Positions 1-64,000 of a DNA stretch of 64,000 bases are shown here, piece by piece. The notes beneath the pieces were generated by a model that was not told the DNA's origin, did not search any database, and worked only from the letters and a program-made list of their open reading frames with translations. Position numbers and translations under genes: made by a program. Positions within the stretch are counted from its first letter, which is position 1, and each line of letters opens with the position of its first letter. The DNA comes from Desulfuromonadales bacterium (GTDB lineage Bacteria; Desulfobacterota; Desulfuromonadia; Desulfuromonadales; BM103), in NCBI GenBank assembly GCA_027065695.1, contig JAMONP010000052.1, positions 1 to 64,000 of the forward strand, written 5' to 3'.

Positions 1-37
1 CCTTTTTCGCTGGCAACGGCAATCACAAAGGGACGGC

Positions 38-1990
38 TCACGATGCGCCTTCCACTGCTAATTGCAAAGTCTCCCAAAGCTCAAGGCAGTCATCCAGTTG
101 CGTTTGAAGGTCGGCGTGCTTATCGAGCAGCTTGCCGAGACGCGCATGATCGACAGCCATAGCCGGATCTTGCATTTCGATGGTCAGCTCTGCCAGCTCC
201 TGCTCAAGGGTCTCAATTCTTCCTTCAACCTCGGCCAGTTGTTTTTGACGCTTCTGCTCCTCCCGCCGTACCGCCTTGCGTTCCGCATGTGAAGTGACTC
301 GGGAAGCCTTGTCCTGCCCTGGCGAAGAAGTTTTGTCAGCATTTGGCTGCTCAACCCTCCCTGCCTGCTCAACCCTCAATGACGAGTGACTAACATCTCC
401 TTCGCCGCTTTTGCTACGCAGGAACTCTCCATAATTGCCTAGATAAGAAGTGGCCCGATGATCTGCAACCTCAACAACCCGTTTGGCCAGGACATCGACA
501 AAATAGCGATCGTGAGAAACAAACACCAAGGCACCCTGGTAGCCTTTCAGCGCCTGCAGGAGAACTTCCTTGGAAGCCAGATCAAGGTGGTTGGTCGGCT
601 CATCCAGCAACATAAGGTTGGCGGGCTTAAGCAGTAGAATAGCCAGGGCCAAACGATTGCGTTCACCACCAGAGAGAACAGCAACCCTTTTATGCACGTC
701 ATCACCATGAAAAAGGAAAGCACCTAGCAGGTTACGAACCTTTGGCACCATGTCAAAAGGCGCTGCCCTGGTTATCTGCTCGAGAACTGTCAGCTTTGCA
801 TCAAGAGTGCGTGCCTGGTCCTGGGCAAAGTAAGCCATGTCCAGGTTGTGACCTTCCTCACGTTCACCCTTGAGAGGGGCCTCCACACCGGCCAACAGGC
901 GCATCATGGTTGATTTTCCAGCGCCATTGGCACCAACCAGGGCAACACGTTCACCACGTTCAACAACAAGCGTAACCTCTTCGAGCACAGACAGGTCACC
1001 GTAGCCGTGGGACACTCCGGAGAGGCTGATCGACAGACGTCCGCCTTTGGGTGGTGCCGGAAAGGAGAAACCGATCTTTTTCCGTTCTGGCGGCAACTCA
1101 ATGCGCTCGATTTTTGCCAACTGTTTGACCCGGCTCTGCACCAGGGCCGCCTTGTTGGCGTTATAACGAAACTTGTTAATGAAAGCCTCGAGGCGAGCGA
1201 CGTCTTCATCCTGGCGTCTTTTGGACTCCCGCAAAGCCATAATCCGTTCATCCCGAGCGGTCAGGTAACGGGAATAATTGCCGGGATAATCGGTCAGTTT
1301 GCCATGCCATATTTCAACAATGCGGGTCACCACCTGGTCAAGAAAAAAACGGTCATGGGAGACCAGGATTACAGCGTGAGGATATGCTGCAAGGTAACTT
1401 TCAAGCCAATCGCGTGCTGGCAGATCGAGATGATTGGTTGGCTCATCAAGGAGCAGAAGAGTCGGTTTTTGTAGTAGTAGTTTGGCAAGGGCAATGCGCA
1501 TTTGCCAGCCACCAGAAAAGTGTTCGCAAGGCTTTTCCCAGTCCTCTTCGGCAAAACCCAGGCCTTTAAGAACCCGGCCGATTTCTGCCTCCATGGTATA
1601 GCCTCCACGCTGGCGAAAGAGTTCCTGCAATTCGGCATAACGATCAAGGTCGGCCTGTTCCGCTTCGCAGCTGATCTGCCCTTCGAGTAACTGCAGTTCG
1701 GCTTCGACCGACAAGAGCTCCTCTAACGCTGATTGCACCTCGCTAAAAAGGTCCCTGCCACAGTGGTCCAGACCTTCCTGGGGCAGGTAGCCGATTGTGG
1801 TCCCGCGCGCCCACTGAACATTTCCTGCATCAACCTCTGAACGCCCGGCCAACACCCGCAACAAAGTGGTTTTGCCGGCACCATTCTCACCGCAAAGGCC
1901 GATACGGTCCGTCGGGCGGACATGCCAGTCGACATGACGCAGAATAACCTGGTCAGCAAATTGTTTGACAACATCTTTGAGCTGTAACAT
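38..1990 (-). CDS. ABC-F family ATPase (Uup/YheS-like), 650 aa
   Basis: This is a soluble duplicated ABC ATPase of the ABC-F class, a family that acts on the ribosome during translation rather than in transport. No membrane segments are seen. Two nucleotide-binding domains are visible, each with a Walker A (GENGAGKTT and GANGAGKST), an ABC signature (SGGWQ and LSGGERNR) and the Walker B/H-loop stretch LLLDEPTNHLD typical of ABC-F. A charged linker joins them. The last ~100 residues form a Lys/Glu/Gln-rich coiled coil like the Uup C-terminal domain. I chose the ATG at 1990, giving MLQLKDVV, over a TTG at 2017, because ABC-F proteins begin just before the first domain. The exact subfamily is not settled. 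Confidence 0.9.
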   Translation of the reverse strand: MLQLKDVVKQFADQVILRHVDWHVRPTDRIGLCGENGAGKTTLLRVLAGRSEVDAGNVQWARGTTIGYLPQEGLDHCGRDLFSEVQSALEELLSVEAELQLLEGQISCEAEQADLDRYAELQELFRQRGGYTMEAEIGRVLKGLGFAEEDWEKPCEHFSGGWQMRIALAKLLLQKPTLLLLDEPTNHLDLPARDWLESYLAAYPHAVILVSHDRFFLDQVVTRIVEIWHGKLTDYPGNYSRYLTARDERIMALRESKRRQDEDVARLEAFINKFRYNANKAALVQSRVKQLAKIERIELPPERKKIGFSFPAPPKGGRLSISLSGVSHGYGDLSVLEEVTLVVERGERVALVGANGAGKSTMMRLLAGVEAPLKGEREEGHNLDMAYFAQDQARTLDAKLTVLEQITRAAPFDMVPKVRNLLGAFLFHGDDVHKRVAVLSGGERNRLALAILLLKPANLMLLDEPTNHLDLASKEVLLQALKGYQGALVFVSHDRYFVDVLAKRVVEVADHRATSYLGNYGEFLRSKSGEGDVSHSSLRVEQAGRVEQPNADKTSSPGQDKASRVTSHAERKAVRREEQKRQKQLAEVEGRIETLEQELAELTIEMQDPAMAVDHARLGKLLDKHADLQTQLDDCLELWETLQLAVEGAS

Positions 1991-2129
1991 GGGGGATGTT
2001 ATAGCACATCCGAACAAGCGTGAGAAATCCCATCTTCACCATTGACATAAACCTCTAACCTTCGCAGAATGAGAGGATATTTATTCACCACCTACAGCAT
2101 GGCGGTATTTATTTCGGGGAGGTCCACAA

Positions 2130-3224
2130 ATGGCACGTAAAGTCTTTATTGCAGCAACAGGTCAGGACTGTGGCAAAACCACCACCAGCCTCTCCCTGCT
2201 TCATCTGGCCTCAAAAAAATATCGCCGGGTCGGTTTTATCAAACCGATAGGACCAAAACCTTCTCCCTACAATGACTTCTGGGTTGACAAAGATGCTGCG
2301 CTGGTCGCCAAAGTCTTTGACCTTGAAGATGATATTCAATTTATGTCTCCAATAGTGCTGCAACCGGGAGACACACGCGATGTGCTTGATGGCGTGGTCA
2401 GTAGAGATTTACTCGAAAAGCAATTGGTCGAGGCTTGCAGGGAACTTGAAAAACGCTGTGACTTCCTTATTATCGAAGGTGCTGGTCACAGCGGCGTCGG
2501 CTCAGTCCTCGGCCTGAGCAACGCAAAGGTGGCACGGTTGCTTAATGCCCCGGTCCTGGTGGTCAGTGGCGGTGGCATCGGCCATGTGATCGACGATGTG
2601 AGCATGAACCTGGCTCTGTACAAGATGGAAGGGGCAGAAGTTCGTATCATTATGCCGAACAAGCTGATTGCCGAAAAACGCGCGCGTACTCTCGAATACA
2701 TGACCAAGGCCTTTGCCGATCGGGAGTTCATTGTGCACGGAGGGTTCAACTATTCACCAATTCTTGCAGGCCCTACCTTGCAGCATATTGCCAAGCTCTT
2801 CAATTTGCCGTTACGGGCAAGCGACGAGCAGGCAATGCACATTATAAAGAACATCCAGCTGGCTGCTGCCTCTACCGAAAAGGTTGTCGAAATCCTCGAG
2901 AATTCGACCCTACTGATGGTCAACAGCAGTCGCAATGAATTACTGGTCATGCTGGCAACGCTCTACCATATCCCCGAATATCACGAAAAGCTCGCCGGAG
3001 TTCTCATCTCCGGAGTCAGCTCAGTTGCCAAGCTGACCCAGCAAGTCCTAGACGACAGCGACCTGCCCTTCATGCGAACGGAACAGCTTACATCTATGGT
3101 TTTTGAGACGGTTACGCAGGATGTTTCTAAAATCACTGCAGATGATCACGAGAAGATCAACTTGATAAAAGAGTTGGCTGAGAAGGACCTTGATTTTGAT
3201 CTGATTGATGGGACATTGGGGTGA
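2130..3224 (+). CDS. P-loop AAA_26/DRTGG-domain protein (BioD/Pta-N-like), 364 aa
   Basis: The N-terminal ~220 residues resemble the dethiobiotin-synthetase-like P-loop domain also found at the front of some phosphotransacetylases. The nucleotide-binding motif ATGQDCGKTTTSLSL is at residues 8–22, and LIIEGAGHSGVGS matches the family's second nucleotide motif. The rest looks like a DRTGG domain. The phosphotransacetylase catalytic domain is absent, so this is a stand-alone regulatory or sensor module rather than Pta. The start ATG follows ggggagg at a good distance. The gene reads away from the ABC-F gene and is followed by a hairpin. Its substrate and partner are not known to me. Confidence 0.75.
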   Translation: MARKVFIAATGQDCGKTTTSLSLLHLASKKYRRVGFIKPIGPKPSPYNDFWVDKDAALVAKVFDLEDDIQFMSPIVLQPGDTRDVLDGVVSRDLLEKQLVEACRELEKRCDFLIIEGAGHSGVGSVLGLSNAKVARLLNAPVLVVSGGGIGHVIDDVSMNLALYKMEGAEVRIIMPNKLIAEKRARTLEYMTKAFADREFIVHGGFNYSPILAGPTLQHIAKLFNLPLRASDEQAMHIIKNIQLAAASTEKVVEILENSTLLMVNSSRNELLVMLATLYHIPEYHEKLAGVLISGVSSVAKLTQQVLDDSDLPFMRTEQLTSMVFETVTQDVSKITADDHEKINLIKELAEKDLDFDLIDGTLG

Positions 3225-3238
3225 AGGTGCAGGAGGGA

Positions 3239-3261
3239 GGTTCGAGGTTAAACCTCGAACC
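3239..3261 (+). repeat. Perfect 11-bp inverted repeat after the DRTGG gene
   Basis: GGTTCGAGGTT and AACCTCGAACC are perfect reverse complements around one central base, starting 14 bases after the stop codon. It is followed by degenerate echoes (cacctcgcgcc, acctctaacct). It could act as a terminator hairpin, but no clean T-run follows. Confidence 0.5.
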
Positions 3262-3369
3262 TTTCACCTCGCGCCTTTTACCTCTAACCTTATTTCCTGT
3301 GCAATTCATACTTTTTTTGTTATAGTGCTTACTTATCTACCTTTTTTAAAAGGTTTTTTTCGATCTTAC

Positions 3370-3384
3370 GGGCCATATTGGCCC
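3370..3384 (+). promoter_or_regulatory. Hairpin in the leader upstream of RNase E/G
   Basis: GGGCCA-TAT-TGGCCC forms a perfect 6-bp stem about 135 bases before the RNase E/G start codon, after a T-rich stretch. Leader hairpins through which RNase E controls its own mRNA are known in Enterobacteria. Whether this one has such a role is only a guess. Confidence 0.3.
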
Positions 3385-3517
3385 TATGGATATAAAGTTT
3401 CGGCATTTATCCTCTCCTTGAGCGAGCTCCCAGTTGCGGTTGAGCTAGTGATCTCGGGTCAGGGTTATTGCCCCCAACAATTTAAGGTTGTCGTACGCGA
3501 TAACCGGGAAGAATTTG

Positions 3518-5995
3518 ATGTCTAAAAAAATGATGGTTAACGCCACTCATCCTGAGGAAAACCGGGTGGCTATTGTAGAAGACGGTGTCCTCACTGAACT
3601 TGATATAGAGGTTGCCGGGCGGGAACCCACCAAAGGGAACATCTATAAAGCGGTTGTAGTCCGGGTTGAGACCGGCCTGCAGGCCGCTTTCGTTGATTAT
3701 GGTGCCGAACGTCTCGGCTTTTTACAGATCGACGAAATCAATTACACCACTGTCAAGCCTGATTATAAGCCTGCAGAAGATGGCCGTCGGCCACGTATCA
3801 ACGAGCTGCTGAACCGTGGCCAGGAACTGCTGGTGCAGATCACCAAGGAAGAGCGCGGCACCAAGGGTGCAGCTCTAACCACCTACATCTCTTTGGCTGG
3901 CCGCTACATGGTCCTCATGCCCAGCAGCCAGACACGAGGTGTCTCCCGCAAAGCCGAGAGCGATGCACAACGCAAAGAGCTCAAGAAAGCGATGTCATCC
4001 ATCGACCTGGCTGAAGGTGTCGGCTATATCGTCCGAACGGCCGCGCTCGATCAAACCAGGGAGGAACTGGAACGCGATTATCGCTACCTGATCCGTCTTT
4101 ACGAGAGCATCAAGGAACTCGAACAGAAGGCCAAGGCTCCGGCCCTGATCTACAAGGAATCCAACCTGATGATCCGCTCGATCCGGGATTACTTCACCAC
4201 CGATATGGATGAAGTCCTGATTGACGATCCGCAGGTATTCAAGGAAGCCAAAGACTTCTTTCAGATGGTCATGCCTGACCAGGTCAAGCTGGTAAAACTT
4301 CACCAGGAACGTCGACCGATCTTCTCTCGCTATCAGATTGAAGAGCAGATTGAAACCTTGAACCACAACAAGGTCTCCATGCCCTCAGGCGGTTCGATTG
4401 TCATTGATCCCACTGAAGCTCTGGTTGCCATTGACGTCAATAGTGGCAAGATGGCCTCAGAGAAGGGGGTTGAAGCAACGGCAACTAAAACCAATCTGGA
4501 AGCTGCGACGGAAGTTGGCAGGCAACTGCGTCTGCGCGACCTCGGTGGCTTGATTGTCATCGATTTTATTGACATGCGCGAGCGCAAAAACATGCGCCTG
4601 GTCGAGAACCAGCTCAAAAAATCCCTGGAGAACGATAAGGCACGGGTCAACGTGGGCCGTATCAGCAAGTTCGGCCTGTTGGAAATGAGTCGTCAGAGGA
4701 TCAAGTCCGCTTTAACAGAAGGCTCCTATCTGCCTTGCCCACACTGTAATGGATCTGGACATTTGAAGAGCCCGGAAACCCAGGCCGTCTCACTACTGCG
4801 AAAAATTCATTCCAGTGCCGCCAAGGGGCAAGTCAGCCAGGTTGATGCACAGCTACCAGTTGAAGTTGCCACCTACCTGTTGAATACCAAGCGTGAAGAA
4901 CTCGTCGATATGGAGCGGTGTTACAATTTACAGATTTTCATCCATGGCAACCGGGATTTCCTCGCAGATCAGGTTGAAATTGAGATTCAGAAGAGAGAAA
5001 AGAGCAAATCAACCCAACCGGAATACGTAGCCGCCGAAACTTTGCCAATGGTCAGCAAAGAAGACGCTAAGCAGGAGACCAGTGAATCGACGAAACTGGA
5101 ATCAGCGACCACGGATACTGAAGCTGAACCAAGCAAAAAACGTCGCCGCAGGAGACGGCGCAAACCTGCCGCAGCCTCTGCGGATGAGAGTCAGACAACT
5201 GAGCAGAGTTCCACAGACACTCAAGAGACTAGCGATTCAATGCCAGGAACTGTCGCTACTGATACGACTGGAACCACTGCTGAAGCCGCTACGCTTGCTG
5301 AAGCAAGCGAACCGGCAGAGACAACAACTGTACAAACTGATACGAAGCCTCCGGTAAAGAGACCACAGAGGCGTCGCCGCTCTCCAAGCAAGGCAAAGAC
5401 AGCGGTAGAATCCACAGAAGCAACCGAAACTTCGGTAGAGGCAACTCCGGCAGAACCTCCTGCAACAGAACAAGCAACAAAAGAAAAAGAAACAACAGAG
5501 ACCAAGCCTAGGCAGAGACGCCCACGTCGTCCCGCCAGGAAGCCGGTAACGAAGGTAGAAGCAGCAGAGGAAAAACCAGACAAACAGGCTTCACAAACAA
5601 CTCCTGAAGTAGCCGCGTCAATTGAAGCAAAATCAGATGCGGCTCAAGTCTCTCAGCCTGCGACTGCAACGGAAGAGAAGCCGAAGCGCCGCAGAACCAC
5701 CCGTGCCAAGCCGAAGCCAAAAGCAACAGAGACAACGGAAACAGCAGCTGCCACAAAAGCTCAAGAGGCAACTATAGAAGCCCCAGCATTAGCTGAGAAA
5801 CCTGCCAAGAAGGCTCCTGTTCGTCGCACCAGCAGAAAAACACCTGCCAAGAAAACGGTAGTGGCATCAGACGAGAATTGCGAAACAACTGCCGTAAAGG
5901 ATAAAACTTCTGAGAAGCCAGTGGCAGACAAGCCCAAACCGAAGCGGCGCAGGACGGTGAAGAAGCCAATGGAAGCAGATTCTTCGACTGATTAA
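3518..5995 (+). CDS. rng: Ribonuclease E/G with long repetitive basic/acidic tail, 825 aa
   Basis: Endoribonuclease of the RNase E/G family, which cleaves single-stranded RNA in mRNA decay and rRNA processing. An S1-type RNA-binding region lies at about residues 38–120. The two catalytic Mg-binding aspartates are in AIDVNSG (about D306) and VIDFIDM (about D349). The zinc-link CPHCNGSG is near residue 407. The core resembles RNase G, but from about residue 500 a ~320-residue tail alternates Thr/Glu/Ala-rich spacers with at least six Arg/Lys blocks such as KKRRRRRRRRKP and KPKPKRRRTVKKP. I chose the ATG at 3518, with gggaag before it, over an upstream TTG at 3488. It is probably monocistronic and ends at a strong terminator. 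Confidence 0.93.
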   Translation: MSKKMMVNATHPEENRVAIVEDGVLTELDIEVAGREPTKGNIYKAVVVRVETGLQAAFVDYGAERLGFLQIDEINYTTVKPDYKPAEDGRRPRINELLNRGQELLVQITKEERGTKGAALTTYISLAGRYMVLMPSSQTRGVSRKAESDAQRKELKKAMSSIDLAEGVGYIVRTAALDQTREELERDYRYLIRLYESIKELEQKAKAPALIYKESNLMIRSIRDYFTTDMDEVLIDDPQVFKEAKDFFQMVMPDQVKLVKLHQERRPIFSRYQIEEQIETLNHNKVSMPSGGSIVIDPTEALVAIDVNSGKMASEKGVEATATKTNLEAATEVGRQLRLRDLGGLIVIDFIDMRERKNMRLVENQLKKSLENDKARVNVGRISKFGLLEMSRQRIKSALTEGSYLPCPHCNGSGHLKSPETQAVSLLRKIHSSAAKGQVSQVDAQLPVEVATYLLNTKREELVDMERCYNLQIFIHGNRDFLADQVEIEIQKREKSKSTQPEYVAAETLPMVSKEDAKQETSESTKLESATTDTEAEPSKKRRRRRRRKPAAASADESQTTEQSSTDTQETSDSMPGTVATDTTGTTAEAATLAEASEPAETTTVQTDTKPPVKRPQRRRRSPSKAKTAVESTEATETSVEATPAEPPATEQATKEKETTETKPRQRRPRRPARKPVTKVEAAEEKPDKQASQTTPEVAASIEAKSDAAQVSQPATATEEKPKRRRTTRAKPKPKATETTETAAATKAQEATIEAPALAEKPAKKAPVRRTSRKTPAKKTVVASDENCETTAVKDKTSEKPVADKPKPKRRRTVKKPMEADSSTD

Positions 5996-6029
5996 GCACT
6001 CCTTAATTTCAAATAATTAAACATTAAAA

Positions 6030-6062
6030 AGGCTGGCGTTGACTCTCAACGTCAGCCTCTTT
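6030..6062 (+). terminator. Intrinsic terminator between convergent genes
   Basis: AGGCTGGCGTTGA pairs with TCAACGTCAGCCT through 13 bp including one G·T pair, with a 3-base loop, followed by CTTTCAATTTT. It lies between the RNase E/G gene and the opposing Smr gene and may work in both directions, since A-rich sequence precedes it. Confidence 0.85.
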
Positions 6063-6067
6063 CAATT

Positions 6068-6805
6068 TTAGTTCCCGGAGCCAAGTCCCCGCAGAAAAAC
6101 CACCAAAGCCCCACTCCCACCATAACGGCGCGGCGCGGAACCCCATTCAAGCACCTGTTCACGCTGTTGCTCCAGCAACTTTTCCACCGCCTGACGCAAC
6201 ACCGGGCCGTCGCTGGAATGCAAACCCTTACCAGTGATGATCAGAACAGTTTTGAAGCCCCGGTAGATAGCATCATGCAGGAAGAATCTGGCCTTTGGAC
6301 AAGCTTCATCTATGGTCAACCCATGCAGATCAAGCTCGTCCTCTGGCTTGAGTTGACCACGTTCCATTTGCCTCATACGTCGTGGAACAGCCTGCTTTGC
6401 CGACTCATCTTCAGGCCATTCATCTTTAAAGGTTCTCTCCATGGAGCCTACAGCATCAAGAAAGTCCGCACGGTCATTATCCACCCGAAAGCGCTCTGGA
6501 GTTGAAGGGACCTCCTCAGAAACACTCTTTGCGGTGTCCGCTTCCTCAATAACAACTCCAGACAGCGGTTCAACTCCAAGTAAGTCCATCTCATCAGCAA
6601 ATGAATGCTGTTCTTCGGAGACCGTCAGTTTTTTAGTCCCTGTCTCTGCTGATTCGACATAAGATTTTACCGGCTGGGCCTCATTAGCTGTCGATTGTGG
6701 TTTCTGCTCCGCGAACGCAGACAGCCCCTTCAAACTCTTGAAGGGGCTGCTGGAAAAATTTTGTGGTAACGGGATTTTCTGCTTAGAAGACTTCTTTTGG
6801 GCCAT
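6068..6805 (-). CDS. Smr domain protein, 245 aa
   Basis: The C-terminal ~90 residues form an Smr domain, a DNA- or RNA-nicking endonuclease fold related to the MutS2 C-terminus. DELDLHGLTIDEA carries the DLHG motif and ITGKGLHSSDGPVLR carries the GKG loop. The first ~150 residues are polar and low in complexity, with a start rich in Lys, Ser and Pro, and are probably disordered. The start codon overlaps the stop of the upstream TPR membrane protein (TAATG, one shared base), so the two are translationally coupled. Its substrate cannot be read from sequence. Confidence 0.85.
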   Translation of the reverse strand: MAQKKSSKQKIPLPQNFSSSPFKSLKGLSAFAEQKPQSTANEAQPVKSYVESAETGTKKLTVSEEQHSFADEMDLLGVEPLSGVVIEEADTAKSVSEEVPSTPERFRVDNDRADFLDAVGSMERTFKDEWPEDESAKQAVPRRMRQMERGQLKPEDELDLHGLTIDEACPKARFFLHDAIYRGFKTVLIITGKGLHSSDGPVLRQAVEKLLEQQREQVLEWGSAPRRYGGSGALVVFLRGLGSGN

Positions 6806-7533
6806 TATCTTCTAACAACCTTACGTCGACCCTGCATTGCCTTGGTTTGCTTGCGGATCATGGCGCTCTGCTTCTCCAGTTGAAACTGAGACCATTGATC
6901 GCCGTAGCCCTGCATCTTCATTTTGCCACCAGCCTTGAGTGCTTCGAGGTTGGCTGCCATCAGCTCGTCACCCTTGATCTTCTTCAAACCCTTTTCCATG
7001 ATGGTGACGGCTTTATTATGGTCGCCGATCTTATCCAGACAGAAGGCATAAAGGCTCCAGAGGAGAGGTTCTCTGCGGGTTCCTGCAACCGTCTTATCAA
7101 AGGTGGCGATCATCTTTTTCGGTTGGTTGCGTTTCATCTGAATAATCGCCAGCATCGCCATGGCAACCCAGTGGCGCACAAAGCCCTTCTCGAGATAATC
7201 GTAGGCCTTTTTAAAATCCCGACGCAGGTAGTAGACCATGCCAATCTGGGAATTCATCTGCTTGTGAATGAAAAATTGCCAGTAAGCGTACTTTTTCTGT
7301 ACTGCTTCCAGCTTGTGGACTGCCGCGTCCGGACGATTGGACATGATGTCTTTTTGCACCGCGTCCATGGCATCGCCGACCCGTTTCATGACCTGCTTGA
7401 GCATGACGATATAGATGAGCGTGAAAGCGACCATAGCGGTAATTATTGAAACAATCGGGGGTAAACTGGTGGTCAGATAAAGTGCGCCTCCGAAGAGAGT
7501 GGCGACGGCAAGTGAGATAATGACTGACAACAT
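6805..7533 (-). CDS. Membrane-anchored TPR-like protein, 242 aa
   Basis: Two hydrophobic segments at about residues 2–25 and 27–45 anchor the protein in the membrane, followed by a basic stretch and a helical body. Segments such as AMDAVQKDIMSNRPDAAVHK and FKKAYDYLEKGFVRHWVAMA have the spacing of degenerate tetratricopeptide repeats. The C-terminus is rich in Lys, Arg and Gln. It forms an operon with the Smr gene, with overlapping stop and start. I do not recognise a named family. A role as a scaffold for protein contacts is inferred from the TPR-like helices only. Confidence 0.75.
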   Translation of the reverse strand: MLSVIISLAVATLFGGALYLTTSLPPIVSIITAMVAFTLIYIVMLKQVMKRVGDAMDAVQKDIMSNRPDAAVHKLEAVQKKYAYWQFFIHKQMNSQIGMVYYLRRDFKKAYDYLEKGFVRHWVAMAMLAIIQMKRNQPKKMIATFDKTVAGTRREPLLWSLYAFCLDKIGDHNKAVTIMEKGLKKIKGDELMAANLEALKAGGKMKMQGYGDQWSQFQLEKQSAMIRKQTKAMQGRRKVVRR

Positions 7534-7642
7534 GGGTACGTGATCCTTTCAAGAGGGCTTTGAAACTGCGCATTCTATCAGCCTGTTGTGATGTTGTCAA
7601 AGTAAACGGCGGGCAAATTTGAGAGTTGTGCGCTATGCTAAT

Positions 7643-7748
7643 AAAATCAAAAGCAACACCGTCGGGGCGCGTCCCGACAGACGCCTTACTTTTTACAACG
7701 CCAAAGAAAGTCACCCGGCTGTCGGCCGGGACCGACGGTTTTGACCTT
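7643..7748. repeat. REP-like palindromic element (copy 1)
   Basis: This intergenic stretch contains ACCGTCGGGGCGCGTCCCGAC, ending with CCGACGGTTTTGACCTT, so the outer arms AAATCAA...CCGTCGG and CCGACGG...TTGA are inverted. The middle (gccttactttttacaacgcc, then aaagaaagtca) looks like inserted or rearranged material. The GTCGGG-N6-CCCGAC core flanked by AAATCAA reappears at 61134–61167. Confidence 0.6.
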
Positions 7749-7766
7749 AAAACCAGTAACCGGTGG

Positions 7767-8537
7767 CTAGTGACCATCCCCCATCCAAGGATGAACAACA
7801 ACCCTATCTATACCAAGTTCCTGAAGGTTATCCGGCAGATGCTCATTGCACAGAAACTGAGTGTTACCATCCTGGTAGAGGAGAGTTTTTGTCTCACTCG
7901 TCCGCAGGGTGAAAATTTCGCCGCAAGGGGTGGGACACGACCCAAACTCATTACCAGGGTGAAATGGGCAATTGCGACTGGAGGTAACCATGGCATAAGG
8001 AAGATGCAGCGAACTCTTTAATGTATCGGACAAAGGAGCCAACCCCTGGAGGAGATTATCCTGTTCAATCCGCTTGATCCTCTGCTCGTCAAGGAGTTCC
8101 ACAGCATCACGATTGTGCCATGATCCGCGTTGGAAGTAATCTGTCTGCTCTTGGGTCAACATCATGTCGAGGATACGCGGGCCACGCTTTTGCCCGGATA
8201 GCGCCCGACCCAGAATGACGATCAAGTCATCACGAACGGCACGGACCAGTTCAAGCGCCCCCCAGTCTGATACTAAAACCTCGTCACCGGCATCAAGCTC
8301 CGGCAGAACTTTTTTCAGGATGTCTTCCAGGCGCAGACGTTCATCTTCACCAAGTACTGGGGTGGCTAAGGTAAAATGCCATCCCGCATTGCGAGTCCAC
8401 TCTCTGGCAGCAAGAATCTTTTCGGGTGATGACAGTCGCCAGAAACAAAACTCCGCGCCATAATAAAGACGGGAGCAACCTGCAGGCGGCTCTCCGGGGA
8501 GATCATGTAGAAAACAAGCATGTTCCAGCTCAGCCAC
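7767..8537 (-). CDS. U32-peptidase-like protein with four-cysteine motif, 256 aa
   Basis: I do not recognise a characterised orthologue. AGDEVLVSDWGALELVR and the following VILGRAL resemble the barrel of U32 family proteins (YhbU, UbiU, UbiV), where a nearby Cys cluster binds [4Fe-4S]. Here four cysteines lie in the C-terminal third, at about C190, C201, C205 and C230 (NCPFHP, GSCPTPCGE, QFLCNEH). An Fe-S-dependent role in oxygen-independent hydroxylation, known for UbiU/UbiV, is therefore possible but unproven. Its first codons overlap the end of the upstream transglycosylase gene by 8 bases. The protein is shorter than typical U32 members (about 300 aa or more). Confidence 0.6.
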   Translation of the reverse strand: MAELEHACFLHDLPGEPPAGCSRLYYGAEFCFWRLSSPEKILAAREWTRNAGWHFTLATPVLGEDERLRLEDILKKVLPELDAGDEVLVSDWGALELVRAVRDDLIVILGRALSGQKRGPRILDMMLTQEQTDYFQRGSWHNRDAVELLDEQRIKRIEQDNLLQGLAPLSDTLKSSLHLPYAMVTSSRNCPFHPGNEFGSCPTPCGEIFTLRTSETKTLLYQDGNTQFLCNEHLPDNLQELGIDRVVVHPWMGDGH

Positions 8538-10230
8538 GACTGTCGCTGCTCACGTGCAAGGTCAGGCGATCACCTGGTTGCAGTACATGGTTTTTGGCCA
8601 GGTTGTTCCAGCTGCGGATCTGGCGTGTCTTTACAGCAAACTCACGTCCGATCGCCCACAAGGTATCGCCAGAGCGAACTTTGTAGACCACTTTTTTCAA
8701 AGGTCCAGAGTTCTTGACCGTAGCGATTTGCACCTTGGATTTTCTGGCCGAAGTAGCCTTGGAGGAGACAATCAGTCGCTGTCCAGGTCGGATGACATTG
8801 CTCCATCCGAGCCTGTTCCAGACCCGTAATTGCTTTTCCGTAACGCCGAACTTACGAGAAATCTTCCAGAGTGAATCACCAGAACGAACCTTGTAGGATG
8901 AGCGTCGTGATCGTTTATAGTCATCCTTAAGTGCTGCCAGAGGGGTCGACCCGCTTGAGTCCGGATTCAAGGGCAAAATTAAGTTTGTACCAATTTGCAG
9001 GGCCCGTACATTACGAACACTGTTGAGACGCTTGATATCCTGCACCCGAACACCATAACGATACGACAGAGCCAGCAAGGTATCACCCGACTTGACCTTG
9101 TGACGCACATAGTTGGCCCGCTGGCGTTTGGGCAACTGGGCATATTTTTCAGAAAAAACATCCTGAGTGCCAACCGGCAGGCGCACCAGGTAATCCTTCG
9201 CTGCAGGTGGTGTACTCCAACGCTTTAATTCCGGATTGAGCTTTTTGATCGTTTGGTAATCAGCACCGCTCAGTCTGGCAATAACTTCAAGATCGGTACT
9301 GCTTGGTAGTGATAGGGTTTCATAAACCAACGGCTCTTGATATTCAATTTCGGTGAAGCCATATTTCTCTGGCTGCTTGGCAATGATCAATACCGCCATC
9401 AGTTTGGGAAGGTAGTTTTTGGTCTCGGTTTTCAGGTATCGGCCACGACTGAGCTCCCAGAAATCTCTGGTCTTGTACCGCTTGATCGCCTGGCGGAGTT
9501 TGCCAGGACCAGCATTGTAAGATGGTACCGCCAGATACCAGTCACCATCAAAATCAGCATAAAGATCTGCGAGGAAGCGAGCCGCTGCACGCGTTGCTTT
9601 CTCTGGATCGCGACGCTCATCGTGCCACCAGTCATTTTGCAGACCATAGCGACGACCGGTGCTGGAGATGAACTGCCATGGACCAACTGCGTGAGCCCAA
9701 CTGTAAGCCTTGTCATTAAAGCCCGACTCAACCATTGCCAGGTATGCCAGGTCTTGCGGCAAACCGGCCTCGGCAAAAATTTCGCGCATCATCGGCAGAT
9801 AACGACCGGAACGCTCTAGCCAGATTTTGAATGTTTTGTGCGCCCGGCCACTGAAGTAATCGATGAAATAACGAACTTTTTCATTTTCCACCACTGGAAA
9901 ATCGTAGACCGGCTCCTCGAGAACAACCGTTTGCCCTGGATCTTCCGGTGGCACCTGATCTTCACCTTGCAGTAATTGGTTGTCGGCCAGAGTCTCGGCA
10001 TCAAAAGAATCGTTCTTTTCCATCTCTACGTCTACTGTCAGGCTGTCCTGGGTCACTTCTTTATTAATCGAAGAGGGTGTCATCGTTTCGACGACATTCC
10101 GTGGTTGCTCAACCGCTGGCGGCGCAGTCACCTGTTCAGATGAAGGATTAGAAAAAAGAGGAGAGGAAGCACACCCGGCCAGAGCAAGAACCGACAGGCA
10201 GAAGATCAAGAGTCTAAAAAAACGCATCAA
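8530..10230 (-). CDS. mltD: MltD-type lytic transglycosylase lipoprotein with three LysM domains, 566 aa
   Basis: Outer-envelope murein hydrolase that cleaves peptidoglycan glycan strands to 1,6-anhydro products. The N-terminus is a lipoprotein signal with lipobox LAGC (Cys20). A disordered acidic stretch reaches about residue 110. The SLT domain spans about 135–270 and has the catalytic Glu in MVESGFN (about E168) and the family motifs GPWQFI and YNAGPG. Three LysM peptidoglycan-binding repeats follow at about 374–421, 445–490 and 515–560, each starting like KVRSGDTLW. The downstream U32-like gene overlaps by 8 bases. Confidence 0.9.
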   Translation of the reverse strand: MMRFFRLLIFCLSVLALAGCASSPLFSNPSSEQVTAPPAVEQPRNVVETMTPSSINKEVTQDSLTVDVEMEKNDSFDAETLADNQLLQGEDQVPPEDPGQTVVLEEPVYDFPVVENEKVRYFIDYFSGRAHKTFKIWLERSGRYLPMMREIFAEAGLPQDLAYLAMVESGFNDKAYSWAHAVGPWQFISSTGRRYGLQNDWWHDERRDPEKATRAAARFLADLYADFDGDWYLAVPSYNAGPGKLRQAIKRYKTRDFWELSRGRYLKTETKNYLPKLMAVLIIAKQPEKYGFTEIEYQEPLVYETLSLPSSTDLEVIARLSGADYQTIKKLNPELKRWSTPPAAKDYLVRLPVGTQDVFSEKYAQLPKRQRANYVRHKVKSGDTLLALSYRYGVRVQDIKRLNSVRNVRALQIGTNLILPLNPDSSGSTPLAALKDDYKRSRRSSYKVRSGDSLWKISRKFGVTEKQLRVWNRLGWSNVIRPGQRLIVSSKATSARKSKVQIATVKNSGPLKKVVYKVRSGDTLWAIGREFAVKTRQIRSWNNLAKNHVLQPGDRLTLHVSSDSRG

Positions 10231-10298
10231 TAAAACCTCCGAAAACAGCCACAGACTACACGAAGGAAGCGGTGGGTGTCAAAGTGAAAAGCTATCCA

Positions 10299-10340
10299 GC
10301 TTTAAGGCCTTACAGCCCTGCAGCCTTACTACCTTAAAGC
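10299..10340. repeat. Inverted repeat in the HflX–MltD gap
   Basis: GCTTTAAGG and CCTTAAAGC are perfect 9-bp inverted arms around about 24 bases rich in ccttacagccctgcagcctt. The whole block consists of short echoing words and lies between the hflX stop and the mltD leader. It may be a weak terminator or a degenerate repeat. Confidence 0.45.
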
Positions 10341-10362
10341 CCTGAAGGCTTACCAAAATAGC

Positions 10363-12009
10363 CTATATATCCATGTTGCCACGGATATCCTCTCCCCAAC
10401 AACGCTCTTCCATTTCACCCAGCAGATCAACAAAGGTTTTCCGCTGGCGCGCACTGACGGCAATCGCTTCATAACGCCTACATAGAGGAGCGATCTCTTC
10501 GCTGGGAATCAGGTCGATCTTGTTGAAGACCAGCAGTCGGGGGATTTCGTGAAGATCAAGATCCTGGAGTATGCGATCAACAGCACAGATCTGATCTTCG
10601 AAGCACGGATTGGAAATATCAACCACATGTAAGAGCAAGTGAGCGTCAACCAGCTCTTCCAGGGTTGCCTTGAATGCTCCCAGCAGACTTTTCGGTAACT
10701 GCCTGATGAAGCCAACGGTGTCGGTGATAATCACCTCACGTTCTTTGGGAAAACGCAGGCGACGGGTCGAGGTATCCAATGTGGCAAAGAGCAGATCCTC
10801 GGTAAAGACCTCACTCTGGGTCAGGGCATTGAGCAGAGTCGATTTGCCCACATTAGTATAACCGACGATTGAGACAATCGGTATACCGGTTCTGATCCGT
10901 CGCTGCCGTCGTTGCAGGCGACCTTTGCCAAGTGAAGCAAGTTGCTTTTCCAGCCGGCTGATTCGATCACGAATCCGTCGACGGTCCGTTTCCAGCTTGG
11001 TTTCGCCAGGGCCACGGCCACCGATACCGCCCATCAGACGCGACATGGCCATTCCCTTACCACTCAGGCGTGGCAGTATGTACTTAAGCTGTGCCAGTTC
11101 TACCTGGACCTTGCCATCAAGGGTGTGTGCGCGGCGAGCAAAGATATCGAGGATCAACTGGCTGCGGTCGATGACCTTAAGATCAGTCATAGCGGCAATT
11201 GTTCGTGCTTGAATCGGGCTGAGATCCTGATCAAATACCAGCAAAGTTGCTCCCTTGTGCAAGGCGCTGATGACAACTTCCTTCAGCTTGCCCTCCCCCA
11301 TTAAACTTTTTGGATTCAGCTTTCGCGAACGCTGCATAATGCGATCAAGGACGACCACATCGGCGGTGCGGGCCAGTTCAGCCAATTCGTCCATGGCGTA
11401 TTCAGCTTCGTGTCGCGGTGCTTGGGTCACGGAAAGCAAAATCGCTCTTTCTCGACTATCACTCAGATCTATCGTTTCTGAACGGGAGTGTTCAAGCTCC
11501 GTATCAAGGGCACGGACAAATGACCCAAAATCAAGATCCCAGTTGTAAACCGATGGAACCCGCTGCAATAGTTGAATCTGACCCTTGGGATCAGGCGGGA
11601 TCAGGTGAGCAAAGTGTACTTCACCAGGCAAACCGTCATCACCAACCGCCAGACTTACCATCATGTCAAGCCGTAGCAGTGCCAGGTCATTGAGATCGTC
11701 CTGAGACAAAGGCTCGCCCTTGAGGTGAGTATGAATGCAGCGCAAACCTCGCAGACCGCTGCGACCAAGGCCAAATATAGTCAGGTCAGGGATAACAATC
11801 TCTCGGTCATCACCAAGGATGACATACTTCACCACACCACTGCGGTCGATAATCAGACCAACCTGGCGGCGTAATTCCCGAGACTGCTCTGTCAGATAAC
11901 GAGCCAGTTCATGGGTAATCACTTCACCAGCAGGGAGTCGCCGCTGGTAGATTCTTTCAAGGGCCTTGATCTGGCTTGATTTGAGGCCTGTTGTATTGCC
12001 GTGAATCAT
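10363..12009 (-). CDS. hflX: GTPase HflX, 548 aa
   Basis: Ribosome-associated GTPase of the HflX family, known to split stalled 70S ribosomes after stress. The N-terminal HflX domain is followed by a coiled region and the glycine-rich GGIGGRGPGETKLE, the diagnostic family motif. The G domain shows VGYTNVGKSTLLNAL (G1), DTVGFIRQLP (G3) and NKID (G4). At 548 residues it is longer than E. coli HflX (about 426) but like Geobacter-type forms, which carry an extra N-terminal module. I chose the ATG at 12009 (MIHGNTTGLKSSQ); the longer reading to 12099 runs through a repeat and is probably not translated. No clear Shine-Dalgarno is seen. Confidence 0.9.
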   Translation of the reverse strand: MIHGNTTGLKSSQIKALERIYQRRLPAGEVITHELARYLTEQSRELRRQVGLIIDRSGVVKYVILGDDREIVIPDLTIFGLGRSGLRGLRCIHTHLKGEPLSQDDLNDLALLRLDMMVSLAVGDDGLPGEVHFAHLIPPDPKGQIQLLQRVPSVYNWDLDFGSFVRALDTELEHSRSETIDLSDSRERAILLSVTQAPRHEAEYAMDELAELARTADVVVLDRIMQRSRKLNPKSLMGEGKLKEVVISALHKGATLLVFDQDLSPIQARTIAAMTDLKVIDRSQLILDIFARRAHTLDGKVQVELAQLKYILPRLSGKGMAMSRLMGGIGGRGPGETKLETDRRRIRDRISRLEKQLASLGKGRLQRRQRRIRTGIPIVSIVGYTNVGKSTLLNALTQSEVFTEDLLFATLDTSTRRLRFPKEREVIITDTVGFIRQLPKSLLGAFKATLEELVDAHLLLHVVDISNPCFEDQICAVDRILQDLDLHEIPRLLVFNKIDLIPSEEIAPLCRRYEAIAVSARQRKTFVDLLGEMEERCWGEDIRGNMDI

Positions 12010-12062
12010 AAAAATCCGTGATTTATAAACTGTAGGGGCCGTAGGGGCTAAGCAAGTTTCAT

Positions 12063-12110
12063 CTGCTTCGCCCATTTTCGTACTCCGCCGTAACAACAAG
12101 GGCGAAGCAG
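12063..12110. repeat. 11-bp inverted repeat upstream of hflX
   Basis: CTGCTTCGCCC and GGGCGAAGCAG are perfect inverted arms 26 bases apart, just before hflX and next to short echoes (tgtaggggccgtaggggct). It looks like an intergenic repeat remnant. It also explains the non-coding look of the longest hflX reading frame. Confidence 0.5.
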
Positions 12111-12178
12111 GTGAGACGTTTGCTTCTCCCTTACGAGAGATACGAAATAGGGGGCAGGCACTTTCTCAATTTTCTACA

Positions 12179-12206
12179 CAAAAAAGGCCCGACGAGGGCC
12201 TTTTTT
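12179..12206 (-). terminator. Intrinsic terminator downstream of fabI
   Basis: AAAAAAGGCCC and GGGCCTTTTTT form a near-perfect stem with loop GACGA, 26 bases past the fabI stop on the minus strand. Runs of A and T flank both arms, so it can work in both directions. Confidence 0.85.
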
Positions 12207-12231
12207 GATTATTGATTACGGTAAGAGATGA

Positions 12232-12999
12232 TCATTCCGCTGAGATATTGAAGCCACCGTCGACATAGTGAATTTCGCCGGTAACCCCGGTAGCGAGATC
12301 AGAGAGCAGGTAGAGGCTGGCCTTGCCGACTTCATCCTGGCTCACCGTACGCCGTAACGGACTGCGTTCTTCCATAGTGCGCAACTTTTCATTGAAGTTG
12401 CCGACACCGGATGCGGCCAGAGTTTTAATCGGCCCGGCGGAGACTGCGTTGACCCGGATTTTCTGGGGGCCAAGCTCTGCGGCCAAATAACGAACTGAGG
12501 CTTCCAGGGCAGCCTTGGCGACACCCATTACATTGTAACCGGGGACTGCCATCACAGCACCCAGATAGGTCATGGTGACGATACTGCCACCCTCCGGCAT
12601 CAAAGGTAGAGCATATCTGGTCATGGCAACCAGCGAATAGGCACTGATATCCATGGCCAGCGAAAAACCTTCACGACTGGCCTGACTGAAGGGCTTTTTC
12701 AGCTCGCCCCGATTGGCAAAAGCGACCGCATGCACGACAAAATCAATCGTTCCCCATTGCTGCTCAAGCTCTGTAAAAACGGCAGCAATCTCATCATCAG
12801 AGCCAACATCACATGGCAGAATGATCTTGGAACCCAGGCTTTCAGCAAGTGGACGTACACGCTTTTCAAGAGCTTCATTCAGGTAGGTAAAAGCCAGTTC
12901 AGCACCGGCCTCGTGCAGTTGCTGGGCAATACCCCAGGCAATACTTCTATTGTTAGCGACCCCGAAAATAACGCCGCGCTTGCCATCCATCAAACCCAT
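12232..12999 (-). CDS. fabI: Enoyl-[acyl-carrier-protein] reductase (NADH), 255 aa
   Basis: FabI reduces the trans-2-enoyl-ACP double bond in the last step of each fatty-acid elongation cycle in the cytosol. It has the short-chain dehydrogenase fold. The NAD-binding start GVANNRSIAWGIAQ (about residues 13–26) is the FabI form of the glycine motif. The catalytic Tyr-x6-Lys appears as YNVMGVAK, followed by NAVSAGPIKTLAASG, which is also characteristic. The length matches the family. ATG at 12999 follows AGGAGAA. A terminator follows, so it is probably transcribed alone. Confidence 0.95.
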   Translation of the reverse strand: MGLMDGKRGVIFGVANNRSIAWGIAQQLHEAGAELAFTYLNEALEKRVRPLAESLGSKIILPCDVGSDDEIAAVFTELEQQWGTIDFVVHAVAFANRGELKKPFSQASREGFSLAMDISAYSLVAMTRYALPLMPEGGSIVTMTYLGAVMAVPGYNVMGVAKAALEASVRYLAAELGPQKIRVNAVSAGPIKTLAASGVGNFNEKLRTMEERSPLRRTVSQDEVGKASLYLLSDLATGVTGEIHYVDGGFNISAE

Positions 13000-13132
13000 G
13001 AATCATTTCTCCTCTATATTTGACCCGAAATAGTAAACTCGTTGCTGACTAACAGTCATTCATTCGGATTTGAACATTCGCTGGTTTCTTATCAGATAGG
13101 CGCGTTGAAAGCAAGGCTTTGCCACAAGCGAT

Positions 13133-13915
13133 TCATTTCTTTGCTGGCTGCGCAACATTTTCACCAATCAACTTCAACAATGCCTCAGCCTTTTTATATC
13201 CGGAGAGGACCAACCCGTCAGGCAGTACCAACGTCGGAGTCGAACGGATGCCGAGATCTCCGACCAGGGCCAGCGTTTGATCAACCACCGGCGTATCGCA
13301 ACTTGCTGGTGGCACCGGCTTACCGGCAAAACTGGCTTCAAGGAACTCCATTGACTTGCTGCAAACAATGCTCTTCGAAATCTCGTAAGCATTGGGATGC
13401 ATTTTGAGCGGGAAGAGCTTGATCAGAAAGGCAATCTCAGGATCACGCCGAACAACCTCTTTAAGCTCAGTATGGAGTTTTTTACAATAGGGGCATTCCG
13501 GGTCAGTAAAGACAATCACCTTGGTTTTGGCCGTCGGCTTGCCAAGCAGAAGTGCGTCCTGCAGAGGAATTCTGCCAATATCTATTTTGTTCATCCGGGC
13601 GCTACGCTGCCGAGTAAGGTTTTGCTTGTCATTCAAGCGGAGCACGTTGCCGGTGAACAGATATTGCTTGGAAAAATCAATATAGACCGGCAGTTTCTGT
13701 TGGCCCTTTTCCACTTCCACCACCCACATACCTGGGATTTCTGCGAATTCCACGCGATTAACCTTATCAACCATACCACCGAGCAGTTGTTTGGTTTCTT
13801 CCATGGTAATACTGTGACAATCGGCACAGGAGCCAGCGCCACAACCATCAGCAGACATGGCAAAAGCATTGTGAGTGACAAAAAGCAGGCAGATAAGAAT
13901 AAATAAAAAACGCAT
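13133..13915 (-). CDS. DsbC/DsbG-like periplasmic thiol-disulfide protein with CxxCH motif, 260 aa
   Basis: Exported thioredoxin-fold protein of the DsbC type, which isomerises or reduces disulfides in the periplasm. A signal peptide covers about residues 1–19 (MRFLFILICLLFVTHNAFA). The N-terminal dimerisation-type domain leads to the active site DPECPYCKK (Cys141, Cys144). Near the mature N-terminus is GSCADCHS (Cys30–Cys33–His34), which fits a c-type heme site. E. coli DsbC has no such motif. I chose the ATG at 13915 because GGAGAAGGA precedes it and a signal peptide follows; the longer frame to 14080 has neither. It may serve cytochrome c maturation, but no ccm genes are nearby. Confidence 0.82.
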   Translation of the reverse strand: MRFLFILICLLFVTHNAFAMSADGCGAGSCADCHSITMEETKQLLGGMVDKVNRVEFAEIPGMWVVEVEKGQQKLPVYIDFSKQYLFTGNVLRLNDKQNLTRQRSARMNKIDIGRIPLQDALLLGKPTAKTKVIVFTDPECPYCKKLHTELKEVVRRDPEIAFLIKLFPLKMHPNAYEISKSIVCSKSMEFLEASFAGKPVPPASCDTPVVDQTLALVGDLGIRSTPTLVLPDGLVLSGYKKAEALLKLIGENVAQPAKK

Positions 13916-14138
13916 GATGGTCCGTCCTTCTCCGACACGGGGGCCAGCAGATATTTGACATAATTGTATACGCATACTAACGAATACTGGCCCAATTAGA
14001 CAAGTGCGAACTATAAAAAAGTTGAAATGATTAACATCTTCATTGATCTCTCGCCAGAACAGCCTTTTGTGTTCTATCAAGGCACTGAAAACATTGGAGA
14101 ATCATCAGTAGAGACAACCTAATTAATCACTGACAGAA

Positions 14139-15677
14139 TTACGCCAGCGAATCTACTGCTAACTTATATTTTGGATCCTCCATGTAATTTACATCGATAA
14201 TCGAAGATGCATTATCAAGAAGCTTGCGGCAGTCCTCACTTAAATAACGAAGTCGCACGATTTTTCCCACTTTAGCATATCTTTCTGTAAGCTTATTCAA
14301 CGCTTCAATGGCAGAGTGATCAACCACTCTTGATTCCCTGAAATCAATGATGACCTCCTGTGGATCATTCAAGATATCAAATTTTTCCTGAAATACGGCT
14401 ATAGAACCGAAAAACAGCGGGCCAAAAATCTCATAATGCTTCACACCATATTCGTCTACATGTTTTCTTGCTCGAATTCGTGTGGCATTTTCCCAAGCAA
14501 ATACAAGCGCAGAAACCACCACCCCGATAAAAACCGCCACCGCCAGGTTATGATAAATAACTGTTACAGAAGCAACCAGCACCATCACAAACACGTCAGC
14601 GACAGGAACCTTACGAAGAATACTCAAACTGGCCCATTCAAAGGTACCGATAGCCACCATAATCATTAGACCTGTCAATGCCGCCATCGGGATCCTTTCA
14701 ATCAGTGACGCACCGAAAAGAATGAAGAGAAGCAGCGCAATAGCTGCCACAATTCCCGATAAACGCTTGCGGCCACCAGAACTGACATTGATAATACTTT
14801 GGCCGATCATCGCACAGCCCCCCATGCCACCAAAAAATCCTGTAACCAAATTAGCCGCACCTTGGGCAAGACATTCCTTATTGCCACGCCCGCGGGTTTC
14901 GGTCATTTCATCGATGACTGTCAAGGTCAACAGACTTTCGATTAAGCCAACCAAAGCCATGATCAATGAGTAAGGAAAAACGATCGCAAGGGTCTCAAAG
15001 TTCAAAGGCACCACCGGTAGATGAAACTCTGGCAAGCCACCTGCAATCGAAGCAATATCACCCACGGTTCGGGTTGGAATTTCAAAAAATATGACGACCA
15101 TCGAAACAACTGTAATCGCTGCAAGTGAGGCTGGAATGGCCTTGGTAATTTTAGGTAAAAAGAAAATAATAGCCATCGTTACCAAGACAAAACCAATCAT
15201 TATGAATAACGGCTGACCCGTTAGCCAGAAAGATTGATTATCAGCACCAACACCCTTGAATTGTTCGAGTTGTGACAAAAAAATCACAATAGCCAAGCCA
15301 TTGACAAAGCCAAACATCACCGGATGCGGCACCAAGCGGATGAATTTTCCCAGCCGCAGAAAGCCAACACACATTTGCAGAATACCCATCACGATAACGG
15401 CAAAGAACAAGTATTCTACGCCATGCGTGGCAACCAAACTGACAATAACCACTGCAATTGCACCAGTTGCGCCGGAAATCATTCCCGGCCTGCCCCCCAT
15501 AAGTGCTGTAATAAGACCGATGATGAATGCTGAATAAAGTCCAATCAGGGGGCTTACATTAGCAATGAGTGAAAAAGCTATGGCTTCTGGAACCAAAGCG
15601 AGAGCGACCGTCAGTCCAGACAGGATTTCATTTTTAGCGTTAAGCTGCGAATCTTTCATCGCATCAATAAATGACAT
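14139..15677 (-). CDS. SulP family anion permease with STAS domain, 512 aa
   Basis: Inner-membrane transporter of the SulP/SLC26 family. Known members carry sulfate, bicarbonate or other anions. About ten or more hydrophobic segments fill residues 15–400, with a family-like start (ILSGLTVALALVPEAIAFS) and the conserved GGMGGCAMIGQSIIN stretch. A C-terminal STAS domain follows from about residue 415 (EVIIDFRESRVVDHSAIEAL). The ATG at 15677 follows a gaatggaacc stretch. The extra 26 residues of the longest frame are strongly basic and unlike the family, so I left them out. The substrate cannot be told from sequence. It stands alone. Confidence 0.88.
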   Translation of the reverse strand: MSFIDAMKDSQLNAKNEILSGLTVALALVPEAIAFSLIANVSPLIGLYSAFIIGLITALMGGRPGMISGATGAIAVVIVSLVATHGVEYLFFAVIVMGILQMCVGFLRLGKFIRLVPHPVMFGFVNGLAIVIFLSQLEQFKGVGADNQSFWLTGQPLFIMIGFVLVTMAIIFFLPKITKAIPASLAAITVVSMVVIFFEIPTRTVGDIASIAGGLPEFHLPVVPLNFETLAIVFPYSLIMALVGLIESLLTLTVIDEMTETRGRGNKECLAQGAANLVTGFFGGMGGCAMIGQSIINVSSGGRKRLSGIVAAIALLLFILFGASLIERIPMAALTGLMIMVAIGTFEWASLSILRKVPVADVFVMVLVASVTVIYHNLAVAVFIGVVVSALVFAWENATRIRARKHVDEYGVKHYEIFGPLFFGSIAVFQEKFDILNDPQEVIIDFRESRVVDHSAIEALNKLTERYAKVGKIVRLRYLSEDCRKLLDNASSIIDVNYMEDPKYKLAVDSLA

Positions 15678-15997
15678 TTGGTTCCATTCTTTCTGTTTCA
15701 AAGGTCTTTTAGCAGATTGCCCAATTTTGCCTCGCTTGGTGACATAAAAATCCACCGCATTCGAATAACTACTGATGCTGACAGCGAGATTATTCTGTTG
15801 GCAAAGGCGTTGTATAATATCTGGAGTCTGGTACTTATCAGGCAGTGGGCTACGTGGGAAACACTGATTGAGAAGAGTGCTGCAGAAACGAGCTGCTGTT
15901 AATAACAGGTTGTAATATCCAAATCAAGGTATTTGTTGTTTTCGAAAATGTGTGCAAAACAGAACGACGACAGAGTATGGTTTTAGAACGCCGGGGA
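15678..15997. other. Intergenic region upstream of the SulP gene, no gene seen
   Basis: These 320 bases separate the SulP start from the end of the PHP gene. I see no ORF with a ribosome binding site, no convincing RNA gene and no clear terminator. A short palindrome, CTGTTATTAACAG, lies near 15895. The SulP promoter is presumably here but does not stand out. Confidence 0.5.
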
Positions 15998-16876
15998 TTA
16001 TCGGTTCCTTCGTCCAACAGCCTCATTAATCTCCTCCACACAGCGATACGGGATTTTCAGATTACCCCGCCCTGTCCCCATGACGACGCCACCCTTGATC
16101 GGTTGATGGAAATCAGAGCCGCCGGTCACTATCAAGTTTTTCCTGCGCGCCATGGTTATATAGCGATCAATGCCATTGTTACCAGCACTGGAACTGTACG
16201 CCTCCAGGCCATCTAGTCCCAAGGCAATAAACTCATCAAGCAATTTAGGGAGAAGTGCGTCACTGACGTCAATAAAGGGCGGATGGGCGAGAACAGCACA
16301 ACCACCAGCATCGTGAATCAGGCGGATAGCTTCTTCAATAGGAAAGAAGCGTTTCGGCTCATTACAGGGCACCAGATAACGAACAAAAGCCTCCTCCATG
16401 TTAGGCACGCAACCGGCAGCAACCAAAGCCTGGCCGATATGTGGACGGCCAAGGGTCCCCCCTGCACGTTTTCTGACATCGACAAAGTCAAGTGGTTGAA
16501 GGTCTTCAGCCATCAAGCGCAAGTTTATGTTGGCCAAGATGCGTTCACTGCGCCCGGCCCGGAAGTTCCTGAACTCACCGAGCGCTTCCTGCAATGCGGC
16601 ATTTTCATAATTGAAAGCATAGCCGAGAAGGTGCAAATCGTTTAGCTCTCGCCCGTCAAACTCTCGCCAAAGCGTAGAAAGCTCCACAGCCGAAATAATT
16701 TCGACACCATACTGCTGCCCGGCAACAAGAGCCTCCGGAATACCATCCACGTTATCGTGATCGGCCAGCGCAATTGCCCGCAAGCCGAGGATTGCCGCTT
16801 CAGCAACCAGTTGAGTCGGAGTAAGGACACCGTCGGAGAAGGTGCTGTGGAGGTGGAGGTCGACCAGGTCGGGCAT
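15998..16876 (-). CDS. PHP-domain phosphoesterase (RNase AM/YciV-like), 292 aa
   Basis: Metal-dependent phosphoesterase of the PHP class. Related YciV (RNase AM) and its homologues act on 3',5'-bisphosphonucleotides or short RNA 5' ends. Metal-binding motifs are DLHLHSTFSDG at residues 5–15, ADHDNVDG at about 40, a mid-protein glutamate region, AHPPF and the late GSDFHQ. The length fits the family. I chose the ATG at 16876, five bases after AGGTGA, over a GTG at 16885. The gene diverges from the Dpp ATPase genes. The precise substrate is inferred from family only. Confidence 0.85.
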   Translation of the reverse strand: MPDLVDLHLHSTFSDGVLTPTQLVAEAAILGLRAIALADHDNVDGIPEALVAGQQYGVEIISAVELSTLWREFDGRELNDLHLLGYAFNYENAALQEALGEFRNFRAGRSERILANINLRLMAEDLQPLDFVDVRKRAGGTLGRPHIGQALVAAGCVPNMEEAFVRYLVPCNEPKRFFPIEEAIRLIHDAGGCAVLAHPPFIDVSDALLPKLLDEFIALGLDGLEAYSSSAGNNGIDRYITMARRKNLIVTGGSDFHQPIKGGVVMGTGRGNLKIPYRCVEEINEAVGRRNR

Positions 16877-16929
16877 TGTTATCACCTATGGTTGAGTTAG
16901 ATGTGTCTGGTCATACTAGCACAGATCGC

Positions 16930-16957
16930 GAGACACGAGACACGAGACACGAGACAC
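16930..16957. repeat. Tandem heptamer repeat, GAGACAC x4
   Basis: Four exact head-to-tail copies of GAGACAC lie between the divergent PHP and DppD genes, starting 54 bases upstream of the PHP start codon. Such short tandem runs can change length by slippage and could shift promoter spacing. No promoter is clear here. Confidence 0.8.
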
Positions 16958-17124
16958 GAAAAGCAATCATGGCCTTAAAAGCGTGATAAACATTTCAGCA
17001 CCCAAAGATTTTTCTGCCTTTGTCTTTCCGTTTTCCTCGTACCGCGTCCCTACCTTTAATATTGACATCCCCTTCCCGGCATGATTCCCTTTACATCATT
17101 AATCGATCCCTGCAACAGGACCCC

Positions 17125-18087
17125 ATGAGCACTCTTCTCGAAGTCAGCAACCTACAAACCTTTTTTTTTACCGGCGACGGCCTTATTAAAGCCATTGCTG
17201 GCATTGATTTCACCATCGATCGTGGGGAAACCCTGGCATTGGTAGGCGAATCTGGCTGTGGTAAATCGATGACGGCCCTCTCCCTGTTGCGCCTGGTTCC
17301 TGAGCCTGGTCGCATTGTAGATGGCAACATCCTTTTCGATGGTATTGATCTGCTGCACATGCCTGAAGAAGAAATCCGCCGGATACGCGGCAATCGCATC
17401 GGTATGATTTTCCAGGAGCCAATGACCTCACTCAACCCGGTCTTCCGGATTGGCGACCAGATTATGGAAACCTTGCTGTTGCACCGCGGCTACGATAAAC
17501 GCGAAGCCACAGAGCTGGCAGCAGAGCTGCTTCACAAGGTCGGCATCCCTGAGGCCAGACAACGGCTCAAAGAGTATCCCCACCAGCTTTCCGGCGGCAT
17601 GCGCCAGCGGGTCATGATTGCAATGGCCCTGGCCTGCGATCCACAAGTACTGATTGCCGATGAACCAACAACAGCTCTGGATGTCACCATCCAGGCACAA
17701 ATCATGGATCTGCTTGGCCAAATCAAGGCCGAGCGGGACATGGCCACGCTGCTGATTACTCACGATCTCGGCGTAGTCGCCGAAAATGCCGACCAGGTTG
17801 CCATCATGTATGCCGGGTTGATTATGGAAACAGCCCCGGTGAAAGAACTCTATGGCGATCCGCGACATCCTTACACTCGTGGTCTGCTGGCCTGTATCCC
17901 GCGCGTTGGTGAACGCCGGAAACGACTGGTTCCCATCGAGGGCAGTGTTCCCAGAGCTGGAGCTGCCGAGAAAGGCTGCTCTTTCCTCGAACGCTGCCCA
18001 GAGACCTTCGCTCCATGTCATGACAAACACCCACCACTCAAAGAAGTGCAGCCAGGTCACTGGGTGCGTTGCTGGCAGGTGCAATAA
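17125..18087 (+). CDS. dppD: Peptide/nickel ABC transporter ATP-binding protein (DppD/OppD type), 320 aa
   Basis: Cytoplasmic ATPase of an oligopeptide/dipeptide/nickel importer. It has Walker A GESGCGKS (about residues 38–45), the Q-loop [12 protein letters not shown], signature LSGGMRQR, Walker [13 protein letters not shown] and the H-loop ITHDLG. The C-terminal oligopeptide-transporter extension has the Cys pattern [15 protein letters not shown], which in relatives binds an Fe-S cluster. I chose the ATG at 17125 (preceded by acagga); the longer frame begins with a non-homologous stretch. The stop overlaps the start of the partner gene (TAATG). No permease or binding-protein genes are within the window. 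Confidence 0.9.
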
Positions 18088-19082
18088 TGTCAACACTGCT
18101 CAGTGTCGAAAATTTACACAAGGCCTTCCGTGTCAGTTCCAGCCGCCCCGGGGCACCGAAGCGGCTGCTCAAAGCTGTTGATGGCGTATCTTTTACGATC
18201 AAAGCTGGCGAAACCCTGGGTCTGGTTGGTGAATCCGGCTGCGGTAAATCGACTGCTGGCAAACTTTTGCTGCGTCTGATCGAACCAGACGACGGCATCA
18301 TCCGCTTTGACGGCAAGACAGTGACCGGTATGGCCAAGCGTGAGCTAACAGCTCTGCGGCGCGACATGCAAATGATCTTTCAGGATCCCTACTCATCGCT
18401 AAACCCGCGTATGCGCGTCGGTGACATAATTGGCGAACCTCTGATCATACATGGACTGGCAAAGGGCCAGCAAGTCCGGGAACAGGTTCTTTCATTGATG
18501 ACCAAGGTCGGCCTGAGCGCAGAACATTTTGATCGCTACCCGCATGAATTCTCAGGTGGCCAGCGCCAACGCATCGGCATCGCCCGCACCCTGGCTGTAC
18601 AACCGCGCCTGATCGTCGCTGACGAACCAGTCTCGGCGCTCGACCTGTCCATTCAGGCCCAGATCATCAACCTGCTTAAAGATCTTCAGCAGGAATTCAG
18701 CTTAACCTACCTTTTCATTTCTCACGATCTTGGTGTTATTGAGCATGTCTGTGACAGAGTGGCAGTGATGTACCTGGGCAGAATCGTCGAAGTGGCAGAT
18801 GCAGAGCTATTCTACTCGCAGCCACGCCACCCTTATAGCGAAGCGCTGCTTAACGCTGTACCAGTTCCAGACCCACAGAATGTCCGTCAACACCAGATAT
18901 TGAAAGGCGAGATCCCCTCGCCGATTGACCCGCCAAGTGGCTGCCATTTCCATCCACGCTGTCCTTATGTACAGGAGATCTGTCGACAGGAATATCCGTC
19001 ACTCGTCGAGCAGGCACCGACGCACCAGTCAGCTTGTCATTTCAGTAGCGAAGTTGGTCGCTTTCGGCAGAGCAGAAGCTGA
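18087..19082 (+). CDS. dppF: Peptide/nickel ABC transporter ATP-binding protein (DppF/OppF type), 331 aa
   Basis: Second ATPase of the pair; DppD and DppF form the heterodimeric motor of peptide importers. It has Walker [11 protein letters not shown]-loop [12 protein letters not shown], signature [14 protein letters not shown], Walker [13 protein letters not shown]-loop ISHDLG, and the C-terminal Cys-containing extension ([15 protein letters not shown]). The ATG at 18087 shares one base with the dppD stop, so translation is coupled. Downstream there is only a promoter region and an unrelated nitroreductase. The membrane subunits must be encoded elsewhere. Confidence 0.9.
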
Positions 19083-19136
19083 ACAGTTATAAAGACCGTC
19101 AATCAAAAACACAATCTGCATATCACCACTGTAAAA

Positions 19137-19166
19137 TTGACAAAACTCAGAACCGACGCATAATGT
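19137..19166 (+). promoter_or_regulatory. Candidate sigma-70 promoter for the nitroreductase gene
   Basis: TTGACA at 19137–19142 and TAATGT at 19161–19166 are separated by 18 bp, about 90 bases before the nitroreductase start. The -35 is consensus and the -10 is moderate. Confidence 0.45.
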
Positions 19167-19254
19167 ATATCAAAAGCGTCATATATCATATTCCACTGGC
19201 ATATTTTAAGTAAGTCCAAACACATTCTTTAGTCTTAAGCAAAAAGGAGCTCGT

Positions 19255-19860
19255 ATGAAAACGACAGAAGCCATACATTCACGTCGATCTGTCAAACATT
19301 TCGATGCAAACCATAGTCTTACCGCTGAAGAAACGAATGAGATTTTGTCCTTGGCTATTCTTTCACCAACAGCTTTTAATATTCAAAACTGGCGTTTTGT
19401 TATCGTTGATGATCCTGACTTGAGAAAGAAAATCAGAGGGGTAGCCTGGGATCAATCACAAGTGACCGACACCTCTATGTTTATTGTCCTTTGTGCAGAT
19501 TTGAAGGCATGGGAAAAGGACCCTGGGCGTTATTGGGTAAATGCACCAAAAGAAGTTAAAGAATTTATGCTTCCAGCAATAGACAATTATTATCGCGGTA
19601 AAGATCAGGTGCAAAGAGATGAAGCTATGCGCTCCTGTGGCATTGTTGCGCAAACTATAATGCTTGCCGCAAAATCATTGGGGCACGACTCCTGTCCTAT
19701 GGACGGTTTCGATTTTGACAAAGTTGCACAGCTGATTCGCCTCCCGGATGATCATGTCATTACCATGTTTGTCGCCATTGGCAAGGGTACGAAAGAGACC
19801 TGGCCGCGACCAGGGCAACTCAGCCTTGATGATGTGGTCGTAAAGAATGTGTTTGCGTAA
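19255..19860 (+). CDS. Nitroreductase family protein, 201 aa
   Basis: FMN-dependent oxidoreductase of the nitroreductase fold, whose members reduce nitro compounds, quinones or flavins using NAD(P)H. The start IHSRRSVKHFDANHSLT contains the family's RRSVR-like FMN phosphate-binding motif. The middle region ILSPTAFNIQNWRFVIV matches the conserved SPTxxNxQPWxF pattern. The length is normal. The ATG follows AAAAAGGAGCTCGT, a strong Shine-Dalgarno. The NYN gene begins 24 bases after its stop, so they may share a transcript. The substrate is unknown. Confidence 0.87.
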   Translation: MKTTEAIHSRRSVKHFDANHSLTAEETNEILSLAILSPTAFNIQNWRFVIVDDPDLRKKIRGVAWDQSQVTDTSMFIVLCADLKAWEKDPGRYWVNAPKEVKEFMLPAIDNYYRGKDQVQRDEAMRSCGIVAQTIMLAAKSLGHDSCPMDGFDFDKVAQLIRLPDDHVITMFVAIGKGTKETWPRPGQLSLDDVVVKNVFA

Positions 19861-19884
19861 AAAGCATACGAGACAGGAGGAATA

Positions 19885-20676
19885 ATGGGAAAGGAAACTG
19901 TAGCAGTCTATTGGGATTTTGAGAATATTCATGCCAGCCTGTACGACTCTGCCAACGGAAGCGGCAGCTACGGTCGGACTCAAAACAGGAGCAAGCAGCA
20001 AGACTTGCTGCTTGATGTGCAAGCGCTATATGATTTTGCAACGACATACGGCAATGTGGCAATCAACAAGGCCTATTGCAATTGGCAATGGTTTGCAAAA
20101 TACCGTCATTCCCTGCTTAAATGTGCGGTCGAATTGATCCAGATATTCCCTCCCGGGGCTTCAGCAAAAAATGGAGCCGATATTAAATTGTCTCTTGATG
20201 CCATTGAAGATGTGCTGAGATTCCCGCATATTTCCTCAATTATTGTCATCGGTGGTGATAGTGACTTTATTCCCCTCGCACAAAAAATTAAGGCAGCGGG
20301 CAAAGACCTGATTGGTATCGGCTGTAAATCATCAACCAATCAGCATTGGGCTAACAGCTGCTCCGACTTCAAATATTACGAGTCTTTCGTCCTTGACAGC
20401 CAGACAGAGGAAAGTATTGAAGAGGATGAATCGGACATGATAAAGATCAAGGATCCGGTTGAACTTCTATCAAAAGCAATCAGACAAATAGCCAAGAAAA
20501 CTGGTGATGAGTGGGTTGTCAAAGCAGCTATCAGGCCTGTCGTGAAACGCCTTGATCCTACTTTTGATGAATCAAACTATGAATGCAAAACATTCGCAGA
20601 ACTGCTTAAGAAATACCCTGGGAGCTTCAAGATAAAACAAGGAGAACACGACCATTTAGTCAGTTTGATCGCATAG
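19885..20676 (+). CDS. NYN-domain ribonuclease-like protein with C-terminal LOTUS/OST-HTH domain, 263 aa
   Basis: The first ~165 residues are a NYN (PIN-like) domain with conserved acidic residues: VYWDFENIH (about D11, E13), then [11 protein letters not shown] and [16 protein letters not shown]. These normally coordinate metal for RNA cleavage. The last ~75 residues ([16 protein letters not shown] and [14 protein letters not shown]) match the OST-HTH/LOTUS pattern, a small RNA-binding winged helix. The start follows AGGAGG at good spacing. The family is widespread but its bacterial function is largely uncharacterised. No toxin–antitoxin partner is visible beside it. Confidence 0.82.
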
Positions 20677-20741
20677 CGATAGTCGCCAAGAAAGGGTGGC
20701 AGCTGTTTAAAATTTCACACTACATAACTGGAGATATTTTC

Positions 20742-21227
20742 ATGCCGAGTTTTGATATAGTTTTTAAAATTGACATGCAGGAGGTCGATAATGCCGTTAA
20801 CCAGGCCCGCAAGGAAATCAATCAGCGCTACGATTTCAAAGGGACACACAATGAGATCAACCTGGAAAAAGATTGCATCGTTATTTTGGCCGCCGATGAC
20901 TATAAACTGACCGCAGTGGTTGATATCTTGCGCGGTAAGCTGGCACGTCGCAGTGTTTCTCCCAGCTGTCTTGAGTTTGGCAAAAAAGAACCGGCCTCAC
21001 TCGGTGCCATGCGCCAGCGTGTCACTCTTCTCCAGGGAATAGACAAGGAACGGGGCAAGGAGATCGTCAAAGCGATCAAAGAGAGCAAGCACAAAGTTCA
21101 GGCCCAAATTATGGATGATCAGGTACGCGTAAACGGTAAGAAGATCGATAACCTGCAGGACGTCATTCAACTACTCAAAGGCAAGGATTTCGGAATCGAC
21201 CTGCAGTTTATTAATATGCGGAGTTGA
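20742..21227 (+). CDS. yajQ: YajQ family nucleotide-binding protein, 161 aa
   Basis: Small cytosolic protein of the YajQ family. Some members (Xanthomonas, Pseudomonas) bind cyclic di-GMP and act with a LysR regulator. The start [20 protein letters not shown], the middle [11 protein letters not shown] and the end DLQFINMRS are typical. Length 161 fits exactly. The ATG follows ctggagatattttc. It stands 82 bases before the large sigma-54 regulator, whose own promoter lies between. c-di-GMP binding here is inferred by family. Confidence 0.93.
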
Positions 21228-21251
21228 GCGATGCTGTACAGGATTCCCTGG

Positions 21252-21281
21252 TTGACATGAGCGTGCCATAAGTGGCACAAT
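21252..21281 (+). promoter_or_regulatory. Candidate sigma-70 promoter of the hydrogenase-like sigma-54 regulator gene
   Basis: TTGACA at 21252–21257 and CACAAT at 21276–21281 are 18 bp apart, about 30 bases before the start codon at 21310. The spacer is almost filled by the 16-bp palindrome at 21263–21278, so a protein bound there would block polymerase. Confidence 0.6.
21263..21278. promoter_or_regulatory. Operator palindrome GTGCCATAAGTGGCAC (site O1)
   Basis: Perfect GTGCCA/TGGCAC inverted repeat with a 4-base centre. It lies between the -35 and -10 of the regulator's presumed promoter. The same palindrome recurs at 23623 and 23688 upstream of the sigma-54 promoter, so it is most likely the binding site of the regulator's Fis-type HTH, here acting in self-repression. 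Confidence 0.72.
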
Positions 21282-21309
21282 CCGTACCATTAATCATCCA
21301 AGGAGTACT

Positions 21310-23580
21310 ATGGGTCCGGTTATCACCGTCAAGGAAAATTGTCGCAAATGTTACGCTTGTGTTCGTAATTGCCCTGTCAATGCAATCCGCGTTCATCGTA
21401 ATTATGCCGAGGTCATCAGTGACCGCTGCATCGGTTGCGGCAATTGCGTTAATAGCTGTTCGCAAAAAGCCAAAGTTATTGCCGATCATATCGACGAATG
21501 CAAACAGCTACTTGCCACCGACACCCCGCCGATAGCCATCCTCGGTTGTTCACATCCGGCCTTTTTCAACGATATTCGTTCTGGACAACTGGTCACCGGC
21601 CTGCGTCGACTCGGTTTTGCTGAAGTCCACGAGGGTGTCGCTGGAGTCGATCTGATCCGGGAAAGCTACCACCAAAAACTGGAGCAGGATCAACCCTACC
21701 CCCTGATAACAACTCATTGCCCGACGATTATCGATCTAATCGAAAAACATTACCCACAATTACTCAAAAACATGACCGGCACTGTCTCACCAATGGTGGC
21801 CATTGGGCGCTTTATCAAGAGTCGCACCACAAGCGAAACCCCGATTGTCTACATCAGTTCCTGCATTGCTGGCAAGGCTGAGATTACTGCCAAACAAAGC
21901 GCAGGCGCTATCGATTGCGTCATTTCTTACCTGGAATTGAGCCAGATGATCAAGGAGCGCAAACTTGATCTGCAGCGACTGGGCGAAACTGCTTTTGACG
22001 GCATGCAACCTAAGCATGGGCGCCTTTTTGCAATCTCTGGTGGACCATTAAACTCATTTGATATTGCCAACAAAATCACCAATCATGATTATGTGGAAAC
22101 TGAAGGCGAAGAGAACTCGATGGAAGTAATCGTGGACCTTGCAGCTGGTCGAATCTCACCTAAAGTGGTTGACCTTCGCTTCTGCAATGGCGGTTGTATT
22201 GGCGGCCCGGGTAAGAATAACCGCCTGACCACCTTCTCTAAACGCAACCTGATTATCAAACACCACCAGGACCAGGATCTTTATTATCGAACCAAGTCGA
22301 CCTACCTTGATGACAAACCATGGCCTGATGTAACCAGAACCTTCTCCAACAAATACGAACGACCGAAAACCCCCAGTAACGAGCGTTTGCATCAAATTCT
22401 TCAGGCAACTGATAAATATGAAACTGAAGACGAGCTAAACTGCGGCGCTTGCGGCTACACAACTTGTCGTGAGCACGCTGTTGCTGTGTACCGCGAACTG
22501 GCTGAACGCGACATGTGCCTCCCCTATTCCCTGAAGCGCCTCAAAGAGGATCATGTCAAACTTACCCAGAAATACGAACTTGCCCAACGTGCCCTGAAAC
22601 AGGAATTTGGCGAAACATCCATTATTTGCAAGGATCAACGTACCAGAGAAGTCATCAGACTAATTCATCAGGTTGGTCCGACACCGACCACAGTATTGAT
22701 TCGCGGTGAAAGCGGTACGGGTAAAGAACTGACAGCCCGTGCCATCCATGCACAAAGCCAACGCTCAGACAAACCACTCGTCACCGTAAATTGTACAACC
22801 CTGACTGACAGCCTGCTTGAAAGCGAACTCTTCGGTCACAGGAAAGGAGCCTTCACGGGTGCAATCAGCGAAAAGCGCGGCATCTTCGAAGCAGCCAACG
22901 GTGGCACTATATTCCTCGATGAAATTGGTGACATTACACCTAAACTGCAGGCAGAGCTATTGCGCGTTCTAGACAGCGGAGAAATCAGACCGGTTGGCGG
23001 CGACACATCAACCAAGGTGGATGTACGCCTGATAGCAGCAACCAATCGCAATCTCGACCAGGGTGTAGCAGAAGGATGGTTTCGCGAAGACCTCTTTTAT
23101 CGACTGAATGTTTTTACCATCACCATGCCTCCATTGCGAAGTCGACTCGACTCACTAGATGAATTGATTCAAGCATTTATTGCCAAAGCCAGCACCCGGG
23201 TCAACAAGACCCTGTCCGGGATAGAGGAACGTGCGATTCAAGCCATGCGCCAATATCATTGGCCCGGCAATATACGTGAATTGCAGAACATCATCGAACG
23301 CGCGGCAGTATTAACGCACGACGAGATTATCCGACTGGAGAACCTGCCTGTTATCTTTGGTGAACTGGTCTTGCAGTCTCCAGACAAAGCGAGCCAGAAC
23401 AACTTGCGCAGTCAACGTCAGAAGCATGTTAACGAGGTTGAAAAAAACCTCTTAACACGATATTTACGTGAGGCTGAAGGAAATGTCTCCTCTGCGGCAC
23501 GCCTTGCCGAAATTCCGAGACGCACTTTTTACCGAATGCTTAATCGCAATGGACTTAACGGCGCAAATTTTAAAACATGA
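21310..23580 (+). CDS. Sigma-54-dependent regulator with ferredoxin and Fe-only-hydrogenase-like sensor, 756 aa
   Basis: Enhancer-binding protein with an unusual Fe-S sensor. Ferredoxin motifs: Cys11, 14, 17, 21 and Cys40, 43, 46, 50. A hydrogenase large-domain-like region spans about 75–320: THCPT (Cys137), SSCIAGK (Cys185) and [11 protein letters not shown] (Cys292, Cys296), the positions of the four ligands of the H-cluster cubane. The usual TSCCP motif reads TTHCP, so the proton-transfer cysteine is replaced. A further Fe-S domain has CGACGYTTC (Cys378, 381, 386) and Cys403. The AAA+ domain shows [14 protein letters not shown] (contacts sigma-54) and FLDEIGD, then a Fis-type HTH at about 715–748. 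SD AAGGAG precedes the ATG. It probably senses redox state, H2 or CO; this is inferred. Confidence 0.88.
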
Positions 23581-23622
23581 AACGGTTCTAAGGCAATTTT
23601 TGTCACCGTTCCCACGACTAGT

Positions 23623-23638
23623 GCGCCACGGATGGCAC
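23623..23638. promoter_or_regulatory. Upstream activator site UAS1, GCGCCACGGATGGCAC
   Basis: One mismatch from the GTGCCA-N4-TGGCAC palindrome. Its centre is about 187 bp before the expected start of the sigma-54 transcript and 65 bp (about six helical turns) from UAS2, as expected for a pair of enhancer sites on one DNA face. Confidence 0.65.
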
Positions 23639-23687
23639 AGTCATTTCGCCTAAGATTGGCGAGTTTCCCCCTTTCAGGCTGCTTACC

Positions 23688-23703
23688 GTGCCATACGTGG
23701 CAC
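23688..23703. promoter_or_regulatory. Upstream activator site UAS2, GTGCCATACGTGGCAC
   Basis: Perfect GTGCCA/TGGCAC palindrome with a 4-base centre, centred about 122 bp before the expected sigma-54 transcription start. It matches the operator at 21263 in 14 of 16 positions or better. Confidence 0.72.
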
Positions 23704-23791
23704 AGTCTGCATCAAGACCAGCCAACCAACAAACACCAAGGAAACCAATGATAACAACCAGTTAAAGCTATCTACAGCCAACGAACAATCC

Positions 23792-23806
23792 TGGCACAGT
23801 AATTGC
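23792..23806 (+). promoter_or_regulatory. Sigma-54 (-24/-12) promoter
   Basis: TGGCACAGTAATTGC fits the sigma-54 consensus: TGGCAC and TTGC with GG and GC exactly 10 bases apart. Transcription should start about 12 bases after the GC, near 23818. Two palindromic activator sites lie upstream, and the neighbouring gene encodes a sigma-54 activator. No ORF starts before the terminator at 23875–23914. Confidence 0.82.
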
Positions 23807-23817
23807 TGCGGTTAGCT

Positions 23818-23914
23818 AGGCAACTGTCTAGGGATATCAGTATTCCACACAAAGGATTTCTGTTCCCTTGTTTGCGCCGCCACGGGACCTCTCTCCCCCG
23901 GGCGGCGTTTTTTT
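23818..23914 (+). ncRNA. Candidate sigma-54-driven small RNA, about 97 nt
   Basis: The interval from the expected start of the sigma-54 promoter to the T-run of a strong terminator has no ORF of note but clear hairpins. Hairpin 1 is GGGATA-TCAG-TATTCC at 23831–23846. A weaker AAGG/CCTT stem lies at about 23852–23870. Hairpin 3 is the terminator, with a 7-bp CGCCGCC/GGCGGCG stem, a bulged A, a 4-bp CGGG/CCCG extension and the open loop ACCTCTCTCC. A C/U-rich loop of this kind can pair with purine-rich ribosome binding sites. The 5' end is inferred from promoter spacing. Confidence 0.7.
23875..23914 (+). terminator. Intrinsic terminator of the small RNA
   Basis: CGCCGCC (23875–23881) pairs with GGCGGCG (23901–23907), extended by CGGG/CCCG, and seven T follow directly (23908–23914). 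It is a near-ideal rho-independent terminator. Confidence 0.88.
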
Positions 23915-23931
23915 GTTGAGTTAAGAGGAAC

Positions 23932-23961
23932 AAAAAAAGGGTTACGTATCTTGCGTACCCC
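23932..23961 (-). terminator. Hairpin with minus-strand T-run
   Basis: On the minus strand GGGGGTACG and CGTAACCC form a bulged stem followed by seven T. It would stop transcripts coming leftward from the tRNA-Ala side before they reach the small-RNA locus. Confidence 0.55.
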
Positions 23962-23969
23962 CTTTATAT

Positions 23970-23993
23970 CCAGGAGCCTGCACGACAATAAGG
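23970..23993 (+). repeat. Dispersed 24-bp repeat, diverged copy A
   Basis: CCAGGAGCCTGCACGACAATAAGG differs at three positions from the two identical copies at 53414 and 63940. It lies between the small-RNA locus and the 52-codon ORF, and like the 63940 copy is followed by a GCGAAG-type stretch. Confidence 0.7.
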
Positions 23994-24082
23994 GGCGAAG
24001 TGAAAACCCCGAAGCTTGAGAACTAGATTTTGGCTTGTTTGAGAGTAATAGCAATAGATATTGATCGAAAAGGAGCTGAAAT

Positions 24083-24241
24083 ATGGGCCAAACAGCCGGA
24101 TTTGCAGCCGGATCATGGATAGTCCGACAGCCTCCTAGATTTGTTAATAGAGTTATCTGTTTTGCCATGAGGTGTACAACGCTCGAGAGCGTATACAGCG
24201 CATTGGCTATAGCATTAGTCGCTAATGTTAAAAGATATTGA
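24083..24241 (+). CDS. Candidate small protein, 52 aa
   Basis: A 52-codon frame begins with ATG at 24083 and ends with TGA at 24241. AAAGGAG ends 7 bases before the ATG, the strongest ribosome binding site in this area. The protein starts MGQTAGFAAGSWIVRQPPRF and ends SALAIALVANVKRY. It is basic, has two cysteines near its centre (ICFAMRC) and an alanine-rich hydrophobic end that may touch the membrane. I recognise no family. It lies about 170 bases past the small-RNA terminator and before the convergent tRNA-Ala. It could belong to the same regulatory unit by read-through or have its own promoter. Confidence 0.5.
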   Translation: MGQTAGFAAGSWIVRQPPRFVNRVICFAMRCTTLESVYSALAIALVANVKRY

Positions 24242-24258
24242 TGTGGGAAAAGTAAAGA

Positions 24259-24294
24259 AAAAGGGTTCACAAGATTAATTCTTGTAAACCCTTT
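24259..24294 (-). terminator. Intrinsic terminator of tRNA-Ala
   Basis: Read on the minus strand, AAAGGGTTTACAAGA and TCTTGTGAACCCTTT pair with one mismatch around TTAA, followed by TTTCTTTAC. It lies 10 bases past the tRNA-Ala 3' end. The other side is also T-rich, so it may serve the 52-codon ORF as well. Confidence 0.75.
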
Positions 24295-24303
24295 AATTTT
24301 GCT

Positions 24304-24379
<76 letters not shown>

Positions 24380-24392
24380 AAACAGGAGCAGA

Positions 24393-24421
24393 TTTATAGC
24401 AGAGCAACCCTGGAGTGTCAA
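24393..24421 (-). promoter_or_regulatory. Sigma-70 promoter of tRNA-Ala
   Basis: On the minus strand TTGACA (24416–24421) and TATAAA (24393–24398) are 17 bp apart, 14 bases before the tRNA 5' end. Confidence 0.82.
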
Positions 24422-24525
24422 CTGCTTTTTTGTGGTGCGTATTGCCTCTAAGGGTCACTTTTGATGTGCCACCGCTTGCTACGGGGAATGCATTGATGTC
24501 CTAAAATATTCAGAATTGACCAACG

Positions 24526-25233
24526 TCAAGATTCAGGAAGTACAGGTAGGCCATCCGCTGGATCCTCATTGATCTCTTGCCAGAGTTGTTCAATATCGCG
24601 AATCAGACCCAGATGTTCTGCATTGTTGATTGCATAATAGAGTGAACCAAAGGTGTTCTTCTGGTCTTCAAGAGCGACGTAAATCAAAGCAGCATGGTAG
24701 AGTAGAAGAGCCTTCTGGTCGGCGTTTCTGACTCGCTCCAAGGCCTTGTTCAGTAGACTGATAGCTATGTCGTATTGGCTGGACTGGTAGTAAAGGAAGG
24801 CAGCTAAATCGAGCCTCTCGACACTCTTCCCTGGCAACCGTTGTAGAAGTTCTTCGGCTTCATCCAGTTTGAAAAGGTGGTTGGCATCGATCAATGCCAG
24901 GCGATGCATGACTTGTATCTGGTCGGGATCGTCCTCGGGGACCATTTCGAGGGCTCTTTCGTAAGTGCGGCGGGCTTCTTTATCCTCATCGATACGTTCA
25001 AGGAGTTCTGCGCGGCGCAAATAATAACGACCAACAACAGGGTCTTTTAGGATTGCAATTGCGTACTGGTATGCTGCTGCTGCATAAGCTTTGCTCTGCA
25101 CCAGTTGCTCTGCCTGATTAACCACCTCTTCAACCGGACGCTGGTCGTTCTTTATCGACACACCAGCACAACCACCAAGAAAGATGGTGAGGGTACATCC
25201 GATGAGGATAATGAGCCTGGCTATATGCAGCAT
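24526..25233 (-). CDS. TPR lipoprotein, 235 aa
   Basis: The N-terminus is a lipoprotein signal with lipobox LGGC (Cys22). The rest is helical with tetratricopeptide-like repeats, for example AYAAAAYQYAIAILKDPVVG, KEARRTYERALEMVPEDDPD and YDIAISLLNKALERVRNADQ. Proteins of this kind sit at the inner face of the outer membrane and serve as adaptors in envelope assembly or secretion. No specific family is recognised. It lies downstream of purC and ppiD in the same direction and may be co-transcribed with them. Confidence 0.78.
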   Translation of the reverse strand: MLHIARLIILIGCTLTIFLGGCAGVSIKNDQRPVEEVVNQAEQLVQSKAYAAAAYQYAIAILKDPVVGRYYLRRAELLERIDEDKEARRTYERALEMVPEDDPDQIQVMHRLALIDANHLFKLDEAEELLQRLPGKSVERLDLAAFLYYQSSQYDIAISLLNKALERVRNADQKALLLYHAALIYVALEDQKNTFGSLYYAINNAEHLGLIRDIEQLWQEINEDPADGLPVLPES

Positions 25234-25266
25234 ACTTGGGACTGCAGTCCTTATTCTTTGATAATG

Positions 25267-26160
25267 TTAAAGAGTGATGCCAGTCAACTGAAAGAGCGCT
25301 TCCTGATACTTCTCCGAGGTCTTGTTGACGATTTCAGGTGGTAGCGGCGGCGGCGGTGCCTGTTTGTCCCAGTCGAGGGTCTCAAGGTAGTCGCGCACAA
25401 ACTGTTTGTCGAAGCTCGACTGGGGGCCGCCCGGCTTATAGAGGTCCTTCGGCCAGAAACGTGACGAGTCGGGGGAAAGCGCTTCGTCGATCCAGATCAG
25501 ACTGCCATCATCCATGAGGCCAAACTCAAACTTGGTGTCGGCAATAATGATGCCCTTTTCCCAGGCAAAGTCACGAGCACGACTGTAAATCTCCAGGGTT
25601 TTATCGCGAACCCGTTCGGCAATCTCCAGGCCGCAGAGCCTGACCGCTTCATCAAAGGAGATGTTCTCATCATGCTCACCAAGTTCCGCCTTGGTAGAGG
25701 GAGTAAAGATCGGCTCAGCAAGTTGAGCACTCTCGAGAAGGTTTTCCGGCAGAGTGATGCCGCAGATGCTGCCCTGCTGCTGGTACTCCTTCCAGCCCGA
25801 ACCTGAGACATAACCACGCACGATACATTCGACCGGCAAGGGACGAGCTTTCTTGACCAGCATCGTGCGTCCTTCGAGTTGATCGCGGTAGGCATGGGTC
25901 ACCGCAGGGAAGTCGCTGACTTCGGTTGCAATGATATGATTCGGGATTATATCGGCCATCCGGTTGAACCAGAATATCGAAATCTGGTTAAGAACCTGAC
26001 CTTTCTTTGGGATGCCCTCATTCATGATGACATCAAAGGCGGAGAGACGGTCAGATGTTACAATCAGAAGGTTCTCACCGAGATCGTAGATGTCGCGGAC
26101 TTTGCCGCGATTAACCATTTTCAGTTCAGGCAGATTACTTTCGAGGACGATCGCACTCAT
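25267..26160 (-). CDS. purC: Phosphoribosylaminoimidazole-succinocarboxamide synthase, 297 aa
   Basis: PurC joins CAIR and aspartate with ATP to make SAICAR in de novo purine synthesis. Typical motifs are [20 protein letters not shown] near the start, the [18 protein letters not shown] stretch, [17 protein letters not shown] and the late [12 protein letters not shown]. At 297 residues it matches the long form found in many Gram-negatives and yeast. The ATG at 26160 is 5 bases past the ppiD stop, so the two genes form an operon. Confidence 0.95.
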
Positions 26161-26164
26161 AAAT

Positions 26165-28108
26165 TTATTTCTCCTTGTTCAACATGTCCTGGACGCGTGG
26201 GGCGATCACTATAGTTGCTACACTGCGGAGATCGGCAAGACGCTTCTCGACCGCCTCCTTCTGCTTTCGACTGAGGATCGACTTGTGGAGTTCCTGGCGT
26301 TTGGCCTCATCAAGTTTCGTCAGGTCAGCAGCAATGTGCTCTTTAAGTTCAACAACAACAAAATGGTTCTGTATCTCGAAGAGCTGATCAATGTCAGGCT
26401 GCCCTTCGTCCAGTTTAAAGGCTGCAGTAGACAGCTCCTCAGACGAGCCAATGCGCGGCACGAAGGGGCTGTAAGTGCGGGTGAACTCACCGGTTTCCTC
26501 AACCTTGTAATTGGCTTTTTTGGCCAGCTTGTTCAAGTTGCCACCATCACGCAGATCTTCGACCAGCTTCTCGGCAGCAGCACGGGCAAGCTTGGATGCC
26601 TCAGATGCCCGGTATGATGCCGTGACCATATCTTTAACGTCGGTGAATTCCGGGATATGACTGGCAATCCTTTCCTTAATACCGAAGAGGATGATGCCAT
26701 TATCAGTGACGACAGGTCTTGCCAACTTGCCATCTGCCAGGAGAAGAGCGAGATTGATAATCTCTTTATTGCGGCCGATGCCATCGATATAACCATCACG
26801 AGCAAAGGGTCCGGTCTCCTTGAGGCCGAGTTCATTGGCGACAGCTGCTGCGTCCAGATCGCCTGTCTTTTGATTGATGTTGTACGCATCCATAGCTTTT
26901 TCGTAAGCCAACTGCTGTGCCTTCTCGGCGCGCACCCCTTCTTTGACCTCAACTATGGCGTCTTCCATAGAGCGGACACCAGGCTCGGTATATTCTTCAA
27001 CCTTGATAATATGATAGCCAAAAGTGGTTTCCACCAGATCACTAATATCACCAGGCTTCATACTGAAGGCCGCTTGCTCAAAGGGCTTGACCATCGAGCC
27101 GCGGGTGAAATAGCCGAGGCTACCACCATTGACCGCACTGGCTTTGTCGTCAGAGTTGATTCGGGCCAGTTCGGCAAAATCTTTTCCAGCTTTGGCTTCT
27201 TCCAGCAGTTTTTCGGCAAAAGCACGTTTTTTTTCACGGGTCTGCTCGTCCGCATCTGCATCGACTTTGATCAAAATATGCGAGGCTTTGATCTTCTCGA
27301 GAATTTCAAACTGGTCGAGGTGGCGACGATAGAATTTTTTCAGGTCGTTCTCTTCGAACGTCACATCTTCAAGATAACGTTGAGGCTCGAATTGCAGATA
27401 ACGTATGGAAACCATTTCCGCAACGCGAAAGACTTCCTGCCGTTCTTTGAAATAGGCTTCCAAAGCCTCCTCTGAGACTTTGACTTTCTTCTCGAAGGCT
27501 GCCGGAGTCAGGCTGACAAAATTGAGATTGATCTTCTCGTTGTTTTTGCGGAATTCATCCTCGACATCTGCATCATTGACGGTGACGCCAGAGTAGATAC
27601 TCTCACGAACCTTATTGCTGATCAATTCGTTACGCTGCATGGCTTCAAATGCATCGCTGTCCAGACGCTGGTAGGCAAGGACCTGAAGGTAGCGGTCTTT
27701 ACTGAATACACCGTTCTCCTGAAAAGCTGGAATCTGAGCTATTGTATCGACCAGCTCTTTATCGCTAACATCAAATTGGAGTCGCTCTGCCTCCTCCTGC
27801 AAAAGTGCCTGATCGATCATGCTGTTGATCGATTGCCCTGCAAGTTTCAGTTGTTTCTCCAGAGCCGGGGTAAACTGGTCCTTGTAAATGTTCTGATAAA
27901 GCTGGTAGAGATTGCTGTAGCTTGACTGGAAGTCACTAAAGGCGATTACCTTGCCATTGACTACAGCAGCTTCGGCGGTTGTGTCTTCGCCACTCGGACC
28001 GCCGGGGGAAGAGAGCATCGCATAGCCGATGACAAAGCTGAGAATGATGATGGCAAAAGCCAATTTAACAATGATTGATTTTTGTTGATTACGTACAAAG
28101 CCAAGCAT
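26165..28108 (-). CDS. ppiD: PpiD-type membrane-anchored peptidyl-prolyl isomerase/chaperone, 647 aa
   Basis: Periplasmic folding factor anchored in the inner membrane beside the Sec exit. One transmembrane segment lies at about residues 12–33 ([20 protein letters not shown]). A SurA-N/PpiD-N chaperone domain reaches about residue 230. A parvulin domain begins at [15 protein letters not shown] and includes [14 protein letters not shown] and [11 protein letters not shown] second, more diverged domain follows. I chose the ATG at 28108 ([11 protein letters not shown]), because PpiD proteins start just before the anchor; ggag lies 12 bases upstream. It probably leads the ppiD–purC operon and diverges from mreB. 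Confidence 0.88.
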
Positions 28109-28219
28109 GAGTCTGGAGTTCTCCTTGAAGCATTTTAGAGTATTTTTCAGTAAGGGACGAATGTTAGACAATCAACTGTAGAAATGCAACAGTTTTCCTT
28201 CTAATGTGTCTTTTACTGC

Positions 28220-28248
28220 TTGAAAAGAAGAAGGGCTTTTGCTAGTGT
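28220..28248 (+). promoter_or_regulatory. Candidate promoter of the mre operon
   Basis: TTGAAA (28220–28225) and TAGTGT (28243–28248) are 17 bp apart, about 60 bases before the mreB start. It is a moderate match to the sigma-70 consensus. Confidence 0.4.
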
Positions 28249-28292
28249 TAACAACGTTTTCCCGGCGTTGGCTGGGGTATTATTATATGTGA

Positions 28293-29378
<1,086 letters not shown>

Positions 29379-29441
29379 TTGGCCCCGGGAAATGTTGTCA
29401 CAGGCAATGATTTTGTGGCAGCTGTGATTTTTCAATACTTG

Positions 29442-29468
29442 AAAGAGGGCCTTGTGCCCTCTTTTTTT
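29442..29468 (+). terminator. Intrinsic terminator between mreB and mreC
   Basis: AAAGAGGGC and GCCCTCTTT form a perfect 9-bp stem with loop CTTGT, followed by TTTT. It lies 63 bases past the mreB stop and just before mreC. It likely lets MreB be made in excess over the downstream genes. Confidence 0.8.
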
Positions 29469-29482
29469 ATGGGACTTGATGC

Positions 29483-30301
29483 ATGTGGGAATGGTGGCAA
29501 AAAAATAGACCTCTGATGCTTGGTGCCATACTCCTTCTGGCTGCCTTGCTCTGGTATTCTGTCAGCCTGCGTCAGCAGGATGAAACGAACTTTCTGGAAA
29601 GCCTGGTGCTGCGTGTAACTGGTCCGGTACAGGCAGTTTGTAACCGAGGGATTGCCAGTGTTGCTGATATCTGGAGTCATTATCTCTACCTGGTTGATAC
29701 TGCGGAAGACAGCCGTGCTTTACTTGAGGAGAATCTTACTCTACGTGCTGTAGTGGCGCTGAGTGACGAGATGCGCCTGGAAAATGAGAGGTTGCGCCTC
29801 CTGCTTGATTTCAAGGAAGCTCAGGAGTTGGTTACGCTGCCGGCCCTGGTGATTGCCGAGGATGCGTCCAGTTGGTTCCGTACCGTTACGATTGACAAAG
29901 GCAGCGAGCAGGGTGTTATCGAAGGGCTTCCAGTGGTGGTTGCGGAGGGAGTGGTTGGTCGTGTCGTACGCAGTAGCCCAGGGTACTCCAGGGTTTTGTT
30001 GATTACCGATGCCTCCTCGGCAGTAGCGAGCCTGCTGCAGGATAATCGGGCGCGTGGTATCTGTCGTGGTAATGGAGAGCAGCTGGTTTTCGATTTTGTC
30101 CTGCGTCAAGAGGATGTGGGAGTCGGCGACCGGGTGGTAACCAGTGGCATGGGTGGGGTCTTTCCTAAGGGCCTGGTGGTCGGTCGTGTGAAAAGCGTAA
30201 ACCGACAGGAGTTCGGTCTTTTTCAGGAGATCGAAGTGACTCCGGCGGTTGACTTTTCCCACCTTGAAGAAGTCCTGGTCCTGTTGCGGAGCTTACAATG
30301 A
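29483..30301 (+). CDS. mreC: Rod-shape-determining protein MreC, 272 aa
   Basis: Bitopic membrane protein linking MreB filaments to the peptidoglycan synthases. A membrane segment is at about residues 9–26 (PLMLGAILLLAALLWYSV), then a coiled coil (about 75–110, EENLTLRAVVALSDEMRLEN) and a periplasmic beta domain with the family motifs VIAEDASSWFRTVTIDKGS and GVVGRVV. Length is normal. Its last four bases overlap mreD (ATGA). It follows the attenuating terminator after mreB. Confidence 0.93.
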   Translation: MWEWWQKNRPLMLGAILLLAALLWYSVSLRQQDETNFLESLVLRVTGPVQAVCNRGIASVADIWSHYLYLVDTAEDSRALLEENLTLRAVVALSDEMRLENERLRLLLDFKEAQELVTLPALVIAEDASSWFRTVTIDKGSEQGVIEGLPVVVAEGVVGRVVRSSPGYSRVLLITDASSAVASLLQDNRARGICRGNGEQLVFDFVLRQEDVGVGDRVVTSGMGGVFPKGLVVGRVKSVNRQEFGLFQEIEVTPAVDFSHLEEVLVLLRSLQ

Positions 30302-30834
30302 GCCGGTCTTTGGTCTACCTGGCCATGGCGGGTGTTGCGGTTATCCTGCAAACGGTATTTCTGCCGCTATTGTTGCAGGGGTATTATAAACCTGATCTGA
30401 TCCTGATCCTGGTTATCTATCTTGGTTTGCATGCAGAACCGTGGCGTGGTGGTCTGCTGGTTTACCTGATAGGTTGGTGTTACGACGGGGTTGCCGGTGT
30501 TTTTCTCGGTCTTAACGGGTTTGTCCTGCTTGGTATTTTTCTGGTCGTGCGTGGTGTCGTAACCCGGGTCAATGCAGAAAGTTCGCCACTGCTATTCCTG
30601 CTGGTTGCAGGTGGTACGGTTCTACAATTTGCACTGCAAGCCTTTGCTCTGGATTTTTTCAGCGAAGCGGCACGGATCTGGCCGCAAATGGCCTGGCAGC
30701 TACCCGTACAGCTATTGTTGAACTTAATTGCAGCGTTGATCCTTTTATGTCTGACCGTCCGTCTCCAACGAACTTTTATGCCGCGTAAGAAGTTGCCGGG
30801 CCTGCGCAAGCTTGATAGTCGTCATGAGCCTTAA
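30298..30834 (+). CDS. mreD: Rod-shape-determining protein MreD, 178 aa
   Basis: Small integral membrane protein of the elongasome. Five or so hydrophobic segments cover most of its length. KPDLILILVIYLGLHAEPWRG and GWCYDGVAGVFLGLNGF match the MreD pattern. It overlaps mreC by four bases, and its last 11 bases overlap the PBP2 gene, so the three are translationally coupled. MreD sequences diverge strongly; the call rests on position and topology as much as on motif. Confidence 0.9.
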   Translation: MSRSLVYLAMAGVAVILQTVFLPLLLQGYYKPDLILILVIYLGLHAEPWRGGLLVYLIGWCYDGVAGVFLGLNGFVLLGIFLVVRGVVTRVNAESSPLLFLLVAGGTVLQFALQAFALDFFSEAARIWPQMAWQLPVQLLLNLIAALILLCLTVRLQRTFMPRKKLPGLRKLDSRHEP

Positions 30835-32701
30835 CCCGTCTCCAGAAGAAACACCTGGCCTGCGTCGCCGTTATATCATCTCTTCGTTGATTGTCGTCGG
30901 TATTTTCTCTGTTTTGGCCCTGCGCCTGTGGTACCTGCAAATCCTCGGGGTAGATCATTATCGAGAGCTTTCCGAACGCAACCGAATCCGTTATGTCGCT
31001 ATCCAGGCACCGCGTGGAACAATCTTTGATCGTCACGGGACTTTACTGGTTGACAACCGTCCAGCATTCACCGTCTCGGTTTTGCGTCAGGACGTTGGTG
31101 ATCGTGAACGTGTTTTTGCAACGCTTGGCGATCTTTTGGATGTTGATGTAGAACAGCTTGAGGAACGCTGGCGGGCAGGACAGGGATTGCCACGTTACCG
31201 GCCGCTTCCTCTGCTTGAGGATATCGGTCGTCAGGCGATGGAAAAGGTTCAAGAAAATTCTGTCAACTTGCCTGGTATTCTGGTTGAAGTAAAACCAATT
31301 CGGGCTTACCCGTATGGTGAGATGGCTGCCCACCTGTTTGGTTATCTCGGCGAAGTTTCCGAGCAAGAGCTGAAACAATCGGATTTTGCTGGTTATCGGT
31401 CCGGAGAAATGGTCGGCAAAACTGCGCTGGAGAGTATGTTTGAGGACAGGTTACGAGGTGCTGCCGGACAGAAACGTATTGAAGTCAATGTTAAAGGCCG
31501 CGAACTGCGTCAGGTGACCACACGCAACCCGCTACCTGGGCAGCGTCTTTATCTGACCATTGATGCCACCCTCCAGCAGGCGGCCGAAACGGCCCTTGGT
31601 GACAATGCCGGTGCCATTGTTGCGCTTGACGTTAATAATGGGGAGGTTTTGGCCTTCGTGAGCAGACCCACATTTAATCCTGCCTGGTTTGCGCGTGGGA
31701 TCAAGAGTGAAGAGTGGCGAGAGCTGATCAACAACCCTCGTCACCCAATGACCAACAAGGTCCTGCGTGGGCAATATCCACCCGGGTCAACGTTCAAGAT
31801 GGTCGTAGCTCTTGCCGCTCTGGAAGCAGGCACTGCGACACCTGCGACCAGAGTCCAGTGTAACGGCAGATTTAAGCTTAGCAGCAGCTACGAATACCGC
31901 TGCTGGAAAAAGAGAGGCCATGGCTCTGTAGATCTTCATAAAGCGATCAAGGAAAGCTGTGATGTCTGGTTTTATACTGTCGGCCTGGAAACCGGCATTG
32001 ATAGGATAGCCAGTGCTGCATATAGATTGGGCCTCGGCAAAAAGACGGGTTTCCCTTTTGGAAGGGAGCGTTCAGGGTTGATTCCAACCAAGGCCTGGAA
32101 AAAGAAACGTTTCGGTACCAGTTGGTATAAGGGCGAAACGGTGATCTCCGCGATTGGGCAGGGGTTTGTTTTGGCAACCCCTCTGCAACTGGCGTCAATG
32201 GCGGCGGCCTTGGCCAACGGCGGTACGGTCTGGAAGCCGCAGATCGTGCAGAAAATAGTTGATCTTGCTGGTGGCACAGATTGGGTCCTCAAGCCGGAAA
32301 AACTCACGGAAACTGCCTGGTCAGAAGAGTCACTGAGAGCGGTAAGAGGAGCCATGGAATCGGTTGTCAATGATGTCGGTGGTACTGCCTGGCGCAGTCG
32401 TCTGAAACAAGTGCGGTTTGCCGGCAAAACAGGTACGGCCCAAGTTATCAAACGCAAGTCTGACGAAGAGGAAAGAAAAAGGGATAAGGGTGATGTGATC
32501 CCCTATCAAAACAGAGATCATGCGCTCTTCGTCTCCTATGCCCCGACAGATAACCCGCAAATAGCTGTCGCGGTGGTTGTTGAGCACGGTGGTCACGGTT
32601 CGAGTGCTGCGGCTCCAATTGCCAAGGCTATGTATAAAGCCTATTTTGCAGATAAAAAAGCTAAAAAAGATGTCGTGCGAAAAGCCGTTTCCGGAGATTG
32701 A
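30824..32701 (+). CDS. mrdA: Penicillin-binding protein 2, 625 aa
   Basis: Class B transpeptidase that cross-links peptidoglycan during elongation, with RodA as partner glycosyltransferase. One N-terminal membrane anchor (about residues 15–37) is followed by the pedestal domain (APRGTIFDRHGTLLVDNRP) and the transpeptidase domain with the three active-site motifs: STFK (in PPGSTFKMVVAL), the SxN-type element around KESCDVW and KTGT (in AGKTGTAQV). I chose the ATG at 30824 within the end of mreD; the frame could also begin at 30812. A four-base gap separates it from rodA. Confidence 0.94.
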   Translation: MSLNPSPEETPGLRRRYIISSLIVVGIFSVLALRLWYLQILGVDHYRELSERNRIRYVAIQAPRGTIFDRHGTLLVDNRPAFTVSVLRQDVGDRERVFATLGDLLDVDVEQLEERWRAGQGLPRYRPLPLLEDIGRQAMEKVQENSVNLPGILVEVKPIRAYPYGEMAAHLFGYLGEVSEQELKQSDFAGYRSGEMVGKTALESMFEDRLRGAAGQKRIEVNVKGRELRQVTTRNPLPGQRLYLTIDATLQQAAETALGDNAGAIVALDVNNGEVLAFVSRPTFNPAWFARGIKSEEWRELINNPRHPMTNKVLRGQYPPGSTFKMVVALAALEAGTATPATRVQCNGRFKLSSSYEYRCWKKRGHGSVDLHKAIKESCDVWFYTVGLETGIDRIASAAYRLGLGKKTGFPFGRERSGLIPTKAWKKKRFGTSWYKGETVISAIGQGFVLATPLQLASMAAALANGGTVWKPQIVQKIVDLAGGTDWVLKPEKLTETAWSEESLRAVRGAMESVVNDVGGTAWRSRLKQVRFAGKTGTAQVIKRKSDEEERKRDKGDVIPYQNRDHALFVSYAPTDNPQIAVAVVVEHGGHGSSAAAPIAKAMYKAYFADKKAKKDVVRKAVSGD

Positions 32702-32704
32702 CTG

Positions 32705-33802
32705 ATGTTTGATAGACGCTTGGTTACACATTTTAACTGGACTTATCTACTGGTAATCCTGCTAATTTCTCTCATCGGCATTGCCAATATGTATAGTTCT
32801 ACTTCATCATGGATGACTGCCGTACAGCCGGTTTATCTTAAACAATTCTACTGGCTGGGGCTTGGCTTGCTGATCGTTGTCATGACTTGCTTTTTTGACT
32901 ATCGTCATCTGGAATATTTAAGTTTTCCTTTATATGGCGGCAACCTGTTGCTCCTCATCCTGGTACTGGTTATCGGTCGGACCTCTATGGGAGCTACCCG
33001 CTGGATCAGTCTCGGTGGATTCAACGTGCAGCCAAGCGAAATCATGAAGATCGTGATTATTGTTGCCCTGGCACGTTATTTCAGTGACAAGGAACATCTC
33101 AGAGGCTTTTCCTTGTGGGAGCTGATTGCCCCAGGGCTGATACTTGGCCTCCCTGCCCTGTTAATCATCAAACAACCAGATTTGGGGACAGCCATGTTGG
33201 TGCTGTGCATCGGTGGCACTATGGCTCTGTTCGCTGGAGTACGGCGTTCCGCTTTTGTATCTCTTGGTGTTTCCGGGCTGGCTGCGGCTGGTGGTGGATG
33301 GTTCCTTCTACATGACTATCAGAAACAGCGCATCCTGACGTTTCTTAATCCGGAACGAGACCCCTTGGGTGCCGGATATCATATTATCCAATCAAAGATT
33401 GCCGTGGGCAGTGGCGGGCTCAATGGCTTGGGCTTCATGAAGGGAACCCAGTCGCAGCTCTCTTTCCTCCCGGAACGTCATACAGATTTCGCCTTCTCTG
33501 TCTTTGCTGAGGAGTGGGGCCTGGTCGGCTGTTTGCTGCTTTTAGTCCTATATTGTCTGATTGTGATCTGGGGTTTGCACATTGCCCTGCGTGCTGGAGA
33601 CCGCTTCGGCATGTATCTTGCTATCGGTGTCTCAGCCATGCTCTTCTGGCACATCGTCGTCAATCTCGGCATGGTGATTGGCCTGCTGCCGGTTGTCGGC
33701 GTCCCACTGCCACTCTTCTCCTATGGCGGAACCAGTATGGTGACAACTATGACCGGGGTCGGGATATTGATGAATGTGGGGATGCGACGGTTTATGTTTT
33801 GA
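32705..33802 (+). CDS. rodA: Peptidoglycan glycosyltransferase RodA, 365 aa
   Basis: SEDS-family polytopic membrane glycosyltransferase that polymerises lipid II for cell elongation. About ten hydrophobic segments are seen. Family motifs include GATRWISLGGFNVQPSEIMK, KQPDLGTA, PERDPLGAGYHIIQSKIAVGS (shortened here to its core) and the late GLLPVVGVPLPLFSYGGTS, which contains the SEDS signature. Length is typical. The stop TGA overlaps the presumed TTG start of the radical-SAM gene. Confidence 0.95.
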   Translation: MFDRRLVTHFNWTYLLVILLISLIGIANMYSSTSSWMTAVQPVYLKQFYWLGLGLLIVVMTCFFDYRHLEYLSFPLYGGNLLLLILVLVIGRTSMGATRWISLGGFNVQPSEIMKIVIIVALARYFSDKEHLRGFSLWELIAPGLILGLPALLIIKQPDLGTAMLVLCIGGTMALFAGVRRSAFVSLGVSGLAAAGGGWFLLHDYQKQRILTFLNPERDPLGAGYHIIQSKIAVGSGGLNGLGFMKGTQSQLSFLPERHTDFAFSVFAEEWGLVGCLLLLVLYCLIVIWGLHIALRAGDRFGMYLAIGVSAMLFWHIVVNLGMVIGLLPVVGVPLPLFSYGGTSMVTTMTGVGILMNVGMRRFMF

Positions 33803-34824
33803 ACTTCCACCCAGCAAAATTCTGGGAAGTAACCGGCGAGCGCAAGGTTAGCTGTAACCTTTGTCGCTTCCACTGCTTGATTGCTGATGGCCAGCGGGGG
33901 CGTTGTGGCGTCAGAGAGAATCGAGATGGTGCTCTATTTACGCTTGTCTATGGCCAGTCGGTTGCCGAAAATGTCGATCCGATCGAGAAAAAGCCTCTCT
34001 ATCATTTCCACCCTGGTTCGCGCAGTCTGTCACTTGCCACAGTCGGCTGTAATTTGCGTTGCCTGTACTGTCAGAATTACCAGATTTCCCAGTTTCCCCT
34101 TGAACATTCAGGTATTTCCGGAACTAAACTGCTACCGGAAGAGGTTGTTCGTCACGCTGTGGAGAGCGGCTCGGCGAGTATCGCCTACACCTATACCGAG
34201 CCGACCATCTTTTATGAGTACGCCTTTGACACTGCCGTTAAGGCCAAATCGGCCGGGATCAAAAATGTTTTTGTGACTAACGGCTATACAACCACCGAAG
34301 CGCTTGAAGCGATGGCCCCGTATCTTGATGCTGCCAATGTTGATCTCAAGGGGTTTTCTGATCAGGCTTATCGTGAAGTGACCGGCGCATCGCTCAATGG
34401 TGTGCTTGATTGCCTCAGGGATTATCGTCGGCTGGGTATCTGGCTGGAAGTTACGACCCTGGTGATCCCGGGGCATAATGACAGTAAGGATGAGCTGTGT
34501 GAGATTGCAGCCTTTATTGCCAATGAACTTGGTCGTGACGTCCCTTGGCATATTTCGGCTTTTTATCCGACCTATAAGATGCTCGATCGACCGCCAACGC
34601 CGGTATCAACCTTGTATCTGGCCTTGGATATTGGCAGACAGGCTGGTTTGAATTATGTCTATCTGGGCAACGTCAATGATCCTGGCGCTGGTGATACGAT
34701 CTGTCCTGGATGTGGGGAGACGGTTATCCGCAGGAATGGTCTGCGGTTTGTTGAAATGGCGTTAACTGACAATAGTTGCAACCATTGCCATTACGAGATT
34801 TCCGGAGTTGCTCTGCACGGCTGA
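33799..34824 (+). CDS. amrS: AmmeMemoRadiSam system radical SAM enzyme, 341 aa
   Basis: Radical SAM protein of the AmrS type. The core motif VGCNLRCLYCQNY carries the CxxxCxxC that binds the [4Fe-4S] cluster. The N-terminus has CNLCRFHCLIADGQRGRCG, and the C-terminus has a zinc-ribbon-like CPGC...CNHC. The family is related to pyruvate-formate-lyase activases but its substrate is unknown; partners AmrA and AmrB are not seen here. The frame runs upstream into rodA, but the family length fits a TTG start at 33799 overlapping the rodA stop. No strong Shine-Dalgarno is seen, so reinitiation after rodA is likely. Confidence 0.85.
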   Translation: MNFHPAKFWEVTGERKVSCNLCRFHCLIADGQRGRCGVRENRDGALFTLVYGQSVAENVDPIEKKPLYHFHPGSRSLSLATVGCNLRCLYCQNYQISQFPLEHSGISGTKLLPEEVVRHAVESGSASIAYTYTEPTIFYEYAFDTAVKAKSAGIKNVFVTNGYTTTEALEAMAPYLDAANVDLKGFSDQAYREVTGASLNGVLDCLRDYRRLGIWLEVTTLVIPGHNDSKDELCEIAAFIANELGRDVPWHISAFYPTYKMLDRPPTPVSTLYLALDIGRQAGLNYVYLGNVNDPGAGDTICPGCGETVIRRNGLRFVEMALTDNSCNHCHYEISGVALHG

Positions 34825-34854
34825 AAGGTTGCATCAACCGCAGATTTGTCCACC

Positions 34855-36159
34855 TCAGAAGCTGTATCCCAGGCTTATTGCAATAAGGTAAATGTCAGTG
34901 TTGTACTCGCCGTTGGCAGTATTGACAGGCATTCCCGCAACTTGAGAGCCAAGCGGGTCTCCGATGGCGTTATTTTTGTCGCGTGATTCATGGTATTCGT
35001 AGCCGAATGCTCCGGAGAGAGTCCAGGTTCCACATGTTAAGTCCGTACCGATCGTAAACAGATGGGCGTCTGTGTCCGGGAAGAGTGGTTCGAAAGTTGA
35101 TTTCGGTACGGCATTCTCACCGTAAAGGTATCCGAAGTTGATGGCTACTTTTTTATTTACCCGGTAGTTTCCGCCGATGTTATAGGCCCACGTCGAGTGC
35201 CAGTCACGTGGCTGAGAGATGGACGACTGTCCTAAAAAAGGCAATTCCAGTTCGAGGGTCATTACCTTATTACTGTCCCAGTCCTCCCAGCGGGCACCGA
35301 CTTCGACAATCAAATTATCGGTAATTTGTGTGGCGATACCAGCTACGAACTGAGCCGGCAGTTTGACTTCTGACGTGGCCATACTGTTGGGAAGCAGGAG
35401 AGTAAGACGCGGATCTACATGACTGAAAGACAAGTCCCCGTCAATATCGACGTCAACCTTGCTTCGATAGGTCATACCGATCGAAACACGGTCAGTTGCT
35501 TTGAACAGGGCACCCAGGTTGTATCCAAGGCCCCATCCATCGCCAGTATACTTCTGCCTGACATCTGGCAAAGGCTCATTTATTGGTCCGCCCAAAGCAG
35601 GTGGAAGCAAGAGGCCGGCAACTGTCTGGTTGACCATGGCGCGCAGATCCGTATCTACGTAAACAAAGTCCAGACCTGCAGCAAGCGATAAACGGTCTGT
35701 AACCTGATATGAAAAAACCGGATTGATGTTCATGGAGAACATTTCGACGGAAGTCCCAATATAACGGCCCTCGTAATCATCGTCCCATTCACTGGAAAGA
35801 CCAAAGGGGAAGAAAATACCAATCCCGGCGGTAATCTTTTCATTGGCCTCGTGAGTGTAATAGAGCGTACTGGGGAAATTCCAGCTGTTGTCTGCATCTT
35901 CTGTTTGGCCGGTGCTGTCCAGTTTGACCTCTCGATCAACATAGACCGCCGTTGTGCCAATTTCGATTTGACGACCAGGGATGTCGTTCAGTAATGCGGG
36001 GTTGAAGTAAAGCGAGGAGGGCCCGGTCGGATGTGCCACCACCGCATTGGCCTGGCCAAGACCCGAGGCGCCCTGAGTGAAGACGCCGTACCCTGAACCG
36101 AAGGCAGTTGTGGCCAGAGATACTAAACAGACTATGCTCAGAAATATTTTTGAAATCAT
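34855..36159 (-). CDS. OmpP1/FadL/TodX family outer membrane porin, 434 aa
   Basis: Outer membrane beta-barrel of the FadL family, which takes up long-chain fatty acids or aromatic hydrocarbons. A signal peptide (MISKIFLSIVCLVSLATTAFG) is followed by the FadL N-terminus SGYGVFTQGASGLGQANAVV, whose hatch region carries the NPALL-type motif (YFNPALLND). Alternating beta strands follow, and the C-terminus ends in phenylalanine (ISLGYSF), as barrels do. I chose the ATG at 36159, with CTGGAGG five bases before it, instead of the longer frame that lacks a signal peptide. It diverges from the methyltransferase gene. Confidence 0.88.
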   Translation of the reverse strand: MISKIFLSIVCLVSLATTAFGSGYGVFTQGASGLGQANAVVAHPTGPSSLYFNPALLNDIPGRQIEIGTTAVYVDREVKLDSTGQTEDADNSWNFPSTLYYTHEANEKITAGIGIFFPFGLSSEWDDDYEGRYIGTSVEMFSMNINPVFSYQVTDRLSLAAGLDFVYVDTDLRAMVNQTVAGLLLPPALGGPINEPLPDVRQKYTGDGWGLGYNLGALFKATDRVSIGMTYRSKVDVDIDGDLSFSHVDPRLTLLLPNSMATSEVKLPAQFVAGIATQITDNLIVEVGARWEDWDSNKVMTLELELPFLGQSSISQPRDWHSTWAYNIGGNYRVNKKVAINFGYLYGENAVPKSTFEPLFPDTDAHLFTIGTDLTCGTWTLSGAFGYEYHESRDKNNAIGDPLGSQVAGMPVNTANGEYNTDIYLIAISLGYSF

Positions 36160-36287
36160 AAAACCTCCAGGGGGTGTACTGTAAAATATGCGAAAATTCT
36201 TGACCTTTTTGATATTTTTGTTGGGTCTTCGAGTATTGTTTGTTAAGCTCTCCGACCGGGGAGGGGTTAACAATACAGGAGTACCTT

Positions 36288-37100
36288 GTGAGCGATCAAC
36301 CATATTTCCCAGAAAGCGAAAGAGAACTTGAGCGTCTGGTTCAAAAAACAGATAAACATGCTGCTATTGACCAGGCTCAATGGGCTGGTCTGCAACCCGG
36401 CATGCGTGCCCTTGATGTCGGATGTGGCCCGGGTGTAACCACAGGCTGCCTGGCCAGTGTGGTTGGACCATCCGGAAGTGTTGTCGGTGTAGACCGTTCC
36501 GAGGAGAGGATCAATCATGCCCGCATCAATCATGGTGCCAATCATGTCAGCTTTGTCCAGCGCAATTTCTTTTCCGACTTAAACGACCTCGGCAGGTTTG
36601 ATTTTGTCTGGATGCGCTTTATCCTCGAATACTTCAGGGAAGAGGCTTTTCAGCTTGTCACCCATGTTGCCAAGCTCTTGAAGCCTGGCGGTATTCTCTG
36701 CCTGGCCGATCTTGATCACAACTGCCTGAATCACTATGGACTTCCAGAGCGTCTTGATCGAACCTTGCAGAAGATTGGCCAGGCCCAGATGGACAACAAT
36801 AACTTTGATCCGTATGTTGGACGCAAACTATTTTCTTTCCTTCATGATCTAGGCTGTCAGGATATCCGGGTTGATGTACGAATACACCATCTTGTCTATG
36901 GTGAGCTGTCGGAGTTTGATCGCTGGCACTGGTGGCAAAAGATCGAACTGGCCGGGCGTCGGTCCGGTTGGACTTTCGATGACTATGACGACGGCTTTGC
37001 TGGATTCGAAGCCGAATTCAAGGAATATTTTTCAAACCCACGCCGCTTTGCTTACACCCCGCTCTTGATTGCACGAGGTGTTAAACACTCTGCCCCCTAA
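36288..37100 (+). CDS. SAM-dependent class I methyltransferase, 270 aa
   Basis: Rossmann-fold methyltransferase. The SAM-binding motif I is ALDVGCGPGVTTGCL (about residues 38–52), with GVDRSEERI as motif II and FDFVWMRFILEYF as the post-motif region. The substrate cannot be told. I chose the GTG at 36288, six bases after AGGAG, giving MSDQPYFPESERE; the longer frame has no ribosome binding site. The gene diverges from the FadL-like porin, and its last bases overlap the stop of the opposing HD-GYP gene. Confidence 0.83.
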   Translation: MSDQPYFPESERELERLVQKTDKHAAIDQAQWAGLQPGMRALDVGCGPGVTTGCLASVVGPSGSVVGVDRSEERINHARINHGANHVSFVQRNFFSDLNDLGRFDFVWMRFILEYFREEAFQLVTHVAKLLKPGGILCLADLDHNCLNHYGLPERLDRTLQKIGQAQMDNNNFDPYVGRKLFSFLHDLGCQDIRVDVRIHHLVYGELSEFDRWHWWQKIELAGRRSGWTFDDYDDGFAGFEAEFKEYFSNPRRFAYTPLLIARGVKHSAP

Positions 37101-39391
37101 TGGGTTTTTCCACTCTGTGGCAGGTGCTTATTTAGAAAGCTGGACATTAGTTCTTCGTCGGCATTCTTAAAATCGATCAACTCAATACCGTAGCCATTAG
37201 GATAAAAAGGTTTCGGTCGGTTGTCACCGGTATTGTCCCACGCGATGCGTCCAGTTGCCGTAATAGGCTTCTCCTGGCCGGGCAGGAAGACTTCGATTCT
37301 CATATAAGCCTCTTCCTGGATATTCCCCGGGACCGTGACGTAGATGCCATTCAGACTGATGTCGTGACTCTTACCATGGATATTCCTGCCATCATGCTGA
37401 ATCTTTACCGGAGCGTTGAATGCAAGCCGTTTGGGCCGAGTCCTACGAGTTTCGCCACCACCTTCTCCTCCTTGCTGCCAGCCGTTGAAGCACCTCTTGT
37501 GATAGCGAATGAAGGCATCAACAACCTGCGGATCGAAGTCTGTACCACTCTGCGCTTTAACCAAGTCGATAGCGACACCGGTTGGCATCGGTTCTCTATA
37601 GTGACGCTTCGACGTGACTGCTTCAAAAAAATCAGCTACAGCTACGATTCGGGCTCCTAGCGGGATGTTGTCTGTTCCCAACCCCTCTGGATAGCCCGTA
37701 CCGTCCCATTTTTCATGGTGAGAGCCAGCTATGATTGGCACCTCTTGATATTTTCCCTCAAAATTGATCTGTTCAAGAATTTCGCGCGTCTGCATGCTGT
37801 GCGTCTTTATGACCTCATACTCAGCTTCGGTCAGACGTCCCTCCTTTTTGAGGATAGCGTCTGGAACACCAATTTTCCCATAGTCGTGCAGCAGGGCGGC
37901 AACACGCACACCTTCGCGAAATTCAAGACCTAATCCCATCTCGTCGCATATGCCAACCGAGTATTCGGTCACCTTCTCGCTGTGGCCCGCGGTCATCGGA
38001 TCCCGCGCATCGATCGAGGCAGCGAGAACCTGTAGGGTTGAGCGAAACTCTTTATCTTTGGATAACAGTAACTCTGCGTTACGAATAGCAACTCCAATCA
38101 CAGGAGCAATCCCCATGAGCAAAGATTTGTCTCGCTGCATGAGCGCGCGGCTAGACCTCAGGTTGTCAACCGCCAGCACACCAACTGACTCACCCTCACA
38201 AATAATCGGACAACAGACAAAAGACTTCACATTTAAAGCTTTTGCCAAATTGACACTGTGAGTTGAGTGCCGTCTTTCGAATGTTTCGAAATCATCCACA
38301 AGAAAGGGGACCTGGTTCCTGAAAGCTTCAACAAAAACACCTCGTGATGTTGGGTTGTCCAGGCGGAAACTTGCCTGTTGCAGAATGTTCCGATGCTTAT
38401 CGCTATGCCCGAATCCGGCTTTGTATAACAGTTTGCTTTTCGACTGATTTGTGAGAAGGATCATCCCACGGTCGAAATCAAGACGGTTTTCCAGAGTCTT
38501 GATGACCTGATTGATGACTTTGTCGATTGAAGATTGCAGGCTGATAGCATGCCCAATTTCACTGGTGAGCATGGCGTTGTTGTAGTTTGAGTCCAACTGA
38601 TCTATGAGCTGGTTTCGTGATGTGTACAGATGGTCGACACTGTCTGAAATTTCATCAAGCGTTGATCCCACAGCGAGACGATCAAGCAGGAGATAAAGGC
38701 AGATTGATGATGGTACAGTGCCGAATAGCATGACAGGATCTGTGAGCAGTACCGGCAAATTTAAGAACGGCAGGAGTACCAATGAAATGTTCCTCCAGCG
38801 TCTCATAAGCGCAGCTTTCGGAATGTTCCATTTGACGATATACCGACAGTGAGGCCCACCGTTGAATACACATTCCGGTTGTTCGATAGTGATCAGGTTG
38901 TAGTGGAACGCCTTGATGGTGGCTTCGAACAGGCCCAGACGGTTTTCGCACTGGAATAGTTCCTCTTGGCAGCCATGCTGTGGGACGACGATGATTTCAA
39001 CGGATGAGTCACTCAGCTTGCGAGAAGTGTATGTCGACGAGCGCACCAGCTGTTTGGTCACTTCCCCGATTTTGGCAAACATTGAATGGGGGTTAGTGAA
39101 GCTGAGTACATATGGGCGCATGAAACCGGTTGATTCCGAATTAAAGACATATTGCCCGGCCTCTTTGGCCAAGTGTGGATTGCCGGTCAGTTCGATGGCT
39201 CGTTTGGTGAACTGGTTGATTTGTTCCTGGGTTAACCAGTGAGATTCATCGGCGGCTTCCCATGGCATAATTCCCGCGTATGCCAGCACCTCGTTAACGT
39301 CCAGGTGAGAGTAGCGCTTGGTGATCAGCCGTATATATGGATCGATCAGAAAGCTGTTGTAGAGTTCTTTACCCTGCGGTGAAGGAATCAT
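37097..39391 (-). CDS. HD-GYP c-di-GMP phosphodiesterase with GAF and PilZ domains, 764 aa
   Basis: Probable c-di-GMP hydrolase with its own c-di-GMP sensor. Residues 1–190 form an N-terminal sensory domain of unclear family (ends GGPHCRYIVKW). Two hydrophobic segments are at about 202–240. A GAF domain covers about 285–440. The HD-GYP domain (about 455–635) has LLHDYGKIGVPD, HHEKWDGTGYPEG and the RIVAVADFFEA stretch, so the catalytic His/Asp residues are present. A PilZ domain at 650–755 shows the R-x3-R region (RTRPKR) and DISLNG. It overlaps the upstream PilZ gene by four bases and forms an operon with it. Confidence 0.88.
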   Translation of the reverse strand: MIPSPQGKELYNSFLIDPYIRLITKRYSHLDVNEVLAYAGIMPWEAADESHWLTQEQINQFTKRAIELTGNPHLAKEAGQYVFNSESTGFMRPYVLSFTNPHSMFAKIGEVTKQLVRSSTYTSRKLSDSSVEIIVVPQHGCQEELFQCENRLGLFEATIKAFHYNLITIEQPECVFNGGPHCRYIVKWNIPKAALMRRWRNISLVLLPFLNLPVLLTDPVMLFGTVPSSICLYLLLDRLAVGSTLDEISDSVDHLYTSRNQLIDQLDSNYNNAMLTSEIGHAISLQSSIDKVINQVIKTLENRLDFDRGMILLTNQSKSKLLYKAGFGHSDKHRNILQQASFRLDNPTSRGVFVEAFRNQVPFLVDDFETFERRHSTHSVNLAKALNVKSFVCCPIICEGESVGVLAVDNLRSSRALMQRDKSLLMGIAPVIGVAIRNAELLLSKDKEFRSTLQVLAASIDARDPMTAGHSEKVTEYSVGICDEMGLGLEFREGVRVAALLHDYGKIGVPDAILKKEGRLTEAEYEVIKTHSMQTREILEQINFEGKYQEVPIIAGSHHEKWDGTGYPEGLGTDNIPLGARIVAVADFFEAVTSKRHYREPMPTGVAIDLVKAQSGTDFDPQVVDAFIRYHKRCFNGWQQGGEGGGETRRTRPKRLAFNAPVKIQHDGRNIHGKSHDISLNGIYVTVPGNIQEEAYMRIEVFLPGQEKPITATGRIAWDNTGDNRPKPFYPNGYGIELIDFKNADEELMSSFLNKHLPQSGKTH

Positions 39392-41439
39392 CTTATTCTG
39401 GCTCTCTTCATAAACTTATGCAGATAACGCATATAATCATCCCAGAATTGCGAGCTTATGACATTGCAGCGATAGGTCTTCTCGTACGGAATATTGTTGT
39501 CTGTCATAAACTCAGCAGGGTAAACCATGACAGGGAACTGCAGCATATTGAATTTCGCGGACACCAGTGACAGTATGAATTTGAAGTCCTGCGGTTTGAA
39601 ACCACTATCATCCACTATATACATCTGAAGCGCATTGGTAAGATCTGAGAAGTTTAATCCAACATCGGTTCGGTTGACTGCCAGCACAGCTTTAAGCTCC
39701 CCATTTTTTTTAATACTCAGATGGTGAACTTCACGTTTGAATCCTGATTTGGAATATTCGTCAGACAAGGTGTTGATACCCATATTTTCCGGTGTCAGGT
39801 CGAACGCATCGAGCAGCAATCCACCGGACTTTTTTTCGTAACAACCCTGCAGGTCCTCGAGGTCACCTTTACTTGTGGTTGCCAGCTTCCAGCAGCCAGT
39901 TTCATCTCCATCATCAACGGGCATCGCTTCAAAGTTGAAATAGGCGAAGTCATCGATGGAGCAGGCTTTAGGATTGTTCAGATATTCAGTCGCCCCACCA
40001 TAAAACTTCATCGGGAATTTGTTGGTGGTACGATAAAACCCCGTGGTGTAGTGGATGTTAGCTGATTCTATAGAATGAGTGTCGTTAATAAAGTCACATA
40101 AATAGTCCAAAACGATCAATCCTGATTTACGCTTGCCGTTCAGCGCAGCATGATGATGCAAACACCAGGTTTTCTCGTATAGTCGTAGCATAGCAACGTG
40201 GCTAAGGATACAATTATGCTCCATATGGATAAAGTGTCGCGCTATCTTGGGCTGCTGATTGTAAAGCTTAGTATAAGTCTCTTTGAACTTATCTTTGTTG
40301 CCCACCAACGATGCATATTTTTGCGGATAGATAAAACCGGTTTCAAAAAAGAAATCCCACAAGGTATCAACATCAACCTGGTTCGAGACGTAAGTATCCG
40401 GGTTCTTGACCTGTTGCAGCAGGGAGAGCAGTTCCATGTGCTCAACGGCGTCGATATCCAATAGTGCCAAACCAATTTTGACCAGATTGCCATCCGGCAG
40501 ATGAGTCCGATGTATGACTTGTACAGTACAGTTAAGTTTTGATCTGCTGGTCAGGTGTATGCCAACATCCTCAAGGATCATCCCAGGTAGTAACGTTGCG
40601 CCCTCATAGGGTTCGACCAGAGCAAATCCGGACCCGGAGAGATCAAGCATTTTGAGTGACATGGTCTTTTGGGTAATTGGATGCGTAAAAGCGACATTGA
40701 GGTTAGGTAGCAGTTCGTGACGATCTGAGCGGTACTCCCTGGCACGAAAACGTGGGAACTGGTTGCGTGATGGTTCCAGAACAAATTCCCGGTGTGTCTG
40801 CCCGGTTGTCTGCCGTATTACGTTACAATCACCAACGTAAACGACTCTGGAATTGTCGGTCAGAGTCAGGTTGATGGGGATGTTGCTGTTGATCCAATCG
40901 AATGTTTGTGGAGCGGTCGTTTCCAGAGCGGCTCGAAAGTAAAATGCGTTAAAGTCAATCAGGTCTCCTTGGTAGACGGCACTATTGACAACCATGCTTG
41001 CTTTGATGCCCTGGCATTGATGTCTTTTAATCGCCCTGGAGTGTGCTTCAAAGCTCTCATCAGGCAATTTGACAGTGATTTGTCGTCCATCAACTGAGAG
41101 CAAGGACGGTACAACCTGGATGCTGTTCTGGCCGTCAGTCATAATGAAATTGGTCAACTCGAAGGCTCGTAACCGCTGGTCATTGCCTGCTTCGATCTCC
41201 ATCCAGGAACATTCAAGCTCTGCATCCAGACATGGATGGGGATGGGCATACATAGAAATCGTATGACCATGTTTCCTGTGCTTAAAATTAAAAAGAACCG
41301 ACTCCTCTTTGAAATTGAGTCGGTTGAGTTTGTTGATCAGTTTAGGCAGTGATACCCTCTGTTTCCGGGTGTTCACTTTGGGGAACAGGTGGATATTGTC
41401 ATGGGGGCTGGGCTGGGCACTAGTCTTTTTGAATCCCAT
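39388..41439 (-). CDS. PilZ-domain protein with unknown C-terminal domain, 683 aa
   Basis: Three parts are visible. Residues 1–230 hold a YcgR/PilZ-N-like beta-rich region with duplicated features. A PilZ domain at about 230–350 has RAREYRSDR and LDLSGSG, fitting c-di-GMP binding. Residues 350–683 form a large unrecognised domain with the stretch ILSHVAMLRLYEKTWCLHHH; it recalls a GNAT-type acyltransferase fold, but this is uncertain. The gene shares four bases with the downstream HD-GYP gene, so sensor and hydrolase are made together. A consensus promoter lies 75 bases upstream. Confidence 0.75.
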   Translation of the reverse strand: MGFKKTSAQPSPHDNIHLFPKVNTRKQRVSLPKLINKLNRLNFKEESVLFNFKHRKHGHTISMYAHPHPCLDAELECSWMEIEAGNDQRLRAFELTNFIMTDGQNSIQVVPSLLSVDGRQITVKLPDESFEAHSRAIKRHQCQGIKASMVVNSAVYQGDLIDFNAFYFRAALETTAPQTFDWINSNIPINLTLTDNSRVVYVGDCNVIRQTTGQTHREFVLEPSRNQFPRFRAREYRSDRHELLPNLNVAFTHPITQKTMSLKMLDLSGSGFALVEPYEGATLLPGMILEDVGIHLTSRSKLNCTVQVIHRTHLPDGNLVKIGLALLDIDAVEHMELLSLLQQVKNPDTYVSNQVDVDTLWDFFFETGFIYPQKYASLVGNKDKFKETYTKLYNQQPKIARHFIHMEHNCILSHVAMLRLYEKTWCLHHHAALNGKRKSGLIVLDYLCDFINDTHSIESANIHYTTGFYRTTNKFPMKFYGGATEYLNNPKACSIDDFAYFNFEAMPVDDGDETGCWKLATTSKGDLEDLQGCYEKKSGGLLLDAFDLTPENMGINTLSDEYSKSGFKREVHHLSIKKNGELKAVLAVNRTDVGLNFSDLTNALQMYIVDDSGFKPQDFKFILSLVSAKFNMLQFPVMVYPAEFMTDNNIPYEKTYRCNVISSQFWDDYMRYLHKFMKRARIR

Positions 41440-41513
41440 ATCTTCTTTATTTCACCACAGATTTCGCAAGTTATGATGGTATTTTATGCTTAATTATATC
41501 AAAATTAATAGCA

Positions 41514-41541
41514 ATTGTAGATAAATTAAGCTTAATGTCAA
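41514..41541 (-). promoter_or_regulatory. Sigma-70 promoter of the PilZ/HD-GYP operon
   Basis: On the minus strand TTGACA (41536–41541) and TACAAT (41514–41519) are 16 bp apart in very AT-rich DNA. A perfect palindrome ATTAAGCTTAAT (41525–41536) fills most of the spacer and could be an operator. Confidence 0.7.
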
Positions 41542-41571
41542 GCGAATTATATATAATTAAACAGTTTATTG

Positions 41572-41613
41572 AGGCCCTATCATCTCGCATATGTTCTTGA
41601 GAATATAGGGCCT
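41572..41613. repeat. Inverted repeat after rarA
   Basis: AGGCCCTAT and ATAGGGCCT are perfect 9-bp arms with a 24-base loop that itself holds CTC/GAG pairing. It lies 50 bases past the rarA stop and may be its terminator, although no clear T-run follows. Confidence 0.5.
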
Positions 41614-41662
41614 TTAATGAATAAGTAGTGTTTCTAGGGGAGTGATGCCTGTTGCCGACCAA

Positions 41663-42994
41663 TTACTCACCTTCCTGCTTTTCCCGCTGCGCTGCCCACC
41701 AATCAAGGCGTTCACGGATCATTTTCTCATAACCGGAATCTTGGGGGCGATAGAAATCTCTACCACATAGAGCTTCGGGAAGGTGCTCCTGGGTGACGAC
41801 ACTGTCTGTATGGTTGTGGGCATACTGATAGCTCTTGCCGTAACCGAGGTCTTTCATCAGGCCTGTCGGGGCGTTGCGCAGGTGGTATGGGACGGGCAGC
41901 GCGCCGCTCTGGCGAACCTCTTTCTGCGCTTCACCAATAGCAACGTAGGCGGCATTGCTTTTGGGTGCCGTTGCCAGGTAGGTTACTGCCTGTGCAAGAG
42001 GAATCCGGCCTTCAGGCATACCGACAAAATGAACTGCCTGTTGGGTGGCAACAGCAATCTGCAGGGCACGTGGGTCAGCATTGCCGATATCTTCGGCGGC
42101 AAAAATGACCATACGCCGTGCAATGAATAGTGGATCTTCACCAGCCTCGATCATACGCGCCAGCCAGTAAATGGCGGCATCCGGGTTTGAACCTCGCATG
42201 CTCTTGATAAATGCCGAAATGACATTGTAATGTTCTTCAGCGCCTTTGTCGTACAGCAGTGGGGCTTTTTGCATGGCGGTTGCAGCATCACTGTATTTAA
42301 TGGACTTGTTGTCAGTTGTGGCTGCAGCTATTTCCAAGTTATTTAATGCAATCCGTGCGTCACCATGAGCTTGCTCGGCGATGAACTCAATGGCCTTGTC
42401 TTCGATCTCGAGTTGTTGCAAACCAAGGCCCTCACGTGAAGAGAGTGCACGTTTAAGGAGTTGTTGAATGTCTTCAACAGCGAGTGGCTCAAGTACGAAG
42501 ACCCGCGAGCGGGAGAGCAACGCGGAATTGACCTCGAATGAAGGGTTTTCAGTGGTCGCGCCGATCAGGGTGATGTCGCCATTTTCCACCCAGGGAAGCA
42601 AGGCATCCTGCTGAGCCTTGTTGAATCGATGAATTTCGTCGACAAAAAGCAGGGTTCGCCGACCGTAGTAATTCCTCTCTTGTTGAGCCTTGGCAACCAC
42701 TTCGCGGATATCCTTGACTCCCTGCAGTACCGCTGAAAAAGCAACGAAGTTACTGCGAGTCGTTTGCGCGATGACTCTGGCCAGGGTGGTTTTACCCGTC
42801 CCCGGCGGGCCCCACAGAATGGCCGAGGTGAACTGGTCCTGTTCAATCAGGCGGCGTAAAATACCGTCCTTACCAAGCAGATGCTGTTGGCCAACCATCT
42901 CGTCAATGCTGTGCGGACGCAGTCGCTCGGCCAGTGGTGCCGGGGCTTTATCTGATGTTGCTGAGGAGAAAAGATCCATAGCACAGCCTAGCAT
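41663..42994 (-). CDS. rarA: Replication-associated recombination protein RarA (MgsA), 443 aa
   Basis: AAA+ ATPase of the RarA/MgsA/WRNIP1 family, which acts at stalled replication forks with SSB. Walker A is [16 protein letters not shown] (about residues 61–76), Walker B is [20 protein letters not shown] and sensor 1 is [13 protein letters not shown]. The C-terminal tetramerisation domain follows ([20 protein letters not shown]). I kept the ATG at 42994, because AAGGAG lies four bases before it; a second ATG at 42979 has no such site. It diverges from nadK. Confidence 0.95.
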
Positions 42995-43099
42995 GCCACT
43001 CCTTTTCTAACAAGGGAATGCTGCTGTAAGTGCTTGACAGGCATAGACTTTGGCGATCTGCTGTGGTAGAGTCATCGCCATTTGATGGGAGTAGTTCTA

Positions 43100-43954
43100 A
43101 TGCAATCTATAGGGGTTTTTGCCAAACGTCATCACAAGGACGCTGTTCGTCTTGCTGAAGACGTTGTTGCCTGGCTGCTTGAACGAAAAATAGAAGCCTT
43201 TGTTGACGAACCTTTGGCCGGGTCCATGTCTGATGTGCGAGGCTACCCGGGGCAAGACATTCCACCTCTGGTTGACATGGTTGTTGTGCTTGGCGGTGAT
43301 GGCACTCTGCTTTCTGTCGCCCGTCTGGTTGGTGACCTGCGTACTCCCATCCTCGGCGTTAACCTTGGCAGTCTTGGGTTCCTTACCGAAATAACCCGGT
43401 CTGAACTCTTCCCCATGCTGGAACAGGTTGTTGAAGGTAACTTTACAGTTTCCGAACGGATGCGTCTGTTAGCTGTCATCCGTCGCAACGGCGAAGAAGT
43501 CGCGCGCTATCGCGTTCTCAACGATGTGGTCATTAACAAAGGTGCCCTGGCTCGTATCATCGATATGGAAACCTGGGTTGATGATGACTACCTGACTACT
43601 TTTAAGGCGGATGGCCTGATCGTCTCGACACCGACCGGTTCAACCGGTTACAATCTGGCGGCAGGCGGACCGATTATTTATCCTGGCAATCACTGTCATG
43701 TCATCTCGCCAATCTGTGCGCATACGTTGACGAATCGGCCGATTGTTGTTTCTGATGAAGCTACGATCCGTATTGAAGTCAAATCCCACGATGAGGATGT
43801 TGTCTTTACTGCCGATGGCCAGGAAGGAATGTCTCTTCAGGGCGGTGATCTTGTGGAACTGCGTAAATCGAATCACTGCACCCTTCTGATAAAAAGCCCA
43901 AGCAAGGACTACTTCAAGGTATTGCGCACCAAACTGCGTTGGGGAGAGAGATAG
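43100..43954 (+). CDS. nadK: NAD kinase, 284 aa
   Basis: Phosphorylates NAD to NADP in the cytosol. The diagnostic VVLGGDGTLLSVARLVG motif is at about residues 55–71, followed by GVNLGSLGFLTEI and the NAD-binding TPTGSTGYNLAAGGPI. Length fits. I chose the ATG at 43100, with GGGAG eight bases upstream, over a TTG at 43082. It is followed within five bases by recN and then a GNAT gene, a conserved order in many Proteobacteria. Confidence 0.95.
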   Translation: MQSIGVFAKRHHKDAVRLAEDVVAWLLERKIEAFVDEPLAGSMSDVRGYPGQDIPPLVDMVVVLGGDGTLLSVARLVGDLRTPILGVNLGSLGFLTEITRSELFPMLEQVVEGNFTVSERMRLLAVIRRNGEEVARYRVLNDVVINKGALARIIDMETWVDDDYLTTFKADGLIVSTPTGSTGYNLAAGGPIIYPGNHCHVISPICAHTLTNRPIVVSDEATIRIEVKSHDEDVVFTADGQEGMSLQGGDLVELRKSNHCTLLIKSPSKDYFKVLRTKLRWGER

Positions 43955-43958
43955 AACC

Positions 43959-45623
43959 GTGCTCCTCAACCTGACTATTACAAACTTTGCCATTATCGAT
44001 CGTCTCGAAGTTCAGTTCGATGAGGGATTCAATGTTCTCACCGGTGAAACCGGTGCTGGCAAGTCAATTATTCTTGATGCTTTCGGTTTGCTATTAGGCG
44101 ATCGGGCGCGCCCAGACCTGGTACGGGCAGGGGCTGCCGAAGCGACGGTTGAGGCATTATTCGACCTTACAGGACGGGATGATATTCGGCAGTCCTTTGC
44201 CGATTCAGGTTTCCATGTCGACGAAGAGCTTGTCCTAAGAAGGATTGTGCAGAGTAGTGGGCGCAGCAGGGCCTATGTCAACGGCAGCCTGGCAACCCTC
44301 GCCCAACTACAACCCCTGGCGGAACAGTTGGTGACAGTGTGCGGCCAGCATGAGCATCAGTCTCTGTTGCATAAGAACGTGCATCTGGCAATTCTGGACA
44401 GGTATGGGTCTCTAGATGAGCAGGTCCATACCTACCATGAGTCATACCGAGCAATGCAAACCATATCCAGGCAGCTTGAACATCTGCAAGAGGCTGAGCG
44501 CAACCGCCAGCAGAGACTCGATTTTTTACGCCATCAAGCCGATGAAATAGCAACGGCACAACTATCGCCCGAGGAAGAGGAAGCACTCCTCGCAGAGCGC
44601 CTGTTGCTACAGAATGCAGAACGCCTGGAGGGTATAACAAGTAGTGGTTACGAAGCTCTTTATGAGAGCAACGGTTCGGTCTGTGAAATTCTGGGCGGGT
44701 TGCAGGACAATCTACGGTCAGTGGCTGAAATTGATAAGGAGTTGAGTCCTCTCGCCGAGATGGTTCAGCACTGTCTCTTTGAACTTGAAGACGTTTCTGA
44801 GCAGCTGCGCTCGTACCTTGGCCGGCTCACTTTTGAGCCTGATCGTCTTGAGGCTATCGAAGAGCGGCTCGCTGTACTGGTTCGTCTCAAGCATAAATAT
44901 GCACCGGCTATAAGCGAAATCCTGTCCCTGAAAGCTGACTTCGACCGTGAAATCGAAGAGCTGGAGAATGCTGGCGAAACCCGGGAAACTCTTGCCGCTG
45001 AGCTGGCCGTCCTTACCGATAAGACCAAACAGCGGGGTGAAGCGCTTTCTGCGGCCCGCCAACAGGCCGCCGGGCGACTGATGACAGCACTTCTCGGCGA
45101 ATTAAACGACCTGGCAATGCCTGGTGCCTCTTTTGAAATTGCTTTTTCTCCTTTGGCAGAGCCTGGTCATGATGGGTCTGAGAAGATAGAATTCATGATC
45201 AGCCTGAATCCTGGAGAACCAGCAAAGCCTTTGGTAAAAGTTGCCTCAGGCGGTGAACTTTCCAGATTGATGCTGGCACTCAAGCGAATTGCACCAGAGG
45301 CAGATAGTGTGCCAACCGTTATATTCGATGAAGTAGACGCTGGCATTGGTGGTGCTGCAGCAACTGCTGTCGGACGTAAACTGCAAGTGGTGAGTCGTAC
45401 TTCACAAATCCTTTGCGTCACCCACCTGCCACAGGTCGCAGCTTTTGCCGATCACCACCATAGAGTTCTAAAGCGCGAGATTGAAGGCCGTACCCTCACT
45501 GCAATGGAATGCATCAGTGGTGATGAAAGAGTACAGGAAATGGCACGCATGCTCGGTGGGGCACAGGTGACCGAGCAGACGCTATTGCATGCCAAAGAAC
45601 TGATTGCAACCTCGACATGTTAG
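43959..45623 (+). CDS. recN: DNA repair protein RecN, 554 aa
   Basis: SMC-like ATPase of double-strand break repair. Walker A is GETGAGKSIILDAFG (about residues 29–43). A long coiled coil runs through the middle (about 150–380). The C-terminal half has the ABC-type signature SGGELSRLMLALK, Walker B VIFDEVDAGIGG and the following QILCVTHLPQVAAFADHH. The start codon is GTG at 43959, five bases past nadK, with a GGGGAGAGAG-type ribosome binding site inside the nadK end. Length is normal. Confidence 0.95.
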   Translation: MLLNLTITNFAIIDRLEVQFDEGFNVLTGETGAGKSIILDAFGLLLGDRARPDLVRAGAAEATVEALFDLTGRDDIRQSFADSGFHVDEELVLRRIVQSSGRSRAYVNGSLATLAQLQPLAEQLVTVCGQHEHQSLLHKNVHLAILDRYGSLDEQVHTYHESYRAMQTISRQLEHLQEAERNRQQRLDFLRHQADEIATAQLSPEEEEALLAERLLLQNAERLEGITSSGYEALYESNGSVCEILGGLQDNLRSVAEIDKELSPLAEMVQHCLFELEDVSEQLRSYLGRLTFEPDRLEAIEERLAVLVRLKHKYAPAISEILSLKADFDREIEELENAGETRETLAAELAVLTDKTKQRGEALSAARQQAAGRLMTALLGELNDLAMPGASFEIAFSPLAEPGHDGSEKIEFMISLNPGEPAKPLVKVASGGELSRLMLALKRIAPEADSVPTVIFDEVDAGIGGAAATAVGRKLQVVSRTSQILCVTHLPQVAAFADHHHRVLKREIEGRTLTAMECISGDERVQEMARMLGGAQVTEQTLLHAKELIATSTC

Positions 45624-45638
45624 TCGTCAGGAGTATTT

Positions 45639-46088
45639 ATGATTCGTAAGGCCACCCTGCAGGATGCTCGTCAAATCCACCAGCTATTGCTGGTCTACGT
45701 TAAAGATGGTTTGGTTCTGCCGAGATCGCTCATGGATATTTTCGAAGCGATTCGAGATTTTTATGTATTTATTGAGGATGAGCGGGTTATTGGTGCCGCT
45801 GCGCTCAATATCTACTGGGAAGATCTCGCTGAAGTGCGCTCGTTAGTGGTACATGAAGATTATGGCGGCCGCGGTATCGGCAGACACCTGGTTGAGGCTT
45901 GTATCTCTGAAGCACGTCATTTAGGTATTAGCAGAGTTTTTGCTTTAACTTACCAGAAAGTGTTTTTTGAAAAGCTCGGTTTTGAGGTTATAGAAAAGTC
46001 AGAACTACCGCAGAAGATCTGGGGCGCTTGTATTAAATGTGCAAAGTTCCCGGAATGTGACGAAATTGCTCTTACTTTATCTCTCTGA
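45639..46088 (+). CDS. argA: Short ArgA-like N-acetyltransferase, 149 aa
   Basis: GNAT-fold acetyltransferase matching the stand-alone short N-acetylglutamate synthases of Geobacter and relatives. The acetyl-CoA binding loop is GGRGIGRHLVEAC, and the following FALTYQKVFFEKLGFEV is characteristic. The C-terminus has three cysteines (ACIKCAKFPEC). It lacks the kinase-like domain of E. coli ArgA. The ATG follows gaggagtattt-like sequence 15 bases after recN. An argJ homologue at 52197 could also make N-acetylglutamate, so the two may overlap in function. The symbol is given by family resemblance. Confidence 0.78.
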   Translation: MIRKATLQDARQIHQLLLVYVKDGLVLPRSLMDIFEAIRDFYVFIEDERVIGAAALNIYWEDLAEVRSLVVHEDYGGRGIGRHLVEACISEARHLGISRVFALTYQKVFFEKLGFEVIEKSELPQKIWGACIKCAKFPECDEIALTLSL

Positions 46089-46139
46089 CGATGTTGCACT
46101 GATGCGCTAACATAGGTTGGGCAAATGTCAAATTTAACC

Positions 46140-46168
46140 TTGACAGTATACTTGCCAATCCTTTATTA
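46140..46168 (+). promoter_or_regulatory. Candidate promoter of the M23 peptidase gene
   Basis: A TGACA-type -35 at about 46140–46145 and TTATTA at 46163–46168 lie 17 bp apart, about 50 bases before the start codon. Confidence 0.45.
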
Positions 46169-46218
46169 ATTAGCCTCGAAATTTAGTAAATGTTAAGGTT
46201 TGTTTGGAGGTTTCAGCT

Positions 46219-47091
46219 TTGCCAGCAAAGCGTTTTACAATATTAATTATACCCGAGGGATCCCACCAAGTGCGCCGTTTCGCAGTACGCAGCACTGTTA
46301 TTAAGGGGATTGTCGCCGCATCTGTTATTCTGGCGCTGGGCCTTACCGCCTTAATCGTTGATTACGCTATGACCAATCTTGACCGTCATGAATTGCAACG
46401 TCTGCAGGTTGAAAACCTTTCACAACGCGAAGAGTTGGATCAACTGGTAGGCAAGCTCGAGGTTTTGCGTCAGGAAATGGTTGTCTTGGCACAGAATGAC
46501 GCCAAAGTGCGCGTCATGGCAAAACTTACGGCACCAAAGGGTGACAGTATCGCTGGTGTTGGTGGACCGGCAAGGGCTGATGATAGTGACCGGGAGTTTA
46601 GTGAGATTCAACAACGTATTGACGAAGTCCGTCGCCAGATTGATCTGCGTCGAGAGAGCCAGGAAGAAATCCAAGGTATTCTTAACGACCAGCGCTCATT
46701 GCTGGCTGCCAAACCATTGGGATGGCCCGTTAAAGGCTGGTTAACCTCCAGTTTTGGTATCAGGCGGGACCCATTCAACGGTAAACGCAAGATGCATGAA
46801 GGGCTTGATATTGCGGCACGAACTGGAACTCCAGTAATCGCGGTGGCTGACGGCATTGTCAGTAGTGTCAAGACACAGCCTGGCTACGGCAAGGTCGTGA
46901 CAATTGATCATGGTTATGGTTATCGTACCATCTATGGGCATAACTCCAAATATCACGTCAAGGTAGGCCAGAGGGTCAGACGCGGTGACCGTATCGCATC
47001 CGTCGGCAATACCGGACGTTCAACGGGTTCTCACGTTCATTATGAAGTTCGTCTTAATGGCGTGCCTGTCAATCCACGTAAATATCTTTAG
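46219..47091 (+). CDS. M23 family metallopeptidase (LytM-type), 290 aa
   Basis: Membrane-anchored peptidoglycan endopeptidase or its regulator. One membrane segment (about residues 27–50) follows a conserved start FTILIIPEGSHQVRRF. A coiled coil spans about 55–145. The C-terminal M23 domain (about 190–285) has the zinc ligands in HEGLDIAA and the late HVHYEV, with GYGKVVTIDHG between, so it looks active. I chose the TTG at 46219, eight bases after GGAGG, over the earlier TTG at 46204 that overlaps the ribosome binding site. Active M23 enzymes of this type are often cell-shape or division hydrolases. Confidence 0.87.
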   Translation: MPAKRFTILIIPEGSHQVRRFAVRSTVIKGIVAASVILALGLTALIVDYAMTNLDRHELQRLQVENLSQREELDQLVGKLEVLRQEMVVLAQNDAKVRVMAKLTAPKGDSIAGVGGPARADDSDREFSEIQQRIDEVRRQIDLRRESQEEIQGILNDQRSLLAAKPLGWPVKGWLTSSFGIRRDPFNGKRKMHEGLDIAARTGTPVIAVADGIVSSVKTQPGYGKVVTIDHGYGYRTIYGHNSKYHVKVGQRVRRGDRIASVGNTGRSTGSHVHYEVRLNGVPVNPRKYL

Positions 47092-47375
47092 ACGCCCCCC
47101 TTACAGAAGTCCATCGAAATTGTTAAGACCATGCATTACTGGTTTCCTTAATGGAAGTCCTTCTATCAGCGACCTGCCTGTAATGTAACCATTATCAACA
47201 CAATGCGTTGTTATCCCCTGAGAATAACGAAAAACATCCTTGTCTGTAATTTAAGAGTGTTCAAGTAGTTGACTAATTGTAGACTTCCGCTAGTCTTTAT
47301 TTTAACTAATTAAAAATTCATAGTCCATTTAGGATTTTCCTTAAACCAATAGCTTAAAATAAAAGGAGCAATAAG

Positions 47376-48422
47376 ATGAAAAAGACTTGCAAGCTGACGT
47401 TAACGGTCACTTCGCTTGTGCTGGCACTCGGTTTAGCCCTCCCCCTGGTGGCCTCTGCGCACCTTCTGAAAAAAGTTGATAATTTTATTATCTACATGGA
47501 CCAGTCCGGCTCAATGGCTTATGCCAAGGCTCAGGCTGGACAGCAGAAATTTGATAAGGCTATAGCCGCAGTCAATCGTCTGGATAAGACTCTCCCCGAA
47601 CTTGGTTATAATGGTGGAGTTGCTCTTTTCGCACCTCATAAATCACTCACCAGCCCTACTCCCTATAGGACAGGCTCGCTCAGCTCTGCTGTGGTCGGGG
47701 TCGTCCCTCCTTTCAACCATCTTACGACAATGGGTACTGACCTGACGAAAATCAGCCCTGCTATCGGCAAACTCTCCGGAACAACAGCCTTGATCCTGTT
47801 CACCGACGGTGCGGCTAATGAAGGCGGTGATCCGATTGCTGCAGCAAGGGCACTCTACAAAAAGCATGCACCCAACCTTTGTATTCATGTGATCAGCTAT
47901 GCTGACACTCCAGAGGGTAAGCAGATCATAGAAAAGATTAGTGCTCTTTCTAACTGCAGTGTTGTTACAACTGATGCTGACATGGACCAGTTTGCCAAAG
48001 ATGTTCTTTATGATGCCTCGCACGTGACACACCCTCCGAAGCCAATGGCAAAGCCTGCTCCAGCCCCTGTTACACCTACACCCGCTAAGGAAGTGATCAC
48101 CTTCAACCTACTGTTTGGTTTTGACAAATCGGCTATCACAGATGAAATGGTACCCGTACTTGAGCAGGTGAAGATGATCCTCAAAGAAGAATCCGGCACT
48201 GACTTTGTCCTTTCTGGACACACTGATTCAACAGGCCCGGAAAATTATAACCAGACACTATCCGAGAAACGTGCTGCCTCAGTAAATAAGTGGCTTGTTA
48301 ACAACGGGATTGCTTCCTCCAGACTGAAGGCTGTCGGATACGGAGAGACTCGTTCGAAGTATGACAATGGAACCAAGGAAGGCCGTAGGCTTAACCGACG
48401 CGTGGAGTTGATGTCCAGATAG
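47376..48422 (+). CDS. Exported VWA–OmpA family protein, 348 aa
   Basis: A signal peptide at about residues 1–28 ends ASAHLLKK. A von Willebrand A domain covers about 35–200 with the metal site DQSGSM. A Pro/Ala linker (MAKPAPAPVTPTPAKE) leads to a C-terminal OmpA domain (about 245–348) with the peptidoglycan-binding SGHTDSTGPENYNQ...LSEKRA pattern. No beta-barrel is present, so it is a periplasmic or surface adaptor fixed to peptidoglycan. The ATG follows aaaaggagcaataag. A terminator follows. The binding partner is unknown. Confidence 0.87.
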   Translation: MKKTCKLTLTVTSLVLALGLALPLVASAHLLKKVDNFIIYMDQSGSMAYAKAQAGQQKFDKAIAAVNRLDKTLPELGYNGGVALFAPHKSLTSPTPYRTGSLSSAVVGVVPPFNHLTTMGTDLTKISPAIGKLSGTTALILFTDGAANEGGDPIAAARALYKKHAPNLCIHVISYADTPEGKQIIEKISALSNCSVVTTDADMDQFAKDVLYDASHVTHPPKPMAKPAPAPVTPTPAKEVITFNLLFGFDKSAITDEMVPVLEQVKMILKEESGTDFVLSGHTDSTGPENYNQTLSEKRAASVNKWLVNNGIASSRLKAVGYGETRSKYDNGTKEGRRLNRRVELMSR

Positions 48423-48454
48423 CCGCATGCCTGACTGAAAAAATGCGCGACACC

Positions 48455-48488
48455 GGCCAGGTGCTCTTGAGTGCCTGGCCATTTTTTT
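48455..48488 (+). terminator. Intrinsic terminator of the VWA–OmpA gene
   Basis: GGCCAGG and CCTGGCC pair around TGCTCTTGAGTG, followed by ATTTTTTT. It begins 33 bases past the stop codon. Confidence 0.82.
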
Positions 48489-48730
48489 GGATTAAACTGG
48501 GTATCAGACAGATTTACAGGTTTGATTTCACTAAGCCATCTGGCGTAAAACGTCACATAATTACTCGGGAGATGATCACTGATTTCTCTTGAGATACATA
48601 GAACATATATGCTTATACAGTATAATCAAGCTGTTAGTCTCGCCTCTTGCTCCCTGGTATGGATGTTGCTCTATATCTGACAATTCGGTAATCCAATGGA
48701 CAGACAGAAGTGTTTTGCGGAAGACGCTCC

Positions 48731-49222
48731 ATGAATAGCATTATTGTTAAAATATTTTTTGGGGTTGCTGCTCTTTTTGTATTGAGCTCATCGGTTATGG
48801 CTGGTGAAACAACTCCGGTTCAAGTAAGCTTTATGAATGTTGACCCGGTTGCGGCTCAGGAAAAACTCCTCAAAAATCAGGCCCTGGCGCTCAAGCGCCT
48901 TGAGTTTGAAATCTTTGCCAAGTCGAAAGTACAGCAGTTGAATCGTAACCACATTCTCTCCCGTTCCCGTATGGAAGTTACCAAGCAGACAGACGGTACC
49001 TATCTGGCCATATACCATCAAATCGACGACTCATCGATGCGTGTCAAGGTTCGCCGATCACAGTCCAGCATTATCCCTTATGTTGGCATTATCTCCTACC
49101 GGGAACAGGTTCTTGAAGCTACCTCCAACACTCCTGAAGAATTTGATGATGGTTCGTTTACCGTTGTGAAAGTTATTCCTAACAGACATATCTTCAGCTA
49201 CCAGAAAGGTGTCTGGAGATAG
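48731..49222 (+). CDS. Small exported protein of unknown function, 163 aa
   Basis: A signal peptide at about residues 1–24 (MNSIIVKIFFGVAALFVLSS, cut near VMAG) is followed by a mature part of about 140 residues with no cysteines. It has a helical stretch (VAAQEKLLKNQALALKRLEF) and then beta-like segments (YLAIYHQIDDSSMRVKVRRS). I recognise no family. I chose the ATG at 48731, after a GGAAG; a GTG at 48710 would add seven residues before the signal peptide. The 240 bases before it hold only a possible -10 (TATAAT near 48622). A very strong hairpin follows. Confidence 0.7.
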   Translation: MNSIIVKIFFGVAALFVLSSSVMAGETTPVQVSFMNVDPVAAQEKLLKNQALALKRLEFEIFAKSKVQQLNRNHILSRSRMEVTKQTDGTYLAIYHQIDDSSMRVKVRRSQSSIIPYVGIISYREQVLEATSNTPEEFDDGSFTVVKVIPNRHIFSYQKGVWR

Positions 49223-49247
49223 CGGTAGCTTTAGCTACCAATCAGTT

Positions 49248-49301
49248 GCACAAAACGTCAAAGCCCCGGGGAGGAAATCCCGGGGCTTTGACGTTTTGTG
49301 C
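49248..49301 (+). terminator. Perfect 23-bp inverted repeat, terminator-like
   Basis: GCACAAAACGTCAAAGCCCCGGG and its exact reverse complement flank the 8-base loop GAGGAAAT, 26 bases past the stop of the small exported protein. All 23 pairs match. No free T-run follows, but the stem contains GTTTTG. It probably ends transcription ahead of secA and could also block RNA decay. Confidence 0.7.
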
Positions 49302-49446
49302 TCTGTACCAGCAGGTCTTTAATTGCTACCATTTAACCTTGTGAGTGTTCTCTCTACTGTGCTAAAATTTGCGATTCTGACTGGATTGACGGTTGGTTGT
49401 TCTCTCATAATTATTTCTGGCGATATCACCGGATATGGAGTTGTGC

Positions 49447-52137
49447 ATGATTGGAAGTATCCTTAAAAAAATTGTTGGCAGCAAAAATGATCGTGAAGTT
49501 AAACGACTGCAGCAGACTGTTGTAGAAATCAACGCCATGGAACCAGAGATCCAGAAGCTGTCAGATGCTGGCCTGGTAGAAAAAACAGTTGAATTTCGTG
49601 CCCGTTTGCAACAGGGAGAATCGCTCGAAGATCTCCTGGTTGAAGCTTTTGCGGTGGTTCGTGAAGCCGCAATACGTACCTTGGGGATGCGGCACTTCGA
49701 TGTTCAGCTGATTGGTGGCATGGTGCTGCACTCCGGAAAAATCGCCGAGATGAAAACCGGTGAAGGCAAGACCCTGATGGCAACTTTGCCGGTGTATCTC
49801 AATGCTCTGGCCGAAAAAGGTGTGCATGTCATTACTGTCAACGATTATCTGGCCAAGCGCGACGCTGAATGGATGGGCCAAGTCTATACTTTCCTTGGTC
49901 TGGAAGTCGATTGTATCATCCACGGCTTGAGTGATGCAGAGCGAAAAGCTGCGTATCGGGCTGATGTCACTTACGGCACCAATAATGAATTCGGCTTTGA
50001 TTATCTGCGCGACAACATGAAATTCGCTCTTGAAGATTATGTTCAGCGTGACCTCTACTATGCCATTGTTGACGAAGTTGACTCGATCTTGATTGACGAA
50101 GCCAGAACTCCCTTGATTATTTCCGGGCCAAGCGATGCGATCAGCGAGCTTTACTATAGTGCGGACGAAATGATCCCACACTTGGAAAAGGGCGAAATGG
50201 TCGAGGAGCGTGATGGCACCGTCGGTCGATCAATCCGGACCTATACAGGCGACTACACAGTTGACGAAAAATCCAAGTCGGTGACTCTTACCGAGGAAGG
50301 CGTGCTGAAGGTCGAAAAGCTTATAGGGGTAGAAAACCTGTACGAGCCTGCCAATATGGCGATCCTGCACCATGTAAATCAGGCGTTAAGAGCTCATGTC
50401 ATCTTTAATCGTGACGTTGACTATGTGGTCAAGGACGGCGAGGTTATTATCGTTGATGAATTTACCGGCCGGCTTATGCCAGGTCGACGCTGGGGTGACG
50501 GCCAGCATCAGGCAATCGAGGCGAAGGAGGGTTTGAAGGTTGAACGGGAGAACCAGACCTTGGCAACAATTACCTTCCAGAACTATTTTCGCATGTATGA
50601 AAAACTGGCTGGAATGACCGGTACCGCTGATACCGAAGCTGCCGAATTCAACGAGATTTACAATCTCGAGGTTGTTGTCATTCCGACTAACGCGCCGATG
50701 ATTCGTATCGATCAATCCGATGTCATCTATAAAACCGAGAAGGAAAAGTTCCACGCGGTTATTGAAGATATAATCCGTTGTCATGAGACCGGTCAGCCAG
50801 CACTGGTCGGTACCATCACTATCGAGAACTCGGAAAAACTGTCAAATCTTCTAAAAAAACGTGGCGTATCGCATAACGTACTGAACGCCAAGCAGCATGA
50901 TCGCGAGGCTGAAATTGTTGCTCAAGCCGGCCGCAAGGGTGCTATTACCATTGCAACCAACATGGCTGGTCGTGGTACCGATATTGTCTTGGGGGGCAAT
51001 CCCGAGATGATGGCCAAACGTGAGGCTGCTGGAGCTGAGAATCCGAAACAGACGTATGCGCAGGCTCTTGAGAAGTACTCAGCAAATTGTGAGGCAGAGA
51101 AACAGGAGGTTCTCAATGCTGGCGGGCTGTACATTCTGGGGACCGAGCGTCATGAATCACGGCGTATAGATAACCAGTTGCGTGGACGTTCTGGACGCCA
51201 GGGTGATCCTGGTGAAAGCCGCTTTTACATGAGTCTTGACGATGACCTGTTGCGCATCTTTGGTTCTCACCGAGTTTCTTTCGTGATGGAAAAACTCAAG
51301 GTACCTGAGAATGAGGCGATTGAACACGGTATGATTTCCAAGGCGATCGAAGGTGCCCAAAAGAAAGTTGAGGCGCACAACTTCGACATCCGTAAACACC
51401 TGATCGACTATGACGATGTTATGAACCGTCAGCGTGAAGTCATATACAGCCAGCGCAAAGAGGTGTTGGCTGGTGAAAATATCCGCGAGACTATTGAGGC
51501 GATTCTCGATGAGATGGTTGATGATATGGTTGCGACCTTTTGCTCGGATAAAACACCATCTGACGAATGGAACTGGGATAGCCTGGCTGCCGATTTTGTC
51601 GGTCAGTTCAATATAGAAGCCGACCTGCCGGAACCCGATAAAGATCTTAACCCTGCTGACCTTGAAGAAGGTCTCAAAGAACAGGTTGCAGCGCACCTGG
51701 CAGCGAGGACGGAACTGTTCACTCCGCCAGTTATGGAACATCTGATGAAAGTTCTGCTTCTGCAGACGATCGACACCCATTGGAAAGAGCACCTGTTGTC
51801 GATTGACCAACTCAAAGAGGGCATCGGCATGCGTGCTTATGCACAACGCAATCCGAAAGAAGAGTATAAACGTGAAGCCTACGCTCTCTTTATGGAAATG
51901 ATGGCACGCATCCGCCAGGATGTTACCCGCAAGCTGTTCCTCGTCCAGCTGGCCCGTGAAGAAGAAGTCGCTGAAATGGAAGCTGAGCAACGTCGTGAAC
52001 GCCAGGCTCTGGCCAGACTGGGTGGACCGAAGCCAGCAGCTCAGGGTCCGGTCAAGCGCGATGTGGACAAGGTCGGTCGTAATACTGCCTGTCCCTGTGG
52101 CAGTGGCAAGAAATATAAGAAATGTTGTGGAAAGTAA
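49447..52137 (+). CDS. secA: Protein translocase subunit SecA, 896 aa
   Basis: Motor ATPase of Sec export. The DEAD-type motor shows Walker [18 protein letters not shown], the [17 protein letters not shown] region and [22 protein letters not shown]2 includes [12 protein letters not shown] and [14 protein letters not shown]. The C-terminus ends in the zinc-binding SEC-C motif [15 protein letters not shown], which contacts SecB and lipids. I chose the ATG at 49447, six bases after GGAG. Length is typical. argJ follows 59 bases later and may share the transcript. Confidence 0.97.
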
Positions 52138-52196
52138 GCCTGTAGACGAAGAGGGGACATAGATTGGTCTCCTGTTACCAACCAGGGAGTTGACCA

Positions 52197-53396
52197 ATGG
52201 CTGAATCGGTTCTTGCTATACCCAGGGGATTCAAGGCTGCAGCATGCAGTTCTGGAATCAAGAAATCCGGCAAACTTGACTTGGCCCTGATCTGTGCTGA
52301 CAAGCCGGTCGAATGTGCCGGTGTTTTTACCACCAATAAGGTCGTCGCAGCACCGGTCAAGATTACCGAGTCACGGGTGCGTCAAGGACTTTGCCAGGCG
52401 GTTCTGGTTAACAGCGGCAACGCCAATGCCTGCACAGGTGCCCAGGGTCTTCAGGATGCACGTCGCTGTGGTGACCTGGTTGCGGAAAGTCTCGATATGG
52501 CACCGCAGATGGTTGCCGTTTCATCGACTGGTGTGATCGGTGTTCCCCTGCCAATGCCCTGTTTTGAGGAGCATATACCTGACCTATGCAGAATGTTGAG
52601 TCATGATCAGTTCGACGGCGTGGCCAGGGCCATGATGACAACCGACGCTTTCCCAAAAATGAGCAGTCGGTCCATCGATATCAACGGAAATGAAGTCCGA
52701 CTCCTGGGCCTGGCCAAAGGTGCCGGCATGATTCATCCAGACATGGCGACTATGCTGGCTTTTGTCCTTACTGATGCGGTGTTGGCGGACGATTTGCTTG
52801 AGATTTCCTTGCGTCAAGCAGTGAACAGTTCCTTTAACAGAATTACTGTCGACCGTGACACCTCAACAAATGATATGGTTTTACTGCTTGCCAGTGGCGA
52901 TGCGGAAAGCCCGGAGATTTCCGAAGGGTCTGCTGAGTTGGAGCAATTCAATAGTGCCTTGGATGAAATCATGCTGGAACTGGCAAAAATGATTGTCCGT
53001 GATGGTGAAGGCGCAACCAAGCTGGTGCGTATTCAGATTAACGGTGCAGCAAGCGACGACGAAGCCCTTGTGGCGGCCCGCAGTGTTGCAACCTCGCAGT
53101 TGGTCAAAACCGCCTTCTTTGGATCTGATGCCAACTGGGGCCGAATTATAGCTGCGGTTGGCTATTCTGACGCTGAGGTTGATCCTGACCAGGTCAGCAT
53201 CCTGTTTGACGATGTCGCAATGGTCTCCAAAGGGCTCGCGCTCGGTTCTGAACAGGAAGACAAAGCCAGTGAGATACTCAAGAAAGCAGAGTTCACTGTG
53301 ACGGTTGATCTTGCTTTAGGTGAAGGCAGCGCATACTACTATACTTCTGACCTTTCGTACGAATATGTACGAATCAACGCCGATTATCGCACATAA
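52197..53396 (+). CDS. argJ: Glutamate N-acetyltransferase/amino-acid acetyltransferase ArgJ, 399 aa
   Basis: Moves the acetyl group from N-acetylornithine to glutamate in the cyclic arginine pathway. Many members also make N-acetylglutamate from acetyl-CoA. The autoproteolysis site is in KGAGMIHPDMATMLAF, where the nucleophile Thr follows Ala. Other family stretches are TTDAFPKMSS, DRDTSTNDM and FGSDANWGRI. The late RINADYRT is the usual C-terminus. The ATG follows CAGGGAG at seven bases. deoB begins only five bases after its stop. Confidence 0.95.
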   Translation: MAESVLAIPRGFKAAACSSGIKKSGKLDLALICADKPVECAGVFTTNKVVAAPVKITESRVRQGLCQAVLVNSGNANACTGAQGLQDARRCGDLVAESLDMAPQMVAVSSTGVIGVPLPMPCFEEHIPDLCRMLSHDQFDGVARAMMTTDAFPKMSSRSIDINGNEVRLLGLAKGAGMIHPDMATMLAFVLTDAVLADDLLEISLRQAVNSSFNRITVDRDTSTNDMVLLLASGDAESPEISEGSAELEQFNSALDEIMLELAKMIVRDGEGATKLVRIQINGAASDDEALVAARSVATSQLVKTAFFGSDANWGRIIAAVGYSDAEVDPDQVSILFDDVAMVSKGLALGSEQEDKASEILKKAEFTVTVDLALGEGSAYYYTSDLSYEYVRINADYRT

Positions 53397-53401
53397 TTGC
53401 C

Positions 53402-54610
53402 ATGTCGATTAACCCAGGAGCCTGTCCAACAATAAGGGTCCCAGGGCGTGTTGTCTGGATAGTTCTTGACGGCGTCGGGCTTGAAGCTCTACCCGATGCG
53501 AAAGACTATGGTGATGAAGGTGCTGCTACCTTGCCCCACGTGGCGACGGCGTGTGGTGGTCTGCATTTACCTAATCTGCAGCAACTCGGCTTAGGGAATG
53601 TTGCGGATATTAAGGGTGTACCTGCTCTTGCGGAACCCTGTGGAGCATATGGTCGGCTTGCCGAGCGTTCTGCTGGCAAGGATAGTATCGTCGGCCACTG
53701 GGAGCTTACAGGTGTGGTCGTCGATAAACCTTTCGCGACCTACCCACAAGGTTTTCCAAAACAACTGGTTGAAGCATTTGCCGAAATTGTCGGAGCACAA
53801 CCTCTTGGCAATGTGTCAGCTAACGGGATTTCTATTCTCAAGAGCTATGGTGCCGAGCATGTCAGAACCAGCCGACCAATTCTCTACACAAGTGTTGACT
53901 CCGTTTTCCAGATTGCCGCCCATGAAGAGGTCTTACCGCTGCAGGAATTGTATGAATTATGCCAGGCAGCCAGACACCTTGTTGATGAATACAATATCGC
54001 CAGAGTGATCGCCAGGCCTTTTGTTGGCAATGAAGAAGACGGTTTCCACCGCACCTCGCGTCGTAAAGATTTCCCATTACCGCCTCCCCAGACGACTCTA
54101 CTGGAATGTTTAACCAGTCAGGATTATACGGTTTTATCTGTAGGCAAAATTTGTGATCTTTTCACCGGTCAAGGCATATCACGCAGCACGAAAACAATAG
54201 ATAATGCTGATGGTATGAGTAAGACGCTGGCAGGTTTGGCGGCCCTGGACAAAGGGTTGCTAATGGTCAACCTGATCGATTTTGACATGGTTTACGGGCA
54301 TCGTAAAGATATTGTCGGCTTCGGCCGGGCCCTGGAGGAGTTCGACACATGGTTGCCACAATTATACAAGAACATGCAACCAGATGATCTTCTGGTAATT
54401 TGTGCAGACCATGGCTGTGATCCAACAACTCAGGGAGCGGATCACACTCGTGAGTATGTGCCAGTGTTGATCTGGTCAAGGTCAATGCAGACAGGGGTTA
54501 ATCTAGGAGATCGCCAGTCCTTTGCCGATGTCGGGGCAACTCTGGCGGCATATTTCAAGGTTCATGGAATAAACTCTGGTGAGAGCTTTGTTGATGTGCT
54601 TGATATCTGA
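53402..54610 (+). CDS. deoB: Phosphopentomutase, 402 aa
   Basis: Interconverts ribose (or deoxyribose) 1- and 5-phosphate in nucleoside use; alkaline-phosphatase superfamily with two Mn ions. Metal and active-site motifs are VLDGVGLEALPD near residues 21–32, GKDSIVGHWELTG (nucleophile Thr region nearby), FDMVYGHRKD and CADHGCDPTTQG. The first ~17 codons (MSINPGACPTIRVPG) overlap a dispersed 24-bp repeat and have no counterpart in the family. No in-frame ATG, GTG or TTG exists between 53402 and the conserved VVWIVLDG, so this start seems forced. The gene is in an operon-like position after argJ. Confidence 0.92.
   Translation: MSINPGACPTIRVPGRVVWIVLDGVGLEALPDAKDYGDEGAATLPHVATACGGLHLPNLQQLGLGNVADIKGVPALAEPCGAYGRLAERSAGKDSIVGHWELTGVVVDKPFATYPQGFPKQLVEAFAEIVGAQPLGNVSANGISILKSYGAEHVRTSRPILYTSVDSVFQIAAHEEVLPLQELYELCQAARHLVDEYNIARVIARPFVGNEEDGFHRTSRRKDFPLPPPQTTLLECLTSQDYTVLSVGKICDLFTGQGISRSTKTIDNADGMSKTLAGLAALDKGLLMVNLIDFDMVYGHRKDIVGFGRALEEFDTWLPQLYKNMQPDDLLVICADHGCDPTTQGADHTREYVPVLIWSRSMQTGVNLGDRQSFADVGATLAAYFKVHGINSGESFVDVLDI
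53414..53437 (+). repeat. Dispersed 24-bp repeat, copy B, inside deoB
   Basis: CCAGGAGCCTGTCCAACAATAAGG, identical over 24 bases to the copy at 63940. It starts 12 bases after the deoB ATG, so it encodes residues 5–12 in frame. Confidence 0.85.
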
Positions 54611-54658
54611 GTTGAGGTAAAAAACTGGTCGTTTGAGATCAGCCAGGGTTGTTTGCAA

Positions 54659-55396
54659 TCAGTGTCTAAGCTGGCCTTCGACAAAATCGCCGACACCATT
54701 GTGACTGGATGATACCTCTCTAAGGAAATGCTCCCTGATATATTGCTGCAACTGTTCCTTGATGCTCTCGGGGATATCATCAAAGCCGACACCGAAGCCC
54801 TGGAAGAAATTATTCTCGGCCTCTGGATGGACTATGTAAAGAACGGTTGATTTGACTTCGATTTCCTTACCATGACCAAGCAATGGAAAGACCACAGTAA
54901 CGCGATCCCCTTCATTGATTTTAGTTGGGGCCTTAAAGAAAAGGCCACGCATACTGAGGCTAAGGACGTCTGCGAGGATGAACTCATCGTCAGAAAGACT
55001 GTACATACCCGGGAGCTTTAAACGGAGACGAAGATTTTGTCGCGGGTGATGTTCTACATGTTTCTGGATAAATGAGAATAGTTCGAATAGTTCGACAGGG
55101 ACATCAAGGGTCGCATTGGGTGGCAATTCCGCAATTTTCGTTGCGCCCTGTTTAAGAGCAATAACAGGCAAATCTGCCAATTTGATTCTTTGCGTCGTCT
55201 CTGAATCAAGTTCCAGTCTCGGGTCGGCAAAAAGCTCCTCACCAATAATCAGTAAGCTTGGTATGCTTTCTCGAAGAAAAAGCATGACCTGATCTGCTTT
55301 ACTAGTCGATAAAACGCGGTAGCCCCAGTGCTTGAGTATTGGCTCCAGGGTTGCCAGAAGATCGGAGCGATTATCAGCAATTAAAATATTTTTCAT
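54659..55396 (-). CDS. PilZ-domain protein with degenerate receiver domain, 245 aa
   Basis: Residues 1–115 have the response-regulator fold pattern (MKNILIADNRSDLLATLEPI, SLLIIGEEL, LPVIALKQGA) but lack the phosphoryl aspartate: the LLII stretch runs into GEE instead of D. The acidic pair is D8-N9. Residues 115–240 are a PilZ domain with the R-x3-R motif at R119/R123 and SLSMRG at 146–151, where the usual first Asp/Asn of the motif is Ser. It may be a phosphorylation-independent c-di-GMP effector. It is monocistronic and faces deoB tail to tail. Confidence 0.8.
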   Translation of the reverse strand: MKNILIADNRSDLLATLEPILKHWGYRVLSTSKADQVMLFLRESIPSLLIIGEELFADPRLELDSETTQRIKLADLPVIALKQGATKIAELPPNATLDVPVELFELFSFIQKHVEHHPRQNLRLRLKLPGMYSLSDDEFILADVLSLSMRGLFFKAPTKINEGDRVTVVFPLLGHGKEIEVKSTVLYIVHPEAENNFFQGFGVGFDDIPESIKEQLQQYIREHFLREVSSSHNGVGDFVEGQLRH

Positions 55397-55676
55397 GGTC
55401 TGATTCTGTTTTTCAGTAAGTTTGTGTATGGTCTGTTAACTAATCACGGACCACCATCTCGAGATGAACACAACTTAACGTATTCAACAATTTGAGCAAA
55501 GGGAAAAATAGTATGTTTCGTTATCTGTTGCTGAGTGTGGTTATGTCGATGAATTTATCTACAAACAATGTTTCTCAGGAAGTCAACTTCCAGTTACGCT
55601 GACTCTGCGTTTTTTTGTAATATAACTTTTCATGAAACATGTCGATTATTGTGACTTTCGCAAGACGGAGTGATAC

Positions 55677-56717
55677 ATGATTATCAGAGAAATTATTGAG
55701 TCTGCAGAAACCAATCTTCTATGTGAATATGCCTGCCACAGCCAGTTCTCTAAAGGTAGGCATACAGAGGAAGAAGCTTGCCCGGTGCGCACAATTTTCC
55801 AGGTTGACCGTGATCGCATTCTGCACAGTAAGGCTTTTCGGCGCCTGAAGTATAAAACTCAGGTATTCCTGGCTCCGGAAGGAGATCATTATCGTACTCG
55901 GCTTACCCATACCCTTGAGGTCAGCCAGGTTGCCAGAACCATGGCTCGAGCTTTGCGATTGAATGAGGACCTCACCGAAGCGATTGCTCTTGGACATGAT
56001 CTTGGTCACACACCCTTCGGGCATGCTGGTGAACGCGTCCTTAATGAAATCCTGCCGGATGGCTTCCACCATGTAAATCAGAGTTTGAGAGTTGTTGAAC
56101 TGCTTGAGAAAGATGGCAAAGGCCTTAATCTTTCCAGGGAAGTACGTGACGGAATTCTGCGGCACTCAAAGGGACGTGGTGCATTGCTGGGGCGGAGCCG
56201 AAAGGATCTTCCTGCGACACTCGAGGGTCAACTTGTCCGCCTATCTGATGTAATCGCTTATGTCAATCACGATCTGGATGATGCTATTCGGGGTGGGCTG
56301 ATCAACAAGAATGATGTGCCGTCTGTTTTACGAAGTGCTCTTGGTGATGATTCTTCACAGCGGCTGAATACGATGATTACTGATTTAATAGAAACGACAT
56401 TGGCGGCAGATTACGCTACCGTACAGCTTTCCGTACCGGTTGCAGAGCAAGTGACCAGGCTCCGTGATTGGTTGCATGTCAATGTTTATCAATCAGCAGC
56501 AGTCGAAGAAGACTTCCGTAAGGCCAGCCGGGTACTTAGAGAGTTGTTCGAATATTTCGTTGCAAAACCACAGGAGATGGTGACTTATGGTTGCCGTTGT
56601 GAAGAGGATGATTGCATTGAAATTCTGATTGCTGATTTCCTGGCCAGCATGACAGATCGCTACGCGATGAACCTCTATCAAAAACTCTTTTTTCCCCAAC
56701 CCTGGAAAAGCACTTAA
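55677..56717 (+). CDS. dgt: dGTP triphosphohydrolase-like protein (dGTPase), 346 aa
   Basis: HD-superfamily enzyme that removes triphosphate from dGTP or other dNTPs. The metal site is built from RTRLTHTLEVSQVARTMA (first His), ALGHDLGHTPFGHAGE (HD) and YVNHDLDDA. The start CPVRTIFQVDRDRILHSKAF is typical of the family's type with broad dNTP use. At 346 residues it is the short bacterial form, not the 505-residue E. coli Dgt. The ATG at 55677 follows gacggagtgatac. Confidence 0.9.
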   Translation: MIIREIIESAETNLLCEYACHSQFSKGRHTEEEACPVRTIFQVDRDRILHSKAFRRLKYKTQVFLAPEGDHYRTRLTHTLEVSQVARTMARALRLNEDLTEAIALGHDLGHTPFGHAGERVLNEILPDGFHHVNQSLRVVELLEKDGKGLNLSREVRDGILRHSKGRGALLGRSRKDLPATLEGQLVRLSDVIAYVNHDLDDAIRGGLINKNDVPSVLRSALGDDSSQRLNTMITDLIETTLAADYATVQLSVPVAEQVTRLRDWLHVNVYQSAAVEEDFRKASRVLRELFEYFVAKPQEMVTYGCRCEEDDCIEILIADFLASMTDRYAMNLYQKLFFPQPWKST

Positions 56718-56765
56718 AATACTGCCAGTAAATCAGGGGCGGCTATTGGGAAGCTGTTGGGAAGC

Positions 56766-56795
56766 TTGACACCCAAGAAGGCGATATGGTAGTTT
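56766..56795 (+). promoter_or_regulatory. Candidate promoter of the response-regulator gene
   Basis: TTGACA (56766–56771) and TAGTTT (56790–56795) are 18 bp apart, about 120 bases before the start codon. Between them and the gene is a hairpin-like ACCGAC...GTCGGT pairing followed by TTTTGTC. Confidence 0.35.
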
Positions 56796-56916
56796 TTTAG
56801 CACCTTTACGGCTATTTGCCAGCCTGGCAAGAGTGGAAAATGATAGTTAATACCGACCTGTAACACACCGCTTCTGGGTAAACAGGTGTCGGTTTTGTCG
56901 GAACAAGGAGGTTGGT

Positions 56917-58284
56917 ATGAGCAAGAAGCTGTTGTTGGCAGACGACAGTATAACGATTCAAAAGGTTATCCAGATTACCTTTGCGCATGAGGACTATGAG
57001 TTAACCGTTACCGATAACGGCGATTCTGCCTTAGCAAAGGCCTTGGAAATCAAGCCTGACCTGGTTATGGCAGATATCTACATGCCAGGCAAGAATGGCT
57101 ATGAATTGACCAGCGCTATCAAGCAGAACCCTGCTCTTCAGCGGGTTCCTGTCTTGCTGCTGGCCGGTTCCTTCGAACCTTTTGATGAGGATAAGGCTAG
57201 AAGCTGCAAAGCCGATGCCTGGATTGAAAAGCCTTTTGAGTCCCAAACCTTAATCGACAAGGTAGCTGAACTGCTCAGCGCTGCTCGTGAGGTTCCCGAG
57301 ACCCCTGAAGTAGTTGTCTCTCCGGCAACCCCGGCACCCGTTGTCGAGGCACCCGCTGTTGTTGAGAAACCGTCCCCAGCTATCTTCACGGAACCCCAGG
57401 CAGGTTTCCTGGAGCCCCAAGAAACTGTCCTTGAATCTCAGGATATTTTCACCGAAGAAGCCCAAGATGCCCTTCCCGAAGCTACGAGTGCTGAGCCTGA
57501 CATGGCGGCAGCTCCGGAGGATCCTTTTGGTGACATCTCCTTTGAGGAAGAGAATCCTTCAGTAGAAGCTGAACCGGTTGCTGTTGCCGATGACTGGAGT
57601 GACTTTATCATAGAACCACCGGTTGCAGAATCAACGGTTGAAGATACTTTTGACACTGAAGACACCTTTACTTTTGTGGAGAGTCCCGCCATGGAAAGTG
57701 CTGAACCGGCGGCGGCTGATTTTGCAACGATAGAAGATGCACCGGTTGCGGAAACCGATTTCGACGTTTTCGAAATGGGTGACGATGAAATTATGTCTCT
57801 TGGTGATGATGACATCCTGGGCGAGGAAGACCTTGAGCCGATCATGCCGGAACAGACCCTCGCTGCCTGGTCTCGTGATGAAACCAATGATGAAGACATC
57901 TTCGCTGAGCCGATCAAGGAAACTCCTGCATTTGCAGAAAAGCCCCCTGCGTTTACTGCTGTTGATCCCGTGGCAGAAGAGACTCCGGTTTTTGCAGAAC
58001 CTGAGTCTGCTGAGGAGCCACCAGCCGTTATTGAGGAACTGGAACCTGCTGCCGTAGCTGCTGCAATGGTTAATGTTGAAGTTGAAGCTGGAGTTGATGT
58101 AGAGGCAATGGCCTCTTCCTTGAGTGAGGAGGATGTTGAGAAGATCATCGAAAAGGTTGTTACGAAAGTGGTGGAAAAGTTTGCCGAGTCGATTCTTGAA
58201 CGGGTTGCATGGGAGGTTGTCCCTGACCTGGCCGAGAAGCTGATACGTGAAGAAATCCGCAAAATCAAGGATGCTGCCGCCTGA
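56917..58284 (+). CDS. Response regulator with long acidic linker and conserved helical C-terminus, 455 aa
   Basis: A complete receiver domain spans residues 1–125: acidic pair D9/D10, phospho-Asp D53 (VMADIYMPG), and Lys105 (WIEKPF). Then about 270 residues rich in Glu, Pro, Ala and Val with no fold predicted. The C-terminus (about 400–455, including AESILERVAWEVVPDLAEKL) is helical. It has no DNA-binding or enzymatic output domain. The layout recalls RomR-like polarity or motility regulators of Myxococcus; this is a comparison of layout only. ATG follows caaggaggttggt. No kinase is beside it. Confidence 0.8.
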   Translation: MSKKLLLADDSITIQKVIQITFAHEDYELTVTDNGDSALAKALEIKPDLVMADIYMPGKNGYELTSAIKQNPALQRVPVLLLAGSFEPFDEDKARSCKADAWIEKPFESQTLIDKVAELLSAAREVPETPEVVVSPATPAPVVEAPAVVEKPSPAIFTEPQAGFLEPQETVLESQDIFTEEAQDALPEATSAEPDMAAAPEDPFGDISFEEENPSVEAEPVAVADDWSDFIIEPPVAESTVEDTFDTEDTFTFVESPAMESAEPAAADFATIEDAPVAETDFDVFEMGDDEIMSLGDDDILGEEDLEPIMPEQTLAAWSRDETNDEDIFAEPIKETPAFAEKPPAFTAVDPVAEETPVFAEPESAEEPPAVIEELEPAAVAAAMVNVEVEAGVDVEAMASSLSEEDVEKIIEKVVTKVVEKFAESILERVAWEVVPDLAEKLIREEIRKIKDAAA

Positions 58285-58332
58285 CAAGCGACCTCAGCCA
58301 ATAGACTAGCCAAATAGACTAATATGTGAAAT

Positions 58333-58356
58333 GGGGATTGTTAAAATCCCCTTTTC
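58333..58356 (+). terminator. Intrinsic terminator before valS
   Basis: GGGGAT and ATCCCC pair around TGTTAAA, followed by TTTTCCTTTT. It lies 49 bases past the response-regulator stop and 67 before the valS start. Confidence 0.75.
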
Positions 58357-58422
58357 CTTTTGTTCATTGCCTTAATTGTTGGCAGAATGCCAAAATCTCT
58401 ATGTGAGAAGGATGCGACACCG

Positions 58423-61080
58423 ATGGAAGAGAAGTTGAACAAAGGTTACGAACCACATGATGTTGAGCGAAAGTGGTATGGAATATGGGAAGAAGACGGC
58501 CATTTCTGCGCCAATGAAAAGTCTACTAAACCACACTATTCGATTGTTATACCGCCACCAAATGTAACCGGCGTGTTGCATATGGGGCACGCCCTCAATA
58601 ATACCCTGCAAGATATTCTGGCCCGCTGGAAACGTATGTCAGGCTGTGAAGTCCTCTGGATGCCGGGTACAGATCATGCGGGGATTGCAACCCAGAATGT
58701 TGTTGAAAAGCAGTTGGCCTCTGAGGGTCTTGATCGTCACGCGATTGGCCGTGAAGAGTTTATCAAGCGTGTCTGGAAGTGGCGGGAAGATTCAGGCGGG
58801 AAGATTATTGAACAATTGAAACGTTTGGGCGCCTCCTGTGATTGGCAGCGCGAGCGTTTCACCATGGATGCCGGCCTCTCCAAGGCAGTCAGGGAAGTCT
58901 TTGTTCGACTCTATGAAGATGGTCTGATCTATCGAGCCAATCGTCTGATCAACTGGTGCCCACGTTGTCATACGGCACTATCTGATCTGGAAGTAGAGCA
59001 CGAGGATAAAAAGGGGCATCTCTGGCATCTGCGTTACCCGGTCATCGGTACAGATCGCTACCTGGTGGTGGCGACCACCCGGCCGGAAACCATGCTTGGC
59101 GACAGTGCTGTTGCTGTCCATCCTGAGGATGAGCGCTATCATGATCTGATCGGCAAAAAAGTTCTTTTGCCATTGCTTAATCGTGAAATTCCGATTGTTG
59201 CCGATGATTATGTCGATAAGGAGTTTGGCAGCGGTGCGGTAAAAATTACCCCGGCCCATGATTTCAACGACTTTGAGCTCGGTAAAAGGCACGACCTGGA
59301 AAAGATCAATATTTTTGATAAATCAGGCATTGTCAACGAAAATGGCGGTCCCTACCAGGGTCAGGAACGCTATGAGGCCCGCGCCAATATAGTTGCCGAT
59401 CTGGAAAAGCAAAATCTGCTCGACAAGATTGATGATTACTCTAACTCTGTCGGCGAATGCTATCGTTGCAGAACCGTTATTGAACCCTACCTGTCATTGC
59501 AGTGGTATATCAAAGTTGGTCCCCTGGCAGAAGATGCGATCAAGGCGGTACAGGAAGGTGACACCCGTATCCTTCCTAAGCAGTGGGAAAAAACCTACTT
59601 TGAATGGATGTTTAATCTCCAGGACTGGTGCATCAGCCGACAAATCTGGTGGGGTCACCGCATTCCTGTCTGGTTCTGTGCAGACTGTGACAAGCTGACC
59701 GTCAGCCGTGAAGATGCGACCTCATGTTGTCACTGCGGCAGCACGGATATCCATCAGGAGACAGATGTCCTCGACACCTGGTTCTCTTCGGCTCTCTGGC
59801 CTTTCTCGACCATGGGTTGGCCGGATCAGACCGAGACTCTTGCCAAGTTTTACCCGACCTCCTGTCTGGTGACGGGATTTGACATCCTGTTCTTCTGGGT
59901 GGCTCGCATGATGATGATGGGCCTCAAATTTATGGAGAAGGTACCCTTCAAGGAAGTCTACATCCATGCTCTGGTGCGTGATTCCCAGGGCCAGAAGATG
60001 AGCAAGAGCAAAGGCAACGTTATCGATCCGCTGCATGTGATCGACGAATACGGTGCTGATGCTTTCCGTTTTACTCTGACCTCGTTTGCAGCGATGGGGC
60101 GTGACATCAAGCTCTCCCCGGAGCGCATCGCCGGCTATCGCAACTTCTGTAATAAACTCTGGAATGCCAGTCGTTTCACACTGATGAATCTTGAAGATTT
60201 TGATCCACTTGAAATCGATCTGGATGCTGTCAATCTCTCCAATGCTGATCGCTGGATTTTGACGCGACTTGAAGAAACCATTAGACAAACGAACCAGTCC
60301 CTCAATGATTATAAGTTTAACGAGGTGGCCAGCACGCTATACGCGTTTACCTGGCACAGTTTCTGCGATTGGTATATCGAGATGGCCAAGGGTGATCTGT
60401 ATGGTGACGATCCCCAAGCCAAGCTGCGTGTGCAAAGCGTTCTTTTTACGGTGCTTGAACAGTTACTGCGTCTTCTGCACCCGATTATGCCGTTTATTAC
60501 CGAGGAAATCTGGCAGGTACTGCCCGGCAAGCGCACTTGTGCGTCGATCATGCAAGCCGATTATCCAGATGGTTCCGGTTTGCCGATCGATACTGTCGGT
60601 GCTGAACAGATGGAACTGGTCATGGATGTTATCCGGGCGATTCGTAATATCAGGGGCGAAATGGATGTGCCGCCCGGCAAGCAGATTACTGCATTACTGG
60701 ATTGCAAATCTGAGCAGGTGCAAAATACCCTTGTCGATGGGAGTGCAGCTATCCGGGTGCTTGGCAAGGTCAACGAGCTGACCATTGGCCAGAGTCTTGA
60801 TCGCCCTGAGCAGGTAGCCACTCAGGTTGTTGGCGATGTGGAGATCTCTCTGCCACTGGCGGGTTTGGTTGACATTGCCGAAGAAAAGAAGCGTCTGCAA
60901 AAAGAGATTGCCAAAGTTCAGAAGGATATTGATCTCTTTACCAAGAAACTTGCCAATGAAAAATTTGTCGCCAATGCGCCTGCGCATGTGTTAGAAAAAG
61001 ATCGCGGCAAGTTGAAGGACGCCGAGGAGAAGATGGTGGTTCTCCAGGAGAGCTTAGGGAAGATTCAGGCTTTGAAATAG
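58423..61080 (+). CDS. valS: Valyl-tRNA synthetase, 885 aa
   Basis: Class I synthetase that charges tRNA-Val. The HIGH motif is in PPNVTGVLHMGHALN (about residues 43–57) and KMSKS in QKMSKSKGNVIDPLH. The editing (CP1) domain has the usual TTRPETMLGDSAVAVHP. The C-terminal coiled-coil arm is present (ERKRLQKEI-like repeats near the end). I chose the ATG at 58423 (MEEKLNKGYEPHDVE); the longer frame adds 21 residues without homology. No T-box is seen upstream. Confidence 0.97.
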   Translation: MEEKLNKGYEPHDVERKWYGIWEEDGHFCANEKSTKPHYSIVIPPPNVTGVLHMGHALNNTLQDILARWKRMSGCEVLWMPGTDHAGIATQNVVEKQLASEGLDRHAIGREEFIKRVWKWREDSGGKIIEQLKRLGASCDWQRERFTMDAGLSKAVREVFVRLYEDGLIYRANRLINWCPRCHTALSDLEVEHEDKKGHLWHLRYPVIGTDRYLVVATTRPETMLGDSAVAVHPEDERYHDLIGKKVLLPLLNREIPIVADDYVDKEFGSGAVKITPAHDFNDFELGKRHDLEKINIFDKSGIVNENGGPYQGQERYEARANIVADLEKQNLLDKIDDYSNSVGECYRCRTVIEPYLSLQWYIKVGPLAEDAIKAVQEGDTRILPKQWEKTYFEWMFNLQDWCISRQIWWGHRIPVWFCADCDKLTVSREDATSCCHCGSTDIHQETDVLDTWFSSALWPFSTMGWPDQTETLAKFYPTSCLVTGFDILFFWVARMMMMGLKFMEKVPFKEVYIHALVRDSQGQKMSKSKGNVIDPLHVIDEYGADAFRFTLTSFAAMGRDIKLSPERIAGYRNFCNKLWNASRFTLMNLEDFDPLEIDLDAVNLSNADRWILTRLEETIRQTNQSLNDYKFNEVASTLYAFTWHSFCDWYIEMAKGDLYGDDPQAKLRVQSVLFTVLEQLLRLLHPIMPFITEEIWQVLPGKRTCASIMQADYPDGSGLPIDTVGAEQMELVMDVIRAIRNIRGEMDVPPGKQITALLDCKSEQVQNTLVDGSAAIRVLGKVNELTIGQSLDRPEQVATQVVGDVEISLPLAGLVDIAEEKKRLQKEIAKVQKDIDLFTKKLANEKFVANAPAHVLEKDRGKLKDAEEKMVVLQESLGKIQALK

Positions 61081-61133
61081 TTACTTATTTTATAAGGTGA
61101 TGGGGTAAATCCACAATTGGCCTTTTTGTAAAA

Positions 61134-61167
61134 TCAAGACCGTCGGGACGCGACCCGACGGTCTTGA
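61134..61167. repeat. REP-like palindrome between convergent valS and ptsP (copy 2)
   Basis: TCAAGACCGTCGGG and CCCGACGGTCTTGA form a perfect 14-bp stem with loop ACGCGA. Flanks are AAA on one side and CTTT on the other, so it may terminate both genes. The GTCGGG core and AAATCAA flank match the element at 7643. Confidence 0.75.
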
Positions 61168-61207
61168 CTTTAATGTCGAAGAAAGATAGCTGATCACAGC
61201 CTCATTT

Positions 61208-63553
61208 CTAATACCCCAACTCCACCTCAGTAAGCATCTCACCAAGATATTCCCTAATTTGAACACCGCTATCCATCCTCTGTATCTCGGTGTAGTGTCG
61301 ACTGGCCATTTCCATTGAGACTCCCTTGAGAAACGCCTTGGTCCGGGGAATAAATGGTGCAGGCATGGAGAATTCTCGCAACCCCATACCGATCAGTAAC
61401 AGCAGGGTTAGTGGATCTGTGGCCATCTCGCCGCAGAGGCTGACACCTTTGCCCAACACTGTGGCGGTATGAGTTACTTCATAAATGACCTGCAAAACAG
61501 CAGGATGTAATGGGTCGTAATACTTGCTTACCAGAGGGTTGTTGCGGTCGGCAGCCAGCATATATTGAACCAGATCGTTGGTGCCAAGAGCAAAGAAATC
61601 GACTTCGTTGGCAAGCTGGGGTACCAGACGAACTGCAGCAGGAACCTCAATCATGACGCCAATGGGAACGTTCGTGGAGAATTTCAGGCCTTCCTTTTGC
61701 AGGTTCTTACGGGCCTCTTCAACCACCTCCAGGCAAGCACGTGTTTCATCCAGGCTGGAGATCATCGGGAAAAGCAGCTTAACCGGACCGTGCTGGCCGG
61801 CCATAAGGATTGCCTCGATCTGGGTACGGAAAATGTCACGGTTATCGAGGGACACCCGCACAGACCGCCAACCCATGAACGGGTTGTCTTCTTTGGGTGG
61901 GCTGAAATAGGGCAATACTTTGTCACCGCCGATATCCAGGGTGCGGATAGTAACAGGTTGTCCGTCAAACTCCTTGACCACCCGGCTATAGAGTTCATAT
62001 TGGTCGTTGCGGCCGGGAAAGTCACCGCGAGCCATGTATGGGAACTCGGTCCGGTAAAGGCCAACACCTTCGGCACCGAAGCGCTTGGCCACGTTGATGT
62101 CGCTGATCAGACCGATATTGGCGCGCAGGATGATGCGTTCACCGTCAGAAGTCGTCGCCTGTTGGTCACGGTACTTCTCCAGGCGACAGAGTTCACGTGT
62201 CTGGTCCAGTTGCAGTCGCTGGTACTCATCCTTGACCGTATCCAGGGGTTTGATGTAAATACGCCCGGTGTTGGCATCTGCAATCAGGTTGTCTTCTGGA
62301 GCAATGTGCTTGAGAGCCCCCCGTACGGCGACGATTGCAGGAATACCCATCGATTTCGCCATAATGATGGCATGAGCATTCTTCTCACCACTTTCGGTGA
62401 TGATACCGAGAATCTGTTCGGTATCAAGTGTGGCCATGTCCGAGGGTAAAATCTGCCGCGCCACCAGAATACTTGGATGCTTCAGGCGCAAGTTCTGTTC
62501 CGAAGCATCACCGACCAGATTGGCGAGGATACGACGGCCGATATCCTCCATGTCCGTGGCGCGCTCCCTGAGGTAAGGATCATCCATCTTATGGAAGGCT
62601 TCTATATAGTTGGCAACGATTTTCTCCAGGGCGTAAGCAGCGCTGTGACCTTTGTTGATTTCGTCCTGAAGCTTTTTGATAAAACTGCGGTCTTCAAGAA
62701 TCATCAGGTGCGTATGGAAGATTGCAGCATCGCTCTCGCTAAGGCGCTCCGCAACGCGTTTTTCAAGAAAGATTGTCTGGATACAGGTCTTCTCCAGGGC
62801 ACTTTCAAGATTCTTCAGTTCGGCTCCTGTGTCCACTTGTTCTTCGTGAAGAATATCGGCAAAACCAAGGCGCTCTTCAAGAATCGCTGCAGGTCCAATA
62901 GCAACCCCCGGATAAGCAACTTTGCCGGTGAGAACTGCCTGTGGAGAGGTCTCGATTGATTCTTCAGCACCTGTCAAAAATTGCTGTGCTTGGGCAAGCT
63001 CTTGGGTGACGCGTTGGCTCTCTTTCTGGTGCAGGTGGATAGAGTCGAGCAGACGAGCGTTGATGACAATTGAAGTGATCTGAAAGGCAATTGTCGACAG
63101 GGCGCTGATTTCTTCTTTACTGAACTTCCGGGAGTCTTTGGTCTGCAGAACAATGACACCAAGTGGGTTGTTGCGTTCAAAGAGAGGTATCCCCAGGAAT
63201 GAATGAAAACGTTCCTCACCGGTCTCCTTAAAATAACGGTAGCTGGGGTGATCCTGGGGTTCCTCAATAGCTATTGCATGGCGCTTTTGTGCGGCCATCC
63301 CGGTGAGTCCCTCGCCTATACGCAAGGTAACCTTACCAACAGCTTTGCGGGACAGGCCTTTGGAGGCTTGCAAGCGCAAGGTTTCACTGTCGGGATCCAG
63401 GAGATAAATTGAGCAGACATCTGTGTGCATCCGCTTTGCTACAAGGGTCACAATGTTACGCAGGGTATCGTCGAGATCGTGCGACTGCAGAATCAGTGCA
63501 CTGATATCCTCGAGAGTGGTAATGCCTATTTTTGAGTTTGGCTTGCGTGGCAT
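61208..63553 (-). CDS. ptsP: PTS enzyme I-like PtsP (EI-Ntr) with GAF domain, 781 aa
   Basis: Nitrogen-PTS phosphotransferase that uses PEP to phosphorylate NPr-type partners. An N-terminal GAF domain (about residues 10–160) begins with KIGITTLEDISALILQSHDL. The EI N-terminal helical domain is followed by the phosphohistidine region GEKNAHAIIMAKSMGIPA, where the His is kept but the usual TSH reads NAH. The PEP-binding barrel has RTDIGGDK-like RTLDIGGDKVLPY, RVSLDNRDIFRTQ and the late GTNDLVQYMLAADR and SLCGEMA. I chose the ATG at 63553 over a longer frame to 63622. No NPr gene is near. Confidence 0.9.
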   Translation of the reverse strand: MPRKPNSKIGITTLEDISALILQSHDLDDTLRNIVTLVAKRMHTDVCSIYLLDPDSETLRLQASKGLSRKAVGKVTLRIGEGLTGMAAQKRHAIAIEEPQDHPSYRYFKETGEERFHSFLGIPLFERNNPLGVIVLQTKDSRKFSKEEISALSTIAFQITSIVINARLLDSIHLHQKESQRVTQELAQAQQFLTGAEESIETSPQAVLTGKVAYPGVAIGPAAILEERLGFADILHEEQVDTGAELKNLESALEKTCIQTIFLEKRVAERLSESDAAIFHTHLMILEDRSFIKKLQDEINKGHSAAYALEKIVANYIEAFHKMDDPYLRERATDMEDIGRRILANLVGDASEQNLRLKHPSILVARQILPSDMATLDTEQILGIITESGEKNAHAIIMAKSMGIPAIVAVRGALKHIAPEDNLIADANTGRIYIKPLDTVKDEYQRLQLDQTRELCRLEKYRDQQATTSDGERIILRANIGLISDINVAKRFGAEGVGLYRTEFPYMARGDFPGRNDQYELYSRVVKEFDGQPVTIRTLDIGGDKVLPYFSPPKEDNPFMGWRSVRVSLDNRDIFRTQIEAILMAGQHGPVKLLFPMISSLDETRACLEVVEEARKNLQKEGLKFSTNVPIGVMIEVPAAVRLVPQLANEVDFFALGTNDLVQYMLAADRNNPLVSKYYDPLHPAVLQVIYEVTHTATVLGKGVSLCGEMATDPLTLLLLIGMGLREFSMPAPFIPRTKAFLKGVSMEMASRHYTEIQRMDSGVQIREYLGEMLTEVELGY

Positions 63554-63666
63554 GAGATCGTCAGGGTTAGTAATTAGTTGTTGATTAGTATGATAGCGGA
63601 CGCTAATCATTTTGGCGAACAAAAAAACGCCAGCATGTTGTCCTTTTAACTATGTCCTCTTAACTC

Positions 63667-63695
63667 TTGACCACACAAGGGCTAATCCCTATAAT
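63667..63695 (+). promoter_or_regulatory. Sigma-70 promoter of tRNA-Leu
   Basis: TTGACC (63667–63672) and TATAAT (63690–63695) are 17 bp apart, 12 bases before the tRNA 5' end. Confidence 0.85.
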
Positions 63696-63707
63696 GCACA
63701 CCTCTTT

Positions 63708-63793
63708 GCCGAAGTGGTGGAATTGGTAGACACGTCGGTCTCAAAAACCGATGCCCTCTGGGCGTGCCGGTTCGATTCCGGCCTTCGGTACCA
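63708..63793 (+). tRNA. tRNA-Leu (CAA)
   Basis: 86-nt class II tRNA. The acceptor GCCGAAG pairs with CTTCGGT, with an encoded ACCA end. The anticodon loop CTCAAAA gives anticodon CAA. The long variable arm is GATGCCCTCTGGGCGT, and the T arm contains GGTTCGATTCC. It has a consensus promoter and a downstream hairpin. Confidence 0.96.
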
Positions 63794-63828
63794 TTTGCGA
63801 ATCTATCGCAGTCCAACGCGACACAGTG

Positions 63829-63852
63829 AGCCCGCCTAAACAGCGGGTTTTT
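63829..63852 (+). terminator. Intrinsic terminator of tRNA-Leu
   Basis: AGCCCGC and GCGGGTT pair (with one G·T) around CTAAACA, followed by a T-run, 36 bases past the tRNA. Confidence 0.75.
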
Positions 63853-63939
63853 CTGTATATAGCGTCATCCCCTGTCCAAAGGCATCCGAGTTGTTTACAA
63901 CGACAGGGAGGAAATTCTTAAATTCATTACAGGAAAGAA

Positions 63940-63963
63940 CCAGGAGCCTGTCCAACAATAAGG
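63940..63963 (+). repeat. Dispersed 24-bp repeat, copy C
   Basis: CCAGGAGCCTGTCCAACAATAAGG, identical to the copy inside deoB at 53414. It lies about 150 bases downstream of tRNA-Leu near the end of the window. The following bases, atcgaagcgaatt, resemble those after copy A at 23970. Confidence 0.85.
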
Positions 63964-64000
63964 ATCGAAGCGAATTCCTCTGAGACTGACGTAGTAACAG

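Follow-up and report, generated by a model that had tools for sequence, protein, structure and literature searches.

Organization of the locus

The window, by which we mean the whole 64,000-nucleotide stretch of DNA analyzed here, carries on its plus strand a small RNA gene of approximately 97 nt (positions 23818 to 23914) downstream of a gene for a sigma54 enhancer-binding protein of 756 amino acids (21310 to 23580, plus strand), hereafter referred to as the activator. Between them lies a sigma54 promoter, TGGCAC-N5-TTGC (23792 to 23806, plus strand), with the −24 element TGGCAC at 23792 to 23797, the −12 element TTGC at 23803 to 23806 and a GG-to-GC spacing of 10, which corresponds to the canonical sigma54 −24/−12 element. 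The 5′ end of the RNA is placed at 23818 because this position is 12 nt past the −12 element, and the 3′ end coincides with the T-run at 23914. Both boundaries agree with the roughly 97-nt RNA that a first-pass annotation of this DNA had predicted. A covariance model built from 35 RNA copies scores the window copy at 97.6 bits, a value to be read with the window copy itself being one of the 35. The RNA stretch occurs as a single copy in its genome and, by reading, has no ATG in its 97 nt.

The RNA ends in an intrinsic terminator hairpin with a U-tail (23874 to 23914, plus strand; the hairpin itself spans 23874 to 23908). Folded alone, this element has a z-score of −4.14 and is equaled by none of 200 shuffled sequences. 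Its 10-nt loop, ACCUCUCUCC at 23887 to 23896 (plus strand), is the proposed seed and is exactly the 10-base loop that had been assigned to the terminator before. A generic terminator scan, which takes loops of 3 to 8 nt, did not list the hairpin. The promoter is conserved together with the RNA: among the 82 loci aligned below, 75 have the strict sigma54 motif and 79 a relaxed version. Of the remaining three loci, L101 and L135 carry TGGCAY-N5-GTGC by reading, and L127 has no such element.

Two covarying hairpins

The fold of positions 23818 to 23916 has a free energy of −38.4 kcal/mol (z −3.5; 0/200 shuffles equal it) and comprises two main hairpins, besides which there is just a 4-bp stem at the 5′ end. 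The 5′ part folded alone is weaker than the terminator (z −1.80; 12/200 shuffles equal it). It forms an imperfect hairpin (23830 to 23868, plus strand), supported by the fold and by covariation, with an outer helix in which AGGGA (23830 to 23834) pairs with UCCCU (23864 to 23868) and the inner helices CAG/CUG and UCC/GGA.

Covariation was scored in an alignment of 82 copies to the model, 80 of them distinct; 11 weak matches from the order that lack the activator, matches from outside the order, duplicates and some strong matches from the order were left out. Over 23 pairs and 82 copies, 88.9% of the cells pair, and pairing drops to 48 to 65% in slid versions of the structure. Two-sided changes occur in 18 of the 23 pairs, compared with a mean of 12.9 in shuffled alignments, and involve 187 cells versus 56; neither value is reached in 500 shuffles, and while the alignment is biased towards the model, the compensations are visible by eye. 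For example, the lower stem of the terminator reads CGCCGCC/GGCGGCG, CGCCGTC/GACGGCG, CGCCATC/GATGGCG or CGCCGTAC/GTACGGCG depending on the lineage. The weakest helix is the middle one of the 5′ hairpin, which is 59% paired. Compensatory changes, proposed earlier as the check on the structure, are thus found in both hairpins. This is not the case for the GGGATA/TATTCC hairpin that had been drawn near the 5′ end: it is paired to 71.5% compared with 71.9% in shuffles, shows no excess of covariation and is replaced by the AGGGA/UCCCU pairing. Accordingly, the RNA and the terminator loop of the first-pass annotation stand and its 5′ hairpin does not; the activator, its likely sites and the sigma54 promoter had gone unmentioned.

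In 36 of the 82 copies a C-rich run is present in the 5′ hairpin as well, with CGTTCCCGCCCGAACGG common to 16. These 16 copies (e.g., L099, L120 and L132) share an identical CGTTC-CCGCCC-GAACG stem-loop, possibly a second C-rich seed.

The terminator loop is nearly invariant

The sequence CTCTCTCC is intact in 75 of the 82 copies, TCTCTCC in 79 and CTCTCC in 80. Each column of the loop core holds one base in 78 to 82 of the 82 rows; the first two bases of the loop are variable. Even so, the core can change, since six of the seven copies without an exact CTCTCTCC adjoin an activator gene; near-invariance is hence what became of the invariant loop that had been expected. The RNA searches themselves use the loop, and the search with the activator protein serves as an independent check. 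Because all 81 genomes with an activator at 51% or higher identity also match the RNA, loop-less versions are not hidden from view. The outer stem CGCCG/CGGCG is nearly as invariant as the loop. As both stems show compensatory changes and the loop is nearly invariant, a small RNA with a conserved seed in the terminator loop, as the first reading of the sequence had it, is well supported.

Distribution of the RNA

To our knowledge, small RNAs have hardly been described in the Desulfuromonadales, an order of anaerobes with important roles in metal reduction and syntrophy. A BLASTN search with positions 23580 to 23940 found a match in 39 of 58 genomes, the window's own included, and all 30 loci taken from these matches have the sigma54 element and the terminator. 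A pattern consisting of the loop and the 3′ stem matched 29 stretches among 84,980 genomes. All 29 are in records of Desulfuromonadales, Desulfuromonadaceae, Geobacteraceae, Deltaproteobacteria or genera belonging to this group, among them a Geoalkalibacter and Geothermobacter hydrogeniphilus HR-1, in which no activator was found next to the presence of the RNA. Of the 136 genomes searched in the order, 91 match the covariance model (G078, G095 and G112 doubtfully), and the matches cover 19 of the 21 families searched.

Outside the order, neither the phylum sample (297 genomes) nor the class sample (194 genomes) gave a convincing match. In the former, 12 genomes match the model: four belong to the same order and the other eight score 23.5 to 31.8 bits. 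Six of these eight (L091 to L096) were read and rejected, as they have no CTCTCTCC and no activator in their flanks. In the class sample 67 genomes match, two of them from outside the order, both with at most 37.6 bits. Within the order, 11 matches of 25 to 33 bits without an activator (L140, L141, L143, L145, L146, L147, L149 and L152 to L155) were dropped; L140, which has a similar loop, may be a relic. The weak matches in family f23 (L242 to L244) are not convincing as relatives. A genome of this family, which belongs to the same class, has at L243 and L244 (minus strand) hairpins with U-tails of the form GCGCCGTGA...TCCTCTCC...CACGGCGC, two of which, at L244, sit behind TGGCA-N6-TTGT-like elements; perhaps they represent a separate group of C/U-loop RNAs.

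At gathering score, Rfam 15 reports two tRNAs in the window and no match over the RNA, and there are no matches in 11 related loci. In the parts of the literature that were accessible, we found no description of this RNA or of a hydrogenase-like sigma54 activator, which does not prove their absence in print. What emerges is an RNA family that spans the order, has no Rfam match and is accompanied by a candidate activator together with candidate sites and a candidate promoter. Both the input and the targets of the RNA are therefore directly testable.

The upstream activator and its candidate sites

The activator has Pfam matches above cut-off to ferredoxin-type Fe-S domains, an [FeFe]-hydrogenase large-subunit-like domain (Fe_hyd_lg_C), a further Fe-S domain, the AAA+ domain of sigma54 activators and a Fis-type helix-turn-helix. 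Compared by sequence with solved structures, it matches [FeFe]-hydrogenases best. Sixteen cysteines are invariant in all 59 aligned activators (59 of 63, after removal of sequences of 650 amino acids or less): eight of the ferredoxin type, four of the hydrogenase type (residues 137, 185, 292 and 296) and four in the Fe-S domain.

An activator gene precedes the RNA on the same strand at 76 of the 82 loci, with 194 to 428 nt between its last matched residue and the RNA. Among the 136 genomes of the order, 81 have both the activator and the RNA, 10 have a match to the RNA only (three doubtful), 36 have neither and nine, of family f4, have only a distant activator homolog (27 to 43% identity). All 81 genomes in which the N-terminus of the activator is at least 51% identical carry an RNA match. 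No RNA was found behind the activator homologs of family f4 that were inspected (39 to 42% identity, L232 to L236). Six of the 82 loci have the RNA without the activator, and one of the six also lacks the sigma54 element.

Upstream of the RNA, the window has two palindromes, TGCGCCACGGATGGCACA at 23622 to 23639 and CGTGCCATACGTGGCACA at 23687 to 23704, each with one mismatch to TGTGYCA-N4-TGRCACA. With up to two mismatches, the palindrome is present upstream of the RNA in 77 of 82 regions, and at least two sites are found in 69 (the means for shuffled regions are 0.3 for one site and 0 for at least two). It occurs in 76 of 76 loci with a linked activator and is missing in five of the six without one, which are all the loci that lack it. 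A third palindrome, CGTGCCATAAGTGGCACA at 21262 to 21279, also with one mismatch, lies just before the activator gene and is likely an autoregulatory site; 51 of 54 activator 5′ flanks tested have the palindrome with up to two mismatches. Because TGTGYCA-N4-TGRCACA also resembles CRP-type sites, the palindrome is provisionally assigned to the activator by its position and by their joint loss.

The strict palindrome was found at 20 sites in 15 of 57 genomes, 16 of them at the RNA locus, compared with none for the reversed control. The window's own genome has no strict site, its sites carrying one mismatch each. Three of the four strict palindromes elsewhere are at loci without a strict sigma54 element. 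Two genomes, at L192 and L200 (position 1501), have a strict palindrome 130 to 220 nt before genes for apparently exported proteins with CxxCH heme-type motifs, and neither locus has a strict sigma54 element. These may possibly be further targets or sites of another regulator.

The RNA is probably made from its own sigma54 promoter and switched on by the upstream activator. The locus has both the promoter and the linked gene expected for a sigma54-dependent small RNA with a linked enhancer-binding protein; activation itself is a prediction from the sequence.

The signal

HydG is needed for building the H-cluster. It scores above cut-off in 15 of the 136 genomes (13 of the 14 genomes of family f4, G047 and G132), of which only G132 has the RNA. 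In the window's own genome no HydG was found, the best match reaching 196 bits compared with a cut-off of 312.15. As this genome lacks HydG, an H-cluster in the activator is unlikely, and sensing of Fe-S clusters, redox or iron is favored over sensing of H2. The activator thus probably responds to Fe-S clusters, redox state or iron and not to H2, which suggests re-use of a hydrogenase-derived domain for sensing in transcription control where HydG is missing from the genome. In family f4, HydG is present in 13 of 14 genomes, the activator homologs are 39 to 42% identical and an RNA match is absent; since HydG is there and the RNA match is not, the hydrogenase-like activator of this family may sense differently.

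Candidate mRNA targets

Hfq is encoded in 124 of the 136 genomes, including the window's own, which makes pairing between the RNA and mRNAs possible. The exact complement of the loop, GGGAGAGAGG, was rejected as a target signal: in 11 genomes it has 67 matches, nine of which are the RNA gene on its other strand, compared with 58 for the reversed control. The motif GGAGAGAGG-N4-10-ATG is in excess in 22 genomes (34 matches versus 18 for reversed controls). It was also discarded as a target signal, given that few of the 30 loci read open long frames; the one recurring site, GGAGAGAGGTTTCATG, is inside a coding sequence.

Pairing of the loop with 580 script-predicted starts (717 kb of the window's own genome) reaches −9 kcal/mol in 14.5% of cases, within the 6.0 to 20.5% obtained with 12 shuffled loops. 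The comparison with shuffled loops indicates that the loop is able to mask Shine-Dalgarno sites, an ability in which it does not surpass other C/U-rich loops. The best local candidate among these 580 genes is hemA (L255:17267-18580, minus strand), whose start carries GGAGAGAGG and could form nine contiguous pairs with the loop. The gene was detected in 127 of the 136 genomes, and 69 of its starts were read. The 9-nt match is present in 4 of 29 starts of a first set (4/20 within the window's family, 0/9 outside it) and in 0 of 40 of a second. With four of 69 orthologs keeping the match, including one from a genome that has no match to the RNA, hemA was rejected as a target across the order. Nor is there any conserved complementarity to the loop at the start of the activator's own gene among the 63 starts read, and autoregulation of the activator through the loop was dismissed on these grounds.

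The earlier proposal that the loop pairs with ribosome binding sites and controls many mRNAs drew no support from these comparisons, the pairing being within the range of shuffled loops and the hemA match not being conserved. Target prediction with the loop as seed, which had been recommended with it, yielded no conserved target, and the exact complement is not over-represented. The composition and the conservation of the loop, together with the precedents RepG and NfeR1 discussed below, nevertheless make pairing with start sites plausible by analogy.

Alternative explanations

The position of the RNA raises two alternatives in which it would not be a separate regulator. It might be a leader or attenuator of ptsP (EI-Ntr), in which case the sigma54 transcript would either stop at the terminator or continue into ptsP. 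By motif, the next gene within 480 nt is ptsP on the same strand at 62 of 82 loci, and in L045 ptsP is a little farther downstream. Of 29 loci inspected for the next long frame, two had too little sequence, and in the other 27 the frame is on the strand of the RNA. Against this stand yebC at 11 of the 82 loci and another gene at nine (L045 among them), and a promoter-like element of the TATCAT type that, by reading, separates the terminator from ptsP in many loci. Moreover, in the window ptsP is on the minus strand at 61208 to 63610, about 40 kb from the RNA, which is intact. Since an apparent inversion has moved ptsP away and left the RNA intact, a cis role for ptsP is not required, and we consider the leader explanation very unlikely. 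The element could, on the other hand, merely be the 3′ end of the activator mRNA with a conserved terminator, in agreement with its position 3′ of the activator at 76 of 82 loci. But the sigma54 promoter lies between the two, promoter and RNA are kept at five of the six loci without an activator, the 5′ hairpin covaries, and a plain terminator does not need a conserved loop sequence; it is extremely improbable that the RNA is nothing else.

Two further alternatives concern what the circuit senses and what the loop binds. An activator that uses a true H-cluster to sense H2, with the RNA as part of a hydrogen response, would fit the Fe_hyd_lg_C domain, the match to solved [FeFe]-hydrogenases and the four hydrogenase-type cysteines present in 59 of 59 activators. 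With HydG above cut-off in just 15 of 136 genomes, a single one of which has the RNA, and below it in the window's own genome, H2 sensing appears highly improbable. The RNA could also act as a decoy, the partner of its C/U loop being a protein or some other G-rich RNA instead of mRNA starts; the near-invariance of the outer stem CGCCG/CGGCG, comparable to that of the loop, and the lack of a conserved mRNA target among those searched for speak for it. Yet we see no known protein motif: GGA in a loop, the CsrA-type motif, is absent from the conserved loop here. In addition, the presence of Hfq in 124 of 136 genomes makes pairing with mRNAs possible. We therefore regard a decoy as unlikely.

The apparent inversion, of approximately 39.7 kb relative to related genomes, separates the RNA from ptsP and has at its ends the 12-base sequence GAGTTAAGAGGA in opposite orientation (23918 to 23929 and 63655 to 63666). 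On the minus strand, 23936 to 23972 forms a hairpin (z −2.33), and the T-run behind it would terminate transcription on that strand; the hairpin is located some 300 nt beyond a terminator-like site of the tRNA-Ala(GGC) gene (24304 to 24379).

A model for the circuit

We favor, with a probability of about 0.7, a trans-acting small RNA that is activated with sigma54 by the protein of the upstream gene and whose loop blocks mRNA start sites. In this model, the sensor module of the activator would descend from [FeFe]-hydrogenase and ferredoxin-type Fe-S domains, and its signal would probably be the state of Fe-S clusters, redox or iron and not H2. The activator would bind the two TGTGYCA-N4-TGRCACA palindromes approximately 114 to 196 bp upstream of the RNA start, as well as the third palindrome ahead of its own gene, and turn on the RNA from its own sigma54 promoter. 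The RNA would fold into the 5′ hairpin and the terminator with the 10-nt C/U loop as seed, and the loop, probably aided by Hfq, would pair with purine-rich translation initiation regions and lower translation. A bolder version, which we put forward tentatively and judge somewhat less probable than its opposite, is a circuit of nearly single purpose across the order: the one conserved output of the former [FeFe]-hydrogenase sensor, besides itself, would be an RNA whose nearly invariant terminator loop globally tunes the translation of mRNAs with purine-rich starts. If true, a redox protein would be wired directly to a general riboregulator.

Comparison with known small RNAs

The seeds of the Vibrio Qrr RNAs are located outside the terminator. 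With respect to control, these RNAs depend on sigma54 and on an enhancer-binding protein that acts from two upstream sites (PMC10162802), as would be the case for the sigma54 promoter, enhancer-binding protein and two candidate sites described here. They differ in their input, which in the same account is a LuxO/SypG phosphorelay (PMC10162802). As to gene order, a parallel is Pxr of Myxococcus, a 108-nt small RNA whose gene is downstream of the sigma54-dependent regulator gene nla19 and apparently behind a sigma54 promoter (PMC5568312). The likeness is one of description; the neighbor of Pxr is a response regulator and Pxr is predicted to form a triple stem-loop (same source).

Concerning the seed, RepG of Helicobacter pylori uses a C/U-rich terminator loop (PMC8295292), and the terminator loop is likewise C/U-rich and conserved here (CTCTCTCC in 75/82 copies, CTCTCC in 80/82). 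RepG, which belongs to a different phylum and is compared by description, has a G-repeat of the tlpB leader as its pairing partner, and the available part of that source does not mention a sigma54 activator (PMC8295292). In a permissive Rfam search, the best-scoring family over the RNA is NfeR1/alpha-r14 (RF02344), whose Rfam alignment shows C/U-rich anti-Shine-Dalgarno loops, one of them in the last hairpin. NfeR1 silences ntrB by blocking its start region; it differs in having three CCUCCUCCC loops and a length of 123 nt, in being Hfq-independent and in its control by LsrB/NtrC (PMC10746234). Membership was rejected because 17.3 bits (E 0.79) is below the gathering score of 58.8; the three CCUCCUCCC hairpins of alpha-r14 were also looked for, and the RNA has a single C/U loop, ACCUCUCUCC, and no CCUCCUCCC. 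By analogy, the RNA probably works like RepG, NfeR1 and Pxr.
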